Shown one piece after another: positions 1-64,000 of a stretch of DNA of 64,000 bases (positions are counted from its first letter, which is position 1; each line of letters opens with the position of its first letter). The stretch is taken from contig NZ_JALHRX010000003.1 of assembly GCF_023952475.1 (NCBI RefSeq), positions 310,001 through 374,000 on the forward strand. Direction: 5' to 3'. Source of the DNA: Cupriavidus sp. WGlv3 (lineage in GTDB: Bacteria; Pseudomonadota; Gammaproteobacteria; Burkholderiales; Burkholderiaceae). Under the pieces are notes generated by a model, which worked only from the letters and a program-made list of their open reading frames with translations, ran no database searches and was not told the DNA's origin. Both the position numbers and the translations under genes were made by a program.

Positions 1-1
1 C

Positions 2-649
2 GTAACGCTGGTGCTCCACGCCAGCGTGCTGGCACAGGCCGTCATGGCGCTGTTGCTCGCCATGTCGCTGTTTTCGTGGACCTATATCTTCCGCAAGCAC
101 CTGGCGGTGCGTTCGGCGCGCACCCAGACCGAAGGCTTCGAGCGCGACTTCTGGGCCGGCGGCGACCTGCAGGCGCTCTATAACAGCGCCGTCAACAACC
201 GCCACAACACCGGTGCGCTGGAACGGATCTTCGAATCCGGCATGGGCGAGTTCCTGAAGGCGCGCGAACGCGGCAACGAGGCCGGCGCGCTGCTCGACGC
301 CGCTCGCCGCGCCATGCGCGCGGCCTACCAGCGCGAGATGGACGTGCTGGAATCGCATTTGCCGTTCCTGGCTTCGGTTGGTTCGGTGAGCCCGTATATC
401 GGCCTGTTCGGCACGGTGTGGGGGATCATGAACGCGTTCCGCGGGCTGTCGAACGTGCAGCAGGCGACGCTCGCGTCGGTGGCGCCCGGCATTGCCGAGG
501 CACTGGTGGCGACCGCGATCGGCCTGTTCGCGGCGATCCCGGCGGTGATTGCCTACAACCGCTACGCCACCGAAATCGATCGCCTGGCGATCCGGTTCGA
601 GAGCTTCATGGAAGAGTTCCTGAACATCCTGCAGCGCCAGACCCGCTAA
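2..649 (+). CDS. tolQ: TolQ, Tol-Pal proton channel subunit (5' end outside window)
   Basis: TolQ is the inner-membrane proton-channel subunit of the Tol-Pal system. With TolR it uses the proton motive force to energise TolA during outer-membrane constriction at division. The reading frame is open to the window edge (in-frame codons GTA ACG CTG precede the GTG at 11), so the true start lies upstream and 213 or more residues are visible. The frame shows a first membrane segment near its start, a long cytoplasmic loop, and two later segments around the SVGSVSPYIGLFGTVWGIM and APGIAEALVATAIGLFAAIP stretches, which is the MotA/TolQ/ExbB pattern. It is followed after 61 bp by tolR, in the canonical tolQRAB-pal order. 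Identification is secure; only the N-terminus is missing. Confidence 0.96.
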   Translation, partial: VTLVLHASVLAQAVMALLLAMSLFSWTYIFRKHLAVRSARTQTEGFERDFWAGGDLQALYNSAVNNRHNTGALERIFESGMGEFLKARERGNEAGALLDAARRAMRAAYQREMDVLESHLPFLASVGSVSPYIGLFGTVWGIMNAFRGLSNVQQATLASVAPGIAEALVATAIGLFAAIPAVIAYNRYATEIDRLAIRFESFMEEFLNILQRQTR

Positions 650-710
650 CCGTATTCCCTATCAACGGTCCGGGCGGTGAGCCCGGGCCGGCGTTTCCAG
701 GAGTCCTGCA

Positions 711-1154
711 ATGGCAGCCATTCAGCGCCGCGGCGGCTCGCGCCGCCGGGCCAGCGCCGAGATCAACGTCGTGCCGTATATCGACGTCATGCTCGTGCTG
801 CTGGTCATCTTCATGGTGGCCGCGCCGATCGTCAGCCCCGCCACCGTCGACCTGCCCACCGTGGCCAATGCCACGCCGCAGCAGAAGGCGCCGCCGATCG
901 TCGTCACCGTGCATGAAGACGGCCAGCTCACCGCGCGCGGCAAGGACAACGCCGGCAATGCGTTCGAACGCAAGCTCGACAAGCAGGGGCTGCTGGATTT
1001 CGTCCACCAGCGCCAGAACGAGAACCCGGACCAGCCGGTGGTGATCGCCGCCGACCGCGCGGTCAAGTACGAGGCGGTGCTGGACGTCATGTCGGTCCTG
1101 AAAGCCGACGGCGTCAAGCGCGTCGGCCTGATGGTCAAGTCCAAGACCTCCTGA
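711..1154 (+). CDS. tolR: TolR, Tol-Pal proton channel subunit
   Basis: TolR is the ExbD/TolR-family partner of TolQ. It has one N-terminal transmembrane helix carrying the protonatable aspartate and a periplasmic domain. The 147-residue product has a short Arg-rich cytoplasmic N-terminus, then the conserved INVVPYIDVMLVLLVIFM region with Asp25 in the helix, and a compact periplasmic C-domain ending in a VGLM strand. Length matches the family (about 140-150). The start is preceded by an AGGAG sequence. The gene lies between tolQ and tolA, co-directional. Confidence 0.96.
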   Translation: MAAIQRRGGSRRRASAEINVVPYIDVMLVLLVIFMVAAPIVSPATVDLPTVANATPQQKAPPIVVTVHEDGQLTARGKDNAGNAFERKLDKQGLLDFVHQRQNENPDQPVVIAADRAVKYEAVLDVMSVLKADGVKRVGLMVKSKTS

Positions 1155-1190
1155 CGTATTGAAGCCCCTATCCGATTGCCGTTGCGCTTG

Positions 1191-2264
1191 ATGACGACCG
1201 CCGCCGCCTATCCCTACCAGCCGGTCAAGGAGCGGGGAACCCTGCGTTCCTTCCTGCTCGCGCTGCTCATGCACCTGATGCTGGCCGTGGTGCTGTACTA
1301 CGGCGTGAGCTGGCAGAGCAGCACCCCGGTCGGGGCCGAGGCCGAACTGTGGGAGGAAATCCCCGCCGCCACTGCGCCCCCGCCACCGCGGCCGCAGCCA
1401 GAGCCCGAACCGGTGGTGCAGCCGCGTCCGGCGCCGCCGCCGCCCCAGGTGAAGAGCAAGGTCGAGGACGACGCCGATATCGCGCTGGAGCAGAAGAAGC
1501 GCCGCGCCGAAGCGGCCGCCCGCGAAGAAGCCGAGCGCAAGGAAGCAGCACGCAAGGAAGAGGTGCGCAAGGACGCCGAGCGCAAGGAAGAGGCGCGCAA
1601 GGAAGCCCTGCGCAAGGAGGCCGACCGCAAGGAAGCCGAGCGGCGCGAGGCCGAGCGCAAGGAAGCGCAGCGCAAGGAAGACGCGAAGAAGAAGGCCGCG
1701 CAGCAGGAGCAGGACCGCAAGGAACAGGCCGAGCGCGAGCGCAAGGAAGCCGCCGAGGCCAAGGCCAAAGCGCAGGCCGATGCCAAGGCCAAGGCCCAGG
1801 CCGACGCCAAGGCGAAAGCCCAGGCCGATGCCAAGGCCAAGGCGGATGCCGACGCCAAGGCCAAGCGCGAAGCCGCCGCCAACGCCCAGCGCAAGAGCGA
1901 GCTGGCGCGCCTGCAGGCGCTGGCCGGCGGCTCCGGCGCGGGCGGTGGCGGGGTCGGCAATGCGGCCGGCGCCGGTGCCGGCGGTGGCGGCAAGGCGTCG
2001 CCCGGCTATGCCGACCGCGTGCGGCGCCGCGTCAAGCCGAACATCGTCTTTACCGAGGACGTGCCGGGCAATCCGACCGCGGTGGTCTCGGTGCAGCTGG
2101 CGCCGGACGGTTCGCTGCTGTCGGCGCGGCTGTCCAGGTCCAGCGGCAACTCCGGCTGGGACAATGCCGTGCTGCGCGCGGTGGAGCGTTCCGATCCGCT
2201 GCCGCGCGACGAGAACGGCAAGGCGCCGGCCAGCTTCACCATCACCTTCCGGCCGAAGGACTGA
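1191..2264 (+). CDS. tolA: TolA, periplasm-spanning linker of the Tol-Pal system
   Basis: TolA is anchored in the inner membrane and spans the periplasm to contact TolB and Pal. I chose ATG 1191 (357 residues); an in-frame TTG at 1176 would add five residues and neither start has a strong ribosome-binding site. Visible parts: a transmembrane helix at about 18-38, a Pro-rich stretch at about 60-90, a very long Lys/Glu/Ala-rich helical domain II at about 95-240, a Gly-rich linker, and a C-terminal TonB-like globular domain from about 270 with the NPTAVVSVQLAPDGSL strand region. Domain II contains an exact in-frame octapeptide repeat at 1758-1853. Long antisense open frames over this gene come from its biased codons and are not genes. 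Confidence 0.95.
   Translation: MTTAAAYPYQPVKERGTLRSFLLALLMHLMLAVVLYYGVSWQSSTPVGAEAELWEEIPAATAPPPPRPQPEPEPVVQPRPAPPPPQVKSKVEDDADIALEQKKRRAEAAAREEAERKEAARKEEVRKDAERKEEARKEALRKEADRKEAERREAERKEAQRKEDAKKKAAQQEQDRKEQAERERKEAAEAKAKAQADAKAKAQADAKAKAQADAKAKADADAKAKREAAANAQRKSELARLQALAGGSGAGGGGVGNAAGAGAGGGGKASPGYADRVRRRVKPNIVFTEDVPGNPTAVVSVQLAPDGSLLSARLSRSSGNSGWDNAVLRAVERSDPLPRDENGKAPASFTITFRPKD
1758..1853 (+). repeat. In-frame 24-bp tandem repeat inside tolA (4 units)
   Basis: Four consecutive 24-bp units encode AKAKAQAD three times and then AKAKADAD (TolA residues 190-221). They differ mainly at synonymous positions (GAT/GAC, AAG/AAA, GCC/GCG). The repeat lengthens the alpha-helical stalk in steps of eight residues and is likely to vary in copy number between strains. 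Confidence 0.9.
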
Positions 2265-2480
2265 GTGAGACTGAGTGAACGGCACAGCATGATTTGCAAC
2301 ATAATGCAACCTTCATCGTCGGGTTCCGGTCCCAGCGCTAGCATGACAGGTTGCCTGACGCAGCCGACGGTGCGGTATGCACACGGACGGGGCATGCGCC
2401 ACGCGCTGCAATGCCGCATTTGCCCGTGTTGCCGATTGCCTGTCGTGCCCGACGAAACTTGAAATCGACTGAGGAGCAGC

Positions 2481-3851
2481 ATGCGAAAGCTTTGGGCCCC
2501 CAACTGGCTGTCCGCGAGGCGGCACAACGCAAACCCCGCACCACAACGCGCCGTCCGGCCGCAGCCCCTGGCGGGCCGCCGCGCGCTGATGGCATGGCTG
2601 GCCGCGGCCATGACCATGGCAGCCGGCGCCGCGCACGCGCAGCTCAACGTTGAGATCTCCGGGGTCGGCGCCACCCAGATCCCGGTGGCCACCGCCAATT
2701 TCCAGGGCGAGGCCCAGGCGCCGCAGAACCTGACCGCGATCATCCGTGCCGACCTGGCGCGCAGCGGTCGCCTGCGCAATGTCGACCCGGGCGGCGCCAC
2801 CGTGGCGGAATCCGCCAATGTCGACCTGGGCGGCTGGAAAGCGCGCGGTGCCGATGCCTTCGTCGCCGGCAGCGTGACCCCGGCCGCGGGCGGCAAGTAT
2901 GAAGTGCGCTTCCGCCTGTACGACACCGTCAAGGGCCAGAGCCTGGGCGGGCTGGCCTTCACCGTGAACCAGTCGCAGCTGCGCGTGACCGCGCACAAGA
3001 TCGCCGACTACATCTATGAAAAGCTGCTGGGCGAGCGCGGCGTGTTTGCCACGCGCCTGTCCTACGTGTCGAAGGTGGGCGGCCGCTACCAGCTGCTGAT
3101 CTCGGATTCGGACGGGCAGAACGCACAGGTGGCGCTGACCAGCAACGAGCCCATCATCTCGCCGTCGTGGTCGCCGGATGGCGCGCGCGTGGCCTATGTC
3201 TCGTTCGAGGCCAAGAAGCCGGTGGTGTATGTGCATGACCTGGCCAGCGGCAAGCGCACGCTGGTGTCGAACCAGAAGGGCAACAACAGCGCGCCGTCGT
3301 GGTCTCCGGACGGCCGCCACCTGGCGCTGGCGCTGTCGCGCGACGGCAATACCCAGGTCTACCAGGTCAATGCCGATGGCTCGGGCATCCGCCGCCTGTC
3401 GCGCAGCAGCGCCATCGACACCGAGCCGCAGTACTCTCCCGACGGCAAGAGCATCTACTTCACCAGCGACCGCGGCGGTGCGCCGCAGGTCTACCGCATG
3501 CCCGCCTCCGGCGAGGAGGGCGGCGGGGCGCAACGCGTGACGTTCAAGGGCAGCTACAACGTGAGCCCGCGCATTTCGCCGGATGGCAAGTACCTGGCGT
3601 ACATCTCGCGCGGGGGCGGTTTCAAGCTGCAGTTGCAGGACCTGAGCAACGGCGACGTGACGTCGCTGACCGATACGGCCAACGACGAAGCGCCGAGCTT
3701 CGCCGCCAACGGCAAGTACATCCTTTATGCCACCCGCGTGGGCGGTCGCGCGGTGCTGGCGGCGGTGTCCACTGACGGGCGTACCCGGCAGGTTCTGTCC
3801 CTCCAGTCCGGCGATGTTCGCGAGCCGTCCTGGGGTCCTTTCATGCAATAA
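2481..3851 (+). CDS. tolB: TolB, periplasmic beta-propeller of the Tol-Pal system
   Basis: TolB is a periplasmic protein that binds Pal and TolA. The ATG at 2481 follows a good GAGGAGCAGC ribosome-binding sequence. The 456-residue product starts with an unusually long positively charged n-region (about 36 residues) before the hydrophobic core [17 protein letters not shown], with cleavage expected after AHA near residue 53. The N-terminal alpha/beta domain comes next, then a six-bladed propeller recognisable by repeated PSWSPDG, SPDGK and YVS/YISR motifs. An internal ATG near 2589 could give a normal-length signal peptide but lacks a better ribosome site. A 216-bp gap separates it from tolA, so it may also have its own promoter. 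Confidence 0.96.
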
Positions 3852-3866
3852 CAGGAGTCAACCACC

Positions 3867-4376
3867 ATGGCCCAACTGATGACCAAAACCCTTGCCGTCG
3901 CCGCGCTGCTGGCCCTGGGCGCCTGCAGCTCCGGCGTCAAGCTGGACGACACCGCCAACGCCGGTGCCGGCACGGCCGGCACGGGCGCCGATCCGCGCGC
4001 CGTGACCCCGGTGACCGCCGCCGATCCGCTGAACGACCCGAACAGCCCGCTGGCCAAGCGCAGCGTCTACTTCGACTTCGACAGCTACACCGTCAAGTCC
4101 GACTACCAGGGCCTGCTGACCGCGCACGCCAAGTATCTGGGCGGCAACAAGGGCCGCAAGATCCTGATCCAGGGCAACACCGACGAACGCGGCACCAGCG
4201 AGTACAACCTCGCGCTGGGCCAGAAGCGTGCCGAAGCCGTGCGCCGCTCGCTGGCCTCGATGGGCGTGCCCGATGCGCAGATGGAAGCCGTCAGCCTGGG
4301 CAAGGAAAAGCCCAAGGCCACCGGCCACGATGAAGCCTCGTGGGCCGAGAACCGCCGCGCGGACATCAACTACTGA
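3867..4376 (+). CDS. pal: Pal, peptidoglycan-associated outer-membrane lipoprotein
   Basis: Pal anchors the outer membrane to peptidoglycan and is the final component of Tol-Pal. The 169-residue product begins with a lipoprotein signal with lipobox LALGAC (lipidated Cys20), then a Gly/Ala/Thr-rich linker. The OmpA-like domain starts near SVYFDFDSYTV and carries the peptidoglycan-binding TDERGTSEYN and NRRADINY motifs. A CAGGAG ribosome site precedes the ATG. It starts 15 bp after tolB. Confidence 0.97.
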   Translation: MAQLMTKTLAVAALLALGACSSGVKLDDTANAGAGTAGTGADPRAVTPVTAADPLNDPNSPLAKRSVYFDFDSYTVKSDYQGLLTAHAKYLGGNKGRKILIQGNTDERGTSEYNLALGQKRAEAVRRSLASMGVPDAQMEAVSLGKEKPKATGHDEASWAENRRADINY

Positions 4377-4391
4377 TCTGGACCGCCTTCC

Positions 4392-5150
4392 ATGAAAGCA
4401 CGCGTTTCCACCCTGTTGTGGCTCGCCGCCGTGGCCGGCGGCGGCATGCTGCCGCTGTCGCAGGCGCATGCCGGAGTGTTCGACGATGACGAGGCCCGCA
4501 AGGCCGTCATCGGCCTGCGCGACCAGTTCAACGGTTTCCAGGCGACCGCGACGCAGCGCATCGAGCAGAACAGCCGCACTCTGCTCGACATGCAGAACCA
4601 GCTCGAAGGCCTGCGCCAGGAAGTGGCGCGGCTGCGCGGCCAGAACGAAGTCCTGCAGAACACGGTGGACACGCTGCAGAAGCAGCAGAAGGACTACTAC
4701 GCCGACCTCGATGCGCGCCTGAAGAAATTCGAGCCGCAGCAGGTCACGGTCGAAGGTCGCGAAGGCATCGCGCAGCCGGGCGAAAAGCCCGAATACGATG
4801 CCGCGCTCAAGCAGTTCCAGGCGGGCGATTTCAAGAGCGCGGGGAATTCGTTCTCGGCGTTCGTGAAGAAGTACCCGCAGAGCCCGTACCTGCCGCTGGC
4901 ACAGTACTGGCTCGGCAACTCGCTGTACGCGCAGCGCGACTACAAGGGTTCCACCTTCGTGCTGCAGAACATGGTCAATGCCAACCCGACCCACCCCAAG
5001 GTGCCGGACGCGATGATCGCCATTGCCAACAACCAGCTCGAGTCCGGCCAGAAGGCGGCCGCGCGCAAGACGCTGGAGCAGGTGGTGGCGAAGTATCCCG
5101 GTACCGAGGGCGCGCAGGCGGCGAGCAACCGGCTCAAGACGCTGAAGTAA
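4392..5150 (+). CDS. cpoB: CpoB/YbgF, Tol-Pal-associated periplasmic TPR protein
   Basis: CpoB coordinates peptidoglycan synthesis by PBP1B with outer-membrane constriction in known systems. The 252-residue product has a signal peptide ending in AHAG, an N-terminal coiled-coil trimerisation region (about residues 40-110, rich in Q, L and E with heptad spacing) and a C-terminal TPR domain from about 135 (YDAALKQFQAGDFKSA, then YWLGNSLYAQRDYK and similar repeats). It is the last envelope gene of the operon, 15 bp after pal, and is followed by an intrinsic terminator. Confidence 0.94.
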   Translation: MKARVSTLLWLAAVAGGGMLPLSQAHAGVFDDDEARKAVIGLRDQFNGFQATATQRIEQNSRTLLDMQNQLEGLRQEVARLRGQNEVLQNTVDTLQKQQKDYYADLDARLKKFEPQQVTVEGREGIAQPGEKPEYDAALKQFQAGDFKSAGNSFSAFVKKYPQSPYLPLAQYWLGNSLYAQRDYKGSTFVLQNMVNANPTHPKVPDAMIAIANNQLESGQKAAARKTLEQVVAKYPGTEGAQAASNRLKTLK

Positions 5151-5176
5151 GCGCCGGCGCCGCCGCCCGCCACCGC

Positions 5177-5205
5177 AAGGCCCGCTTCCGCGGGCCTTTC
5201 TCGTT
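5177..5205 (+). terminator. Intrinsic terminator after cpoB
   Basis: Perfect hairpin AAGGCCCGC / TTCC loop / GCGGGCCTT, followed by a T-rich tract, 27 bp after the cpoB stop. It closes the tol-pal transcript and separates queC. Confidence 0.85.
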
Positions 5206-5270
5206 TGTCGCGCTAGAATATGCGATTCGCCTGAATGTTCTTGCGCGCCGCCTACGGCGCGACCCGCACC

Positions 5271-5954
5271 ATGACCCAACGCGCCATCGTCCTGCTGTCC
5301 GGCGGACTCGACTCCGCCACCGTACTTGCCATGGCCCGCGCCCAGGGCTTCGAGACCTATGCGCTGTCGATGCGCTACGGCCAGCGCCATTCCTCGGAAC
5401 TGGAGGCCGCCAAGCGCGTGGCCGCCGCGCTGGGCGCCGTGCGCCACGAGATCGTCGACCTCGACCTGCGCCGCTTCGGCGGCTCGGCGCTGACTGACGA
5501 CGCGCTGGAAGTGCCGACCGACGGCGCCACCGGCGGCATCCCGGTCACCTATGTGCCGGCGCGCAACACCATCATGCTGTCGCTGGCGCTCGGCTGGGCC
5601 GAGGCGGTGGGCGGGCGCGACCTGTTCTTCGGCGCCAACGCGGTCGACTATTCCGGCTACCCGGACTGCCGCCCCGAATACGTCGCCGCCTACGAGACCC
5701 TGGCCAACCTGGCCACCAAGGCCGGCGTCGAGGGCGACCGCTTCCGCGTGCATGCGCCCATCATCGACATGACCAAGGGCGAGATCATCCGCGCCGGCAT
5801 GGCGCTGGGCGTCGACTACAGCCTGACGGTGTCGTGCTACCAGGCCGACGATGACGGCCGCGCCTGCGGCGTGTGCGATTCCTGCCGCATCCGCCGCGCC
5901 GGCTTCGAGGCTGCCGGCGTGCCCGACCCGACCCGCTACCAGGCCGCCGCCTGA
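5271..5954 (+). CDS. queC: QueC, 7-cyano-7-deazaguanine (preQ0) synthase
   Basis: QueC converts 7-carboxy-7-deazaguanine to preQ0 using ATP and ammonia, in the queuosine tRNA-modification pathway. The product (227 residues from ATG 5271) opens with the PP-loop motif LLSGGLDS, has the YVPARNTIM and [16 protein letters not shown] motifs of the family, and ends with a zinc cluster (SCYQ..., ACGVCDSC). An in-frame ATG at 5235 would add 12 residues unlike the family N-terminus, so 5271 is preferred. queC next to tol-pal is a common arrangement in beta- and gamma-proteobacteria. Confidence 0.96.
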
Positions 5955-6002
5955 TCCTGCACCTGAGTCCGCGCCTTAGCCTGAGTCCGCCGTTCCCGCC
6001 CC

Positions 6003-7118
6003 ATGCCTGAAATCGATCTTGCCGCGCTGTCGCGCTCGGTGCTGCTGAGCACCTTTGTCCTGACCTTCCTGTTTGGCGCGGTGCTGCAGCGCACGCACTT
6101 CTGCACCATGGGGGCGGTCTCGGACATCGTCAACATGGGCGACTGGAGCCGCATGCGCATGTGGGTGCTGGCGATCGGCGTGGCCATGATCGGCACCGGC
6201 GTGCTGGCCTGGAACGGCGCCATCGACCCGACCAAGACCATCTATGCCGCCAGCAAGCTGGCCTGGCTGTCGGCGCTGGCCGGCGGGCTGATGTTCGGCT
6301 TCGGCATGGTGCTGGCATCGGGCTGCGGCAGCAAGACGCTGGTGCGGATCGGCGCGGGCAACCTGAAGTCGCTGGTGGTGTTCGTGTTCCTGGGGCTGTC
6401 GGCCTACATGACGCTGCGCGGCCTGTTCGGCGTGGTGCGCGTCAATACCGTCGACGCGGTGGCGCTGGCGCTGCCGACCACGCAGGACCTGCCGTCGGTG
6501 CTGGCGCAGGGCACCGGCGCGGCGCGCGGCGTGCTGCAGCTGGGGCTGGGCCTGGCGCTGGGCGGCGTGCTGGCGGCGTGGGCGCTGGCGGGGCGCGGTT
6601 TCCGCACCTTCGACAACCTGCTGGGCGGCATCGGCGTGGGACTGATCATCGTGGCGATGTGGTACGTGTCGGGCCACATGGGCTACGTCGCCGAAGACCC
6701 CAATACGCTGGAAGAACTGTTCGTCTCGACCAACAGTGGCCGCATGGAAAGCCTGAGCTTCGTCGCGCCGTATGCCTACACGCTCGACTGGCTGATGCTG
6801 TTCAGCGACAAGAGCAAGGTGCTGACCATCGGCATCGTCAGCGTGTTCGGCGTGATCGCCGGCGCGGCCGCGTATGCGCTGGCCACGCGCACCTTTCGCT
6901 GGGAAGGCTTCGGCAATGCCGAGGACGTCGCCAACCACATGGTCGGCGGCATCCTGATGGGCGCCGGTGGGGTCACCGCGCTGGGGTGCACGGTGGGGCA
7001 GGGGCTGTCGGGCGTGTCGACGCTGGCGCTGGGCTCGTTCATTGCACTGGCCGGCATCCTGGCCGGCGCGACGCTGGCGTTCCGTTACCAGATGTGGCGC
7101 CTGGAACGCATGGTGTAA
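6003..7118 (+). CDS. YeeE/YedE-family sulfur-compound transporter (TsuA-like)
   Basis: A 371-residue polytopic membrane protein with about nine hydrophobic segments. It has three cysteines in the positions that define the thiosulfate-uptake TsuA/YeeE family: Cys34 in THFCTMG, Cys108 in ASGCGSKT and Cys329 in ALGCTVGQG. Family members pass thiosulfate or related sulfur species across the inner membrane; the exact substrate here is not shown by sequence. The TusA-like or rhodanese partner often found beside such genes is not present in this window. It is preceded by queC (48 bp) but probably separate in function, and followed by the tRNA-Lys promoter. Confidence 0.88.
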   Translation: MPEIDLAALSRSVLLSTFVLTFLFGAVLQRTHFCTMGAVSDIVNMGDWSRMRMWVLAIGVAMIGTGVLAWNGAIDPTKTIYAASKLAWLSALAGGLMFGFGMVLASGCGSKTLVRIGAGNLKSLVVFVFLGLSAYMTLRGLFGVVRVNTVDAVALALPTTQDLPSVLAQGTGAARGVLQLGLGLALGGVLAAWALAGRGFRTFDNLLGGIGVGLIIVAMWYVSGHMGYVAEDPNTLEELFVSTNSGRMESLSFVAPYAYTLDWLMLFSDKSKVLTIGIVSVFGVIAGAAAYALATRTFRWEGFGNAEDVANHMVGGILMGAGGVTALGCTVGQGLSGVSTLALGSFIALAGILAGATLAFRYQMWRLERMV

Positions 7119-7137
7119 GTGCTGGCGCGCCATGCCC

Positions 7138-7167
7138 TTGACACATCGAGAATCGCATCACTATAAT
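7138..7167 (+). promoter_or_regulatory. Near-consensus sigma-70 promoter of tRNA-Lys
   Basis: TTGACA at 7138 and TATAAT at 7162 are both perfect hexamers with an 18-bp spacer. The predicted start is about 11 bp upstream of the mature tRNA 5' end, so the 5' leader is very short. Confidence 0.9.
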
Positions 7168-7184
7168 CGCGGTTCTGTTTTTTC

Positions 7185-7260
7185 GGGTCGTTAGCTCAGT
7201 CGGTAGAGCAGCGGACTTTTAATCCGTTGGTCGCGTGTTCGAGTCACGCACGACCCACCA
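7185..7260 (+). tRNA. tRNA-Lys (anticodon TTT)
   Basis: A 76-nt cloverleaf. The acceptor stem GGGTCGT pairs with ACGACCC, followed by A and an encoded CCA. The D arm is TAGCTCAGTCGGTAGAGCA. The anticodon stem GCGGA/TCCGT encloses loop CTTTTAA with anticodon TTT at 7218-7220. The T arm has TTCGAGT. The sequence closely matches known bacterial tRNA-Lys(UUU). Confidence 0.98.
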
Positions 7261-7268
7261 GTATGTCG

Positions 7269-7305
7269 AAGGGCCTGTGGCGCACGTCACAGGCCCTTTT
7301 CTTTT
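7269..7305 (+). terminator. Intrinsic terminator after tRNA-Lys
   Basis: Perfect 11-bp hairpin AAGGGCCTGTG / CACAGGCCCTT followed by TTTTCTTTT, just downstream of the tRNA CCA end. Confidence 0.92.
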
Positions 7306-7463
7306 GCATTGTTTCGTCCGGCATGCCCCGATGGTAGGGGGTGCTTTAACTAGTTCGAGGTAGAGACGCGGGCCCGGCGCGCGCCCCACAATGGGCCAGC
7401 CGCGGCGTGTGGACCGCGGGCGCTCGGAACGGCCGCGAGACACGGCCCCCTCGAACAAGACCT

Positions 7464-10289
7464 ATGCGGCGAGCAGGCGTTTCCTTGCCGGCCAGCGGGC
7501 ATGTGCTGCGCATCATCTGGCCGTTCGTACCGGTGGTGGTCGCGCTGGCGTTGTTCAGCATCGCCAGCCTGGACCTGCTGTCGGCCGCGCGCGCCTTTGT
7601 CGCGGGCGAGAGCCAGTGGTCCAAGGGCCAGAAGAACGCCGTGCTGCACCTGCTGCGCTACGGCGAGGACCGCGATCCGGCGGATTTCGACGCCTATCTG
7701 GCGTCCATCGCCATCCCGTTCGGCGACCACCGAGCGCGCCTGGAACTTGACCGTGCCGAGCCTGACCTGGAACGCGTGCACGAGGGCCTGCTGGCCGGCG
7801 GCAACGACCCCGAAGACATCCCGCGGATGGTGCGCCTGTACCGGAATTTCCGCCAGATCCATGAGGTTGACGCCGCCATCCGCGTGTGGGCGCAGGGCGA
7901 TCTCGAAATCTTTGCCCTGCATGAGCAGGCGCTGGTGCTGCGGCGCCTGGCCGCCCAGCCCGGTTGCGACGACGCCTGCGTTGCGCCGGTGCTGCGCAAC
8001 ATCGCGCAGATCGACGCCAGGCTGACGCCGCTGGAACGTGCCTTCTCGGGACATCTGGGCCAGGCCTCGCGCCGGGTCACGCGGCTGCTCACCAACGGCA
8101 GCGCAGTGATGGCGGCGGCGCTGCTGATGTCGGCGATCCTGCTGTCGATGGGGCCGCTGCGGCGCGAGCGCCGGCTGCGCGAGGCGCTGGCGCAGCGTGA
8201 AGAGCAACTGCAGCTGGCGGTCGAGGGCAGCAATGACGGCTTGTGGGACTGGCACCTGGGCCGCGGCGAACTGTATTTCTCGCCGCGCTGCGCGCAGATG
8301 CTCGGCTATCGCGGCGACGAGCTGCCGCATGCGCGCGAAACCGTGCTGGGGCTGCTGCATCCGTCCGAGCTGGTGGCGTTCGAGGCCAAGCTGGCGCATC
8401 ACCTGCGCAGCGGCGAGCCCTACGATGCCGAATTCCGCCTGCGCAACCGGGCCGGCGACTACCTGTGGGTGCGCGCGCGCGGCCGGCTGGTGCGCGGCGC
8501 CGGGCGCCGGCGCGCGCGCATGGCGGGGTCGCTGACCGATATCTCCGACCACAAGCGCTACGAGACCCAGCTGTTTGCCGAAAAGGAGCGCGCCCAGGTC
8601 ACGCTGCAGGCGATCGGCGACGCGGTGGTGACCGCCGACGTGTGGGGCCGCGTGCAGTCGCTCAACCCCGCCGCCGAAGCGCTGACCGGATGGCGCGAAG
8701 CCGAGGCGCGCGGGCTGCCGCTGAGCGAGGTCTGCGTGCTGCGCGACGAGGACAGCCTGGCGCCGCTGCCCGATATCGTGACGCTGGCGCTGCGCCAGCG
8801 CTGGCACAGCCGCTCGGCCCAGCTGGTGCAGCGCGACGGTGCCGGGCAGCCCGGACAGGCGCTGGCGGTCAAGCCATCGGTGGCGCTGATCCGCGACCGC
8901 GCCGCGCAGGCCATCGGCGTGGTGGTGGTGCTGCACGACATCAGCCAGGAACGCGCGCATGCCGCGCGCCTGGCGTACGAGGCCAGCCATGACGCGCTGA
9001 CCGGCCTGGTCAACCGTGCCGAGTTCGAGCGCCGGCTGGCCGCGGCGATCGAGCGTGCACGCGTGCAAGGCATCCCCCACACCCTGATGTACCTGGACCT
9101 GGACCAGTTCAAGGTGGTCAACGATACCTGCGGCCACGCCGCCGGTGACGAGCTGATCCGGCAGATGGCAGAGATCATGCGCGGCCAGCTGCGCCGCAGC
9201 GACATGCTGGCGCGGCTGGGCGGCGACGAGTTCGGCGTGCTGCTCGAGCATTGCGGCAGCGTCGACGGCGAGCGCATCGCCGAGGGCTTGCGCCACGCCG
9301 TTGCGAGCTTCCGCTTTGCGCACCGGCAGCGCACCTTCGCGGTCGGGGTCAGTATCGGACTGGTCACGCTGGACCGGCACACCGGCAGCGTGGCCGAGGC
9401 GCTGAGCGCCGCCGACGCGGCCTGCTACGTGGCCAAGGAGGGCGGGCGCAACCGCGTGCAGGTCTACCATCCGCTGGACAGCGTGGTGCAGGCGCGCCAT
9501 GGCGAGATGGAATGGGTCAGCCGCGTGCATGCGGCGCTGGCCGCCGGCCGCTTCTGCCTGTTCTCGCAGGAGATCATGCCGGTGCAGCCGGGCACGGCGG
9601 CGGCGGGGCGCCATGTGGAGCTGTTGCTGCGCATGGTCGACGAGCGCGGGCGGCTGGTGCCGCCGATGGCCTTCGTGCCGGCCTGCGAACGCTACAACCT
9701 GATGCCGATGATCGACCGCTGGGTGGTCGAGACCGCGTTTGCCACGCTGGCGGAGCGCCAGGCCGAGATCGCGATCTGCGCGATCAACCTGTCAGGCTCG
9801 TCGCTGGCGGACATCCAGTTCCCGGACTTCGTGCGCGAGCAGGCGCAGCGCTTCGGCATCGCACTGGACGGCATCTGCTTCGAGGTCACCGAGACCGCGG
9901 CCATCGCCAACCTGGCGCAGGCCGGGGCATTCATCATGCAACTGCAGCAGCTCGGCTGCCGCTTCGCGCTGGACGACTTTGGCGCCGGCATGTCGTCGTT
10001 CACCTACCTCAAGCACCTGCCCGCGGCCTACCTGAAGATCGACGGCAGCTTCGTGCGCGACATGCTGGCCGACCCGGTCAACCTGGTGATGGTCGAGGTG
10101 ATCCAGCGCATCGGCCACGCGATGGGCAAGCAGACCATTGCGGAATTCGTCGAGAACGAGGCGATGCTCGCGCGCTTGCGCGAGCTGGGCGTGGACCTGG
10201 TGCAGGGCTACCACATTGCGCCGCCGGTGCCGTTCGCACCGGCCGCCCCGGAGACCGGGGCGCGGCCGACGCTGGCGCTGGCGGGATGA
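7464..10289 (+). CDS. Membrane-anchored PAS-PAS-GGDEF-EAL cyclic-di-GMP protein
   Basis: A 941-residue signalling protein from ATG 7464 (an in-frame GTG at 7407 would add 19 residues). It has a transmembrane helix at about 11-33, a periplasmic sensor region of about 180 residues, a second helix at about 213-233, and two PAS domains (about 245-370 and 375-495). The GGDEF domain has an intact GGDEF signature at 586-590 and an RxxD inhibitory site (RRSD, 577-580). The EAL domain spans about 680-930. The EAL signature reads ELL (719-721), but the other catalytic motifs are kept: NLSGS, FEVTET, LDDFGAG, KIDGSFV, AEFVEN and QGYHI. It could therefore both make and degrade c-di-GMP; which dominates cannot be told from sequence. 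Confidence 0.93.
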   Translation: MRRAGVSLPASGHVLRIIWPFVPVVVALALFSIASLDLLSAARAFVAGESQWSKGQKNAVLHLLRYGEDRDPADFDAYLASIAIPFGDHRARLELDRAEPDLERVHEGLLAGGNDPEDIPRMVRLYRNFRQIHEVDAAIRVWAQGDLEIFALHEQALVLRRLAAQPGCDDACVAPVLRNIAQIDARLTPLERAFSGHLGQASRRVTRLLTNGSAVMAAALLMSAILLSMGPLRRERRLREALAQREEQLQLAVEGSNDGLWDWHLGRGELYFSPRCAQMLGYRGDELPHARETVLGLLHPSELVAFEAKLAHHLRSGEPYDAEFRLRNRAGDYLWVRARGRLVRGAGRRRARMAGSLTDISDHKRYETQLFAEKERAQVTLQAIGDAVVTADVWGRVQSLNPAAEALTGWREAEARGLPLSEVCVLRDEDSLAPLPDIVTLALRQRWHSRSAQLVQRDGAGQPGQALAVKPSVALIRDRAAQAIGVVVVLHDISQERAHAARLAYEASHDALTGLVNRAEFERRLAAAIERARVQGIPHTLMYLDLDQFKVVNDTCGHAAGDELIRQMAEIMRGQLRRSDMLARLGGDEFGVLLEHCGSVDGERIAEGLRHAVASFRFAHRQRTFAVGVSIGLVTLDRHTGSVAEALSAADAACYVAKEGGRNRVQVYHPLDSVVQARHGEMEWVSRVHAALAAGRFCLFSQEIMPVQPGTAAAGRHVELLLRMVDERGRLVPPMAFVPACERYNLMPMIDRWVVETAFATLAERQAEIAICAINLSGSSLADIQFPDFVREQAQRFGIALDGICFEVTETAAIANLAQAGAFIMQLQQLGCRFALDDFGAGMSSFTYLKHLPAAYLKIDGSFVRDMLADPVNLVMVEVIQRIGHAMGKQTIAEFVENEAMLARLRELGVDLVQGYHIAPPVPFAPAAPETGARPTLALAG

Positions 10290-10302
10290 GCCCCCAGCGC
10301 CG

Positions 10303-10809
10303 TCAGGGAATCAGCGGGTCGCGGAAGCCAGTGTCGGCGGCGGGCGGGGTGCCTGCCGGGGCCGGGGTCGGCACGTTGGCGGGCGGCACCGCCTGGCTCT
10401 TGGCATCGCGCCAGGTGTTGTAGGCCCAGTAAGCCGCGCCGGCGACCAAGCCGAGCTTGGACAGCTTCCAGGTCAGGCGCAGCACCGGCACGCGCTTGAC
10501 CAGCGGCAGCGCCAGTGTCACCGCGGTGCTGAGCAGCGGATAGTCCTTGGTCAGCCCGACCACCTTCATCCACGAGCCCGGCCGCGCGATCCGCGGCAGC
10601 CAGGCACTGACGGTGCCCAGGCGGTGCACGCCGCCGCGCACCGCGTGCAGCGCCTGCCGGCAATCGTGGCGTTCGAGGGCGGCGCGGGTCAGCAGCAGTT
10701 CCTTGCGCACCGCCAGCGGCAGGCGCACCTCCTGCGTGAACCGGGGCGCGCGCGGGTATTCGCCGCGTTCGCGTGCGGGCGTGCTGTCGTCAGGGTCGAG
10801 TGTGCTCAT
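10303..10809 (-). CDS. YqjK-like small protein of the yqjDE cluster
   Basis: A 168-residue protein with an Arg-rich N-terminal half (RKELLLTRAALERHDCRQAL) that resembles a short amphipathic helical region. Two hydrophobic stretches follow, around STAVTLALPLVKRV and LGLVAGAAYWAYN, and the tail is Pro/Ala-rich. Its ATG overlaps the stop of the upstream phage-holin-like gene (ATGA), so the two are translationally coupled. By position it corresponds to YqjK in the E. coli yqjD-yqjE-yqjK set. Function is unknown; the family assignment rests mainly on gene order. Confidence 0.7.
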   Translation of the reverse strand: MSTLDPDDSTPARERGEYPRAPRFTQEVRLPLAVRKELLLTRAALERHDCRQALHAVRGGVHRLGTVSAWLPRIARPGSWMKVVGLTKDYPLLSTAVTLALPLVKRVPVLRLTWKLSKLGLVAGAAYWAYNTWRDAKSQAVPPANVPTPAPAGTPPAADTGFRDPLIP

Positions 10810-11186
10810 CGGCGCAGGATCTCCCGGTCTTTGTCGATTTCGGCGAGCGTGGCTTCCAGCATCGGCGGCGCGTTGCGCAGCACGCTGCGGGCGTACGCCA
10901 GGCAGACGGCGCACAGCACCAGGTAGAGCACCGTGAGCGCGCCCAGCGCCTGCCAGCGGTAGGTGTCCCAGAACAGGATCGCGATGAGGGCGGTCAGCGT
11001 GACCAGGCCCAGCCCGAAGAACGCCAGCCCGAACAAGGCCAGCAGGGCGACCTTCAGCAGGCGCGTGCGCTCCTCGGCCAGCTCCACGCTGGCGAGCTCC
11101 AGGCGCGTCTGCACCATCGCCACGAGCGAGCCGGCGAGGTTGCGCACGGCGTCGAGGAACTTGGGGGAAGGGGTGGCTTCGCTCAT
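10806..11186 (-). CDS. YqjE-like phage-holin-family membrane protein
   Basis: A 126-residue protein (MSEATPSPK start, ATG 11186) with two adjacent transmembrane helices (LLALFGLAFFGLGLVTLTALIAILF... and LGALTVLYLVLCAVCLAYA) after an amphipathic segment. This is the topology of the phage holin family III / YqjE group. Despite the name these proteins are not known lysis factors; in enterobacteria YqjE is a stress-induced inner-membrane protein. Residues upstream of MSEATP in the open frame are low-complexity and unlike the family. It lies between the DUF883 gene and the YqjK-like gene on the same strand. Confidence 0.85.
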   Translation of the reverse strand: MSEATPSPKFLDAVRNLAGSLVAMVQTRLELASVELAEERTRLLKVALLALFGLAFFGLGLVTLTALIAILFWDTYRWQALGALTVLYLVLCAVCLAYARSVLRNAPPMLEATLAEIDKDREILRR

Positions 11187-11405
11187 GCGGCTCCGGCGTG
11201 AAAGAGCGGTGCGCCGGCATGGCCGTACGCACCTATCCAACTGGCGGGGCCGGATGACGGCGCGAGTTGTGTCGGCAACGACCGGTTGACCGTGACAGGT
11301 CAACCACGACAGCGTTACCGGCACACCGGGCGCCCCGGCCATTGGCAACCCGGGCGGGTTGCCGCGATGGCGCGGCATTGGCGTGCCGCGCCGGATTTGC
11401 AGCGC

Positions 11406-11681
11406 TTACTTGCGGTTGAGCAGCAGACCGATCAGCAGGCCCACGCCGGCTGCCACGCCCACGGCGCGCCACGGGTGGTCATGCACGTAGTCGTCGGTGG
11501 CGCGCGCGGCAGCCTTGCTCTTGGTTACGACGGCGTCTTGCAGGTCCTGGGCCTTTTCCTTGGCTTGCTTGAGCAGGCCCATGCCACGCTCGCGCAGTTC
11601 GGCGGCCTTTTCCCCGGTGGTCGAGGCGGCTTGCTTCAGCAGTTCCTCGGCGTCGGACAGAACGGTCTTGACATCGCTCAT
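11406..11681 (-). CDS. DUF883 (YqjD/ElaB-type) ribosome-associated membrane protein
   Basis: A 91-residue protein with an N-terminal Lys/Glu/Ala amphipathic helix (LSDAEELLKQAASTTGEKAAELRERG), the family motif DDYVHDHPWRAVGVAAGVG, and one C-terminal transmembrane helix ending in LLNRK. In E. coli, YqjD and ElaB tether ribosomes to the inner membrane in stationary phase through the C-terminal helix. I chose ATG 11681 because CAGGAG lies just upstream; an alternative ATG at 11732 (GGAG upstream) would add 17 residues. It is the first gene of the three-gene yqjDEK-like set. Confidence 0.88.
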   Translation of the reverse strand: MSDVKTVLSDAEELLKQAASTTGEKAAELRERGMGLLKQAKEKAQDLQDAVVTKSKAAARATDDYVHDHPWRAVGVAAGVGLLIGLLLNRK

Positions 11682-12048
11682 CAGTTTCTCCTGTTTGCGG
11701 GCGGTTGGTTCGGTTTGTGCGGATTCTGACATTTTCTTCGCTCCGAGGCTAACGGCATTTGTCGGTCTGATACTTAGCATATGTGGCGACACGTCGCCCT
11801 TTCAAGGCAACGCGCCCGGAACAAGGTTCGCTGCAGGGTTGCTGCGGGATTGCTGCGGGGTCTGGCGCTCAAGTATTGCCAGCATGCACGAAAGCGGGCG
11901 TGATGAATGTCAGAGAATGTCTATATGACTACGAGTGATTTTGTAGTGACTTTATATTCGTTTGGGTTGGATATCAATCCAGTTACGCTGGTTCCACCGT
12001 GAAAACATGGCGTTGCGTGTTGGCGATATCGCAGCGCTGCAGCCAAAT

Positions 12049-12080
12049 GCACACGGCCCCGCCAGGGCGGGGCCGTGTGC
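12049..12080. repeat. Perfect 15-bp inverted repeat downstream of gcdH
   Basis: GCACACGGCCCCGCC and its exact complement GGCGGGGCCGTGTGC are separated by only two bases (AG). On the minus strand it is followed by ATTT, so it may serve as a weak terminator about 120 bp beyond gcdH; on the plus strand no T run follows. Confidence 0.75.
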
Positions 12081-12134
12081 AAGACAGGTGTTGTATCGAC
12101 GGGGCAGCCTCGTCGTCTCCTTGGTAGTGTGCTT

Positions 12135-12161
12135 GGCCCGGCTTTACCGCCGGGCCTTTTT
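12135..12161 (+). terminator. Orphan forward-strand intrinsic terminator
   Basis: GGCCCGGC / TTTACC loop / GCCGGGCC followed by five T residues. The polarity is forward, but both flanking genes are on the minus strand, so the transcript it ends is not identified. Confidence 0.75.
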
Positions 12162-12197
12162 ACTACGGAGCGCCTGTGCGGGAGCGCCGGACTGCGA

Positions 12198-13391
12198 TCA
12201 GAAGAAGGCTTGCAGGCCGGTCTGGGCGCGGCCCAGGATCAGCGCGTGGATATCGTGCGTGCCTTCGTAGGTGTTGACCACCTCCAGGTTGACCACGTGG
12301 CGGATCACGCCGAACTCGTCCGAGATGCCGTTGCCGCCCAGCATGTCACGCGCCACGCGGGCGATGTCGAGCGACTTGCCGCACGAGTTGCGCTTCATGA
12401 TCGAGGTGATCTCGACCGCGGCGGTGCCTTCGTCCTTCATGCGGCCCAGGCGCAGGCAGCCCTGCAGGCCCAGCGTGATCTCGGTCTGCATGTCGGCCAG
12501 CTTCTTCTGCACCAGCTGGGTGGCGGCCAGCGGGCGGCCGAACTGCTTGCGGTCCAGCGTGTACTGGCGCGCGGTATGCCAGCAGAATTCGGCGGCGCCC
12601 AGCGCGCCCCAGGCGATGCCGTAGCGGGCCGAGTTCAGGCAGGTGAACGGACCCTTCAGGCCCTTCACGCCCGGCATGATGTTCTCTTCCGGCACGAACA
12701 CCTGGTCGAGCACGATCTCGCCGGTGATCGAGGTGCGCAGGCCGACCTTGCCGTGGATGGCCGGAGCGCTCAGGCCCTTCCAGCCCTTTTCCAGGATGAA
12801 GCCGCGGATGTCTTCCTTGCCGTCTTCGCCCTGCAGCTTGGCCCACACCACGAACACGTCGGCGATCGGCGAGTTGGTGATCCACATCTTGGCGCCGGTC
12901 AGCTCGTAGCCGCCGTCGACCTTCTTGGCGCGGGTGACCATCGAGCCGGGGTCGGAGCCGTGGTTCGGCTCGGTCAGGCCGAAGCAGCCGATCCACTCGC
13001 CGGTGGCCAGCTTGGGCAGGTACTTCTGCTTCTGCGCCTCGGTGCCGAATTCGTAGATGGGAACCATCACCAGCGACGACTGCACGCTCATCATCGAGCG
13101 GTAGCCCGAATCGACGCGCTCGACCTCACGCGCGATCAGGCCGTAGCTGACGTAGTTCAGGCCCGGGCCGCCGTATTGCTCGGGGATGGTCGGGCCGAGC
13201 AGGCCGAGTTCGCCCATCTCGCGGAAGATCTCGACGTCGGTCTTCTCGTTGCGGAACGACTGCAGCACGCGCGGCATCAGCTTGTCCTGGCAGTACGCCG
13301 CGGAGGCGTCACGCACGGCGCGTTCGTCGGCGGTCAGTTGCTGGTCCAGCAGCAGGGGGTCGGCCCAGTGAAATTCGGCGTTGGCAGCCAT
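12198..13391 (-). CDS. gcdH: Glutaryl-CoA dehydrogenase
   Basis: GcdH is an FAD enzyme that oxidises and decarboxylates glutaryl-CoA to crotonyl-CoA, a step in lysine, tryptophan and benzoyl-CoA-type catabolism. The 397-residue product shows the acyl-CoA dehydrogenase fold: N-terminal helices, [15 protein letters not shown], the K-M-W-I-T-N-S-P flavin-binding strand, [14 protein letters not shown], and the C-terminal [17 protein letters not shown]. The Glu in YEGT is the catalytic base and the Arg in [13 protein letters not shown] is characteristic of GcdH. It is divergent from an IclR-type regulator with a clear operator between them. Confidence 0.95.
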
Positions 13392-13555
13392 GCAGGTCTC
13401 CTTCGGTGGCGCAGCGGAAGCGCCGGGCGGGCGGCTGGCGTGCCGCGGTCCGCGCCGGCGGACTCCGTCATTCGTAACGGGTTCGGTGATCGATCGGTGA
13501 TCGGTCGATGGTGGTCGACGGCGATCGTGCGGAGGATTTTTTCGGGATCCTGTAA

Positions 13556-13616
13556 GTTCCGCATTGCGGAACTGTGTTCCGTTGAATTAGTATATCGCAA
13601 TGGTCTTGCCACGCAA
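13556..13616 (-). promoter_or_regulatory. gcdH promoter with IclR-type palindromic operator
   Basis: On the minus strand TTGCGT (13616-13611), a 16-bp spacer and TATACT (13594-13589) form a promoter directed at gcdH. Just downstream of the -10, at 13556-13572, lies a perfect palindrome GTTCCGC-ATT-GCGGAAC, with a further GTTCC half-site at 13576-13580. Position around the transcription start suggests repression by the divergent IclR protein; this is inferred. Confidence 0.75.
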
Positions 13617-13684
13617 CAGGCAAAACCCTGAACCTCCGCGCCTTTGTGCGATGAACGGACAAGCGCCGACTGGAGCCGCGAACC

Positions 13685-14503
13685 TTGGCCAACCCTAATC
13701 CCGATCCGTCACTTTCCCACGAACCTGCCGTGGCACCCCTGCGCGACAGCGACCCGAACTTCGTCACCGCGCTGGCACGCGGCCTGGAGCTGCTGCGCTG
13801 CTTCCGCACCGGCGAGGCGATGCTGGGCAACCAGGAGTTCGTGCGCCGCACGGGGTTTCCCAAGGCTACGGTAAGCCGGCTCGCCGGCACGCTGGTGCAG
13901 CTTGGCTACCTGCGCTATGACGAGAGCCTGGGCAAGTACGCGCTCGATGCCGGGGTGCTGGCGCTGGGCTACGCCTACCTGTCGGCGTCGGACGTGGTGT
14001 CGCTGGCGCGCCCGCATATGCTGGCGTTCGCGCAGTCATACGGAGTCTCGGTGTCGCTCGGCAAGCGCGAGCGCATGGAGGTGATCTACCTGGAGTCGAT
14101 CCGTAACGATGCCGGCGTGATGCTCGGGCTGGGCGTCGGCTCGCGGCTGTCGCTGGTGTCAAGCTCGATGGGGCGGGCCTACCTGGCCGCCTTGCCGGCG
14201 CCGCGCCGAGAGCGCGTGATGGCCGAGTTCAGCCAGGCCTTCCCGGAGCAATGGAAGCAGCAGGAGGCCGCCACCCGCGCCGCGCTGGCCGAGGCGCAGC
14301 AGCGTGGCTATGCCGCGTCGTTCCGCGACTGGCATCCGGCCATCCATGCCTGTGCGGTGGCGTTCCGGCCGGTGGGGGAGAAGGAGCTGCACATGCTGAG
14401 CTGCAGTGCTTCCTATGGCGCGGTGGACGAGGCGGTGTTCCACCAGACGCTGGCGCCGGCGCTGCAGACGCTGGCGGCAAGGTTGTCAGAGCCGGCGGGC
14501 TGA
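13685..14503 (+). CDS. IclR-family transcriptional regulator, probably of gcdH
   Basis: A 272-residue regulator with an N-terminal winged helix-turn-helix at about 25-85 (ALARGLELLRCF, GFPKATVSRLAGTL, LGYLRYD). The C-terminal IclR effector-binding domain is recognisable from YLESIR, the GVGSRLSLVSSSMGRAYLA region and SCSAS near the end. No ATG is available in a suitable place; the frame starts at TTG 13685 with GGAG about 10 bp upstream. It is divergent from gcdH and the palindrome between them is the likely binding site. The ligand may be glutarate or glutaryl-CoA, by context only. Confidence 0.9.
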   Translation: MANPNPDPSLSHEPAVAPLRDSDPNFVTALARGLELLRCFRTGEAMLGNQEFVRRTGFPKATVSRLAGTLVQLGYLRYDESLGKYALDAGVLALGYAYLSASDVVSLARPHMLAFAQSYGVSVSLGKRERMEVIYLESIRNDAGVMLGLGVGSRLSLVSSSMGRAYLAALPAPRRERVMAEFSQAFPEQWKQQEAATRAALAEAQQRGYAASFRDWHPAIHACAVAFRPVGEKELHMLSCSASYGAVDEAVFHQTLAPALQTLAARLSEPAG

Positions 14504-14553
14504 GTCAGCCCGCCCGGCCGTACGGCGGTCCCTGCGCGCAGGGACGGCGCGGC

Positions 14554-15444
14554 TCACAGGTCGGTCCGCAACTTCCACAGTTCCGGAAACAGCACCACAT
14601 CCAGCATCTTGCGCAGATAGCTGACGCCCTCGGTGCCGCCGGTGCCGCGCTTGAAGCCGATCACCCGCTCGACCGTGGTCACATGGCGGAAGCGCCATTG
14701 CCGGAACGCGTCTTCCAGGTCGACGAACTTCTCGCCCAGCTCGTAGAGTTCCCAGTGCGCGCCGGGGTTGCGATAGACCTCGAGCCAGGCCGCCTCGACC
14801 GAGGCGTTATAAGCGGTCGGCTGGGTCCAGTCGCGCTCGACGCAGTCGGCGTCGATGGCAAAGCCGCGCCGCGCCATCAGCCGGATCGCCTCGTCGTACA
14901 GCGACGGGGTCTTCAGCGCGGCCTCGACCAGCGCCAGGTGTTCCGGCCGGTGCGCGTGCGGCCTGAGCATGGCGGCGTTCTTGTTGCCCAGGATGAACTC
15001 GATCTCGCGGTACTGGTACGACTGGAAGCCCGACGACATGCCCAGGTAGGGCCGCATTGCCGAGTATTCCGGCGGCGTCATGGTGGCCAGCACGTTCCAG
15101 GCCTGCACCAGCTGGTCCATGATGCGCGACACGCGCGTCAGCATCTTGAACGCCGGCGGCAGGCTGTCGCCCTTGACCGACTCGCGCGCGGCGCGCAGCT
15201 CGTGCAGCATCAGCTTCATCCACAGCTCGGTGGTCTGGTGCTGCACGATAAACAGCATCTCGTTGTGGTCCGGCGACAGCGGATGCTGCGCGCTCAGGAT
15301 CTGGTCCAGGCCCAGGTAGTCGCCATAGCTCATGTCCCGGGCGAAATCCATCTGCGCGCCGTGCCAGTCGTCGTCTTGGGGGGTGGCTGCCGGCGTGGCT
15401 GCCGGCGCCGCGCCGGAGAAGGGGCATCCCTTGAATTCGCTCAT
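14554..15444 (-). CDS. kynA: Tryptophan 2,3-dioxygenase
   Basis: KynA is the cytoplasmic haem enzyme that opens the indole ring of L-tryptophan to N-formylkynurenine. The 296-residue product carries the family motifs [43 protein letters not shown] and, near the C-terminus, [19 protein letters not shown] with the haem-ligand His. The N-terminus has an Ala/Pro-rich leader of about 25 residues before the conserved fold. It is the last gene of kynBUA, 13 bp after kynU. Confidence 0.97.
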
Positions 15445-15457
15445 GATGCGCTCCCGG

Positions 15458-16714
15458 TCAGGTCACCTGGCCGCGCGTCTGGAAGCGCGCGTCGCGATAG
15501 GCGCCACTGTCCAGCACGTCGCGCAGGATTTCCACAGCATCCCACACCTCGGCGAAGCTGGTGTAGAGCGGCGTGAAGCCGAAGCGGGCGATGCGCGGCT
15601 CGCGGTAGTCGCCGATTACGCCGCGTTCGATCAGGGCCTGCACCAGGGCATAGCCGTCCGGGTGCTCCAGGCTGACCTGGCTGCCGCGGCGCGCGTGTTC
15701 GCGCGGCGTCACCAGCGTCAGCGGGTGGTGGCCGCAGCGAGCCTCGACCAGTTCGATGAACAAGTCGGTCAGCAGCAATGACTTGGCGCGCAGCACCTGC
15801 ATATTGGTCTGGGCGAAGATGTCCAGCCCGCACTCGACCATCGCCAGCGACGTGACCGGCTGCGTGCCGCACAGGAAGCGGCGCACGCCCTCGACCGGGC
15901 GGTACTGCGGATCCATCGCGAACGGCGCGGCATGGCCCCACCAGCCCGACAGCGGCTGCCAGAAGGCGTCGCGCAGCGCCGGCGCGACCCAGACGAAGGC
16001 GGGCGAGCCCGGGCCGCCGTTCAGGTACTTGTAGGTGCAGCCGATGGCGTAGTCGGCCCCGGCGGACTTCAGGTCGACCGGCACGGCGCCGGCCGAATGG
16101 CACAGGTCCCACACCGTCAGCGCGCCGCGCGCGTGGGCCAGCTCGGTGAGCCCGGCCATGTCGAGCATCTCGCCGGTCTTGTAGTTGACGTGGGTCAGCA
16201 TCAGCACCGCGGTGTCGGCGCCGACCGCGGCGTCGATCTCGGCCGGCGAGTTCACCAGCCGCAGCGAATAGCCCTGCTGCAGCAGGTCGGCCAGGCCCTG
16301 CGCGATATACAGGTCAGTCGGGAAGTTGCTGGCCTCGGAGACGATCACCTTGCGCGCCGGGTCGCGCGTCTGCTGCACGCGCAGCGCCGCGGCCAGTACC
16401 TTGAACAGGTTGATCGAGGTGGTGTCGGTGACCACCACTTCATCGTGGCCCGCGCCCACCAGCGGCGCCAGCTTGTTGCCCAGGCGCTGCGGCAGCTCGA
16501 ACCAGCCGGCGGTGTTCCAGCTGCGGATCAGGCCGTCGCCCCATTCCTCGGCCACCACCTGGGCGGCGCGCGCGGCGGCGGCGCGCGGGCGGGCGCCAAG
16601 CGAATTGCCGTCGAGGTAGATCACGCCCGGGGGCAGGGCGAACTGGTCGCGCAGCGGGCGCAGCGGGTCTTGCTGGTCGAGCCGGATACAGTGCTCGCGG
16701 TCAATGGTCGTCAT
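15458..16714 (-). CDS. kynU: Kynureninase
   Basis: KynU is a PLP enzyme that cleaves kynurenine to anthranilate and alanine. The 418-residue product (ATG 16714, MTTIDREHC) contains YLDGNSLGA near the N-terminus, [13 protein letters not shown], the [18 protein letters not shown] strand with the PLP-pyridine aspartate, and [11 protein letters not shown] with the Schiff-base lysine. The open frame extends further upstream but those residues are not family-like. It lies 37 bp after kynB and 13 bp before kynA. Confidence 0.97.
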
Positions 16715-16751
16715 GTCGTGCAGAAAGGCCAGGCGGGGTTCGGGAAAAGGG

Positions 16752-17402
16752 TCAGTCGAGGCTGCGCAGCACCGCGCGCACCGGGCTGGCGTCCAGCGCG
16801 GCAAAGCGCAGCGGCAGCGCGATCAGTTCATAGTCGCCGGCATCGACCTGGTCCAGCACGATGCCTTCCAGGATCGCCAGGCCGTGGCGGCGCACGGCGT
16901 TGTGCGCGTCCATGGTCTTGGAGTCCTGTGGATCGAGCGAGGGCGTGTCGATGCCGACCAGCTGCACGCCGTGCGCGGCCAGCAGCGCGATGGTGTCGGG
17001 CGATACCGCGCAGAAGGCCGGGTCCCACTGCGCCTGCGGCGCCTGTCGGTAAGTGCGCAGCAGCACCCGCGGCGGCAGCGCGTCGAGGGCGTGCGCGACA
17101 TGGTGCGGCTGCACCAGCGGCGCCGCGCCGATGCAGTGGATCACGCGGCAGCGGCCCAGGTAGGGCGCCAGCGGCACGGCGCCGATCGGCGCGCCGTCGG
17201 CGGCGTAATGCAGCGGCGCGTCCGCATGCGCGCCGGTGTGCGGCGACAGCGTGATGCGGCCGACATTGACCGGGCAATGCGCGTCGATCTGCCAGGCCGG
17301 CTGCTGCTGGAACGGCGTATCGCCGGGCCACACCGGCGTGGCGGGCGACAGCGGCGGGCTGATGTCCCACAGCCGGCGCGGGTCGGGATTGGGGGCGGTC
17401 AT
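16752..17402 (-). CDS. kynB: Kynurenine formamidase
   Basis: KynB hydrolyses N-formylkynurenine to kynurenine and formate. The 216-residue product belongs to the metal-dependent cyclase-like family: [20 protein letters not shown] at the start, and the Zn-binding [12 protein letters not shown] motif. It is the first gene of the minus-strand kynBUA operon and divergent from the Lrp-type regulator. With kynU and kynA it completes tryptophan to anthranilate. Confidence 0.95.
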
Positions 17403-17512
17403 GGGTTGCGCGGCGCCGTCTGCGGGCGCCGTTTCTGTGTGCCTCGATGTCGGGAATCATAGTCAAAATCGGGGGCAAGAGGCTTGCTAAATGGCCCGTC
17501 ACCCGCCCGGTC

Positions 17513-17531
17513 TTTCGCATAGAATGCGAAA
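17513..17531. promoter_or_regulatory. Palindromic operator in the kynB-regulator intergenic region
   Basis: TTTCGCAT-AGA-ATGCGAAA is a perfect 8-bp inverted repeat with a 3-bp centre, 28 bp before the regulator start and 110 bp before kynB. Size and symmetry fit an Lrp/AsnC dimer site; binding by the adjacent regulator is inferred. Confidence 0.75.
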
Positions 17532-17559
17532 AATTCACGATTAGTCGAAGGATATTCGA

Positions 17560-18039
17560 ATGAACCTCGATCCGACCGATTTGCGCATCCTGACCTGCCT
17601 GCAGGAGAACGGCCGCATCAGCAACCAGGACCTGGCGGACCGCGTGGCGCTGTCGCCGTCGGCATGCCTGCGCCGTGTCCGGCTGCTGGAAGAGTCGGGG
17701 GTGATCGGCGGCTATCGCGCCTGGTTCGATGCCGAGCAACTGGGGCTGGAGCTGGAGGCGATCGTGCAGGTATCGATGCGCCATGACGTGGAGGGCTGGC
17801 ACGACACCTTCATCGCCGCGGTGCAGTCGTGGCCGGAAGTGCTGTCGGCGTACATCATCACCGGCGACAGCAACTACATCCTGCGCGTGCAGGCGCGCAA
17901 CCTGAAGCACTACTCGGACTTCATCGTGAACCGTCTGTACCGCACCCCGGGCGTGATGGATATCCGCTCGAACATCGTGCTGCAGCGGATCAAGGTGGAC
18001 AGTTCGCCGCTGGCGATCCTGAAGGCCGGGGAAGCCTAG
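17560..18039 (+). CDS. kynR: Lrp/AsnC-family regulator of the kynurenine operon
   Basis: A 159-residue Lrp/AsnC protein. The N-terminal helix-turn-helix has LDPTDLRILTCLQENGRISNQ-type spacing followed by SPSACLRRVRLLEESG. The C-terminal RAM domain shows AYIITGDSNYILRVQARNL and the conserved NIVLQRIK ending. In Pseudomonas a divergent Lrp-type protein, KynR, activates the kyn genes in response to kynurenine; the same arrangement supports this name here. Its stop overlaps the stop of the convergent marR gene by four bases. Confidence 0.88.
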   Translation: MNLDPTDLRILTCLQENGRISNQDLADRVALSPSACLRRVRLLEESGVIGGYRAWFDAEQLGLELEAIVQVSMRHDVEGWHDTFIAAVQSWPEVLSAYIITGDSNYILRVQARNLKHYSDFIVNRLYRTPGVMDIRSNIVLQRIKVDSSPLAILKAGEA

Positions 18040-18494
18040 CGCTGCGTATGCAGCGCGATCAGCTGGCGCAGGGTTTCCTTCAGTTGCGCGCCCTGGCGGG
18101 CGCCGAAGTCATCCAGCACGGCGCGCTCATGCTGCGCGGCGCGCTCGAGCAGCGGCTGCACCAGCGCGAGGCCGCGCGGGGTGATCGAGACCAGCGCCTG
18201 GCGGCGGTCGGTCTTGCCGGCGCGGCGCCGGACCAGGCCGTCGTGCGCCATGCGGTCGACCAGCTTGGTCAGCGTGGGCTGCTTGGTCAGCGTGATTTCC
18301 GCCAGCGCGCCGACGGTGCAGTCGGGGCGGTCGGCCAGCGTCGCCAGTACGCGCCATTCCTGCACCGACAGGCCGCTGGCCTCGACCTCGCGATGGAATT
18401 CGCCCGAGATCAGATGGCTGGCGCGGGCCAGCAGGTAGGCCAGGTAGCCGTCGACGAAGGGTTGAGGCGAGGGGACTGCCGGCAGGTCCGCCAT
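18036..18494 (-). CDS. MarR-family regulator of the dioxygenase/CoA-ligase cluster
   Basis: A 152-residue MarR protein with winged helix-turn-helix: VEASGLSVQEWRVLATLAD, ALAEITLTKQPTLTKLVDRM (recognition helix) and LVRRRAGKTDRRQALVSIT (wing). It follows the flavin reductase gene by 17 bp on the same strand, so it is probably co-transcribed and autoregulated from the divergent promoter near 19100. NicR and PicR, regulators of nicotinate and picolinate degradation, are also MarR proteins beside NicX-type dioxygenases, which fits this context. The effector is unknown. Confidence 0.9.
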   Translation of the reverse strand: MADLPAVPSPQPFVDGYLAYLLARASHLISGEFHREVEASGLSVQEWRVLATLADRPDCTVGALAEITLTKQPTLTKLVDRMAHDGLVRRRAGKTDRRQALVSITPRGLALVQPLLERAAQHERAVLDDFGARQGAQLKETLRQLIALHTQR

Positions 18495-18511
18495 GATGGC
18501 TCAGTGGCTGT

Positions 18512-19072
18512 TCAGAGATCGAGCGGAGCGGTGGTGGTGAACTGGCCGCCCTGGAATATCAGCGGGCCGTCCTTGCCATCGAGCACGCCGCAGCGCTCCA
18601 CCTCGCCGACAAAGATGACGTGGTCGCCCTCGTCGTAGCGGCTGCGGTTGTGGCATTCGAACCAGGCCAGCGCATTCGACAGGATCGGCAGGCCGGTGGC
18701 CGAGAGCCGGTAGTCGACGCCGGCGAAGCGGTCGCCCTTGAGCGTGGCGAAGCGCTGGCACAGGTCCAGCTGCGAGGCCGACAGCACGTTGATGATGTAG
18801 TGGGTGCCGTCGCGGAACATCGGCAGGCTGTTGGCGCGCGTGGCCATGCTCCACAGCACCAGCGGCGGCTCCAGCGACACCGAGTTGAACGAACTGGCGG
18901 TGATGCCGATGAACGGCGGCGCACCGGCCGCCACCGACTCGTTGCTGGCGCGCGTGGTGATCACCGTGACCCCGGTCGCGAACTGCGACAGGGTGCGGCG
19001 GAAGTGCATCGCATCGAAGTCCGGAGCGGCGGCTACGCTGGCGATCCGTGGCTGGGCCTCAGGCATGCCCAT
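18512..19072 (-). CDS. Flavin reductase (reductase component of a two-component monooxygenase)
   Basis: A flavin-reductase-like-domain protein (186 residues from ATG 19072). It shows FRRTLSQFATGVTVITT, GITASSFNSVSLEPPLVLWS and GDHVIFVGEVE, the FMN-binding split-barrel signature of HpaC/DszD-type reductases that feed reduced flavin to a partner oxygenase. An upstream in-frame ATG at 19093 is less likely because it lies inside a palindrome, only about 8 bases after the predicted transcription start and without a ribosome site; ATG 19072 has GTGGAG five bases upstream. It is divergent from the dioxygenase operon; the only flavin-monooxygenase-like partner nearby is the acyl-CoA-dehydrogenase-fold protein at 21209. 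Confidence 0.88.
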   Translation of the reverse strand: MGMPEAQPRIASVAAAPDFDAMHFRRTLSQFATGVTVITTRASNESVAAGAPPFIGITASSFNSVSLEPPLVLWSMATRANSLPMFRDGTHYIINVLSASQLDLCQRFATLKGDRFAGVDYRLSATGLPILSNALAWFECHNRSRYDEGDHVIFVGEVERCGVLDGKDGPLIFQGGQFTTTAPLDL

Positions 19073-19091
19073 GGGGGCTCCACTGGAGTTC

Positions 19092-19136
19092 ATGAAATTT
19101 CATATATATTATTCGCGCCAGGGGCGGCGAGTTCAA
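19092..19136. promoter_or_regulatory. Divergent control region with perfect palindrome (probable MarR operator)
   Basis: ATGAAATTTCAT at 19092-19103 is a perfect 12-bp palindrome next to an AT-rich TATATATTATT tract in otherwise very GC-rich DNA. On the minus strand TTGAAC (19136-19131), 17 bp and AATAAT (19113-19108) make a promoter for the reductase-marR pair whose start would fall in the palindrome. The forward promoter for the dioxygenase operon is less clear. Confidence 0.7.
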
Positions 19137-19227
19137 GTCCGGCGCCGCCGGCGCTGGCCGCTGCACAAAGCGTGGGCGGCCCGGGCCCCATAGAACAAGA
19201 AGCCAATAACAAGCAGGAGACAAGCGC

Positions 19228-20298
19228 ATGCTCATCGAGCAGATCGAACACCGCTGGCTGGCGGCGTTCCGCCGCACGCTGGAACTCTGTGCCCTGCGGC
19301 ACGGGGATGTCGTGGGAATTGTAACGGAGTCCCAATCCCGCCCTGTCAACGTGGCCTTGGCCGAATTGGCCGTGCAGACCCTTGGCGCCACGCCGGTGCG
19401 GATCCAGGTGCCGAGCCCGGCGCTTGCGGCGCCGGCGCCGGTGCGCTCCACCGGTGCCAGCGACGCCTTGCAGAATCTGGCCCCGGTGCTGGCGGCGCTG
19501 TCGCGCTGCCAGCTGGTGCTCGACTGCACCGTCGAAGGCCTGCTGCACGCGCCTGAGCTGCCGCAAATCCTGCGCGGCGCCGACGGCGTGGTGCCGCGCA
19601 TGCTGATGATCAGCAACGAGCACCCCGAGATCCTGGAGCGCTGCCAGCCCGACTCGTCGCTGGAGACCACCGTGCGCGCGGCGATGAAGCGCCTGCGCGG
19701 CGCGCGCGAGATGCGCGTGCATTCGGCCGCCGGCACCGAACTGCGCATCGGCCTGGCCGAGGCGCGCGTGGGCGGCGTCTGGGGTTTCTGCAACAAGCCC
19801 GGCCAGGTCTCGCACTGGCCCGGCGGGCTGTGCCTGGCATTCCCGGCCGGGCGCCAGGTCAACGGCACGCTGGTGCTGGCGCCGGGCGACGTCAACCTGA
19901 CCTTCAAGACCTACCTGCGCGACACCGTGGTCTGCCATATCGAGGAGGACTATATCGTCGCGGTCGAGGGGCAGGGCGTCGACGCCGACATGATGCGCGG
20001 CTACTACCAGGCCTGGGCCGACCGCGAAGGCACGCGCGACGCCTACGCGGTCTCGCACGTGGGCTGGGGCCTGAACCGGATGGCGCGCTGGGACGCGATG
20101 ACGTTCTACGACAAGCGCGATTGCAACGGCACCGAGCTGCGCGCGTTCGCCGGCAACTTCCTGTTCTCGACCGGCGCCAACGAGGTCGCCGGGCGGCATA
20201 CGCTGGGCCACTTCGACCTGCCGCTGCGCAACTGCACGGTGTCGCTCGACGGCCGCAACGAGGTCGAGGCCGGCACGCTGGTGGAGGTGGCCGCATGA
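19228..20298 (+). CDS. NicX-like ring-cleaving dioxygenase (2,5-dihydroxypyridine 5,6-dioxygenase family)
   Basis: A 356-residue protein of the family that holds the aminopeptidase-T-like fold and the 2,5-dihydroxypyridine dioxygenase NicX. C-terminal NicX motifs are clear: SHVGWGL, GNFLFSTGAN and HFDLPLRNC. The iron ligands of NicX (a His in SHxGWG and an HxD pair, as I recall them) correspond to His277, His328 and Asp330, all present. The N-terminal half is more divergent, so the substrate may differ from 2,5-dihydroxypyridine. CAGGAG precedes the ATG. It is first of a four-gene forward operon; its stop overlaps the next start (ATGA). Annotation as leucyl aminopeptidase is the usual alternative and I think it is wrong here. 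Confidence 0.82.
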   Translation: MLIEQIEHRWLAAFRRTLELCALRHGDVVGIVTESQSRPVNVALAELAVQTLGATPVRIQVPSPALAAPAPVRSTGASDALQNLAPVLAALSRCQLVLDCTVEGLLHAPELPQILRGADGVVPRMLMISNEHPEILERCQPDSSLETTVRAAMKRLRGAREMRVHSAAGTELRIGLAEARVGGVWGFCNKPGQVSHWPGGLCLAFPAGRQVNGTLVLAPGDVNLTFKTYLRDTVVCHIEEDYIVAVEGQGVDADMMRGYYQAWADREGTRDAYAVSHVGWGLNRMARWDAMTFYDKRDCNGTELRAFAGNFLFSTGANEVAGRHTLGHFDLPLRNCTVSLDGRNEVEAGTLVEVAA

Positions 20299-21113
20299 GC
20301 GCCGTGACCACGCAGCGCCACGCCAACGGCATCGCCACGCTGGCCTGGGGCGACGGGCCGGTGGCAGTGGTGATGTTGCATGGCATCGGCGGCGGCAAGG
20401 CCGCCTGGCCGGCGCAGGGCGAGGCCCTGGCGCAGGCCGGTTACCGCGCCTTGGCGTGGGACATGCCGGGCTATGGTGACAGTGCCCTGATCGACCCCTA
20501 TGACTTCAACGGACTGGCGCAGGCGCTGACCCCCGTGCTGCTGTTCGAACGCGACGCCGGCCGGCGCGTGGTGCTGCTGGGCCACAGCATGGGCGGCATG
20601 GTCGCGCAGCAGGCTTGCGCGGCCACGCCCGCGCTGGTCGACGGCATGGTGCTGTCCGGCACCTCGCCCGCCTTCGGTAAGGGCGATGGCCCGTGGCAGC
20701 GCGAGTTCATCGCCGCGCGCACCGCGCCGCTGGATGCCGGCAAGACCATGGCGCAGATGGCGGCCGGGCTGGTGCGCACCATGGTCGCGCCCGATGCCGA
20801 CGCGCAGGCGGTGGCCTTCGCCACCGCGGTAATGGCGGCGGTGCCGGCGCCCACCTACCGCGCCGCGCTGGGCGCGCTGGTGCGCTTCAACCAGCGCGAC
20901 GCGCTGCCGCGCATCACGGTGCCGGTGCTGGCGCTTGCAGGCCAGCACGATACCAACGCCGCGCCCGAGGTGATGCAGCGCATGGCGCAACGCATTGCAG
21001 GCGCCGAGTACCGCTGCCTGTCCGACGTGGGCCACCTGGCCTGCATGGAGCGCCCCGAGCTGTTCAACGACGCGGTGCTGGATTTCCTGCGCCGGCACTT
21101 TCCCGTGCACTGA
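20295..21113 (+). CDS. Alpha/beta hydrolase (NicD-like position)
   Basis: A 272-residue alpha/beta hydrolase. It has the oxyanion region LHGIGGGKAAW, WDMPGYGDS, nucleophile elbow GHSMGGM with Ser98, acid region LAGQHDTNAAP and the catalytic His in VGHLACMERPELF. In nicotinate and picolinate pathways the NicX ring-opening product is deformylated by such a hydrolase (NicD, N-formylmaleamate deformylase). The position right after the NicX-like gene, with a 4-bp overlap, suggests it acts on the ring-opened product. C-C-bond or thioester hydrolysis are equally possible. Confidence 0.85.
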   Translation: MSAVTTQRHANGIATLAWGDGPVAVVMLHGIGGGKAAWPAQGEALAQAGYRALAWDMPGYGDSALIDPYDFNGLAQALTPVLLFERDAGRRVVLLGHSMGGMVAQQACAATPALVDGMVLSGTSPAFGKGDGPWQREFIAARTAPLDAGKTMAQMAAGLVRTMVAPDADAQAVAFATAVMAAVPAPTYRAALGALVRFNQRDALPRITVPVLALAGQHDTNAAPEVMQRMAQRIAGAEYRCLSDVGHLACMERPELFNDAVLDFLRRHFPVH

Positions 21114-21208
21114 AGCGCGCCGCTTTCCGGCCACGCCAACACAACAACCGCCGCCGCGCCGCCCCCGTTCCCCCACCCGGCGCGAGCAGGACAAAAAGGA
21201 GACGCGAC

Positions 21209-22462
21209 ATGCCATCCGGCCAGCTCGACTTCATTCCCGCCGTCGGTACGGCGGACTTCTCCCCGGAACAGGCGCAATGGCTGACGCTGGCCAACCGCCT
21301 GGGCCGCGAGCGCTTCGCGCCGCGCGCCGCCACCTGGGACCGCGAGGCCAGCTTCCCGTTCGCCAACTACGACGACCTGCGCGAGGCCGGCCTGCTGGCC
21401 TTGTGCGTGCCGCGGGCGTTTGGCGGCGCGGGCGCGGACTTTGCCACCTACTGCATGGTCGGCGCGGAAATCGGCCGCTTCTGCGGCGCCACCGCGCTTA
21501 CCTACAACATGCATATCTGCTCGACCATGTGGACCGGCGTGCTGTCCGATGGCATCGACATGACGCCGGCACAGCGCGACGAACACCAGGCCCGCCGCGA
21601 GCTGCATTTCGCGCGGGTGGTGCGCGACGGCGCGGTCTACGCGCAGCCGTTCTCCGAAGGCTCGGCCGCCGCCGCCGGCAAGGCGCCGTTCGGCACCACC
21701 GCGCGCAAGGTCGACGGCGGCTGGGTGCTGAACGGGCGCAAGATCTTCGCCTCGCTGTCGGGCGCGGCCGATTACTACGGCATCCTGTGCACCGAGGACC
21801 GCGGCGACCAGCATCCGGACATGCGCGACACGCTCTACATCGCCGTGCCCGGACAGGCGGACGGGCTCACCGTTACCGGCGACTGGGACCCGATGGGCAT
21901 GCGCGGCACGGTGTCGCGCACGCTGCTGCTCAAGGACGTGTTCGTGCCCGACCACGAGCAGCTGATGCCGCGCGGGGTCTACTACCGCGCGGCGCAGACC
22001 TGGCCGGCGATGTTCTTCACGCTGTCGCCGACCTACCTCGGCGTGGCGCAGGCGGCCTACGACTTCACCGTGCAGTACCTGCGCGGCGAGGTGCCGGGCC
22101 AGCCGCCGGTCAAGCGCCGCATGTATCCCACCAAGCAGATCGCGGTGGCGCAGATGCGCATCCAGCTGGAGACCATGCGCTCGCTCTTCTGGCGCGCGAT
22201 CCACGAAGCGAAGCCCAATCCGTCCAAGGACGAGCGCTTGCGCCTGTACGCCGCGCACTACACGGTGATGGAAGGGGCCAACGATATCGCCCGGCTGGCG
22301 ATCCGCACCTGCGGCGGCCAGTCGATGCTCAAGGACCTGCCGCTGGAGCGGCTCTACCGCGATTCGCGCTGTGGCGCGCTGATGCTGCCGTGGACCGCCG
22401 AGCTGATCCTCGACCGCATGGGCCGCGAGACCCTGTACGAATCCGGCGAGCGCGACGAATGA
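21209..22462 (+). CDS. Acyl-CoA-dehydrogenase-fold flavoprotein lacking the catalytic Glu
   Basis: A 417-residue protein with the full acyl-CoA dehydrogenase fold: FGGAGADFATYCMVGAEIG, TTARKVDGGWVLNGRKIFAS, GDWDPMGMRGTVSRTLLLKDV and a C-terminal CGGQSMLKDLPLERLYRD. Where medium-chain enzymes have the catalytic Glu (YEGT), this protein reads LPWT, with Pro394 at that position. The isovaleryl-type Glu position, in the segment before YLGVAQAAYD, is also not Glu by my alignment. It may therefore be a group D flavin monooxygenase using reduced flavin from the reductase at 18512, rather than a dehydrogenase. AAAAGGAG precedes ATG 21209. Its stop overlaps the ligase start (ATGA). Confidence 0.82.
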   Translation: MPSGQLDFIPAVGTADFSPEQAQWLTLANRLGRERFAPRAATWDREASFPFANYDDLREAGLLALCVPRAFGGAGADFATYCMVGAEIGRFCGATALTYNMHICSTMWTGVLSDGIDMTPAQRDEHQARRELHFARVVRDGAVYAQPFSEGSAAAAGKAPFGTTARKVDGGWVLNGRKIFASLSGAADYYGILCTEDRGDQHPDMRDTLYIAVPGQADGLTVTGDWDPMGMRGTVSRTLLLKDVFVPDHEQLMPRGVYYRAAQTWPAMFFTLSPTYLGVAQAAYDFTVQYLRGEVPGQPPVKRRMYPTKQIAVAQMRIQLETMRSLFWRAIHEAKPNPSKDERLRLYAAHYTVMEGANDIARLAIRTCGGQSMLKDLPLERLYRDSRCGALMLPWTAELILDRMGRETLYESGERDE

Positions 22463-24009
22463 GCGCCCCCCGCCGGGCCATCCGTGCCGGTGCCGCTGGC
22501 CTGGGTGCGCTGCCGGCCATGCTGCATGGCCATGCCGACGCAGCGCCGGGCCGGCCGGCGTTGCACTACCAGGGCCGCACCTTCACCTACGGCAAGCTGT
22601 GGCGGCGCGTGGAGCGCGCCAGCGCCCACCTGGCCGCAACCTGGGACATCCGCCCCGGCGACCGCGTCGGCACGCTGTGCCTGAACCACGAGCTGCAGCT
22701 GGTGCTGCTGTTCGCCTGCGCCCGCGTCGGCGCCATGTTTGCGCCGCTGAACTACCGGCTGGCGCCGGCCGAACTGCGGGCGATTGCGGCCCACGCGCAA
22801 CTGGCCGTGCTGTTCCATGATGGGGCCCATGAAGCGCTGGCGCGCGAGGCCGGCGCCGATTGCCGGCTGGCGCACCTCGACCGGCTGATCGACCATCCGG
22901 CGCCGTCCGACGTGATCCATGCCGCCGTGCCGGACCATGCGCCGCTGTTGCTGGCCTATACCTCCGGCACCACTGGCAAGCCCAAGGGCGCGGTCCATAC
23001 CCAGGCCGGCTTGCTGGCCAATGCGCGCGCCAGCTGGTGGGCGCACGGCATGAGCGCGGACGACCACGTGCTGTCGGTGCTGCCGCTGTTCCATGTCGGC
23101 GGGCTGTGCATCCAGACGCTGCCGGCGCTGCTCGCCGGCGCGCGCGTCACGCTGCATGACCGCTTTGCGCCGCAGGCGTGGCTGGATGCGGTGGCCACGG
23201 CGCGGCCGAGCCTGTCGCTGATGGTACCGGCGACGCTGCGCGCGGTGCTGGAGCACCCGGGCTGGGCCGATGCCGACCTCGCGGCGCTGCGCGGGGTGAT
23301 GGCGGGATCGTCAACCATCCCGCGCTCGTATATCGACGCCTTCCACGCCCGCGGCGTGCCGCTCGGACAGGTCTATGGCGCCACCGAGACCGGGCCGGTG
23401 TCGGTGGTGCTGAAGCTGGAACAGGCCATGGCGCGCCCCGGCTACGCTGGCTGGCCGCAGCCCGAGGCCGAAGTGCGCCTGGCCGGCGCCGACGGCGCCG
23501 AGGTGGCGCCGGGCGCGGTGGGCGAGCTGTGGGTGCGCGGCACCAATGTCATGGCGGGCTACTGGAACCAGACCAAGAGTGGGCTAACCGACAACGGGCT
23601 GCCGGGCGGCTGGTTCCATTCCGGCGACCTGGCCCACCGCGATGCCGAAGGCTGCATCGAGGTGGTAGGCCGCAGCAAGGACATGATCATCTCGGGCGGC
23701 GAGAACATCTATCCCGCCGAGATCGAGAACGTGCTGGTCGGCCTGCCCGGCGTGCAGGAATGCGCGGTGGTCGGCGTGGCCGATGCGCGCTGGGGCGAAG
23801 TGCCGGTGGCGGTGATCGTGCCGGCGCCGGGGGCGCCGCGCGGCGCGCTGGCGGCCGAGCCGCTGCGCGAGCTGCTGGCCGCGCGCATCGCGCGCTTCAA
23901 GCTGCCGCGCGAGGTGGTGCTGATGGACGACCTGCCGCGCAGCGCGCTGGGCAAGGTGCTCAAGCCGCAATTGCGCGCGCTGCTGGAGGCGCGCCGCGAG
24001 CCCGGTTGA
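22459..24009 (+). CDS. AMP-forming acyl/aryl-CoA ligase
   Basis: A 516-residue ANL-superfamily ligase. It has the P-loop-like YTSGTTGKPKGAV motif, GATETGP (A5), the hinge and aspartate region FHSGDLAHRDAEG, VVGRSKDMIISGGENIYPAEIE, and the C-terminal catalytic lysine in ALGKVLKPQ. It should activate a carboxylic acid to its CoA thioester; the acid is unknown. It is translationally coupled to the flavoprotein gene (ATGA overlap) and is last in the operon, implying that the pathway works on CoA esters. Long-chain specificity is not indicated. Confidence 0.9.
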   Translation: MSAPRRAIRAGAAGLGALPAMLHGHADAAPGRPALHYQGRTFTYGKLWRRVERASAHLAATWDIRPGDRVGTLCLNHELQLVLLFACARVGAMFAPLNYRLAPAELRAIAAHAQLAVLFHDGAHEALAREAGADCRLAHLDRLIDHPAPSDVIHAAVPDHAPLLLAYTSGTTGKPKGAVHTQAGLLANARASWWAHGMSADDHVLSVLPLFHVGGLCIQTLPALLAGARVTLHDRFAPQAWLDAVATARPSLSLMVPATLRAVLEHPGWADADLAALRGVMAGSSTIPRSYIDAFHARGVPLGQVYGATETGPVSVVLKLEQAMARPGYAGWPQPEAEVRLAGADGAEVAPGAVGELWVRGTNVMAGYWNQTKSGLTDNGLPGGWFHSGDLAHRDAEGCIEVVGRSKDMIISGGENIYPAEIENVLVGLPGVQECAVVGVADARWGEVPVAVIVPAPGAPRGALAAEPLRELLAARIARFKLPREVVLMDDLPRSALGKVLKPQLRALLEARREPG

Positions 24010-24086
24010 ATCCGCTGCAAGCGCGCCGATCTGCGCTTATGCTTGAGGCCTGGCCAGACAGACGACTACGCAAGGGAGCGGCGCAA

Positions 24087-24629
24087 ATGGAACATGGATT
24101 GGAAACCGCCACGCTGGGCGGCGGATGCTTCTGGTGCCTGGAAGCGGTCTACCAGCAGGTCGAGGGCGTGGTCGCGGTCGAGTCCGGCTACACCGGCGGG
24201 CATGTCGATCACCCGACCTACCACCAGGTCTGCGAAGGCGATACCGGCCATGTCGAAGTGGTACGCGTCAGCTTCGATCCGTCGGTGATCAGCTACCGCG
24301 AGGTCCTCGAGATCTTCTTCGCCATCCACGACCCGACCACGCCGGACCGGCAGGGCAACGACGTCGGGCCGCAATACCGCTCGGCCATCTTCACGCACTC
24401 GGAGGCGCAGCGCGCCACGGCCGAATACGTGATGCGCGAGCTGGTCGCCGCCAGGGCGTTCGACGCGCCGATCGTGACCCAGGTCGAGCCGGAGCAGCCG
24501 TACTGGCGCGCCGAGGCCGGCCACCAGAACTACTACCAGGACCATCCCAGCCAGGGCTACTGCGCGTTCGTGATCTCGCCCAAGCTGGCCAAGTTCCGCA
24601 AGCAGTTCGGCGCGAAGCTGCACAAGTAA
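24087..24629 (+). CDS. msrA: Peptide-methionine (S)-S-oxide reductase
   Basis: MsrA reduces methionine-S-sulfoxide in proteins. The 180-residue product has the signature GGGCFWCLEAV with the catalytic Cys, YTGGHVDHPTYHQVCEGDTGH, FFAIHDPTTPDRQGND and the C-terminal GHQNYYQDHPSQGYC. ATG 24087 follows AAGGGAG. It is 77 bp after the ligase and probably not functionally part of that operon. Confidence 0.96.
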   Translation: MEHGLETATLGGGCFWCLEAVYQQVEGVVAVESGYTGGHVDHPTYHQVCEGDTGHVEVVRVSFDPSVISYREVLEIFFAIHDPTTPDRQGNDVGPQYRSAIFTHSEAQRATAEYVMRELVAARAFDAPIVTQVEPEQPYWRAEAGHQNYYQDHPSQGYCAFVISPKLAKFRKQFGAKLHK

Positions 24630-24662
24630 GGCGCGCGCGGGCCAGGGCGGGCGCCGGCGCGC

Positions 24663-25742
24663 CTAGCCCTCCAGCCGCGCCACGATGGCCTCGGCCAGCC
24701 GCACGCAGCTCAGCGGGGCGCAGCCTTCGGCGTTGTTGCTGACGATGACGATGGCGGTCTGCCCGGCGCGCAGCGTGCGCGCCACCACGTCGGCAATCGC
24801 GTGGCGGGTGTCGGGATCGTCGTCGACGATGCGGTCGAATGGCGCATAGCGCTTCTCCGCGTAGGCGTAGGGGCGGCCCGCATGCAGCATCCAGCGCAGT
24901 ACCAGCGGGCCCGCCGCGGCCGCGTCCATCAATGCCTGCGCCGCCGCCTGGCGCGGCACCGGCGGCAGCCGGTCGCGCGCCGACAGGCAGAAGCGCACGC
25001 CATGGCGGCGCAGCAGCCGGATATAGCGCGGCGTCAGCAGGGCCGGATCGCGCAGCTCGACGGCATAGGCGGCGTGCGGCGTCAGCGCCGGATCCAGCGC
25101 CGGCAGCGCGCCGAGGAAGGCGTCGAGCCGCTCCAGGAATACCGCGCTGTCGGCCAGCGGTCCCATCGGCGACAGCTGGAACAGCAGCGGCCCGCACTTG
25201 TGCCCCAGGCCGCTGGTGGCCGGCACGACGAAGTCGCGCGCCGCGATCTCCGCGTCCAGGAAGGCGGCGTTGGCCAGCCGGCCGGCACCGTCCGGGCCGC
25301 GCAGCCACGCGTCGCAGACGCTGGCCGGGGCCTTGACCAGGAAGCGGAAGCCCTCCGGCACCTGCGCCGCGTACGACAGGTAGTCGGCTAGCGGGATCGG
25401 CCCGTAGAAGCCGCGGTCGATGCCGGCGGCGCGCAGCAGCGGGTGGCGCGAATAGGCGGCGAGGCCCTTGCGCGACAGCAGGCTGTCGCCGTACTCGCCG
25501 TCGTAGACGTGCCCGTTCCAGCCGGGATAGGCCCAGGACGAGGTGCCGAAATACAGCTGCGGCGGCAGCCGCGCGGCCAGCGCCTGCAGTGCGGGTGCGG
25601 CCGGAAACGGCTGCACGCTCCTGCCGCGCGCCGGTTTGCCTTGGGAGTCGGGTTGGGCGGCCGCGCCGGCTGGAGCCGAGGGCCGCCCGTGAGGGGCTGC
25701 GGAGGCGGGTAGGGGCAGCCCGCCGAAAAGGTCTTCAGTCAA
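24663..25742 (-). CDS. DUF72 (YecE-like) family protein
   Basis: A 359-residue member of the DUF72 TIM-barrel-like family of unknown function. Key stretches: YFGTSSWAYPGWNGHVY at the start of the domain (about residue 64), FYGPIPLADYLSYAAQVPEGFRFLVKAP, the YAVELRDPALLTPRY strand and VSNNAEGCAPLSC near the end. The first about 60 residues are a Pro/Ala-rich extension. The frame begins at TTG 25742, 15 bp after the cfa stop, so co-transcription with cfa is likely; no better ATG is available. Confidence 0.85.
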   Translation of the reverse strand: MTEDLFGGLPLPASAAPHGRPSAPAGAAAQPDSQGKPARGRSVQPFPAAPALQALAARLPPQLYFGTSSWAYPGWNGHVYDGEYGDSLLSRKGLAAYSRHPLLRAAGIDRGFYGPIPLADYLSYAAQVPEGFRFLVKAPASVCDAWLRGPDGAGRLANAAFLDAEIAARDFVVPATSGLGHKCGPLLFQLSPMGPLADSAVFLERLDAFLGALPALDPALTPHAAYAVELRDPALLTPRYIRLLRRHGVRFCLSARDRLPPVPRQAAAQALMDAAAAGPLVLRWMLHAGRPYAYAEKRYAPFDRIVDDDPDTRHAIADVVARTLRAGQTAIVIVSNNAEGCAPLSCVRLAEAIVARLEG

Positions 25743-25757
25743 TCGTTTCGGTTGCCT

Positions 25758-26999
25758 TCAGTGGTTGCCGCCGATGGGCTGTTCGTAGATATAGCGGCGC
25801 GACCACGGCAGCGAGTCGGCCTGCAGCCCGGACTTGTGGCACACCACCTGGTAGATCGACATCTTCTCGGTCTCGAAGGCGTGCGCGCAGCCGGCCAGGT
25901 ACACACGCCAGATGCGGTACTTCTTCTCGCCGACCATGCTGCGGATGGTATCGCCGCGCGCCTCGAAGTTGTCGGCCCAGTGGTGCAGCGTGCGCGCGTA
26001 GTGCCGGCGCAGCAGCTCGACGTCGAAGGCTTCCAGACCGCCCTGTTGCAGCGTGCGCAGCACCAGCCCGATATGGGGCAGCTCGCCCTGCGGGAACACG
26101 TAGCGGTCCATGAACTCGGCGCCGTCCATCGGCGTCGCGCCGTTGTCCGGGTCGGGCGAGGTGATGCCGTGGTTCATGGCGAAGCCGTCGTCGGCCAGCA
26201 GTTCGCGGATGCGGCTGAAGTAGCCGGGCAGGTTGTCCTTGCCCACATGCTCGAACATGCCGACGCTGGTGATGCGGTCGAAGGTGCCGGCAGTGTCGCG
26301 GTAGTCCTGCAGCCGGATCTCGATGCGGTCGGACAGGCCCGCGGCCCTGACGCGCTCGGTGGCCAGGTCGAACTGGTTCTGCGACAGCGTGATGCCCACG
26401 CAGCGCGCGCCGAACTTCTGCGCCGCGCGCAGCACCAGCGCGCCCCAGCCGCAGCCGATGTCGAGCAGGGTCTGGCCCGGCTGCAGCCGGATCTTGGTCA
26501 GGATGTGGTCGATCTTCTTGATCTGCGCGGTGGCAAGGTCTTCGTCGCCGTGTTCGAAGTAGGCGCAGGAATAGACCATGTTGGGGTCGAGCCAGAGCTT
26601 GTAGAAGTCGTTGGAGACGTCGTAGTGGTACTGGATCGACTCCCTGTCTTCCTGCTTGGTATGCGAGAAGTGCTGCGCCACCTTGTACAGCGCGCCGCCG
26701 GCGCGCCGCGTGGCCGCGGCCGAGAAGCCGTAGCCCACCTTGATGATGTCCGCCAGCCGGCCGTCGAAATCGATCTTGCCCTGGACATAGGCCTCGCCCA
26801 GGTTGTCCAGGCTGGGGGTCAGCAGCAGCGGCAGGGCCGCGGCTTCGCGCACGGTCAGCGTCACCACTGGCTTGTCGAATTGCCCGAGCGGGTATTCGGC
26901 GCCATTCCACAGCCGCAGGCTGACCGGGAGATTGGCGTTCTCGCGCAGGTCGGCGATCCAGTTGTCGAGTTGCTTTTCCAGGGTTTGCTTGAAAAACAT
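25758..26999 (-). CDS. cfa: Cyclopropane-fatty-acyl-phospholipid synthase
   Basis: Cfa uses S-adenosylmethionine to add a methylene group to cis-unsaturated acyl chains of membrane phospholipids. The 413-residue product has an N-terminal lipid-binding domain and a methyltransferase domain: YDVSNDFYKLWLDPNMVYSCAYF, the SAM motif LLDIGCGWGALV, GITLSQNQ, and VGMFEHVG with the catalytic region. I chose ATG 26999 because GGAGGTGAAGCGC precedes it; a longer frame starts ten residues earlier. It lies upstream of the DUF72 gene. Confidence 0.94.
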   Translation of the reverse strand: MFFKQTLEKQLDNWIADLRENANLPVSLRLWNGAEYPLGQFDKPVVTLTVREAAALPLLLTPSLDNLGEAYVQGKIDFDGRLADIIKVGYGFSAAATRRAGGALYKVAQHFSHTKQEDRESIQYHYDVSNDFYKLWLDPNMVYSCAYFEHGDEDLATAQIKKIDHILTKIRLQPGQTLLDIGCGWGALVLRAAQKFGARCVGITLSQNQFDLATERVRAAGLSDRIEIRLQDYRDTAGTFDRITSVGMFEHVGKDNLPGYFSRIRELLADDGFAMNHGITSPDPDNGATPMDGAEFMDRYVFPQGELPHIGLVLRTLQQGGLEAFDVELLRRHYARTLHHWADNFEARGDTIRSMVGEKKYRIWRVYLAGCAHAFETEKMSIYQVVCHKSGLQADSLPWSRRYIYEQPIGGNH

Positions 27000-27239
27000 G
27001 CGCTTCACCTCCCGATGGTTGCGGCACACGCTTCGGCGGACGCATCCGGCAAGGAGAAACTGCGCGCAAACCTTGCCCGATCCGTCGCGAGCGCTGCAAG
27101 AAAAGAGTAGCCAAGCGACGCCTGTCTCACTTTAGTCCAATTCCGCAGCCCGTGCAGCGCACCGCCGGAAGACCCTGCCGTCGTCCCGGGAGAGACGTAG
27201 AGGCATCAGCGCGGACGCGCGCGGCGTCCGCCGGCCGGC

Positions 27240-27878
27240 TCAGGGCGACAGCCGCACGATCTGCCAGCCCGTGCCGGGCTGGACCCGGTAGGCGATGCGG
27301 TCATGCAGCCGCGACGGCCGGCCCTGCCAGAATTCCAGCGCGGTCGGCACCAGGCGGTAGCCGCCCCAGTAGGGCGGGCGCGGCGGGTTTTCGCCGTACT
27401 TGCTGCGGTATTCCTGCTCGCGCTGCTCGAGCACGTCGCGGCCGGTGACCTCCCGGCTTTGCGCCGACGCCCAGGCGCCGACGCGCGAGCCCAGCGGACG
27501 GGTGGCGAAATAGGCGTCGCTTTCGTCCTCGGAGACCTTCTCGACGCGGCCCTCGACGCGTACCTGGCGCTCGAGCTGGACCCAGTGGAACAGCAGCGCG
27601 GCGCGCGGGTTTGCCGCGAGGTCCAGGCCCTTGCGGCTTTCATAGTTGGTGAAGAAGGTAAAGCCGCGGTCGTCGATGCCCTTGAGCAGCACGATGCGCG
27701 CCGAGGGCTGGCCGTCGGCGTCGACCGTGGCCAGGGTCATGGCATTGGGTTCAGGCAGCTTGGCCGTGACCGCTTCGTCGAACCAGCGCTTGAACTGGCT
27801 CATCGGGTCCGGGGCCACGTCGGATTCGGACAGCGCGCCCAGCACATAGGTGCGGCGCAGGTCGGCAAGTTGGGTCAT
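27240..27878 (-). CDS. pdxH: Pyridoxamine/pyridoxine 5'-phosphate oxidase
   Basis: PdxH is the FMN-dependent last step of pyridoxal-phosphate synthesis and salvage. The 212-residue product ([11 protein letters not shown] start at 27878) has [48 protein letters not shown] and the C-terminal family ending [12 protein letters not shown]...[14 protein letters not shown]. Length is typical (about 210-218). The frame runs 34 codons further upstream but that part is Pro-rich and not conserved. Confidence 0.96.
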
Positions 27879-28029
27879 GTCGCAATCATCAGGGAGTCGG
27901 TCCGGAAGCGCGGTGCGCCCGGGGGGCGGGGGCCGCGGGTCCGGCTGATTCGAGTATAGCGAATGCATCGGGGGCCGCATTTGCGTGGCGACAAGCGGCG
28001 ACCAGCGGCAACCAGCGGTCCCTGCTGCG

Positions 28030-29241
28030 TCACCCGCCGGCAGTGGGCTGCGCCGGCGGTGCCAGCGCCTTGCGCCCCTGGCGCCGCGAATAGTAGCCGG
28101 CCGCGCCCATCGCGCCCGCCATCGACAGGAAGATCGGCAGCATGCCCAGGGCCGTGCCGACTACGCCGAAGGTGAGCGGCCACACCACCTGGCTGGTGTT
28201 CAGCACCGCCGAGCGCAGGCCCAGCGCTTCGCCCGCGCGGCCGTGCGGCGACGCGGTGTGCAGGATGTTCATGACATTGGGCTGCGCGCTGCCCAGCGCC
28301 AGGCCCAGCACGAAGGCCAGTGCGCACATCAGCCAGAAGTGCGCGACGAAGGGATAGGCCAGATAGGCCAGCGCGCCCACCAGCAGGGCGGCGCGGATGA
28401 TTTTCCATTCCGACAGCCGGCGCGACACCGCCGGCATCGCCACCCGGATGGCAAAGGTGGCGATGGCGAAAGCGCCCAGCACCCACCCGATCGACGACGG
28501 CGACAGCCCGATGCGCGAGCCCTGGATCGGGATCAGGAACGCGTGCAGGTCCCACGCGGCCGACAGCACCGCGCTGGCGACGAAGACTGCGCGCAGTTCG
28601 GGATGCTGCAGCAGGTCGAGCGTGGAATGGCGGCTGCCGTCCGCGATGGCGATGCGCCCGGCGTTGCCGCCGCGCGCGGGCAGCCGCGGCCGCACCCATT
28701 GCAGGCCGGCCTGGCCGGCCAGCGCCACCGCCACCAGCACCGCGAACGCGGGGCGGAAGCCCGCATGCTCGATCACGTAGCCCATCGCCACCGGCCCGAG
28801 CGTGCCCGACACCGACAGCCCGAGCGCATGCCAGGTGTAGTTGCGCAGCCGGGTGGCATCGGTCGAGACCTGTCCGATCAGCAGCTGCATCGCCACCTGG
28901 ACCAGCATGAAGCCGACGCCGATCAGCGCGCACGACAGGTACAGCGCATCCAGCTCGTGCCACAGCGCTGGCAGCAGCGTGCCCGCCACCACCATCAGCG
29001 AACCCGCCATCATCGGCTTGCGCGGGCCGATCTGGTCGATGCGCTTGCCGGCGCGGATCGCCAGCAGCATCGGCAGCAGCGCGTACAGCGACATCAGCAC
29101 GCCCAGCGTGACGGTGGAAGCCTTGAGGGAAATCGCGAACAGCGACACCACCACGCGGCTGGCATTGAAGGCCACGTGGTTGCACACCGTCAGTGCGATC
29201 AGCCAGGTGATCGGCGGGACGGCGGCATGCGTCAGCGTCAT
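28030..29241 (-). CDS. MFS transporter
   Basis: A 403-residue major facilitator with twelve predicted membrane helices in two halves. The loop 2-3 motif region reads [17 protein letters not shown], an expected MFS signature A variant. No neighbouring pathway gene hints at a substrate. A reasonable sigma-70 promoter lies about 190 bp upstream (29439-29467). Confidence 0.88.
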
Positions 29242-29550
29242 GGGGCGGGGCGAAGCGTACGTGAAGCGCGTCTGGTGCCGGCTGGGTGCCGTACCAGAGC
29301 GGTGAATCGGAAAATGGCCGCAAGACAGGCAGCAAAAACAAAGGGCGGCCGCAGCCGCACCTTCAAGGATGCCACACGGGCGAGCCCGCGTCTCAGCCGA
29401 TGCTTGCCATGCTTGAGCTTCTTGTAAATGGCCGTTTAATTATGCGCCTGAGCGCGGCGCGGCACAACGACAACGTGCGTCAACGTGACGCATCGGCGCG
29501 ATGTGTTGCGATTTTGTTTAAATCGCGAGGGCGCGGAGTGGCGGTCGGAT
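29242..29550. other. 309-bp intergenic region between asmA-like and MFS genes
   Basis: Both flanking genes are on the minus strand. The region carries a minus-strand promoter (29439-29467) and an AT-rich patch at 29420-29445, unusual in this GC-rich DNA. I see no open frame with a family-like product and no strong terminator. Confidence 0.6.
29439..29467 (-). promoter_or_regulatory. Sigma-70-like promoter for the MFS gene
   Basis: Reading the minus strand, TTGTGC (29467-29462), a 17-bp spacer and CATAAT (29444-29439). It would give an approximately 190-nt leader before the MFS start. Confidence 0.6.
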
Positions 29551-31941
29551 TCAGCCGCCCTGGTAGAACGACCTGTCGTTGGCCGGACGCTGCGGCGGGC
29601 GCTGGCCGGCCGGCCGGGGCGGCTCGCGCGGGGCGGTGGCGGCGGGCTTGCCGGGACGCGCCGCCGCGGTGGCCGGCGCTTCGGAGCGGCTGGTGGCGAC
29701 CGACCCCGAGCGGCCCGTTGCCGCGGCAGCGTCGGCGGGCGCCGCGGCAGCCTTCGGGTCCTTGTAGGTCTTGCCGGGCGGCGGCGCGGTGGGGCGCTTG
29801 CGCAGTTCGGCCAGCAGCCTGGCGCACTGCGTGTCGTCGCCGCCCGGCGAGAGGTCGAGCAGCGGCAGCACCGCGGTGGCGACCGGCGCCAGCAGCGCCA
29901 GCGACAGCGCACCGCCGGCACGCAGCGCCAGCACGCCGATATCGGGGCTGACGCGCGGGTTCTTCATGGTGCCGCCGACATACAGCGGCGAGCGCAGCGA
30001 GAAGACGCGCAGGCCCTTGGAGTCGGGGTGGATGGTCAGCGCCAGCCGTTCGCTGCGCAGGTCGATGCCGCCGGTGGTCTCGATCACCGCGTCCTGGGTG
30101 TCGAGCACGAAAGTGCGCGCGCGCGCCACGCCGTCGGTCATGGCGAAGTCGCTGACGCCGCAGTTGATCTGCACCGGCTTGTCGCCGAACAGCTTCGACA
30201 CCACCAGGCTGCCGACATTCAGGCCGATCGCCTCGAGCAGGAACTTGCTGACGGTGCCGTTCTCGACCAGCAGCCGCGCCTCGCCGTTGGACGAGCCCAG
30301 CAGCGCCGCCACCGAATTGCCGGTGGCCGACAGCTTGGCGCTGCCGTTGAGTTCGCCGATGCTGGCGCGCATCAGGTCGATGGTCGGGAACAGCTGCTTG
30401 AGCTTCATGCGCCGCGCCTTCAGGTCGACCATCGCGCCCATGGGCTCGCGCTTGCCGTCGAGCCGCACGGTCGACACCAGGTTGCCGCCGGCGACGCCGA
30501 AGTTGAGCGGGTCGAGCAGCAGCACGCCGTCCTGCAGCTTCAGGTGCGTGACCAGGTCGGTGATCGGCAGCTCGGCGTCGCGGATGATGCGCTTGCCGGT
30601 GAAGTGCACGTCGGCGTCGATCTCGTCCCAGCGCTCGGTGCGGAACGGCGCCACCGGCAGCGCCTTGTCCGCCGGCTGGGCCACCGGGCTGTCCTTGGCC
30701 GGGCGGCCGGGCTTGGCGTCGGCGCCGATCAGCGGGGCCAGGTCGACGAAGCGCAACTGGTTCGACACAAGGTTGCCGGCCAGCAGCGGGCGCGGGTCGC
30801 GCTTGGTGAAGGTGAGCGTGCCGGACAGGTCGCTGCCGCCGACGCGGCCGGTGAACTTCTGGTACTCGTAGATCGAGCCCTCCTTGCGCAGCGTCGCCAT
30901 CAGCCGGCCCCGGGTCTGGTACGGCGGCGTCGACGGCAGCACCACGCCGGTGAGCGCGTAGAGCTTGGCCATGCTGTCGCCGGCCAGGGTCAGGTGCATG
31001 TCCAGCGCCGCCAGGTGCGCCGGGTTGGTGACGGTGCCTTCGATCTGGGCGCGCGTGGTGCCCACGCGCACATCGGCCTGGATCGGGAACGGCACGTCGG
31101 TATTGCGCAGGCTCAGCACCGTGCCGGCCTTGCCGCTGGCGTTGATGGTGGCCTCGTTGTAGCGTCCGGTCGCCTTCCAGCGCACGCCATAGCGGCCGTC
31201 GCCGCCGTTGGCGGGCGCCGCGGAGGCCGGGCCGCCGTTGGCGGGCGCCGCGGAGGCCGGGCCGCCGGCGCGCGGCGCCGAGGCCGCTTGCGCGGCGCTG
31301 CCCGGCGGCCCGGGTGGCACGGCCGAGGCCTGCGGCTCGACCAGCGCGCCGTCGCGCGCCTTGTCATAGAGCGGGGCGCTGCCGATGGTGTCGAGTTCGG
31401 CCTGCAGCGAGATCTTCTTGAGCTGGTCGGTCAGCGCCAGGTTGCCGCGCGCCAGCACCACCTCGCCGACATCCAGCTGCCATTTCGAGGTGCCATTTTT
31501 TTTCGGGCCGGTGTCGAAGGTCCAGTTGTTGCGGCTGTCGGCCAGGCGCTCCAGCCATACCGCCGGGCTGTCGATGACGATGGTCGGCACCGCGATCTCG
31601 TTGGCCAGCAGCGGCAGCGGGCGCAGCACGAAGATCAGCTCGCGCACGGTCGCCATATGGGGCTGCGCGGCCCAGTCCGGGTTGCCGACGGTGATGTCGC
31701 GCGCCGACAGCCGCGGCCACGGCACCAGCGTGCGCCAGCCTTGCTCGCCCTCGCCGCGGCGCCAGGTCACGGTCAGGTCGCCATTGATGGCAAAGGGGCG
31801 GCCGATGGCTTCGGAAACGCGGTCGTTGAGCCAGGGCTTGATCCGGTTCCAGTCGAAGGTCAGGATCACGACCACCAGCAGCGCGACCAGCGCGACCGGA
31901 GTCAGGACACTCCACAGAACGACCTTGCGGCGCACGGGCAT
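29551..31941 (-). CDS. AsmA-family envelope protein
   Basis: A 796-residue AsmA-like protein. An N-terminal signal-anchor (VVLWSVLTPVALVALLVVVILTF) is followed by the AsmA motif DWNRIKPWLNDRVSEAIGRPF and long beta-rich periplasmic sequence, and the C-terminal AsmA-2 region contains GVSDFAMTDGVARARTFVLDTQDA. Family members are bridge-like proteins implicated in phospholipid transport to the outer membrane. The C-terminal about 80 residues are Pro/Ala/Arg-rich low complexity. A 30-bp tandem repeat lies in the first third. Confidence 0.92.
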   Translation of the reverse strand: MPVRRKVVLWSVLTPVALVALLVVVILTFDWNRIKPWLNDRVSEAIGRPFAINGDLTVTWRRGEGEQGWRTLVPWPRLSARDITVGNPDWAAQPHMATVRELIFVLRPLPLLANEIAVPTIVIDSPAVWLERLADSRNNWTFDTGPKKNGTSKWQLDVGEVVLARGNLALTDQLKKISLQAELDTIGSAPLYDKARDGALVEPQASAVPPGPPGSAAQAASAPRAGGPASAAPANGGPASAAPANGGDGRYGVRWKATGRYNEATINASGKAGTVLSLRNTDVPFPIQADVRVGTTRAQIEGTVTNPAHLAALDMHLTLAGDSMAKLYALTGVVLPSTPPYQTRGRLMATLRKEGSIYEYQKFTGRVGGSDLSGTLTFTKRDPRPLLAGNLVSNQLRFVDLAPLIGADAKPGRPAKDSPVAQPADKALPVAPFRTERWDEIDADVHFTGKRIIRDAELPITDLVTHLKLQDGVLLLDPLNFGVAGGNLVSTVRLDGKREPMGAMVDLKARRMKLKQLFPTIDLMRASIGELNGSAKLSATGNSVAALLGSSNGEARLLVENGTVSKFLLEAIGLNVGSLVVSKLFGDKPVQINCGVSDFAMTDGVARARTFVLDTQDAVIETTGGIDLRSERLALTIHPDSKGLRVFSLRSPLYVGGTMKNPRVSPDIGVLALRAGGALSLALLAPVATAVLPLLDLSPGGDDTQCARLLAELRKRPTAPPPGKTYKDPKAAAAPADAAAATGRSGSVATSRSEAPATAAARPGKPAATAPREPPRPAGQRPPQRPANDRSFYQGG
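31201..31260 (-). repeat. Exact 30-bp tandem duplication inside the AsmA gene
   Basis: Two identical 30-bp copies (31201-31230 and 31231-31260) encode two PASAAPANGG decapeptides in a Pro/Ala/Gly linker. Being in frame, it only lengthens a disordered loop; likely recent slippage. Confidence 0.9.
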
Positions 31942-32150
31942 GAGGCGGGCTCCTGGCTGGCGGGGGCGAGGGCCCGCGGAACCCGCGCGAGGCGGCGCGG
32001 CGAACGGACCACTGCAGGTCTATTGTATAGTTGCGCGCTTCCCGTCCTTGTCGGGGACTGGCTGACATCGCCGCCGGAAAATGCCGGATTTTTTGCCCCG
32101 GTATTGCCATGCCCGGCGTAGCCCGCGTCCCGAAATCCGCTCCCTCCTGT

Positions 32151-33020
32151 ATGAACGATGCCGCACACGAACTGGCTGGCCTGCCGGAGCCGCTGACCCA
32201 CGAAAGCCCGGCCGACGACGACTACCATCGACGCTTCGGTGGCGTGGCGCGGCTGTACGGCGCCGCCGGGCTGGCCCGGCTGGAGGCGGCGAGCGTGTGC
32301 GTGGTCGGCATCGGCGGGGTCGGCAGCTGGGCGGCCGAGGCGCTGGCACGCAACGCGGTCGGCCGCATCACGCTGATCGACCTGGACCATATCGCGCTGT
32401 CCAACACCAACCGCCAGATCCATGCGCTGGGCGACGCCTACGGGCGTGCCAAGGTCGAGGCCATGGCCGAGCGCATCGCCGCCATCAACCCGCGTTGCCG
32501 CGTGACCCAGGTCGACGAGTTCGTTACCGCCGACAACGTGCCGGACCTGCTTGGCGACGGCTATGACTACGTGATCGACGCCATCGACGCGGTGCGCGTG
32601 AAGACCGCCATGCTGGGCTGGGCCAGGCGCCAGGGCGTGCCGGTGATCACCTGTGGCGGCGCCGGCGGCCAGCTCGACCCTACGCGCGTGCGCATCGACG
32701 ACCTCGCGCGCACGATCCAGGATCCGCTGCTGTCCAAGGTGCGCGCCAGCCTGCGCAAGCAGTGGGGCTTTACCCGCGACCCGAAGAAGAAGTTCGGCAT
32801 CGCCGCGGTCTATTCCGACGAGCCGCTGCGATACCCCGAGCCCGAGCAGCAGGCCTGCGAGCTCGACGAGGCACCGCCGCCGGAGGAGCCGTCCGGCCAG
32901 GCCGCCGCGCGCGGGCCGCAAGGACTGGCGTGCGCCGGCTTCGGCTCGTCGGTGGCGGTGACGGCGGTGTTCGGCTTTGTCGCGGCGTCGGCGGCGATCG
33001 GCGCGATCGCGCGCGGCTGA
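32151..33020 (+). CDS. tcdA: tRNA threonylcarbamoyladenosine (t6A) dehydratase TcdA
   Basis: TcdA (CsdL) is the E1-like enzyme that cyclises t6A37 in tRNA to ct6A. The 289-residue product (ATG 32151) has RRFGGVARLYGAAGLARL at the N-terminus, the nucleotide-binding VVGIGGVGSWAAEALARN, LIDLDHIALSNTNRQ, YVIDAIDAVRVKTAML and VITCGGAGGQLDPTRV. A Glu/Pro-rich insert near residues 235-255 and a C-terminal hydrophobic stretch (VAVTAVFGFVAASAAIGAIA) are as in the family. ATG 32109 is an alternative start; neither has a clear ribosome site. Confidence 0.92.
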   Translation: MNDAAHELAGLPEPLTHESPADDDYHRRFGGVARLYGAAGLARLEAASVCVVGIGGVGSWAAEALARNAVGRITLIDLDHIALSNTNRQIHALGDAYGRAKVEAMAERIAAINPRCRVTQVDEFVTADNVPDLLGDGYDYVIDAIDAVRVKTAMLGWARRQGVPVITCGGAGGQLDPTRVRIDDLARTIQDPLLSKVRASLRKQWGFTRDPKKKFGIAAVYSDEPLRYPEPEQQACELDEAPPPEEPSGQAAARGPQGLACAGFGSSVAVTAVFGFVAASAAIGAIARG

Positions 33021-33041
33021 GGCCTTGCGCCGCCGCGCCGT

Positions 33042-33620
33042 TCAGGCGCTCAGCGCGCGCCGCAGCGCGTCGATGTCGGCCTGCCCTGGTGCCTGGTTGT
33101 CGAAAAAGATCAGTTCCGGATAGTCGGCGGGCGCCGGCATGAAGCGCCGGGTCCGGTACGCGTCCCAGTGCGCCAGCTTGTAGGCGTCGTTGGGGTTGCC
33201 GCGCCGGATGATGCGCGCGTGGGCCTCGTCCTCGGGCAGGTGGACCCAGACCGTGCGCACCGTGGTGCCGGCGGGTACGTGCAGCCAGTCCGGGTCGTTC
33301 AGCAGGTGGGCGCGGACCTCGCGCGACAGCGGGCCGATCACGATCGCGCTGATGCCCAGCGCGAGGTTCTCGCGCGCGGTGTCGAGCAGGCCCTGGTATT
33401 CGGGGTCGCGCAGGTGCTCCAGGTAGGCCGGGCTGTCGCGGTCGTTGGGGTCGCCAGTGATGGCGGCCATGGCCGCGGCGCTGTAGCGGCCGTACAGCGT
33501 GTCCTTGTCGAGCAGGCAGAACGGCTCGCCGGTGGCCTGCATCAACGGGCCGATCAGGCGGTGGGCGAGGGTGGTCTTGCCGGTGCCGGCATGGCCGCAG
33601 AAGAAAATCAGTCGGGGCAT
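33042..33620 (-). CDS. P-loop NTPase / small-molecule kinase-like protein
   Basis: A 192-residue protein starting MPRLIFFCGHAGTGKTTLAH, with a Walker A motif GHAGTGKTT at residues 9-17. It then has LLDKDTLYGRYS, AIVIGPLSREVR and TTVRTVWVHLPEDEAHARIIRRGN, the last resembling the LID/arginine region of shikimate or gluconate kinase-type proteins (AAA_33 group). Such proteins phosphorylate small metabolites, but the substrate is not evident. It is convergent with tcdA. Confidence 0.8.
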   Translation of the reverse strand: MPRLIFFCGHAGTGKTTLAHRLIGPLMQATGEPFCLLDKDTLYGRYSAAAMAAITGDPNDRDSPAYLEHLRDPEYQGLLDTARENLALGISAIVIGPLSREVRAHLLNDPDWLHVPAGTTVRTVWVHLPEDEAHARIIRRGNPNDAYKLAHWDAYRTRRFMPAPADYPELIFFDNQAPGQADIDALRRALSA

Positions 33621-33752
33621 GAGCGAAAGACGGTAGGGGTGACGGACCGGCCGCATTACCCACAGCATACCCGCTCGCTTGCGCCAGATCAGGCCCGGGT
33701 CGCGCCGATTCGGTATCCTTGCCGTTTTTCTCCACGCTTGCCGCCCCTCCCC

Positions 33753-34193
33753 ATGGACGCCAAAGACCAGCTTTCCTCCGCCGGCCTGCCGGACCACCTG
33801 CACCTGGGCGAACCGGTCACCGACGCCACCCACGCCGAGTTCGTGCAGCTTCTGGCGGCGGTCGCCAGCGCCGACGACGACGCCTTCCTGGCGGCGATGG
33901 ACGCATGGATCGACCACACCCGCCATCATTTCGCGCAGGAAGAGCAGTGGATGGAAGCCATGGGCTTCGGCCCGCGCCATTGCCACGCGGGCGAGCACCA
34001 GCAGGTGCTGGCGGTGGCCGTCGCGGTGCGCGACAAGGTGCACAGCGATGCCGAGTTCCAGCTTGGCCGCCGGCTGGTGGCCGAGCTGTCAGGCTGGTTC
34101 GACCATCACGTCAAGTCGATGGACGCGATGATGGTCGAGCATATGCGCGCGAACGGCTTCACGCTGATCGAGGGCCCGGCCACGGCGGCCTGA
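33753..34193 (+). CDS. Bacteriohemerythrin-type oxygen-binding protein
   Basis: A 146-residue single-domain hemerythrin. Diiron-binding motifs are visible: the THAEF His/Glu region, HTRHHFAQEEQWM, HAGEHQQVL and FDHHVKSMDAMM. Four helices are expected. Hemerythrins bind oxygen reversibly and in bacteria serve oxygen storage, sensing or delivery. It stands alone, divergent from the P-loop gene. Confidence 0.92.
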   Translation: MDAKDQLSSAGLPDHLHLGEPVTDATHAEFVQLLAAVASADDDAFLAAMDAWIDHTRHHFAQEEQWMEAMGFGPRHCHAGEHQQVLAVAVAVRDKVHSDAEFQLGRRLVAELSGWFDHHVKSMDAMMVEHMRANGFTLIEGPATAA

Positions 34194-34224
34194 TTGCCGC
34201 GGAGGTGGCGCTCAAGCCTGGCGT

Positions 34225-34602
34225 TCAGCCCTGGCGCGCCGCGTCGCGGTCGATCACCACGAAGTATTTGCGCACCGGGTCCAGCACCTGGAACACACCG
34301 CTAAAGCCGCCCGGGATCACGCAGGCATCGCCGGGGCCGAATTCGCTGGCATGGCCGCTGTCGTCGCTGATGCGGATGCGGCCGCTGATAACGTGGAAGA
34401 ACTCTTCCTTGCCCACCGGGAAGGCGATGCGCCAGGCACCCGGCTCGCACGCCCAGATACCGCAATCGAAATCGCCATGCTGCGCGCTGTAGTGCGTCCA
34501 GGTGGTGCGGTCCGGATTGCCGGCCACCAGCCGGTCGGGGCGCGGCCGGTCGTGGCTGGGAGCGGGTTCGGTCTTGAAGTCGATCAGGCGGGGCGCGGTC
34601 AT
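34225..34602 (-). CDS. Cupin-domain protein (Cupin_3 / DUF861 type)
   Basis: A 125-residue small cupin, ATG 34602. Motifs: CGIWACEPGAWRIAF, KEEFFHVISGRIRISDDSG and FGPGDACVIPGGFSGVFQV, the paired cupin motifs of the DUF861 group that includes ethanolamine utilisation and ureidoglycolate-related proteins. No partner gene suggests its function. A longer frame exists upstream but those residues are not cupin-like. Confidence 0.85.
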   Translation of the reverse strand: MTAPRLIDFKTEPAPSHDRPRPDRLVAGNPDRTTWTHYSAQHGDFDCGIWACEPGAWRIAFPVGKEEFFHVISGRIRISDDSGHASEFGPGDACVIPGGFSGVFQVLDPVRKYFVVIDRDAARQG

Positions 34603-34673
34603 GGCAGCGGGTGAATCGCGGAGGCGGCGGAACTGAGAAGCCGCCAGTTTACCGCGCCGGGCCCGCGTCACCG

Positions 34674-35519
34674 TCAGTTCAGCGAAGTGCTCAGCTGGCG
34701 GCGCCAGCGCGACACCACCTCGGGCCGGTCGGCCAGCATCTCGAATACCGACAGCATGGTGCGGCGGCCGATATCGTCCTCGAAGCCGCGGTCGGCGCGC
34801 ACGATCGCCAGCAGCTGTTCCAGCGCCGGCTCGTACTGCTGCTGCGCGATCATCAGCCGCGCCAGGTCCAGGCGCGCGGCGAGGTCGCGCGGATCGGCGT
34901 CGATGCGGCCGGCCAGGGTGGCTGCATCGGGCAGGCCGGCGGCGTTCTCCATGGTCTCGATGCGCGTGCGCAGCGCGCCGTAGCCATCTTCCTGTTCCGC
35001 GCGCGGCGACAGCGCCGCGAATTCGGCCCGGGCCCGGTCGATGGCGTTGCCGTCCAGCAGGAAGCCGACATAGGCCAGGCGTGCGGCATCGGACTCCGGA
35101 TCCGCTGCGATTGCATCGGCGAACAGGGTCTCGGCGCCGTCGCGGTTGCCCGAGGCGGCCAGCGCCAGCGCATCGGCCAGCGGCGACCTGGCCTGGCCTG
35201 GCGCCAGCCGGCCCAGGAACTCGCGCAGGCCCGATTCCGGCAGCACGCCGGTGAACTGGTCCACCGCCTGCCCGTCGGCAATCGCCACCACATGCGGAAT
35301 GCTGCGCACGCCGAAGTGCGCGGCCAGCTCCTGGTTCTCGTCAACATTGACCTTGGCCAGCTTCCACTGGCCGTCAGCCTCGGCTTCCAGGCGTTCGAGC
35401 ATCGGGCCCAGCGTGCGGCACGGGCCGCACCACGGGGCCCAGAAATCGACCAGCACCGGCATCTGGCGCGAAGCGTCGATCACTTCGGTTTCGAAATTCT
35501 GCAGGGTGACGTCGCTCAT
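34674..35519 (-). CDS. Thioredoxin-TPR co-chaperone (CnoX/YbbN type)
   Basis: A 281-residue protein with a thioredoxin domain (residues 1-110, VDFWAPWCGPCRTL) followed by TPR-like helices typical of CnoX/YbbN (LADALALAASGNRDGAETLFADAIAAD and the C-terminal RRTMLSVFEML). E. coli YbbN lacks a CxxC pair; here a full CGPC is present, so it may be redox-active as well as a holdase that passes clients to GroEL. It is divergent from the acyl-CoA ligase at 35715. Confidence 0.9.
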   Translation of the reverse strand: MSDVTLQNFETEVIDASRQMPVLVDFWAPWCGPCRTLGPMLERLEAEADGQWKLAKVNVDENQELAAHFGVRSIPHVVAIADGQAVDQFTGVLPESGLREFLGRLAPGQARSPLADALALAASGNRDGAETLFADAIAADPESDAARLAYVGFLLDGNAIDRARAEFAALSPRAEQEDGYGALRTRIETMENAAGLPDAATLAGRIDADPRDLAARLDLARLMIAQQQYEPALEQLLAIVRADRGFEDDIGRRTMLSVFEMLADRPEVVSRWRRQLSTSLN

Positions 35520-35634
35520 GGGGAATCCTGGTCGGGAGAGAAGGGGGAATCGATACCCCTTATTGTGAGGGCGAAGGCGCCGAATGCAACGCCCGCGGCC
35601 GCCGTCGGACCTGCGCCGTGCGGGAAGTCACCGG

Positions 35635-35664
35635 TTGAAAATAGAACGATCGTTCGGTTATAGT
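35635..35664 (+). promoter_or_regulatory. Promoter with palindromic TetR-type operator in the spacer
   Basis: TTGAAA (35635) - 18 bp - TATAGT (35659) points at the acyl-CoA ligase. The spacer holds GAACGATCGTTC, a perfect 12-bp palindrome (35644-35655). An operator between -35 and -10 blocks polymerase binding in classical TetR-family repression of fatty-acid genes. No TetR gene lies in this window, so the regulator is encoded elsewhere. Confidence 0.8.
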
Positions 35665-35714
35665 CCTTGGCCATACGACAGACCCGGTCCGCGAGACCGC
35701 ACAGGAGACTCTTC

Positions 35715-37430
35715 ATGCCGACCCCTGCCCGCCCGCATTTCCAGTTCTGGCCAAAGCGCCTGCCGCCCGCCATCGTGCTGCCGGAAACGTCGCTGTGGGC
35801 CAACCTGGAGGTCTCGGCGCTGCGCTATGCCGACAAGGCCGCGATCCGCTATTTCGGCAACGCCATCAGCTTCCGTGAGCTGCAGGACCAGGCCACCGCG
35901 CTGGCCGGCTGGCTGCAGCAGAAGGCGGGTGTGAAGAAGGGCGACCGGGTGCTGCTGTACATGCAGAACTGTCCGCAGTTCATCGTCAGCTACTACGCCA
36001 TCCTGCGCGCCGACGCGGTGGTGGTGCCGGTCAACCCGATGAACCGCGCCGAGGAGTTCAAGCACTACGTCACCGACGCCCGGGCGCGCGTGGCGATCTT
36101 CACCGCCGACCTCGCCGCCGGCGTCGAGCAGGCGCAGGCCGAGCTGGAACCGGCGCAGCGCCTGCAGCACCTGCTGGTGACGCAATACGCCGACGCGCTG
36201 CCGCCGGCCCACGAACATCCGGAGGACGCACCGCCGGCCTGGCTGACCACGCCGCATCCGTTGCCCGCCGGCGCGACCCCGTGGGCCGCGGCGCTCGGCG
36301 CGGGCCTGCAGCCGGGGCCGCATACCGCCGGCCCGGACGACATGGCGGTGATGCCGTACACCTCGGGCACCACCGGCTTCCCCAAGGGCTGCATTCATAC
36401 CCACCGCTCGGTGATGCACAACATCGTCGGCGGTGCGACCTGGTCGGGCTCGGGCGCGGAGTCGGTGGTGCTGTCGGTGCTGCCGCTGTTCCACGTCACC
36501 GGCATGCAATACGGCATGAACGGCCCGATCTACAGCGGCGCCACCGTGGTGATGCTGCCACGCTGGGACCGCGAAGTGGCGGGGCGCCTGATCTCGCGCT
36601 ACCAGGTCACGCACTGGACCAATATCCCGACCATGGTGATCGACTTCCTGGCCAGCCCCAACCTGGCCGGGTTCGACCTGTCGAGCCTGCGCTATATCGG
36701 CGGCGGCGGCGCGGCCATGCCGCAGGCGGTGGCCGAGCGCCTGCGCGAGCAGTTCGGGCTGAACTACCTGGAAGGCTATGGCCTGTCCGAGACCATGGCG
36801 CCGACCCACAGCAACCCGTCGGACCGGCCCAAGCTGCAGTGCCTGGGCGTGCCGACCTTCAACACCGACGCGCGCGTGATCGACCCGGTCACACTCAAGG
36901 AGCTGCCGCCCGACGAGATCGGCGAGATCATCGTCAGCGGCCCGCAGGTGTTCAAGGGCTACTGGGGCAAGGAGGATGCCACGCGCGAGGCCTTCATCGA
37001 ATTCGAGGGCAAGACCTTCTTCCGCACCGGCGACCTGGGCCGCATGGACGAGGAGGGCTATTACTTCATCACCGACCGGCTCAAGCGCATGATCAATGCG
37101 TCGGGCTTCAAGGTGTGGCCGGCCGAGGTCGAGAACCTGCTGTACAAGCACCCGGACGTGCAGGAGGCCTGCATCATCGGCACCCGTGACCCGTACCGCG
37201 GCGAGACCGTCAAGGCGGTGGTGGTGCTGCGCGCCCATGCCAGGGGCAAGACCACGCCGGAGCAGATCATCGACTGGGCCAAGGACAACATGGCCGCCTA
37301 CAAGTACCCGCGCGTGGTGGAGTTCGTCGAGGCGCTGCCGAAGTCGGGCACCGGCAAGGTGATGTGGCGGCAGCTGCAGGAAAGCGAGAACGCGCGCAAT
37401 CCTGCCGCAGGCACGGCGCCGGCGGCCTGA
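35715..37430 (+). CDS. Fatty-acid--CoA ligase
   Basis: A 571-residue AMP-forming ligase: AVMPYTSGTTGFPKGCIHTH, EGYGLSETMAPTH, FFRTGDLGRMDEEGYYFITDRLKRMI, SGFKVWPAEVE and the C-terminal lysine in KSGTGKVMWRQ. The size and motifs fit medium- or long-chain fatty-acyl-CoA synthetases. CAGGAGACTCTTC precedes the ATG. It is a single-gene unit with its own regulated promoter and a terminator. Confidence 0.92.
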   Translation: MPTPARPHFQFWPKRLPPAIVLPETSLWANLEVSALRYADKAAIRYFGNAISFRELQDQATALAGWLQQKAGVKKGDRVLLYMQNCPQFIVSYYAILRADAVVVPVNPMNRAEEFKHYVTDARARVAIFTADLAAGVEQAQAELEPAQRLQHLLVTQYADALPPAHEHPEDAPPAWLTTPHPLPAGATPWAAALGAGLQPGPHTAGPDDMAVMPYTSGTTGFPKGCIHTHRSVMHNIVGGATWSGSGAESVVLSVLPLFHVTGMQYGMNGPIYSGATVVMLPRWDREVAGRLISRYQVTHWTNIPTMVIDFLASPNLAGFDLSSLRYIGGGGAAMPQAVAERLREQFGLNYLEGYGLSETMAPTHSNPSDRPKLQCLGVPTFNTDARVIDPVTLKELPPDEIGEIIVSGPQVFKGYWGKEDATREAFIEFEGKTFFRTGDLGRMDEEGYYFITDRLKRMINASGFKVWPAEVENLLYKHPDVQEACIIGTRDPYRGETVKAVVVLRAHARGKTTPEQIIDWAKDNMAAYKYPRVVEFVEALPKSGTGKVMWRQLQESENARNPAAGTAPAA

Positions 37431-37452
37431 GTCCGCGAAGCCGTGGCATGAA

Positions 37453-37486
37453 AAAGGCTGGTCCGGCGACCAGCCTTTGTTCTTTT
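37453..37486 (+). terminator. Bidirectional intrinsic terminator
   Basis: AAAGGCTGGT / CCGGCG loop / ACCAGCCTTT with TTGTTCTTTTT on the forward side and a run of A (T on minus) on the other. It ends both the acyl-CoA ligase and the convergent ankyrin gene. Confidence 0.9.
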
Positions 37487-37502
37487 TGTGCGCGTCCCGG
37501 GC

Positions 37503-38303
37503 TCAATGCCCGCGAACCCGCATCAGCATCTTCACCATGGTCTTGTAGCCGCGCTGGCGCGCATGGCGCGTGGGCGTGACGCCTTCGCGGTCGGCCAGGT
37601 TGGCGTCCGCGCCCGCATCGAGCAGCAGTTGCACCGTATCCTCGTAGCGCGCGCTGCCGTCGCCCAGGATCACCGCCTCGAGCAGCGCGGTCCAGCCCAG
37701 GTCGTTGACGTGGTCGACGGCAATGCCGGCCTTCAGCAGCAGCTTCACCACTTCCACATGGCCCTGCTGGCTGGCCACGATCAGCGCGGTGCCACGGTAG
37801 CGGTCGGTGCTGGCGAGGTCGGCGCCGTGCGCCAGCGCCAGCCGCACCATGTCGGCCTGGCCGGTGGCGGCGGCCAGCAGGAACGGGCTGTTGGCATCGG
37901 CATCCTTCAGGTTGACGTCGGCGCCGGCCAGCATCAGCGTGCGCGCGACCTCGAGGTGGCGGTTCTGCACGGCCGCCAGCAGCGCGCTGTGGCCACGTTC
38001 GTCGGCGGCGCGGGCCGAGGCCCCGGCGGCCAGCAGGCGCGCCACCAGGGCCTGGTCGCCGCCGCTCGCGGCGGTGATCAGGTTGCGGTCGAGCGTGCCG
38101 ATGGCGTCGCGGCGTGCCGGCGCCGGCGTCGCGGGGCTGCGCGGCGGGCGTGCCGCGGGCGCGTTGGCGGCGCCGCCGGCCGGCCGCGCCGCCAGGGTCT
38201 GGCTGCCCTGCGCCGCCAGCAGGCCGCCGCCCATCAGCAGACCCGCCAGCCCCAGCAACTCATTGAGTGCCTGTCTGCGGGTGCGGGCGGCGGGGCGCGT
38301 CAT
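37503..38303 (-). CDS. Exported ankyrin-repeat protein
   Basis: A 266-residue protein with an N-terminal export signal. TRRQALNELLGL precedes a hydrophobic core, and the twin arginines could mark a Tat signal, though the fit to SRRxFLK is partial. A Pro/Ala linker is followed by about five ankyrin repeats from residue 70 (GHSALLAAVQNRHLEVARTLMLAGADVN, GTALIVASQQGHVEVVKLLLKAG and similar). Such proteins mediate protein contacts; some neighbour catalases in Pseudomonas. It is 17 bp downstream of the chaC-like gene. Confidence 0.88.
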   Translation of the reverse strand: MTRPAARTRRQALNELLGLAGLLMGGGLLAAQGSQTLAARPAGGAANAPAARPPRSPATPAPARRDAIGTLDRNLITAASGGDQALVARLLAAGASARAADERGHSALLAAVQNRHLEVARTLMLAGADVNLKDADANSPFLLAAATGQADMVRLALAHGADLASTDRYRGTALIVASQQGHVEVVKLLLKAGIAVDHVNDLGWTALLEAVILGDGSARYEDTVQLLLDAGADANLADREGVTPTRHARQRGYKTMVKMLMRVRGH

Positions 38304-38320
38304 GGCGGCAGCTCCTGGGC

Positions 38321-39073
38321 TCAGACGGTTTCGTGAGGGCTGGCCGGCAGCGGGAGGTGGTCCGGCGCCTGGCCCGCCTGGGTGTCAGGTTCGGCCGCAT
38401 CGCCTGCCTGCAGCTGGCGCCAGAGCCGTCCGAGGTAGGGATCGTCGACACCGTTGGTGGCCAGGCCCAGCAGGGTTTGCTGCAGGTATTCGCGGGCCGG
38501 TCCGTACAGGCCGGCGGCGTGGCGCAGCCGTGCCACCACGCTGGCGTCGGGCAGCCGGCCGGCGTAGGCCTCGTGGGAGCGGTTCATGACGAAGGCCAGC
38601 GCGCGCTGCTCCGGCGCGTCGGCGGCGCCGACGCGGATGCGCAGCCAGCGCGGATGGTAGGCGCCGGTCAGCATCTCGCGGCGCCACAGCACGCGAAACT
38701 CCTGCTCGACCACATGGCTGGGCACGCGGAACACCATGCCGTGGCAGCAGCCGCCACGGTCGAGCCCGAGCACCAGTCCGGGATTGTCCCAGGTGCCGCG
38801 GTTGATGCGGGAATAGAGGTAGAAGCCGCGGTGGTAGCCGTGCACCGTGGCACGCTGGCGCTCGGTGTGCACCACCATCGGATTCCAGATCAGCGAACCG
38901 TAGCCGAATACCCAGACATCGCCGCCCAGCGCGGGATCGTCGGGGCGGCGCGCCAGCGTATCGGCCAGCGATTGCTCCAGCGCGGCCTCGGGCAACAGCG
39001 AGGACGCAACCGGAGTGCTGCACAGCGAGGTGCGCAGCCGGTCGGATTCGAGGTCCTGTCGCGTGATGCCCAT
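38321..39073 (-). CDS. ChaC-like gamma-glutamylcyclotransferase
   Basis: A 250-residue ChaC-family protein (ATG 39073). It has VWVFGYGSLIWNP, HGYHRGFYLYSRINRGTWDNPGL, GCCHGMVFRVP and the catalytic-Glu region FRVLWRREMLTGAYHPRW. The family breaks down glutathione to 5-oxoproline and Cys-Gly. It is upstream of the ankyrin gene on the same strand. Confidence 0.92.
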   Translation of the reverse strand: MGITRQDLESDRLRTSLCSTPVASSLLPEAALEQSLADTLARRPDDPALGGDVWVFGYGSLIWNPMVVHTERQRATVHGYHRGFYLYSRINRGTWDNPGLVLGLDRGGCCHGMVFRVPSHVVEQEFRVLWRREMLTGAYHPRWLRIRVGAADAPEQRALAFVMNRSHEAYAGRLPDASVVARLRHAAGLYGPAREYLQQTLLGLATNGVDDPYLGRLWRQLQAGDAAEPDTQAGQAPDHLPLPASPHETV

Positions 39074-39329
39074 GCTGCAAGCATAAATCAAAGCGGCGTC
39101 CCGGGCGGGCCGGAGAAATGCCACAAGTGGCACTTTTGTTCGGAATTGTCCGAGTCAGCGGTCCGGGTGTGGGTGCCAGACAACGGTCCGGGCCGCGTGG
39201 TGCCGCTGCCAGTCGCCATGGCCGTGCGCCACCCATCCTTGTCGGTGGTCAGGACGGCGCGAATTGCGCGCCGCTGGCGCCGCCGAGTCCTTACAATGGG
39301 GCCTCAATGCAACCCAGGGGGAACCTGCG

Positions 39330-39650
39330 ATGGCACGTACGCTTACGGTGGTGTTCGGCAGCGGCAAGGAATATGACTTCACGATCGGCACGGACGAGCT
39401 GGCCGCGGTCACCGAGGATGCCGCCTGGCGCTGGTTCGACCGGGAATACACCGAGCTGGACTGCCAGGCATCGAGCCCGGTGGGCAAGGTGCTGGTGATC
39501 GACAAGATCCTCAATGTCGCCAAGTTCTCGGGGGAAGCGCGCTTCTCCGGCGATGCTGCCTGGGCGCAGGACTATGCGCGCCATGCGGCGCGGTTGCTGG
39601 ACCGGGACAAGGTCCGCGTCGATGTCGGCAATGCCGCCATCGGTTTCTGA
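39330..39650 (+). CDS. Conserved small hypothetical protein
   Basis: A 106-residue acidic soluble protein with no motif I recognise. It starts MARTLTVVFGSGKEYDF and contains DKILNVAKFSGEARF and DYARHAARLLDRDKVRVDV. A GGGG sequence lies about 8 bp before ATG 39330. Codon use matches neighbours, so it looks like a real gene of unknown function. Confidence 0.75.
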   Translation: MARTLTVVFGSGKEYDFTIGTDELAAVTEDAAWRWFDREYTELDCQASSPVGKVLVIDKILNVAKFSGEARFSGDAAWAQDYARHAARLLDRDKVRVDVGNAAIGF

Positions 39651-39744
39651 GAGCGCCCGGGCAGGGCGCCCGGGCTGAAGACTTCGGCCGGACGCCACTC
39701 CTGCTGGCGCGGGAGCGGCGTGGCGCCGAGCTTAAACCGTCGGC

Positions 39745-40092
39745 TTAAACCGCCAGCAGTTCCACTTCAAACAGCAGCGTCGCGTTCGGCGGAATCACGC
39801 CGCCGGCGCCGCGTGCGCCGTAGCCCAGGTCGGCCGGGATCACCAGGCGGCGCACGCCGCCAACCTTCATGCCCTGCACGCCCTCGTCCCAGCCGCGGAT
39901 CACATGGCCGGCACCCAGCGGGAACACGAACGGGTCGTTGCGGTCCTTGCTCGAATCGAACTTGCGGCCGGCCTGGCCGTTCTCGTACAGCCAGCCGGTG
40001 TAGTGCACGGTGACGTGCTTGCCGGCGGTGGCTTCGGCGCCGGAGCCGACGGTGGTGTCTTCGTATTGCAGGCCAGAGGGCGTGGTTTGCAT
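39745..40092 (-). CDS. FKBP-type peptidyl-prolyl isomerase
   Basis: A 115-residue single-domain [58 protein letters not shown] and [16 protein letters not shown]. There is no signal peptide, so it is cytoplasmic. AAGGAAT precedes the ATG. It follows the yaeQ-like gene by 60 bp on the same strand. Confidence 0.96.
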
Positions 40093-40152
40093 GGCGTTAT
40101 TCCTTGCGATGGGAAAGACGTGGACAGGAAGATGAGCGCAGCGCCGCTGCGC

Positions 40153-40701
40153 TCAGGCTTGGGCGCGCTGGAGCACTTCCAGCGTCAGTTGTACGTTGCG
40201 GTCGTCGTCGGCCACCCAGATATCGCCGTCCTGGATCGTCACCGACAGGCGCATGGCCCGCTGCGCCAGCGCGGCCAGCGCGTCGACGGCCTCCGCCGGG
40301 ACATTGTAGACGGTGACGTTGCGCAGCTTGCCGGCCTTGCCCGCCATGCCCTTCCACCATTCGCGCGCGCTCGCGGCGTTGTAGGTGTAGACGGTCACGC
40401 GCTCGGCACGGGCCGCGGCGCGTTTCAGGCGGGCTTCGTCGGGCTGGCCCAGTTCGACCCAATGGGCGATGTCGCCGGTCAGCCGCTTGTCCCACAGATC
40501 GGGCTCGTCGGGTTCGTCGAGGCCGCGGGTAAAGGCCAGGGTTTCGCTGGCTTCGCAGGCAAAGGCGAGCAGGCGCACCATCATGCGCGCGTCGTTCTCG
40601 GACGGGTGCTGGGCGATTGTCAGGCTGTGGCTGCCGTAGTAGGGCCGGTCCATGTCCGACACGGACAGTTCGGCCTTGAAGATAGTGGATTTGAGCGCCA
40701 T
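40153..40701 (-). CDS. YaeQ-family protein
   Basis: A 182-residue YaeQ protein, a PD-(D/E)xK-nuclease-fold family whose enzyme activity is unproven. It begins MALKSTIFKAELSVSDMDRPYYGSH and includes GLDEPDEPDLWDK, WVELGQPDEARLKRA and VYTYN. It shows the full family length. Confidence 0.9.
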   Translation of the reverse strand: MALKSTIFKAELSVSDMDRPYYGSHSLTIAQHPSENDARMMVRLLAFACEASETLAFTRGLDEPDEPDLWDKRLTGDIAHWVELGQPDEARLKRAAARAERVTVYTYNAASAREWWKGMAGKAGKLRNVTVYNVPAEAVDALAALAQRAMRLSVTIQDGDIWVADDDRNVQLTLEVLQRAQA

Positions 40702-40798
40702 GAGGTGAGGTAAGCGGCAGGCGCCCCGGGCTGGGGTGCGTACGACGCAAAAGGCCGCATCATACGCGATTCAACCCCGTCGATTCAAAGCCGGCGCC

Positions 40799-41107
40799 TC
40801 AGCGCTTGCGGTATTCCTTCAGATAAAAGCGCAGCAGCGCCGACGCCAGCAGGGTGCCGAGGAAGGCCGCCGCCACCAGCAGTGCCTGGCCCGGCGGGGT
40901 GTCGAGCTGGCCGGCCAGGCCGAGGCGGAACAGCCAGGTGCCAACCATCATCGCCAGGAACGGCATCAGCAGCGCGCCGCGCCCGTAGGTGCGCACCGCC
41001 CATAGCGGGAAGCGGCGCAGGAAGTCGCCCGGAATGCTGCAGGCCAGGCAGGCCCCGGCAGCCGCCAGCGCGGCGGCCACGATGTCGCCGGAATGAATCT
41101 CGAACAT
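40799..41107 (-). CDS. Small membrane protein of unknown function
   Basis: A 102-residue protein (ATG 41107, MFEIHSGD) with three or so hydrophobic helices: [40 protein letters not shown] and ALLVAAAFLGTLLASALLRFYL, with a basic C-terminus. I do not recognise a family. It is co-directional with the YceI and MAPEG genes. Confidence 0.7.
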   Translation of the reverse strand: MFEIHSGDIVAAALAAAGACLACSIPGDFLRRFPLWAVRTYGRGALLMPFLAMMVGTWLFRLGLAGQLDTPPGQALLVAAAFLGTLLASALLRFYLKEYRKR

Positions 41108-41219
41108 GGTCTCTGTCTCGCGTCGCCGCACACGCGGACGGGCGTGGCAGGGATTTTGCAAAGCGCTGATTCTACAAGAGAAATTTGTGGCGCAGGTGAC
41201 GAGTAGGGTAAGCGCGGGG

Positions 41220-41807
41220 TCAGCGCGGAACGCTGGCCGCGGGCGATGCCTCGACCGCCACTTGCAGCGTCACGATGTCACCGACTTCGGGCAGGAAGCG
41301 GGTCATGCCGAAGGCACTGCGCGGCACTTCGGCGCGGAAGTCGCCGCCGCAGACCTGCCGGCTCACGCCGAACAGCGTGACCTCGCCGCAGCGGAAGCGC
41401 TCGGCCAGCAGGCGCACGGGCCGGGTCACGCCATGCAGCGTCAGTTCGCCTTCCACGGCGGCGAGGCGGCCGGCTTCGGTCAGGAACCTGTCCGCGCGCA
41501 GCCGCGCCACCGGGTGCTCGGCAATATCGAAGAACTGCGCCGAGCGCAGCACGCCGTCCAGCGTGCGGTTGCCGGTATCGACCGAGCTAAGGTCAACCGT
41601 CACGTCGATTGCGCCGGCGCCGCTGTCCGCGTCATAGACCAGGCGCCCGTCGATCTTGCCGAAGCGCCCGCGCACCGAGCTGCGCTCGAAATGGCTGGCC
41701 GAGAAATAGACGGTGGTATGGGCCGGATCCAGGGTGTACTCGACCGGCGCCGCGTGGGCGGCGGTGATGCCGATGGCGGCCATAAGCAGCAGCGCGCGCA
41801 GGGCCAT
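41220..41807 (-). CDS. YceI-family periplasmic protein
   Basis: A 195-residue protein with a signal peptide (MALRALLLMAAIGITAAHA) and the YceI lipocalin-like fold: YTLDPAHTTVYFSASHFERSSVRGRF, DVTVDLSSVDTGNRTLDGVLRS, FFDIAEHPVARL and a GGDFRAEVPRSAFGM segment. YceI proteins bind isoprenoid quinone-like lipids. It lies 5 bp downstream of the MAPEG gene, so co-transcription is likely. Confidence 0.9.
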   Translation of the reverse strand: MALRALLLMAAIGITAAHAAPVEYTLDPAHTTVYFSASHFERSSVRGRFGKIDGRLVYDADSGAGAIDVTVDLSSVDTGNRTLDGVLRSAQFFDIAEHPVARLRADRFLTEAGRLAAVEGELTLHGVTRPVRLLAERFRCGEVTLFGVSRQVCGGDFRAEVPRSAFGMTRFLPEVGDIVTLQVAVEASPAASVPR

Positions 41808-41812
41808 GGGCG

Positions 41813-42196
41813 TCAGTAAACAAAGACCGGCAGCAGGAAGATCCCCACCACGGTCAGGTAGCCGATGGTCCAGCACAGCGTGCGCAGGGTGGCGCGGTCG
41901 GTGATGTAGCACAGGGTGTAGAGCACGCGCACCGCGATAAAGGCCATCGCCAGTTCGTCGACGCGGGCCTGTGGCGCCTGCAGGTAGGTGGCGCTCAGCA
42001 CCGCCGCGGCAAAGAAGGGGAAGGCCTCGAAATGGTTGCGGTGCGCCAGGTCGGCGCGGCGTGCGCGGCCGGATTGCCGGTCCAGCCAGCCGCGCGGGTC
42101 ATGGTTGTCATAGCCCGGCGCGCTGGCCTTGGCGATGGCCACCGTCGCCAGCGGCAGCACGCCGGCCAGCAGCACGCACCAGAAAGCGATCGGCAT
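41813..42196 (-). CDS. MAPEG-family membrane protein
   Basis: A 127-residue four-helix membrane protein. RADLAHRNHFEAFPFFAAAVL and RVLYTLCYITDRATLRTL are MAPEG signatures (relatives of glutathione S-transferase/FLAP-type proteins). ATG 42196 is preferred because GAAAGG is six bases upstream; the ATG at 42202 would abut it. Confidence 0.88.
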   Translation of the reverse strand: MPIAFWCVLLAGVLPLATVAIAKASAPGYDNHDPRGWLDRQSGRARRADLAHRNHFEAFPFFAAAVLSATYLQAPQARVDELAMAFIAVRVLYTLCYITDRATLRTLCWTIGYLTVVGIFLLPVFVY

Positions 42197-42262
42197 AGTC
42201 ATCCTTTCGGTTGCTGTGCCGGCGCCCGCCGCACGTGGCGGCGCGCCGGCCGGTCCGCGCGC

Positions 42263-42505
42263 TCAGGCGGCGACCACGCGGATCTCGATGCCCGCCAGGC
42301 CCACCACCTGCCCGGCGCGGATCTTGGCAGTCTTGCGCGATTCGGGCGCGCCGTCCACCGAGACTTCACCGGCCGCGACCAGCGCCTTGCCGGCGCCGCC
42401 GCTGTCGCACACGCCCGCCAGCTTGAGCAGGTCATTGAGGGCGATGAATTCGCCCTCGAGCGGGAAGGTGATGGTCTGCACCGTTGCCTTGCCAGGTCTG
42501 GCCAT
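42263..42505 (-). CDS. S4-domain RNA-binding protein (YbcJ-like)
   Basis: An 80-residue protein consisting of one S4 RNA-binding domain: EFIALNDLLKLAGVCDSGGAGKALVAAGEVSVDG followed by RAGQVVGLAGIEIRV. YbcJ-type proteins are small RNA-binding factors of unknown target. Its ATG overlaps the glnS stop (TGATG), suggesting translational coupling. Confidence 0.88.
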   Translation of the reverse strand: MARPGKATVQTITFPLEGEFIALNDLLKLAGVCDSGGAGKALVAAGEVSVDGAPESRKTAKIRAGQVVGLAGIEIRVVAA

Positions 42506-44262
42506 CACTTGCCCCAGCTGTCTTTGAGGCCGACGATGCGGTTGAACACCGGCTTGCCCGGCGTCGAATCGCTGCGGTCGGCGACGAAGTAGCCGTGGCG
42601 CTCGAACTGGAAGCGGTCTTCCGGCTGCGCCTCGCGCAGGCCGGGCTCCAGGTAGGCGGTGATCACCTGCTTGGAATCCGGGTTGAGCGCATCGAGGAAG
42701 TTCTTGCCGCCGGCATCCGGATTGGGATCGCTGAACAGGCGGTCGTACAGGCGCACCTCGGCTTCATACGCATGCGCCGCGCTGACCCAGTGGATCACGC
42801 CCTTGACCTTGACGCTGTCGGCGCCCGGTGTGCCGCTCTTGGTGTCGGGCAGGTAGTTGGCGTGCACCGCCACGACGTTGCCGTCGGCGTCCTTGTCCAC
42901 GCCGGTGCACTCGATCACATAGCCGTACTTCAGGCGCACCTTGTTGCCGGGGAACAGGCGGAAGTAGCCCTTGGGCGGGGTCTCGTTGAAGTCCTCGCGC
43001 TCGATCCACAGCTCGCGCGACAGCGGGAACACCCGCTTGCCCAGTTCCGGCTTCTTGGGGTGGACCGGTGCCGAGCATTCCTCGCTCTGGCCTTCCGGGT
43101 AGTTGTCGATCACCAGCCGCAGCGGATCGAGCACGGCAACGCCGCGCGCGGCGCGGCCGTCGAGGTCGTCGCGCACCGAGCCTTCGAGCGTGCTCATGTC
43201 GATCCAGCTGTCGGCCTTGGCCACGCCGACGCGGTCGCAGAACAGCTGGATCGATTCCGGGGTGTAGCCGCGGCGGCGCACGCCCACCAGCGTGGGCATG
43301 CGCGGATCGTCCCAGCCGTCGACGCGCTTCTCGTCGACCAGTTGCTTGAGCTTGCGCTTGCTGGTGATGGCGTAGGTCAGGTTCAGCCGCGCGAACTCAT
43401 ACTGGTGCGGCAGCGGGTCGCGGAACACGCCGCTGTCGCGCAGGTGCTCCAGCACCCAGTCGTACAGCGGGCGGTTGTTCTCGAACTCCAGCGTGCACAG
43501 CGAGTGGGTGATGTTCTCCAGCGCGTCCGAGATGCAGTGCGTGAAGTCGTACATCGGATAGATGCACCACTTGTCGCCGGTGCGGTGGTGATGCGCGTGG
43601 CGGATGCGATAGAGCACCGGGTCGCGCATGACGATGTTGGGCGCGGTCATGTCGATCTTCGCGCGCAGCACGTGCTCGCCGTCGGCGTACTTGCCGGCGC
43701 GCATGTCGCGGAACAGCTGCAGGTTTTCCTCGACGCTGCGGTCGCGGAAGGGCGAGGGCTTGCCCGGCTCGGAGAAATTGCCGCGGCTGGCGGCGATCTG
43801 CTCGGCCGACTGGCTGTCCACATAGGCGGCGCCGCGCTCGATCAGCGTCTCGGCAAAGGCGTAGAGCTGGTCGAAGTAGTCGCTGGCGTAGTACAGGTGG
43901 GGTTGCGCGGCGCCGTCCTTGCCGGTGCTGTCCCAGGAGAAGCCCAGCCAGTGCACGGCGTCGATGATGGAATCGACGTATTCGGTGTCTTCCTTGACCG
44001 GGTTGGTGTCGTCGAAGCGCAGGTGGCAGCGGCCGCCGTAGTCGCGCGCCAGCCCGAAGTTCAGGCAGATGCTCTTGGCGTGGCCGATATGCAGGTAGCC
44101 ATTGGGCTCCGGCGGGAAGCGGGTGATGACGGTCGGCAGCGGCTCGCCTTGCTTGTCCTGGCGGCCGGCGTAGGTGCCGCCGGCGAGGTCCTGGTCGATG
44201 ATGCTGCGCAGGAAGTTGGAGGCGGCTGGTGTGCTGTCGGTAGGCTTGTTGTCGTGGCTCAT
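42505..44262 (-). CDS. glnS: Glutaminyl-tRNA synthetase
   Basis: GlnS charges tRNA-Gln. The 585-residue product (ATG 44262, [10 protein letters not shown]) is a class I synthetase: [18 protein letters not shown] (HIGH motif), [35 protein letters not shown] (KMSKS-equivalent) and the anticodon-binding beta-barrels with [14 protein letters not shown]. The frame extends about 174 codons upstream, but that part is not family-like and covers intergenic DNA. Confidence 0.97.
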
Positions 44263-44521
44263 GATGGCGCCGGTTGGCCGGCCGCAAGCGCCTGCAGGGG
44301 CGCCTGCAAGGCGTGGGGCCGGGTCTTCGGATTGCGTGGCGGAATGCCAATAGCGGGATTTTACCGTGCCGGCGGCGCCGCACGCCGTGAGCATCGGCTC
44401 ATTTGTGGTCTTGTCCGTTGCCGGCACAAGTTGCGCGCACCGGAAGTGATGTGTCGGAGTAGCATGGAGACCCGTGCCGGCCGGCCACGGCCGACAGTCA
44501 TCCATCGCAGCAGGAACGCCC

Positions 44522-45958
44522 ATGAACGCCCCCACCGCTGCGGCACAAGTGCCGCCCATGCCCCTCGATGTCGTCGGCGCGCTGTGGCGCGATGCCGGCC
44601 TGCCCGCCGAAGCGCTGGCCCACCTGCGCCTGGACGGCGCCGAGCCGGTACTGCCTTCCAGCTTTGCTGTGGGGACCGCGGCGCAGGCCAGCCTGGCCGC
44701 GTCGGCGCTGGCCGCCGCCACGCTGTGGCAAGGCCGCAGCGGCCAGTGGCAGCAGGTCGGCGTCGACATGCGCCACGCCATCACCGAGTTCCGCAGCGAG
44801 CGCTACCTGCGCGTCGATGGCGGCCCGGCGCCGGAGCTGTGGGACCAGATCGCCGGCATCTACCGTTGCGGCGACGGCCGCTGGGTCCGCCTGCACACCA
44901 ATTTCCCGCATCACCGCGACGGCGTGCTGCGGCTGCTGGGCTGCGCCTATGACAAGGCCGCGGTGCAGGCGGCGCTGGAAAAGTGGGAGGCCGAGGCCTT
45001 CGAAACCGCCGCGTCCGACGCCGGCCTGGTGGTCGCCGCGCTGCGCAGCTTCGACGAATGGGACCGCCATCCGCAGGCCGCGGCGCTGCGCGGCCTGCCG
45101 CCGGTCACGCTGGAGCGGATCGGCGACGCCGCGCCGCAGCCGCTGCCGGCTCCGGGGTCGGCGGACGCGCAGCCGCTGTCTGGCGTGCGCGTGCTCGACT
45201 TCACCCGCATCATCGCCGGGCCGGTGGCGGGCCGCACGCTGGCCGCGCATGGCGCCGACGTGCTGCTGGTGACCGCGCCGCACCTGCCGTCGATCGCCCC
45301 GCTGGTGATCGACACCGGCCGCGGCAAGCGCAGCTGCCAGCTGGACCTGCGCGATGCCGACGACAAGCGCACGCTGCACAAGCTGCTGCACGGCGCCGAC
45401 GTGCTGGTGCAGGGCTACCGGCCCGGCGGCCTGGCTGAACTGGGCGTCGGTCCGGAGGCTGCGGCGCGCGCCCGTCCCGGCATCGTCTATGTGTCGCTGA
45501 GCGCGTATGGCCACGTCGGGCCGTGGGCGCACAAGCGCGGCTTCGATTCGCTGGTGCAGACCGCTACCGGCTTCAACCACGCCGAGGCGGAAGCCGCCGG
45601 CAGCGACGCGCCGCGGCCGTTGCCGGCCCAGGTGCTGGACCACGCCGCGGGCTACCTGCTGGCCTTCGGCGCGATGGCCGCGCTGCACCGGCGCGCGGTG
45701 GAGGGAGGCAGCTGGCATGTGCGCGTGTCGCTGGCGCAGGTGGGGCAGTGGCTGCGCGGGCTGGGGCGCGTGCCAGACGGGCTCAAGGCGCCCGAGCAGA
45801 AGATCGACGACGTCGCCGACCTGCTCGAAGCGGTGCCGTCCGGCTTCGGCATGCTGACGGTGGTGCGCCACGCCGCGCAGCTGTCCGGGACGCCGGCGCG
45901 CTGGGCGCTGCCGTCCGAGCCGCTCGGCACGCATGCGCCGGAGTGGCTGCCGCGCTAG
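44522..45958 (+). CDS. CaiB/BaiF family III CoA-transferase
   Basis: A 478-residue family III CoA-transferase homologue. An N-terminal about 230-residue region ([34 protein letters not shown]) precedes the signature [56 protein letters not shown] keeps the catalytic Asp in GFDS. The order of segments resembles the two-part members of this family. The substrate is unknown. AGGA precedes ATG 44522; it is divergent from glnS. Its stop overlaps the convergent PNPOx gene by four bases. Confidence 0.88.
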
Positions 45959-46572
45959 TAGAGCGTGGTGCGCTGCCGCTCGGGCAGCTCGCGGTCATAG
46001 GCGGCGCCGTCGATGGCGTTGCCGCTCAGCGTGGACAGGATCTCGCCGTTGCTCGGCAGGGACTGGCGCGCGACCTGCGACTGCGCGGCCCACAGGCGCG
46101 AGCGGATCAGCGCGCGGGCGCACTGGAAGAACACCGCCTGCACCGTGATCACCAGCACCGTGGTCGGCGCCTTGCCGTCGACCACGCAGCGCGCGATCAG
46201 GGCCGGATCGACGCTGATCTGCGCGGTGCCGTTGACGCGGATGGTCTCGTTGATGCCGGGGATCACGAACAGCAGGCCCACGCGCGGATCGGCAACGATA
46301 TTGCACAGGCTGTCGATGCGGTTGTTGCCGCGCCGGTCCGGCAGCAGCAGGGTGCGCTGGTCCAGCACCTGGACGAAGCCGGGCGCGTCGCCGCGCGGCG
46401 AGCATTCGGCCCAGTCCTGGCCCACCGTCGACAGCAGGCAGAACGGCGCCGCCTCGATAAAGGCCTGGTAGTGCGGGTGCAGGTAATCGACTTGCTTGGA
46501 CAGCGAGGGCGCCGCCGGTTGCGCGTAGAGCGCTTCCAGTTCGGCCAGCGTGGTGATGGCGTGCGGGGTCAT
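45955..46572 (-). CDS. Pyridoxamine-phosphate-oxidase-fold flavin protein (MSMEG_1061-like)
   Basis: A 205-residue protein (ATG 46572) with the split-barrel flavin fold: FIEAAPFCLLSTVGQDWAECSPRGD, LLLPDRRGNNRIDSL, VGLLFVIPGINETIRVNG and GEILSTLSG near the C-terminus. These proteins are often annotated PNPOx-like but are probably F420- or FMN-dependent oxidoreductases of unknown substrate. It is not PdxH, which is at 27240. Confidence 0.85.
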   Translation of the reverse strand: MTPHAITTLAELEALYAQPAAPSLSKQVDYLHPHYQAFIEAAPFCLLSTVGQDWAECSPRGDAPGFVQVLDQRTLLLPDRRGNNRIDSLCNIVADPRVGLLFVIPGINETIRVNGTAQISVDPALIARCVVDGKAPTTVLVITVQAVFFQCARALIRSRLWAAQSQVARQSLPSNGEILSTLSGNAIDGAAYDRELPERQRTTLY

Positions 46573-46642
46573 GGCAGGCTGGACAGTGTGGGCGAAAGCG
46601 TCAATGTAACGCACAATTCTCGCGCTGCCGCTCGCAGCGAGC

Positions 46643-46791
46643 GCCCCTCGCCCGCTTGCGGGAGAGGGGCGGGGGAGAGGGCGGGAGCGTCAAAGGCTGA
46701 CGCCCGTGGGTGAGAACCGAAGGCTTCGCTTGATGGGGCTCGTTGCTAGCCCACCCCTCACCCCGGGCCCTCTCCCCATGAGGGGAGAGGG
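46643..46791. repeat. Intergenic palindromic repeat element (two hairpins)
   Basis: Two GC-rich hairpins stand 97 bp apart. The first, 46643-46670, has 13-bp arms (GCCCCTCGCCCGC with GCGGGAGAGGGGC) with one mismatch. The second, 46768-46791, has perfect 10-bp arms (CCCTCTCCCC / ATGA / GGGGAGAGGG). CCCTCTCC-type palindromes between genes are a dispersed intergenic element in many proteobacteria. The pair lies between the ggt-like gene and the PNPOx-like gene. Confidence 0.7.
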
Positions 46792-46857
46792 GGAACACCT
46801 TGCTTAGGTGAGTTCGGGCGGCGTTGGCGCACCCAAAACCGCGCTCCTTTTTTTGCT

Positions 46858-48483
46858 TTAGAACCCCACCGCCTGCCCGTCGCGCCGGCTGTCGCTGGCG
46901 GCGACGTAGCCGTGCTCGGCGTCGTCCGACATTCGCCAGATAAACTGACCCGAGCCGAAGTCCATGTACGGATCGTCCACCGACTTGAGCTGGTGGCCGC
47001 GCGCCTTCAGACCCTCGACCGTGGCCGGGTCCATGGTGCCTTCGACGTCCAGCGTGAAGTCGCGGTTGACCTTCCAGCGCGGCGCGCAGCAGGCCGCCTG
47101 CGGCTGCTGGTTGTAGTCGAGCATGCGCACCACGGTCTGCACGTGGCCCTGCGGCTGCATGTCGCCGCCCATCACGCCGAAGCTCATCACCGGCTGGCCG
47201 TTCTTGGTCAGGAAGGCCGGGATGATGGTGTGGAACGGACGCTTGCCGCCCGCGACCACGTTGGCGGACCTGGGATCCATCGAGAAGCCGACGCCGCGGT
47301 TCTGCAGGCTGATGCCGGTGCCCGGCACCACCACGCCCGAGCCGAAGCCCATGTAGTTCGACTGGATGAACGAGATCATCATGCCGTTCTCGTCCGCCGC
47401 GGTCAGGTAGATGGTGCCGCCGACCTTGGGCATGCCGAAGTTGAAATGCGTGGCGCGCTGCATGTCGATCAGTTTGGCGCGCGACTTCAGGTAGGCGTCG
47501 TCCAGCATCTGTTCGGGCGTGACTTCCATGCTGCGCGGATCGGCCACGTACTGGTACAGGTCGGCGAAGGCCAGCTTCATGGCCTCGATCTGCAGGTGCT
47601 GCGAATCGACCGAATCGACCGGGATCGAGGCCAGGTCGAACTGGTCGAGGATGCCCAGCGCGATCAGCGCGGCGATGCCCTGGCCATTGGGCGGGATCTC
47701 GTGCAGTTCGTAGCCGCGATAGGACTTGCTGATCGGCTTGACCCAGTCGGGCCGGTAGTTGCGCAGGTCGTCGAGCGTCATCGCGCCGCCGCACTGCTTG
47801 CTGAAGGCGGCGATCTTCTCGGCGATCGCGCCTTCGTAGTAGGCGCGGCCGCGGGTCGCGCCGATCTGGCGCAGGGTCTCGGCGGCGTCCTTCATGGTGA
47901 ATTTCTCACCCACCGCCGGGGCGCGGCCGTTGGGCATGAAGGTCTCGGCGTAGCCGGGCTGGTCCTTCAGTTCCGGCACCGCGGCGGCCCACTTGTGCGC
48001 CACCACCGGCGGCACGGCGTAGCCGCGCTCGGCGATCTCGATCGCGGGTTCCATCAGGTCGGCAAACGGCAGCTTGCCGAAGCGCTCGTGCAGCGCGGCC
48101 CAGCCGGCGACCACGCCAGGGACGGTGACCGAGTCCCAGCCGCGGATCGGGCGGTTGGCGAGGCCGTTGGCGTCGGTGCCGTATTTGGCCTTGAAGTATT
48201 CCGGACTCCATGCCGCCGGCGCCACGCCCGACGAGTTCAGGCCGTGCAGCGACTTGCCATCCCACAGGATGGCGAAGGCGTCGCTGCCCAGGCCGCACGA
48301 TACCGGCTCGACGATGGTGATGGCGGCGGCCGCGGCGATGGCGGCATCGACCGCATTGCCGCCCTTGAGCAGCATGCGCAGGCCGGCCTGCGCGGCCAGC
48401 GGGTGCGAGGTCGAGACCACGTTGCGCGCAAACAGCGGAATGCGCACGGACGGGTAGGGGTTGGTCCAGTTGAAGTTCTGCAT
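46858..48483 (-). CDS. Gamma-glutamyltransferase-family Ntn hydrolase, cytoplasmic type
   Basis: A 541-residue GGT-fold protein: VVSTSHPLAAQAGLRMLLKGGNAVDAAIA at the N-terminus, GWDSVTVPGVVAGW, EIPPNGQGIAALIAL, and the autoprocessing site VGGTIYLTAADENG with the predicted nucleophile Thr357. The GSGVVVPGTGISLQNRG and MSFGVMGGDMQPQGH motifs are typical. There is no signal peptide, so unlike classical periplasmic GGT it is probably cytoplasmic (YwrD-like). It follows the Bug gene by 47 bp on the same strand, suggesting import of a gamma-glutamyl or related amide compound followed by hydrolysis. Confidence 0.87.
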   Translation of the reverse strand: MQNFNWTNPYPSVRIPLFARNVVSTSHPLAAQAGLRMLLKGGNAVDAAIAAAAAITIVEPVSCGLGSDAFAILWDGKSLHGLNSSGVAPAAWSPEYFKAKYGTDANGLANRPIRGWDSVTVPGVVAGWAALHERFGKLPFADLMEPAIEIAERGYAVPPVVAHKWAAAVPELKDQPGYAETFMPNGRAPAVGEKFTMKDAAETLRQIGATRGRAYYEGAIAEKIAAFSKQCGGAMTLDDLRNYRPDWVKPISKSYRGYELHEIPPNGQGIAALIALGILDQFDLASIPVDSVDSQHLQIEAMKLAFADLYQYVADPRSMEVTPEQMLDDAYLKSRAKLIDMQRATHFNFGMPKVGGTIYLTAADENGMMISFIQSNYMGFGSGVVVPGTGISLQNRGVGFSMDPRSANVVAGGKRPFHTIIPAFLTKNGQPVMSFGVMGGDMQPQGHVQTVVRMLDYNQQPQAACCAPRWKVNRDFTLDVEGTMDPATVEGLKARGHQLKSVDDPYMDFGSGQFIWRMSDDAEHGYVAASDSRRDGQAVGF

Positions 48484-48530
48484 GGGTAAGTCCTTTGTGC
48501 TCGGTGCGCCCGGGGCGCTCGGTGGCGTAT

Positions 48531-49508
48531 TTATTCTGCCGTGATCTTGCGATCCCTGATCAGCTTGCCCCAGCGCGCGCTGTCCTGCTTCACCATGGCG
48601 GCGAACTGGGCGGGCGTGCCGCCGCCCGGTTCGGCGCCCAGCTTGGCCAGCCGTTCCTTCACCTCGGGCGACTGGATGGCCTTGTTGAACTCGGCATTGA
48701 GGCGGTTGACGATATCGGCCGGCATGCCCTTGGGGCCATAGATGCCGAACCAGGTATCGGAGACGAAGCCCGGCAGGCCCGATTCGCTGACGGTGGGGAT
48801 TTCCGGCGCCAGCGGCGAGCGTTTCGCGCTGGTCACTGCCAGCGCCTTGAGCTTGCCGTCCTTCACGTGCGGCAGGCCCGACACGATGCTGTCGAACAGC
48901 ACCTGCACCTTGCCCGAGATCAGGTCAGGCACGGCCAGCGCGGTGCCGCGGTAGGGAATGTGGGTGATGAACACGCCCGCCTGCGTCTTGAACGCCTCGG
49001 TGGTCAGGTGCACCACGGTGCCGTTGCCGCTCGAGGCGTAGTTCAGCTCGCCGGGATGCTTCTTGGCGTAGTCGACCAGTTCGCGCACGTTCTTCACCGG
49101 CAGGCTGTTGGGCACCACCAGCACGTTGGTGGCGATCGCGACCTGGCCCACCGGCGTGAAGTCGGTCTCGGTCTGGTACGGCAGGCGGGGATTGATATGC
49201 GGCCCGATCGAATGCGTGCTGGTGGTGGCGATCAGCAGCGTATAGCCGTCCGGCGCGGCCTTGGCAGCCATGTCGGAGCCGATCGCGCCGCCGGCGCCGG
49301 GACGGTTGTCGACCACGATCTGCTGGCCCATGTTGCTGCCCACCTTCTGCGCGATGGCGCGGGCCAGCAGGTCGGTCGCGCCGCTGGCGGGAAAAGGCAC
49401 GAGCAGCCGGATCGGCTTGCTCGGGTAGGTATCGGCCAAGGCCGGGGTGGCGGCCAGGCACAGGCCGATGCCGAGGCCGGTGCCGAGGCGGCGCAGCCAG
49501 GATGTCAT
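48531..49508 (-). CDS. Bug/TctC-family periplasmic solute-binding protein
   Basis: A 325-residue tripartite-tricarboxylate-type binding protein with a signal peptide ending in PALAD. The Bug signature follows: YPSKPIRLLVPFPASGATDLLAR, VVDNRPGAGGAIGSDMAAKAAPDGYTLL, VLVVPNSLPVKNVRELVDYAK and THIPYRGTALAVPDLISG. It is first in a two-gene unit with the GGT-family gene, and divergent from a LysR regulator. The ligand is unknown. Confidence 0.93.
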   Translation of the reverse strand: MTSWLRRLGTGLGIGLCLAATPALADTYPSKPIRLLVPFPASGATDLLARAIAQKVGSNMGQQIVVDNRPGAGGAIGSDMAAKAAPDGYTLLIATTSTHSIGPHINPRLPYQTETDFTPVGQVAIATNVLVVPNSLPVKNVRELVDYAKKHPGELNYASSGNGTVVHLTTEAFKTQAGVFITHIPYRGTALAVPDLISGKVQVLFDSIVSGLPHVKDGKLKALAVTSAKRSPLAPEIPTVSESGLPGFVSDTWFGIYGPKGMPADIVNRLNAEFNKAIQSPEVKERLAKLGAEPGGGTPAQFAAMVKQDSARWGKLIRDRKITAE

Positions 49509-49580
49509 GGGTGTCTCCGAGAATCAGGCGCAGGGCGGATTGATGATCGGCCTTCATTATTCCGCGCCGCCGGTCACAAA

Positions 49581-49599
49581 GAAAGCTAATATTTCTTTC
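49581..49599. promoter_or_regulatory. Possible LysR binding site between Bug and LysR genes
   Basis: GAAAG and CTTTC, nine bases apart, in an AT-rich tract (49576-49620) in the 160-bp divergent intergenic region. Symmetry and place fit a LysR-type site, but the arms are only five bases. Confidence 0.4.
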
Positions 49600-49668
49600 C
49601 AATGTCGCAAGATTTTTTTAAGTATCGAACGCCAGGGCGACGGGGGCGTTCCTCCACTGGTGTGCATC

Positions 49669-50553
49669 ATGAGCACTGTCCGATTCCTTCGCACCTTCGT
49701 CGCCGTGGCCGAGCACGGCTCGTTCGCCGCCGCCGCGGCGCAGGTGGCGCTGACCCAGGCCGCGGTCAGCCTGCAGATGCGCGCGCTGGAGACCGAGCTG
49801 CGCCGCGAGCTGTTCGACCGCAACGGCCGCGTGGCGGTGCTCAATGCGGATGGCCGCGCGCTGCTGCCGCAGGCGCGCAAGCTGCTGGCGCTGTATGACG
49901 AGATGCGGTTGCCGCTGGCGTCGGCCGAAGCCATGGCGGGCGCGGTCGCGGTGGGCGCGGTGGTGTCGGTGATGGGCGGCCTGTCGCACGCGGTGGCGCG
50001 CATGAAACGCACCTATCCGGCGCTGGACGTGCGCCTGGTCGGCGCCAAGTCGATCGAGCTGGCGGCGCAGGTGGAGGCCGGCGAACTCGACGCCGCCATC
50101 CTGGTGGAGGGCGCGGCGCGCGTGCCGGGCACGCTGCGCTGGACGCCGCTGTACCAGGAGCCGCTGGTGGCCATCGCCGCGCGCGGCAGCCCGGGCCGCG
50201 ACGCGCGCGAGGCGCTGGCGGCCAACCCCTACCTGCGCTTCGACCGCAGCCAGCGCACCGGCGTGCTGGTGGAGCGCGCGCTGCGCCGCGCCCACCTGAA
50301 GGTCAATGAATTCCTGGAGCTGAACGCGATCGAGGCGCTGGTCGAGCTGGTGCGGCAGGAGGTGGGGGTGACCGTGGTGCCGCTGCTGCGGCGCGCGCGC
50401 TGGCGCGACGACGATGCTTTGCGCGTGCTGCCGCTGCTGGTCAACGGCGAGCCGGTGATGCGCCAGATCGGCATGCTGGAGCGGCGCGACCACGGCCGCG
50501 GGCAGGTCACGGCGGCAGTGCGGGCGGCCTGCAGCGAACTGTTCGGGGCCTAG
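49669..50553 (+). CDS. LysR-family regulator of the Bug-GGT unit
   Basis: A 294-residue LysR regulator. The N-terminal helix-turn-helix has RFLRTFVAVAEHGSFAAAAAQVALTQAAVSLQMRALE, followed by ELFDR and the periplasmic-binding-like effector domain. Divergent from the Bug-GGT genes 160 bp away; autoregulation and control of that pair are the expected roles. Confidence 0.9.
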   Translation: MSTVRFLRTFVAVAEHGSFAAAAAQVALTQAAVSLQMRALETELRRELFDRNGRVAVLNADGRALLPQARKLLALYDEMRLPLASAEAMAGAVAVGAVVSVMGGLSHAVARMKRTYPALDVRLVGAKSIELAAQVEAGELDAAILVEGAARVPGTLRWTPLYQEPLVAIAARGSPGRDAREALAANPYLRFDRSQRTGVLVERALRRAHLKVNEFLELNAIEALVELVRQEVGVTVVPLLRRARWRDDDALRVLPLLVNGEPVMRQIGMLERRDHGRGQVTAAVRAACSELFGA

Positions 50554-50577
50554 CGGCCACCGGCGACGGGCGGCGGA

Positions 50578-50606
50578 CGAAAAAAAGGGCACCTCGCGGT
50601 GCCCTT
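50578..50606 (-). terminator. Intrinsic terminator of the tctBA operon
   Basis: AAGGGCACC / TCGC / GGTGCCCTT, followed on the minus strand by a run of six T. It is 43 bp beyond the tctA stop and may also stop the convergent LysR transcript. Confidence 0.88.
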
Positions 50607-50648
50607 CAGCTTTGTTGCCGCCGGCGCCAGGCCGGCGATATTCCCTGC

Positions 50649-52151
50649 TTATTCTTCCTGGAACGCTTCTTCGCGCTTGGCCTTGATCGACGGCAGCGCC
50701 ACGATCACCACCAGCACCGCGGCGGCGATCAGCAGGCCCAGCGACAGCGGGCGCGTCACGAACACGCTGAAGTCACCACGCGACAGCAGCAGCGAGCGGC
50801 GGAAGTTTTCTTCCATCATCGGCCCCAGCACGAAGCCGAGCAGCAGCGGTGCCGGTTCGCAGCGCAGCTTGATGAACAGGTAGCCCACCACGCCGAAGGC
50901 GGCGGTCTGGAACACGTCGAAGGTGGTGTTCTGGACCGAGTACACGCCGATGCAGCAGAACGTCAGGATGGCCGGGTACAGGTAGCGGTAGGGCACCTTC
51001 AGCAGCTTCACCCAGATGCCGATCAGCGGCAGGTTCAGCACGATCAGCATCAGGTTGCCGATCCACATCGAGGCGATCAGGCCCCAGAACAGCGCCGGGT
51101 TGCTGGTCATCACCTGCGGGCCGGGCTGGATGTTGTGGATGGTCATCGCCCCCACCATCAGCGCCATCACCGCGTTGGGCGGAATGCCCAGCGTCAGCAG
51201 CGGGATGAACGAGGTCTGCGAAGCCGCGTTGTTGGCCGATTCCGGACCCGCCACGCCTTCGATCGCGCCCTTGCCGAATTCCTGCGGGTGCTTGGAGGTC
51301 TTCTTCTCCAGCGAATACGCCGCGAACGAGGCCAGCGAGGCGCCGCCGCCCGGCAGGATGCCCAGTGCCGAGCCCAGCGCGGTGCCGCGCAGCACGGCCG
51401 GGATCATGCGCTTGAAGTCGTCCTTGGTCGGGAACAGGTTGGTGATGTGGTCGGTGAAGGTTTCGCGGTGCTCCTTCTGCTCCAGGTTGGCGATGATTTC
51501 GGCAAAGCCGAAGATACCCATTGCCACCGAGACGAAGTTCAGGCCGTCGGTCAGTTCCGGCACGTCGAACGAGAAGCGCGCGGCGCCCGAGTTGACGTCG
51601 GTACCGACCAGGCCCAGCAGCAGGCCCAGCACGATCATGGCGATGGCCTTGACCAGCGAACCCGAGGCCAGCACCACGGCGCCGATCAGGCCCAGCACCA
51701 TCAGCGAGAAGTACTCGGCCGGGCCGAACTTGAACGCCAGTTCAGACAGCGGCGCGGCAAACGCGGCCAGGATCATGGTGGCGACGCAGCCGGCGAAGAA
51801 CGAGCCCAGGCCCGCTGTCGCCAGCGCCACCCCCGCTCGCCCTCGTCTCGCCATCTGGTAACCGTCGATGGTGGTCACCACCGACGACGATTCACCGGGC
51901 AGGTTCACCAGGATGGCGGTGGTCGAACCGCCGTACTGGGCGCCGTAGTAGATGCCGGCCAGCATGATCAGCGCGGCCACCGGCGGCAGCGTGTAGGTCA
52001 CCGGCAGCAGCATGGCGATGGTGGCCAGCGGCCCCAGGCCCGGCAGCACGCCGATCAGGGTACCCAGCACGCAGCCCAGGAAAGCGTACGCGAGGTTCTG
52101 GAAGGTCAGGGCGGTGGAGAAGCCCAGACTCAGGTTGGTGAGTAGTTCCAT
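50649..52151 (-). CDS. tctA: TctA, large permease of a tripartite tricarboxylate transporter
   Basis: A 500-residue polytopic protein of about 11-12 helices with TctA motifs: GVLPGLGPLATIAMLLP, GIYYGAQYGGSTTAILVNLPGESSSVVTTIDGYQMAR, ALGILPGGGASLASFAAYSLEKK and TLGIPPNAVMALMVGAM. AGGAGG precedes the start. It follows tctB by 13 bp. The operon has no own binding protein; the Bug proteins at 48531 and 54839 are candidates to feed it. Confidence 0.95.
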   Translation of the reverse strand: MELLTNLSLGFSTALTFQNLAYAFLGCVLGTLIGVLPGLGPLATIAMLLPVTYTLPPVAALIMLAGIYYGAQYGGSTTAILVNLPGESSSVVTTIDGYQMARRGRAGVALATAGLGSFFAGCVATMILAAFAAPLSELAFKFGPAEYFSLMVLGLIGAVVLASGSLVKAIAMIVLGLLLGLVGTDVNSGAARFSFDVPELTDGLNFVSVAMGIFGFAEIIANLEQKEHRETFTDHITNLFPTKDDFKRMIPAVLRGTALGSALGILPGGGASLASFAAYSLEKKTSKHPQEFGKGAIEGVAGPESANNAASQTSFIPLLTLGIPPNAVMALMVGAMTIHNIQPGPQVMTSNPALFWGLIASMWIGNLMLIVLNLPLIGIWVKLLKVPYRYLYPAILTFCCIGVYSVQNTTFDVFQTAAFGVVGYLFIKLRCEPAPLLLGFVLGPMMEENFRRSLLLSRGDFSVFVTRPLSLGLLIAAAVLVVIVALPSIKAKREEAFQEE

Positions 52152-52164
52152 GTTGGCGGCCTCC

Positions 52165-52626
52165 TTAGCTTGCCAGGAAAGCCGGCCACACCGGCATCTG
52201 CAGGTTGATGCCGTACACGAACGCGCCCAGGCTGATCAGCACCAGGATGACCGCGTTCAGGATGGCGCCCTTCCAGCTGAACTCGTGGCTGGCCATCGAC
52301 GACACCAGCACCAGCACCAGCACCGACAGCACCATGCCCAGCGGCTTCAGCAGCAGGCCGAACAGCACCACCGAACCGAGAATCCACAACAGCGTCTTGA
52401 TGTCCCAGCGGGCCAGGCTGTCTTCTTCCGACTTGGACGACAGCGAGCCGAACAGCACCAGCGCGCCCAGCAGGGCGAGCACGATGCCGAGCCAGAACGG
52501 GAAGTATCCCGGTCCCATTTTTGCGGCGGTTCCCATGGAATAACCGCGCGCGACCCAGGAAAAGCCGAATCCGACCAGGATGAACATCAGGCCGGAGGCA
52601 AAGTCCTTTTGGCTACGTATGCGCAA
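52165..52626 (-). CDS. tctB: TctB, small permease of a tripartite tricarboxylate transporter
   Basis: A 153-residue protein with four membrane helices (DFASGLMFILVGFGFSWVARGYSMG, the GPGYFPFWLGIVLALLGALVLFG region and others), length typical of TctB. The best start is TTG 52626, six bases after GAGGAG; the frame continues upstream to 52692 but that part is Arg-rich and unlike the family. Confidence 0.9.
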   Translation of the reverse strand: MRIRSQKDFASGLMFILVGFGFSWVARGYSMGTAAKMGPGYFPFWLGIVLALLGALVLFGSLSSKSEEDSLARWDIKTLLWILGSVVLFGLLLKPLGMVLSVLVLVLVSSMASHEFSWKGAILNAVILVLISLGAFVYGINLQMPVWPAFLAS

Positions 52627-53029
52627 AGTGAATCTCCTCGATAAGACTGCTTGAAATCTTCGGCGGGCCTCTGTGCGTTGCCTTTGCTGCATTGCATCAA
52701 TGCAGCGAATTCCGGAGGCCTTCCGGCGGGCAGGGTGGAAGGTAAGGGGGCGACCTTTCAGCTACCTTTCAGATGTCTGCAAATGGGGTCATGGTTCGGG
52801 TATCCCCTAGTGAGAGCACGCTTAAAAGTGCCGCTGCGCCAAGCTGCAGGCGGGTTGGCGGGTAGCAGCCGGGGCCGCTGCGCTATCATCCGGAACGGTC
52901 TTGCGTGCCGCGGCGGCCTGCTGCCGCGGAAGGTTCTGAAAGGTTCTGAAAGCTTCGGAAAGGTTCGGAAAGGTTCGGAAAGGTCCTGCCGGCTGACGCA
53001 GGCGAATCCCAGGCAACACAAGGAGCGTT
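52627..53029. other. 403-bp divergent intergenic region between tctB and the antiporter
   Basis: Divergent control region. It contains a decamer tandem repeat at 52931-52986, 44 bp before the antiporter start, and no convincing gene. Promoter hexamers for either side were not clear to me. Confidence 0.6.
52931..52986. repeat. 10-bp tandem repeat array (five full units)
   Basis: Units AGGTTCTGAA, AGGTTCTGAA, AGCTTCGGAA, AGGTTCGGAA, AGGTTCGGAA, then a degenerate AGGTCC. The 10-bp period equals about one helical turn, so each unit shows the same face of the DNA. The array sits just upstream of the antiporter ribosome site. Confidence 0.9.
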
Positions 53030-54811
53030 TTGGAAAGCATCGACCATGTCATCCTGCTCGGCGCCGTCGTGATGTCGCTGGGCATCGTGCTGGGCGCGTT
53101 CTCGGCGCGCTTCGGCGTGCCGTTCCTGCTGGTGTTTCTGGCCGTGGGCATGCTGGCCGGGGTCGACGGCCCCGGCGGCATCCGCTTCTCCGATACCTGG
53201 CTCAGCTTTCTGGTTGGCAACCTGGCGCTGGCCATCATCCTGCTGGACGGCGGGCTGCGCACGCGCCTTGCCACCTTCCGCGTGGCGCTCAGGCCGTCGC
53301 TGTCGCTGGCCACGGTCGGGGTGCTGGTGACTGCCGCGCTGGTAGGGATCTTCGCCGCCTGGCTGCTCGGCATCGACTGGCGGCTGGGGCTGCTGCTGGG
53401 CGCCATCGTCGGCTCGACCGATGCCGCGGCGGTGTTCTCGACGCTCAACAGCAGCGGCATCCGGCTCAAGGACCGGGTCGCGAACGTGCTGGAGATCGAG
53501 TCTGGCATCAACGACCCGATGGCGATCTTCCTGACACTGACGCTGATCGAATGGCTGACCGCGCCCGAGGCCCTGACGCCGCTGGGACTGGTGCTGCGCC
53601 TGCTGGTGCAGTTCGGCGTGGGCGGCGTGCTGGGGCTTGGGCTTGGCTACTGCCTGGCCAATGTGCTGGAGCGCACGCGCGTGGCCGAAGGGTTGCAGTC
53701 GATCCTGCTGTGCTCGGGCGGCGCGATGGTCTTTGCCATCGTGCAGAGCGCCGGCGGCAGCGGTTTCCTGGCGGTGTATCTGACCGGCATGCTGATCGGC
53801 AACCGCGAGCGTGCCGTCACCGCCGACACCATGCGCGCCATGGACGGCATGGCGTGGCTGGCGCAGTCGGCCATGTTCCTGCTGCTGGGCCTGCTGGTGA
53901 CGCCGCACCGGATCTGGGAAGTCGCCGGCCCCGCGGTGGCGGTGGCGGCCTTCCTGATGCTGGTGGCGCGGCCGGTGGCGGTCTGGCTGGCGCTGCTGCC
54001 ATTCCGCTTCAACGCGCGCGAGACCGGCTTTATCGCCTGGATGGGCTTGCGCGGCGCGGTGCCGATCGTGCTCGCGCTGTTCCCGCTGTTGCGCGAGGTG
54101 CCGCAGTCGGGCCTGCTGTTCCGCATTGCCTTTGCGGTGGTGCTGGCCAGCCTGCTGTTCCAGGGCACCACCGTGGCGGTGGCGGCGCGGCTGGCGCGCG
54201 TGCTGCGCCCCGGCTACCCCGAGCCGCTGGCGCGCTCGCGCCTGCGCGGCACGCGCGCGCCGATCCTGGAAGTGATGCAGTTCGAGGTCGGGCCCAACGC
54301 GCCGGTCGAGAACGTGCGCGCCGACCAGCTGGAGCTGCCGCCGCGCTGCCGGCTGCTGACCGTGGCCCGCGACGATGCGCTCGCCGACCCGGCCCAGACG
54401 GTATTGCGCGCCGGCGACGCGGTCTGCGTGCTGGGGCCGACGGTCTCGTTGCCGCTGCTGTCGGCGCTGTTCCAGACGCCGGGCCGCGCGCCCACCTGGG
54501 AACAGGTCTCGCACGATTTCCTGCTGTCGGGCGACGCGCCGCTGCGCGACGTGGCCGCGCTCTACGGCACGCGCGACCTGACGCCGGAAGAAGAGCCGCT
54601 GACGCTGGAAAGCGCGATGCAGCGCGCGTTCACGTCGCCGCCGGTGGAAGGCGACAGCGTCGAGATCGCCGGGCTGCCGCTGACGGTGACGCGCATGGAG
54701 GGCGCGCAGATCGTGCAGGTGGGATTGCTGCTGCCGCGGCTGGAGGGGGATTCGGGCGGGAAGCTGTGGGCGCGGCGGCGCACGGGGGAGCGGAGCAGAG
54801 AGCGCGCGTGA
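53030..54811 (+). CDS. nhaP2: NhaP2/CvrA-type potassium/proton antiporter
   Basis: A 593-residue CPA1 antiporter. It has about 12 membrane helices with LLGAIVGSTDAAAVFS and ESGINDPMA (the ND ion-binding pair region), then a TrkA-C-like cytoplasmic domain (about 410-490, ILEVMQFEVGPNAPVENVRADQLELPPRCRLLTVARDD) and a CorC/HlyC-type domain (about 500-590, RDLTPEEEPLTLESAM). This three-part layout is that of NhaP2/CvrA, which exchanges potassium or rubidium for protons. The start is TTG 53030, four bases after AGGAG. Confidence 0.9.
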   Translation: MESIDHVILLGAVVMSLGIVLGAFSARFGVPFLLVFLAVGMLAGVDGPGGIRFSDTWLSFLVGNLALAIILLDGGLRTRLATFRVALRPSLSLATVGVLVTAALVGIFAAWLLGIDWRLGLLLGAIVGSTDAAAVFSTLNSSGIRLKDRVANVLEIESGINDPMAIFLTLTLIEWLTAPEALTPLGLVLRLLVQFGVGGVLGLGLGYCLANVLERTRVAEGLQSILLCSGGAMVFAIVQSAGGSGFLAVYLTGMLIGNRERAVTADTMRAMDGMAWLAQSAMFLLLGLLVTPHRIWEVAGPAVAVAAFLMLVARPVAVWLALLPFRFNARETGFIAWMGLRGAVPIVLALFPLLREVPQSGLLFRIAFAVVLASLLFQGTTVAVAARLARVLRPGYPEPLARSRLRGTRAPILEVMQFEVGPNAPVENVRADQLELPPRCRLLTVARDDALADPAQTVLRAGDAVCVLGPTVSLPLLSALFQTPGRAPTWEQVSHDFLLSGDAPLRDVAALYGTRDLTPEEEPLTLESAMQRAFTSPPVEGDSVEIAGLPLTVTRMEGAQIVQVGLLLPRLEGDSGGKLWARRRTGERSRERA

Positions 54812-54838
54812 TCGCGCGCTCCCGCTTGATGGCGGAGG

Positions 54839-55834
54839 TCAGTCCACCTTCGCGCCCGACACCTTCACGATCTGCGCATACTTCTTCAGTTCCTTCTGGA
54901 TCAACACCGCGAACTGCTCCGGCGTGGTCGGTGCCGGCTGGGCGCCGATGCGGGCCAGGCGCGCCTTCATGTCGTCGGTCTTCAGGATTGCCACGATGTC
55001 GTGGTTGAGCCGTTCGACGATCTCGCGCGGCGTATTGGCCGGCGCGAACACGCCGAACCAGGTCGAGATGTCGAAGCCTTCCAGCCCCAGCCCCTTGCCG
55101 GCCTCGGCAATGGTCTGCAGCTCCGGGAAGGACGCGGCGCGGCCGGCGGTGGTGACGGCGAAGGCCTTGAGCTTGCCCGCCTTGATATTGGCCGAGGCCG
55201 AGGCCAGGTTGTCGAAGATCAGGTCGGTCTGGCCCGACAGCACCGACAGCTGCGCCGGCGCCGCGCCGTTGTAGGGAATATGGACCATGCTGACCCTGGC
55301 CATGCTCTTGAACAGCTCGCCCGACAGGTGGCCGGCGCTGCCGTTGCCGCCCGAGGCGTAATCCAGCTTGCCGGGGTTCTTGCGCGCGTAGGCGACCAGG
55401 TCGCGCACGTTGTTGATCTGCAGTTCGGCGGCCTTGCCCGGGTGCATCACCAGCACGTTGGGCACGTCGGCAACCAGCGTGATCGGTGCGAAATCCTTGA
55501 CCGGGTCATACGGCATCTTGCTGAACAGCGTCGGGTTGATCGCGTGCGTGGCCACCGCGCCCATGACAATGGTGTATCCGTCGGCGGGCTGCTTGGCGAC
55601 GTAGTCCGCGCCCAGGTTGCCGCCGGCGCCCGGCTTGTTTTCCACGATCACGGGCTGGCCCAGGCTGTCGCGCAGCTTGTCGCCGATGGCGCGCGCCACG
55701 GTGTCGAGCGGGCCGCCCGCCGGGTAGGGCACGACGAAACGGACCGGCTTGGTCGGGTAGGCATTGGTGGCGGCAACGGCGGCGGCCGGCACCAGGGCCG
55801 CGGTCAGCGCGGCGGCAAGCAGTTTCTTCAGCAT
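54839..55834 (-). CDS. Bug/TctC-family periplasmic solute-binding protein
   Basis: A 331-residue Bug protein (ATG 55834) with signal peptide MLKKLLAAALTAALVPAAAVAA, then YPTKPVRFVVPYPAGGPLDTVAR, VIVENKPGAGGNLGADYVAKQPADGYTIV, VLVMHPGKAAELQINNVRDL and VHIPYNGAAPAQLSVLSG. It follows the DUF2214 gene by 29 bp. The longer upstream frame is the shadow of DUF2214. The ligand is unknown. Confidence 0.93.
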   Translation of the reverse strand: MLKKLLAAALTAALVPAAAVAATNAYPTKPVRFVVPYPAGGPLDTVARAIGDKLRDSLGQPVIVENKPGAGGNLGADYVAKQPADGYTIVMGAVATHAINPTLFSKMPYDPVKDFAPITLVADVPNVLVMHPGKAAELQINNVRDLVAYARKNPGKLDYASGGNGSAGHLSGELFKSMARVSMVHIPYNGAAPAQLSVLSGQTDLIFDNLASASANIKAGKLKAFAVTTAGRAASFPELQTIAEAGKGLGLEGFDISTWFGVFAPANTPREIVERLNHDIVAILKTDDMKARLARIGAQPAPTTPEQFAVLIQKELKKYAQIVKVSGAKVD

Positions 55835-55863
55835 GTTGCGGAGGACAGGAGGGATAGGGATTC

Positions 55864-56319
55864 TCAGCGGGCCCCGATGCCGCGCGCCATCATCACGGCG
55901 CACAGCGGCAGCAGGATCACCAGATGCGATTCGATCATGACCCAGCGCCGCGCCGCCTTGATCTCGGACGGCGGCGGCACGTAATCGGGCAGCCGGCGCG
56001 CCTGCTTGCGCCAGCGCGCGATGGCGAAGGTCGGCGGCAGCGAGCACAGCGCGATCAGCACGAACACGCTCATCTTGGCGTGGAACCACGGGTTGTGCAG
56101 GTAGAAGTCCGCGCCCTTGGCGCCGTAGAACAGGCGCAGCAGGCCGGTGGCCAGCGCCAGCATCGCCGACAGGAAATAGAACAGGTCGTACAGCGACAGA
56201 CGCCGCACGGTGGCCGGGGTCAGGTCCGGGCGCAGCGCCACGGCTTCGGCGGCCATCAGCGTGATCAGGACGAAGATCGCCAGGAAATGCAGGAAGGCCA
56301 GGATGGCGTCGGTCAGCAT
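55864..56319 (-). CDS. DUF2214 membrane protein
   Basis: A 151-residue four-helix membrane protein (ATG 56319, after GAAGGAG): LAFLHFLAIFVLITLMAAEAVALRPD, the RLSLYDLFYFLSAMLALATGLLRLFYGAKG region, AKMSVFVLIALCSLPPTFAI and a last helix. It matches the DUF2214 family, function unknown. It lies between a CaiB gene and a Bug gene, all on the minus strand. Confidence 0.87.
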   Translation of the reverse strand: MLTDAILAFLHFLAIFVLITLMAAEAVALRPDLTPATVRRLSLYDLFYFLSAMLALATGLLRLFYGAKGADFYLHNPWFHAKMSVFVLIALCSLPPTFAIARWRKQARRLPDYVPPPSEIKAARRWVMIESHLVILLPLCAVMMARGIGAR

Positions 56320-56442
56320 GGGTTCTCCTTCGCTTTGCACGGGCGCGCGCAAAGGCGCGGGCCGGGGAAAGTACTTCAGTGGGGACTGGACTTCCGGAAA
56401 GCACCCGCGGCCGGCTGGCCCGCCGCGGGCAGGAGGAGAATC

Positions 56443-57663
56443 TTACAGCACCCCTTTTGCACGAAGTGCCTCGATCTGCGCGGCGCTGTAGCCCAGGGTC
56501 TGAGCCAGCACCGTGTCGGTGTGCTCACCAAGCAGCGGCGGGTGGCGCAGCGCCTGCGGCGGCGTCGCGCTCATCTTGATCGGGCTGCCGACCAGCTTGA
56601 CCTCGCCCGCGCTCGGGTGCGGCAGGTCCACGCGCAGCCCGCGCGCCTTGACCTGGTCGTCCTCGAACACGTCGTCGAGCGTGTTGATGGGGCCGCACGG
56701 CACGCCCGCGGCTTCGAGGTCGCGGATCCATTGCGCGCGGGTGCGCGGGCGCACCATCTCGGCCAGGATCGGCACCAGCACGTCGCGGTTGGCCACGCGC
56801 TGCGGGTTGGTGGCAAAGCGCGGGTCGTCGGCCAGTTCGGGCTTGCCGCCGTCGGTGACGAACTTGCGGAACTGCCCGTCGTTGCCGACCGCGACGATGA
56901 TCCAGCCGTCGGCGGCCTGGAAGGTCTGGTAGGGCACGATGTTCGGATGCGCGTTGCCCCAGCGGCGCGGCGCCTCGCCGCTGGCCAGGTAGTTGGTGTT
57001 CATGTTGGCCAGCATCGCCACCTGCACGTCGAGCAGCGCCATGTCGATGTACTGGCCCTCGCCGGTGCGGTCGCGGTGCGCCAGTGCCGCCAGCACGGCG
57101 ATGGTGGCGTACTGGCCGGTCATCAGGTCGGAAATCGCCACGCCCGCCTTCTGCGGGCCACCGCCGGGCAGGTCGTCGCGCTCGCCGGTCAGGCTCATGA
57201 AGCCACCCATGCCCTGGATGATGAAGTCGTAGCCCGGGCGCGCGGCGTAGGGGCCGGTCTGGCCGAAGCCGGTGACCGAGCAATAGACCAGGTCCGGCTT
57301 GACCTGCTTCAGCGAGTCGTAGTCCAGGCCATATTTCTTCAGCTGGCCGACCTTGTAGTTCTCCAGCACCACGTCGCTCTGCGCGGCCAGGTCGCGCACG
57401 ATCTGCTGGCCTTCCGGGGTGCTGATGTCGCACGTGACCGAGCGCTTGTTGCGGTTGGCGGCCAGGTAGTAGGCGGCCTCGGCGGTGTCGCGGCCGTCTT
57501 GGTCCTGGAGCCAGGGCGGGCCCCAGGTGCGGGTGTCGTCGCCGGCGCCGGGGCGCTCGATCTTGATCACGTCGGCGCCGAAGTCGGCAAGGTTCTGGGC
57601 GCACCACGGCCCGGCGAGGACGCGGGTCAGGTCGAGGACGCGGAGATGGCTTAAGGCTCCCAT
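56443..57663 (-). CDS. CaiB/BaiF family III CoA-transferase
   Basis: A 406-residue family III CoA-transferase (ATG 57663): LSHLRVLDLTRVLAGPWCAQNLADFGADVIKIERPGAGDDTR, VVLENYKVGQL, YCSVTGFGQTGPYAARPGYDFIIQGMGG with the catalytic Asp, and GHGEGQYIDMAL-type text at GEGQYIDMALLD. Closest in style to succinyl-CoA:glutarate or dicarboxylate CoA-transferases; glutarate would link it to gcdH at 12198, but they are 43 kb apart. Likely co-transcribed with the next two genes. Confidence 0.92.
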   Translation of the reverse strand: MGALSHLRVLDLTRVLAGPWCAQNLADFGADVIKIERPGAGDDTRTWGPPWLQDQDGRDTAEAAYYLAANRNKRSVTCDISTPEGQQIVRDLAAQSDVVLENYKVGQLKKYGLDYDSLKQVKPDLVYCSVTGFGQTGPYAARPGYDFIIQGMGGFMSLTGERDDLPGGGPQKAGVAISDLMTGQYATIAVLAALAHRDRTGEGQYIDMALLDVQVAMLANMNTNYLASGEAPRRWGNAHPNIVPYQTFQAADGWIIVAVGNDGQFRKFVTDGGKPELADDPRFATNPQRVANRDVLVPILAEMVRPRTRAQWIRDLEAAGVPCGPINTLDDVFEDDQVKARGLRVDLPHPSAGEVKLVGSPIKMSATPPQALRHPPLLGEHTDTVLAQTLGYSAAQIEALRAKGVL

Positions 57664-57885
57664 GGCGGTATTCGAGGCAGAGGTAAGGCGGGGATCGGGT
57701 CCGGAATGCGGGGCGGTCGCGCGCCCCGGAAAGGGGGCGGCGCGGGTTCGCTGCACTGTACCACCGGCAAACTGCCAGCGCCCTCATAAGTGACGTATGC
57801 ATCCCTCATGACAACGGGATTCAGGGCGATAGCCGGCCGCTTCCCGGACGCCGTGGCTGGCCTGCCCGACGGCCTGCCTTGCCCG

Positions 57886-57891
57886 TATAAT
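57886..57891 (+). promoter_or_regulatory. Probable alaS -10 element
   Basis: A perfect TATAAT 67 bp before the alaS start in GC-rich DNA. The -35 region at 17 bp is poor, so activity may depend on other features. Confidence 0.5.
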
Positions 57892-57958
57892 CAACGGTTT
57901 GCAAATCCCATACTGATTCGTCGCGCCCGGCCACACCGGGGCAAGCGTCCGCCATCCC

Positions 57959-60583
<2,625 letters not shown>

Positions 60584-60609
60584 TGCGCCAAGCTTGGTGA
60601 AGCCGTGCC

Positions 60610-60640
60610 AGAAGGGGCGCCGGTGGCGCCCCTTCTGCTT
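60610..60640 (+). terminator. Intrinsic terminator of alaS
   Basis: Perfect 12-bp hairpin AGAAGGGGCGCC / GGT / GGCGCCCCTTCT followed by GCTTTCCT, 26 bp after the alaS stop and just before the convergent slipin gene end. Confidence 0.85.
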
Positions 60641-60642
60641 TC

Positions 60643-61407
60643 CTACTTCTCAGTATTCCCCGTGGCGCTCCGCAGCGTCGCCAGCAGATCGATCGGCAAC
60701 GGAAACACGATGGTCGAACTCTTGTCCCCCGCGATCTGCGTCAGCGTCTGCATGTAGCGCAGCTGCATCGCCTGCGGCTGCCGCGCCAGCATCTGCGCCG
60801 CTTCCAGCAGCTTTTCCGAGGCCTGCAGCTCACCTTCGGCGTGGATCACCTTGGCGCGCCGTTCGCGTTCGGCTTCGGCCTGGCGGGCGATGGCGCGGAT
60901 CATGGTCTCGTTCAGGTCGACGTGCTTGATCTCGACGTTGGAGACCTTGATGCCCCAGCCGTCGGTCTGCGCGTCCAGCGCCTGCTGGATGTCGAGGTTG
61001 AGCTTTTCGCGCTCGGCCAGCATCTCGTCGAGCTCGTGCTTGCCCAGCACCGAGCGCAGCGTGGTCTGCGCCAGCTGGCTGGTGGCCTCAAGGAAATTAG
61101 CCACCTGGATGATGGCCAGTTCGGGATCGACCACGCGGAAGTACACCACCGCATTGACCTTGACCGAGACGTTGTCGCGCGAGATCACGTCTTGCGGCGG
61201 CACGTCCATCACCACCGTGCGCAGGTCGACCCGGACCATCTGCTGCACCGCCGGGATCAGCAGCACCAGTCCCGGGCCCTTGACCTTCCAGAAGCGCCCG
61301 AGCATGAACACCACGCCGCGTTCGTATTCGCGCAGCACGCGGAACGCCATGATGATCAGCAGTGCCAACAGGAAAATCACACCGCCGAAGCTGAATCCGT
61401 AGGCCAT
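60643..61407 (-). CDS. Slipin/stomatin-like SPFH protein
   Basis: A 254-residue SPFH protein: an N-terminal membrane hairpin ([17 protein letters not shown]), then [47 protein letters not shown] and the coiled-coil [19 protein letters not shown]. It is two bases downstream of nfeD; the slipin-NfeD pair is a widespread conserved unit in which the protease cuts the slipin C-terminus. Confidence 0.93.
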
Positions 61408-61409
61408 GG

Positions 61410-62858
61410 TCAGGCTCCCTTGTTCGGGCTCGGTTGGGAAGAGGGGCGCGGCGCGCTGCCGGCGGCGATCACTTCGAGCACCAGGCCATTGCGTCCCGTG
61501 ACCAGCACGGGCGTGCCGCGTGCCAGCGGGGTGGCGCTGCGCACGCGCCAGGTCTCGCCGCGCACCGTGGCCCAGCCTTCTTCGCGCAGGTCGTCGACCA
61601 GTTCGCCGCGGGCGCCGAGCAGCGTGTCGGCACCGCTGACCACCGGCCGCTTGCGCGAGCGCACCAGCATCGCCGACATGCCGAACACGAACACCGCCGA
61701 TAGCGCCGACATCGCCGCCACCATCGGCAGCGGCACGCCGAAGCCCGGCACGTCGGTGTCGATCAGCATCACCGCGCCGAAGGCGAAGGCGATGATGCCG
61801 CCGATCCCCAGCGCGCCGAAGGTGGGCAGGAACAGCTCCGCCACCATGCAGCCGATGCCCAGCGCCACCAGCGCCAGCCCGGCATAGTTGACCGGCAGCA
61901 TGTGCAGCGCGAACAGCGCCAGCAGCAGGCAGATCGCGCCGACGATGCCGGGCACCACCATGCCCGGCGTGGAGAACTCGAAGATCAGCGCGTAGATGCC
62001 GATCATCAGCAGCAGCAGCGCCACGCTGGGCTCGGTGATCACGGCCAGGAAGCGGTTGCGCCAGTCCGGCTCCAGCGTCACCGAAGGGGCGTCGCGCGTG
62101 TGCAGCGTGCTGGCCTTGCCGCCGGCGGTGGTCAGCTTGCGCCCGTCGAGCTGGCGCAGCAGCCCGGGCAGGTCGGCCGCGACCACATCGATCACGCGCT
62201 GCGCCAGCGCCTCGTCGGCCGACAGGCTGACCGATTCGCGCACCGCGCGCTCGGCCCATTCGGCGTTGCGCCCGCGCAGCTGCGCCAGACCGCGGATATA
62301 GGCCGAGGCGTCATGCATCTGCTTGCGCGCCATGGTGTCGCCCGCCGCGGGTGCGCTGCCGGGGGCCGAGGCCGGGCTGGCACCGGGCAGCGACTCGGGC
62401 TTCTGGGGCCCGCCGATTCCCACCTGCACCGGGGTCGCCGCGCCCAGGTTGGTGCCCGGTGCCATCGCCGCGATATGGCTGGCATAGAGGATATAGGTGC
62501 CGGCGCTGGCCGCGCGCGCGCCGCCGGGAGAGACATAGCTGGCCACCGGCACCGGCGAGGCCAGGATCGCCTGGATGATGTCGCGCATCGACGCGTCCAG
62601 CCCGCCGGGCGTGTCCATTTCCAGCACCACCAGCTGGGCGCCGGCTTCGCGGGCGCGCGTCATGCCGCGCAGGATAAAGCTGGCGCTGGCCGGGCTGACC
62701 GCGCCTTTCAGCGGGATCACGTACACCGGCGCGGTGGCCGTGGCCGTGGCCGCCGGCGGGGCCGCGGCGCCGCTGCCGCCGAAGGCAAGCGCGCAGCATG
62801 CCAGCGCCAGGCTGGACAGCAGCCGGAAGGCCCGCAGCAACGCGGTGGCAGGGTTCAT
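61410..62858 (-). CDS. nfeD: NfeD-type membrane-bound serine protease (ClpP-class)
   Basis: A 482-residue protein (ATG 62858) with a signal peptide. A ClpP-like Ser/Lys protease domain has [30 protein letters not shown] (catalytic Ser in ASAG) and a lysine in [14 protein letters not shown] multi-helix membrane region follows ([26 protein letters not shown] and after), then a C-terminal NfeD OB-fold ([23 protein letters not shown]). It is co-transcribed with the slipin gene. Confidence 0.93.
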
Positions 62859-62951
62859 GGCAGGAGCAGGGCAGGCAAGGTGCCGTGGTGACGCCACTTC
62901 AAGTGTAGGCCACCGGGCACATCTTGCACGCGGCCCCGCAGGCCCGCGCGC

Positions 62952-63851
62952 TCAGGCCGCCGCGAGTTCAGGCCCGGCCGAGCCGGGCGGTGCGGGCGTG
63001 AGTTCGGGCAGGGCCTCGACCAGCGCATGCAGCGCGGCGCTGGCCATCGACGGCTGCCACGCCAGCAGCGTGCGCACCCGGCCTGCCGCGCCCAGGCTGT
63101 GCTGCTGGATGGCGGGCAGGTCGCGGTACAGGCCCAGCACGGAGCGCGGCACGATCGCCGCGCCAATGCCGGCCGCGACGCAGGCGACGATGGCATGGTA
63201 GGAGCTGAGCTGCAACACGCGCGGGGTCGGCGCGGGGCCGCTGCCGTACCAGGTCTCGAGCCGCGCGCGGTAGTTGCAGCCCGGCTCGAACGCCAGCAGC
63301 GTCGGCACCTCCAGGTCGGCCGCGCCGCGCACCGGGCGATGGTGCTCGCGCGTGATCACCACCAGCTCTTCCTCGAACACCGGCACCGCGCGCAGCGCCG
63401 GATCGGCCAGCGGCTCGGCGACGAAGGCGCAGTCGACCTCGAAGCGCGCCAGCGCGTCGAACGCCTGCCGCGTGGCCAGCGTCACCAGTTCCAGCTGTAC
63501 CTCGGGCCAGGCCTGGTGATACGCGGCCAGCACCCGGGGCAGGCGGCTCGCGGCGGTGCTTTCCATCGAGGCAATGCGCAGCCGGCCATGCGGCCGAGCC
63601 GGCAACACCGCGTGGCGCGCCTCTTCGGTCAGGGTCAGGATGCGGCAGGCGTAGTCGAACAGGGTCTGGCCCGACGGCGTCAGCACCATGCGGCGGCCGT
63701 CGCGCACGAACAGCTCGACGCCCAGCGACTGCTCCAGCTGGCGGATGCGGGTGGTGACATTGGACTGCACCCGGTGCAGCCGCTCGGCCGCGCGGGTGAC
63801 GCCGCCGGCCTCGACGACGGCGCGGAAGATCTCCAGCGCGGCAAGGTCCAT
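62952..63851 (-). CDS. LysR-family transcriptional regulator
   Basis: A 299-residue LysR protein: LEIFRAVVEAGGVTRAAERLHRVQSNVTTRIRQLE at the N-terminal helix-turn-helix, then ELFVRDGRRMVLTPSG and an effector domain with GFVAEPL-like text at CAFVAEPLADPAL. The divergent partner, if any, would begin at the window edge: an ATG at 63982 opens a frame that runs out of the window. Confidence 0.9.
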   Translation of the reverse strand: MDLAALEIFRAVVEAGGVTRAAERLHRVQSNVTTRIRQLEQSLGVELFVRDGRRMVLTPSGQTLFDYACRILTLTEEARHAVLPARPHGRLRIASMESTAASRLPRVLAAYHQAWPEVQLELVTLATRQAFDALARFEVDCAFVAEPLADPALRAVPVFEEELVVITREHHRPVRGAADLEVPTLLAFEPGCNYRARLETWYGSGPAPTPRVLQLSSYHAIVACVAAGIGAAIVPRSVLGLYRDLPAIQQHSLGAAGRVRTLLAWQPSMASAALHALVEALPELTPAPPGSAGPELAAA

Positions 63852-64000
63852 GGCAGGGCTCCCCAGTTATCCATCAGATTTCAGTATGGTTGGCATCTCG
63901 AGAATTCATGTTTCAAGATGCTTACGCCAGCGTAGCATACAGAAATCGCAGCGCAACCGCTGCCACCACCGTCCATTGCTCATGCCGATCCCCCGCCCCC

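Follow-up and report, generated by a model that had tools for sequence, protein, structure and literature searches.

We report a six-gene cluster at 18036-24009 of the window (the whole 64,000-nucleotide stretch of Cupriavidus sp. WGlv3 DNA that was analysed), which we tentatively interpret, with a little less than even confidence, as encoding the inducible aerobic breakdown of an aminoaromatic acid of the benzenoid type; anthranilate is the most likely substrate. The gene calls bear out the divergent arrangement recognised in the initial annotation: genes for a MarR-type regulator and a flavin reductase lie on the minus strand, and those for a NicX-like dioxygenase, an alpha/beta hydrolase, a flavoprotein of the acyl-CoA dehydrogenase (ACAD) fold and an AMP-forming ligase lie on the plus strand (Table 1).

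In the pathway that we propose, whose substrate, regiochemistry, step order and CoA-bound ring cleavage we infer, the ligase would convert anthranilate to anthraniloyl-CoA, and the ACAD-fold protein, using reduced flavin supplied by the divergently encoded reductase, would hydroxylate it para to the amino group to yield 5-hydroxyanthraniloyl-CoA. The NicX-like Fe(II) enzyme would cleave the C5-C6 bond, as NicX does on 2,5-dihydroxypyridine, giving a product with a carboxylate and, on the thioester-bearing carbon, a formyl group, from which the alpha/beta hydrolase would release formate in a NicD-like manner to leave 3-amino/3-oxo-hexenedioyl-CoA for thiolysis. The MarR protein would repress both arms from a single palindrome. 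The order of activation, hydroxylation, cleavage and hydrolysis suggested earlier fits this scheme.

The fuller claim, which we regard as possible rather than probable, is that of a fifth aerobic anthranilate route, conserved as a unit in freshwater Limnohabitans, Cupriavidus and Pandoraea, in which a NicX-fold dioxygenase would for the first time open a benzene ring, on the CoA thioester 5-hydroxyanthraniloyl-CoA, and a NicD-like hydrolase would take off the formyl group. If true, a sister clade that retains the iron site but not the residue for pyridone recognition would show how an unusual peptidase-like fold moved to another ring, and genes recorded on plasmids as 'peptidase M29' and 'acyl-CoA dehydrogenase family protein' would gain a function. 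Freshwater bacteria could also gain a further route for anthranilate derived from tryptophan, and a few purified enzymes would suffice for a direct test of the prediction.

Gene organisation and the control site

Table 1. Features of the cluster and its flank, in window coordinates
Feature	Coordinates	Strand	Evidence
kynB-kynU-kynA, tryptophan to anthranilate	14554..17402	-	kynU = kynureninase TIGR01814 3.2e-108; kynA, kynB named from sequence
Lrp-type regulator, between kyn genes and cluster	17560..18039	+	named from sequence
MarR-family regulator, presumed repressor, P0001	18036..18494	-	Pfam MarR_2 8.3e-16
Flavin reductase, presumed reductase partner of flavin monooxygenase, P0002	18512..19093	-	Pfam Flavin_Reduct 8.7e-39
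Probable MarR operator, perfect palindrome ATGAAATTTCAT	19092..19103	no strand	sequence
NicX-like Fe(II) ring-cleavage dioxygenase, divergent subfamily, P0003	19228..20298	+	PDB 7cn3 NicX E=2.6e-51
Alpha/beta hydrolase, proposed deformylase or C-C/thioester hydrolase, P0004	20295..21113	+	Pfam Abhydrolase_6 1.3e-26
ACAD-fold flavoprotein, proposed oxygenase component of two-component aromatic hydroxylase, P0006	21209..22462	+	nearest PDB 5gj7/5z8t
AMP-forming acyl/aryl-CoA ligase, P0005	22459..24009	+	Pfam AMP-binding 5.9e-79

ATGA overlaps join the dioxygenase gene to the hydrolase gene and the ACAD gene to the ligase gene, and a gap of 95 nt separates the hydrolase and ACAD genes. A gene-order search in other genomes recovered the plus-gene order from further genera, whose proteins are 44-79% identical, and all four plus genes are found together in 50/50 named loci that span at least 19 kb (n=50; hereafter long named loci). 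The hosts of the six-gene set are soil and freshwater bacteria, including Limnohabitans, Cupriavidus and Pandoraea. In a tree of the dioxygenases, two clades, A and B, are separated (100/99) from other NicX homologs. The exceptions to the shared gene content are one locus without the ligase (L037), one without the hydrolase (L032), and clade B, which has no ligase in the fetched stretches. Public plasmid records label clade-B homologs 'peptidase M29' and 'acyl-CoA dehydrogenase family protein'.

The perfect palindrome noticed at the outset in the common control region is confirmed and is probably the MarR operator. With one mismatch allowed, it has one match in the window against a mean of 0.03 in shuffles of the window. 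Within 250 nt upstream of the dioxygenase gene, ATGAAWWTTCAT is found in 71/79 named loci, and it is absent elsewhere in the 1.38 Mb that the 80 named loci comprise; 16 genomes together hold 29 palindrome sites, with cluster sites and distant ones counted alike. The MarR gene itself is present in 46/50 long named loci, and its product resembles HpaR, yet its score of 66.6 bits lies below the NCBIfam HpaR cut-off of 121.2 bits. The gene set is probably under the control of this presumed repressor. Control of the abm operon, considered below, by the MarR protein through the same palindrome is unsupported, as an exact copy of the site is present only once in the 6.75 Mb genome, at the cluster.

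Neighbouring aromatic genes and the substrate

The kynBUA genes adjoin the cluster in 14/14 Cupriavidus-type loci, all 14 of which also carry the Lrp-type regulator gene, and in 5/5 Pandoraea named loci, where reductase, MarR and kynBUA genes all run in one direction. KynU exceeds its cut-off in 21/21 named genomes tested, but in 6/12 clade-A genomes of the order sample (12 clade-A genomes versus 288 others). In Limnohabitans and others, the cluster adjoins abmA-type genes, which fall within the fetched stretch (at most 10 kb on either side) in 22/50 long named loci and within about 16 kb of the cluster in 6/12 order-sample clade-A genomes, lying on other contigs in the other six. As the cluster thus adjoins tryptophan-to-anthranilate genes in some lineages and abmA-type genes in others, the substrate would be an aminobenzoate, most likely anthranilate, and the aminoaromatic, CoA-dependent half of the initial annotation is favoured.

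Beyond linkage, abmA is present in 29/30 named genomes (four of the 29 full-length matches span one stop codon, which may lie before the true start) and in 12/12 clade-A genomes versus 27/288 others in the order sample. In the Cupriavidus genome itself, the abmA-type gene is not in the window cluster but at C2:147415-149784. The association is unspecific: genomes with other NicX proteins carry abmA in 7/8 cases, or 4/5 if three that have clade A as well are set aside, which weakens co-occurrence as proof of substrate. In one genome (G237), about 5 kb separates the nic genes from abmA. AbmA is recognised by a family model that bears the name salicylyl-CoA 5-hydroxylase/oxidoreductase, and its link to anthranilate is partly our presumption. 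In loci of family f3, abmA shares only 49-50% identity with its Limnohabitans counterpart, and its usual operon partners are missing; in Limnohabitans parvus (L097), abmA is apparently missing and other abm-operon genes are present.

Since nearly every cluster genome tested carries an abmA-type enzyme that could already cover anthranilate, a second route to the same end looks redundant, and the cluster may therefore serve a relative of anthranilate. The same enzymology could act on another amino- or hydroxyaromatic acid from the breakdown of tryptophan or plant matter (for example, hydroxyanthranilates, kynurenine side products or an indolic acid), with the kyn and abm genes nearby because of aromatic islands. 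We consider this a real possibility, if a minority one. The enrichment of NbaC over cut-off in clade-A genomes (7/12 versus 11/288 others in the order sample) and the use of other hydroxylases or a glutamine-synthetase-like enzyme by the ligase-less clade B speak for it; against it, the kyn and abm linkages are of two kinds and both point to anthranilate itself, and the Cupriavidus genome has no 3-hydroxyanthranilate dioxygenase (NbaC) over cut-off. Nor does this genome have AntA over cut-off (AndA-type enzymes were not covered separately); both absences speak for the proposed anthranilate pathway.

The enzymes and the order of steps

In the ACAD-fold protein, the column of the usual dehydrogenase Glu (the YEG motif position) is Pro in 84/84 homologs, the window protein included; MLP[W/Y/L]T stands there in all 84, and positions 391-397 include no acidic residue, although a base may sit elsewhere in the protein. 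Three control ACAD-family proteins retain the Glu. The nearest PDB entries to the ACAD-fold protein by sequence include 5z8t, titled a flavin-containing monooxygenase (27% identity); in a fold search, dehydrogenases outrank monooxygenases, which counts against the proposed role. In clade B, the ACAD slot is occupied by an aromatic-ring hydroxylase (FAD_binding_3 + Rng_hyd_C) in 3/3 family-f19 loci and by a different FAD_binding_3 protein in locus L041. With the usual base lost and ring hydroxylases replacing the ACAD protein in two related lineages, this protein, of ACAD fold and linked to a flavin reductase, is probably the oxygenase of a two-component aromatic hydroxylase, in agreement with the flavin monooxygenase proposed at first. 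The reductase is present in 40/50 long named loci, but in 4/11 order-sample loci, and may have another partner, as it stays beside kyn in 3/4 cluster-less relatives fetched.

The earlier assignments of the ligase, hydrolase and regulator to their classes are likewise supported, the last with its conserved palindrome. The best PDB matches of the ligase are 8weu/8wev (fatty-acyl-CoA synthase/feruloyl-CoA synthetase; 1.1e-96), and the anthranilate-CoA ligase 4wv3 is a distant match (1.4e-34), which counts against an anthranilate substrate. Since L037 and clade B have no ligase nearby, not every relative can rely on a ligase of the cluster for activation, and it is possible, though less likely than not, that the ligase acts last: a free aromatic acid would undergo hydroxylation, cleavage and deformylation, and only the product of ring opening would be activated to its CoA ester for beta-oxidation. 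This overlaps with the choice of substrate and does not exclude other substrates. It would suit both the resemblance of the ligase to fatty-acyl/feruloyl-CoA synthetases and the combination of hydroxylase, dioxygenase and hydrolase in L037 and the clade-B modules; conversely, the linked abm pathway acts on CoA esters according to the sections of PMC4539516 drawn on here. Further, Val175 of NicX, a channel-I residue in the part of PMC7910607 used here, is Gly in 90/90 distinct clade-A sequences, and the glycines at and beside this position suggest a bulky substrate. The hydrolase, for its part, is 25% identical to the NicD of the same genome (E=4e-7); its best NCBIfam match is of the PcaDC/PcaD type, below cut-off, and its profile is closer to PcaD than to NicD, which counts against the proposed pathway.

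The sole PDB sequence match of the dioxygenase is NicX (7cn3), and it is about 40% identical to both NicX copies of its own genome. Its Fe ligands H277, S314, H328 and D330 are kept in 90/90 distinct clade-A sequences, and NicX positions His265, Ser302, His318 and Asp320, together with Arg293, in these and in 7/7 clade-B sequences. This supports the first assignment as a NicX-like dioxygenase, here of the non-heme Fe(II) type. The AlphaFold model is poor (pLDDT 57.9), and no reading rests on it.

A pathway for an N-heteroaromatic acid of the picolinate, nicotinate or hydroxypyridine type, with cleavage of a dihydroxypyridine, would be in keeping with the NicX match, with the retention of substrate-site His105 and His189 of NicX in 90/90 clade-A sequences, and with the MarR regulators and NicD-type hydrolases that occur in nic systems. 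We nevertheless consider it improbable, and this half of the initial annotation is disfavoured: Glu177 of NicX, the residue that holds the N-H and O1 of the pyridone in the part of PMC7910607 used here, is V184 in the window protein and Val in 86, Gly in three and Asn in one of the 90 distinct clade-A sequences, and is missing in clade B too. The Glu177/His189/His105 network is thus incomplete in clade A; the nine other NicX homologs have Phe instead of His at 105, so that ordinary NicX proteins vary in this network as well. The recurrence of tryptophan/anthranilate-type neighbours and the presence of two ordinary nic sets in the genome also tell against an N-heteroaromatic substrate. An ordinary nicotinate cluster is rejected, as two complete nicE-nicD-nicX-nicF sets lie elsewhere in the genome, which makes the present cluster a third, divergent system. 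Finally, a chance neighbourhood of ordinary fatty-acid genes and an M29 aminopeptidase, which the names in public records would suggest, is rejected as highly implausible given the conserved gene set, the invariant iron ligands, Ser302 included, and the lost dehydrogenase Glu.

Comparison with known systems

The gene combination was initially thought to match no described pathway, and none of the same composition was found in the open-access literature, most subscription papers lying outside the search; the term 'hydroxyanthraniloyl-CoA' occurs in a single paper of the open-access literature searched. With the nic pathway, in which NicD removes formate from N-formylmaleamate, the cluster shares the complete set of four NicX iron ligands, an adjacent gene for an alpha/beta hydrolase with a distant resemblance to NicD, and a MarR-type regulator. 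Unlike it, the cluster has a dioxygenase of a separate NicX clade that has lost Glu177, and an ACAD-fold flavoprotein, a flavin reductase and a CoA ligase in place of NicF and NicE. In line with the absence of maleamate amidase and maleate isomerase noted before, neither NicF nor NicE is a best match among the window gene calls listed, and neither was found in near-identical Cupriavidus loci.

The ACAD fold, the missing Glu at the usual position and the separate flavin reductase are also features of DszC, HsaA and p-hydroxyphenylacetate 3-hydroxylase, but all NCBIfam models of this type score far below cut-off. The abm pathway (2-aminobenzoyl-CoA monooxygenase/reductase of Azoarcus evansii) follows a similar logic of ligase and flavin oxygenase for anthranilate; unlike the cluster, it uses a fused FAD_binding_3/Oxidored_FMN protein, the abmA type, and beta-oxidation enzymes, and the sections of PMC4539516 drawn on here describe no ring-cleaving dioxygenase in it. 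The other aerobic anthranilate routes in those sections run through catechol, 3-hydroxyanthranilate, or gentisate via 5-hydroxyanthranilate, none with a NicX-type dioxygenase (PMC4539516); with the last of these, the proposed pathway would share a 5-hydroxylated intermediate.

A recurrent module around a NicX-like dioxygenase

The initial annotation had placed six genes in this cluster, namely a MarR regulator and a flavin reductase on the minus strand, and a NicX-like dioxygenase, an alpha/beta hydrolase, an acyl-CoA dehydrogenase (ACAD)-fold flavoprotein and an AMP-forming ligase on the plus strand. All six were recovered in the window at the positions assigned to them. The gene classes it proposed agree with family scans, although the dioxygenase gave no hit to Pfam or NCBIfam at E 0.001; the only PDB sequence match of this protein is NicX (E=2.6e-51). 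The plus-strand genes overlap by ATGA at two joints, and 95 nt separate the hydrolase and ACAD genes.

A search for this gene order in other genomes, which the annotation had suggested, shows that the plus-strand set recurs. Dioxygenase matches were found in 21 of 300 genomes of the order: 12 with clade A (homologs of 58-69% identity or, in the window genome, which is counted here, the window protein), three with clade B (50-52%) as sole match, a fourth clade-B genome (G180) having clade A too, five with 37-40% homologs only and one whose match is weak (22%). In a 43-row tree with long branches flagged, clades A and B are separated from the rest with support of 100/99, and clade A is recovered with 93/98. 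Two loci from the genomes G175 and G180 (L026 and L027) carry a third NicX-like group, with 33-37% identity and a Gln where NicX has Glu177. The G180 copy is separated from abmA by ~1 kb and from the clade-A gene by ~6 kb. The cluster copy on L079, a contig filed in an Akkermansia metagenome bin, groups with Limnohabitans in the tree, and its assignment is probably a binning error.

At the clade-A loci of the 11 other order-sample genomes, the ACAD gene invariably adjoins the dioxygenase (11/11), accompanied by the hydrolase (10/11), the ligase (10/11, one ligase being truncated by a contig end), MarR (7/11) and the reductase (4/11). Among named genomes, 156 relatives were detected, the best 80 of which, from Cupriavidus, Limnohabitans, Pandoraea, Hydrogenophaga and other Burkholderiales, were used. 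The 50 loci of at least 19 kb among these all contain the four plus-strand genes, with MarR in 46 and the reductase in 40, presence being scored from 38-40% identity upward; across all 80, many of them incomplete, the hydrolase was found in 80, ACAD in 76, MarR in 70, the ligase in 69 and the reductase in 61. We consider it probable that the module comprises a hydroxylase, NicX-type cleavage, a hydrolase and a CoA ligase under MarR control.

The 6.75 Mb host genome encodes three NicX homologs, the window protein included. The other two are each 40% identical to it, and both lie inside nicE-nicD-nicX-nicF sets, so named from sequence and mutual similarity; the two sets are 76-94% identical to each other. 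Given these ordinary sets at two other loci, we reject a reading of the cluster as the nicotinate pathway.

Coordinates of the palindrome and of related features in the window and in fetched loci
Feature	Locus	Positions	Genome or source	Context
Palindrome	window	19092-19103	host genome	form ATGAAWWTTCAT in named loci
ACAD-family gene and regulator-like ORF	window	12198-14503	host genome	far side of kyn genes
ACAD-family gene and regulator-like ORF	L126	2817-5052		far side of kyn genes
Ordinary nic set	L043	7301-10460	host genome, contig C77	nicE-nicD-nicX-nicF
Ordinary nic set	L044	7367-10565	host genome, contig C1	nicE-nicD-nicX-nicF
Flavin reductase without cluster	L135	11258-11878		beside Lrp and kynBUA
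Flavin reductase without cluster	L137	4484-4963		beside Lrp and kynBUA
Flavin reductase without cluster	L138	7531-8037		beside Lrp and kynBUA
Alphaproteobacterial clade-B module	L045	5263-14694	Aminobacter	glutamine-synthetase-like gene, TetR regulator, APC permease
Alphaproteobacterial clade-B module	L046	9001-15210		glutamine-synthetase-like gene, TetR regulator, APC permease

The dioxygenase active site and a probable hydroxylase partner

Among the residues described for NicX, His265, Ser302, His318 and Asp320 bind the iron, Glu177 and His189 contact the pyridone, and Val175 belongs to channel I (PMC7910607). With residues numbered by alignment to the NicX chain, and distinct sequences rather than independent events being counted, the four iron ligands and Arg293 are kept in 90/90 clade-A and 7/7 clade-B sequences. 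The Glu177 position is Val in 86 of the 90 clade-A sequences (Val184 of the window protein), Gly in three and Asn in one; it is Gly or Thr in clade B, and Glu (7) or Gln (2) in nine other NicX homologs. The Val175 and Thr176 positions are both Gly throughout clade A (90/90), and His105 is kept in both clades, with Phe there in the nine other homologs. We infer an active ring-cleaving iron site that would have lost lactam recognition and gained a wider channel, a reading for which the AlphaFold model (pLDDT 57.9) is too poor to serve as a check.

A fold search with the model of the ACAD-fold protein (pLDDT 75.9) hits the ACAD superfamily as a whole and is by itself indecisive, because acyl-CoA dehydrogenases rank higher than the monooxygenase. 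By sequence, PDB chains 5gj7 and 5z8t match this protein best, the latter being titled as a flavin-containing monooxygenase. Where a dehydrogenase usually has its Glu, the alignment holds Pro in 84/84 rows (the window protein and 83 homologs), a base elsewhere being possible, and three ACAD-family controls retain the Glu. The clade-B plasmid loci of Aminobacter, Ensifer and Sinorhizobium retain the ACAD gene. At all three clade-B loci of family f19, an aromatic-ring hydroxylase (FAD_binding_3 + Rng_hyd_C) instead follows NicX and the hydrolase, and a different FAD_binding_3 protein lies between these two genes in L041, another clade-B locus; the four fetched stretches, of which L039 and L042 stop within 0.4 and 1.5 kb of the dioxygenase on one side, contain no ACAD homolog. 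That unrelated ring hydroxylases take its place here is the strongest indication that the ACAD-fold gene provides the dioxygenase with a hydroxylated substrate.

Loci L039, L040 and L042 come from one family with ~2 Mb genomes, in stretches of 42-45% GC, and represent a minimal version of the module: besides an ABC-type substrate-binding protein, they encode the clade-B NicX, the hydrolase and the ring hydroxylase. The alphaproteobacterial clade-B modules perhaps represent a gamma-glutamylated aromatic amine route; upstream of the Aminobacter module is a gentisate/5-aminosalicylate-dioxygenase-like gene that scores below both cut-offs.

Promoter palindrome and genomic neighbourhoods

The palindrome ATGAAWWTTCAT is found no more than 250 nt upstream of the dioxygenase gene at 71 of the 79 named loci with enough sequence among the best 80 of 156 (L114 was too short and was left out), and is absent there in L061, L063, L065, L066, L069, L074, L077 and L084. 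The 80 loci, 1.38 Mb in total, contain no further site; the host genome has one exact site in total, and a genome-wide scan found none at its abm operon elsewhere. As the palindrome is confined to this promoter in the 71 named loci and in the host genome, control of the divergent promoter by MarR is likely. The palindrome overlaps the assumed reductase start codon by two bases, and thus this start may be wrong.

The products of kynA, kynU and kynB convert tryptophan to anthranilate. These genes adjoin the cluster at 14/14 Cupriavidus-type and 5/5 Pandoraea loci; at the latter, the Lrp gene is absent and the reductase, MarR and kynBUA are co-directional. Kynureninase scores above cut-off in 6/12 clade-A genomes versus 43/288 others of the order sample, and in 21/21 named genomes tested. 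In three of four cluster-less relatives examined, the flavin reductase is still present next to Lrp and kynBUA, a pattern suggesting that the cluster was lost and the reductase retained; the fourth (L136) has kynU and kynA and lacks the reductase. In L137, the next gene is msrA-like by sequence, and in the window a gene of this kind likewise follows the cluster. Beyond the kyn genes, Cupriavidus and Pandoraea share an ACAD-family gene with a regulator-like ORF, arranged alike in both, the window copy of the former bearing a YEG motif.

In f3 genomes and at many loci of Limnohabitans, the neighbours of the cluster are abmA-type genes rather than kyn. The abmA-type protein of locus L107 scores 1314 bits against a cut-off of 1078 for the NCBIfam bifunctional salicylyl-CoA 5-hydroxylase/oxidoreductase family; by comparison with Azoarcus evansii and from its operon (SDR, enoyl-CoA hydratase, ACAD, ligase and Rid-type protein), we take it to be AbmA. 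The copies of f3 genomes share 49-50% identity with it and have none of the usual operon partners, bar a nearby ligase or Rid-type gene. Across the 50 long named loci, abmA occurs in 22, kynABU in 15 and neither in 13; of these 13, four carry other genes of the abm operon, two carry nothing but abm ligase or Rid-type genes, and seven have none.

At the genome level, all 12 clade-A genomes encode an abmA-like protein (E below 1e-200), compared with 27/288 others (Fisher 4e-12), and 29/30 named cluster genomes have full-length abmA. This co-occurrence partly reflects an aromatic-degrading lifestyle, since abmA is also common in genomes with other NicX homologs (7/8, or 4/5 after dropping three that also have clade A) and an ordinary nic set lies ~5 kb from abmA in G237. 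The host genome has an abm operon, away from the cluster; searches of it found no AntA above cut-off (AndA-type enzymes having had no separate search) and no 3-hydroxyanthranilate dioxygenase above cut-off.

A candidate route from anthranilate

Anthranilate may be the substrate of the cluster, an assignment that we advance tentatively. Under limiting NADH, 2-aminobenzoyl-CoA monooxygenase/reductase is reported to yield 5-hydroxyanthraniloyl-CoA; according to the same source, anthraniloyl-CoA can be monitored at 365 nm (PMC3534580). Superposed on 2,5-dihydroxypyridine, 5-hydroxyanthraniloyl-CoA would present its amino carbon where the pyridine has C2-O and its acyl-bearing carbon where it has N1-H; the dioxygenase would cut the C5-C6 bond, the same bond as in 2,5-dihydroxypyridine. 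Such cleavage would leave a formyl group adjacent to the thioester, which the hydrolase could free as formate. The hydrolase bears a weak likeness to the host's own NicD (25%, E=4e-7), and its best NCBIfam profiles are PcaD-type; some cluster relatives have no ligase. With its NicX-type dioxygenase, the proposed route would stand apart from the four aerobic anthranilate routes listed in a review, none of which, as they are outlined there, employs an enzyme like that of the cluster (PMC4539516).
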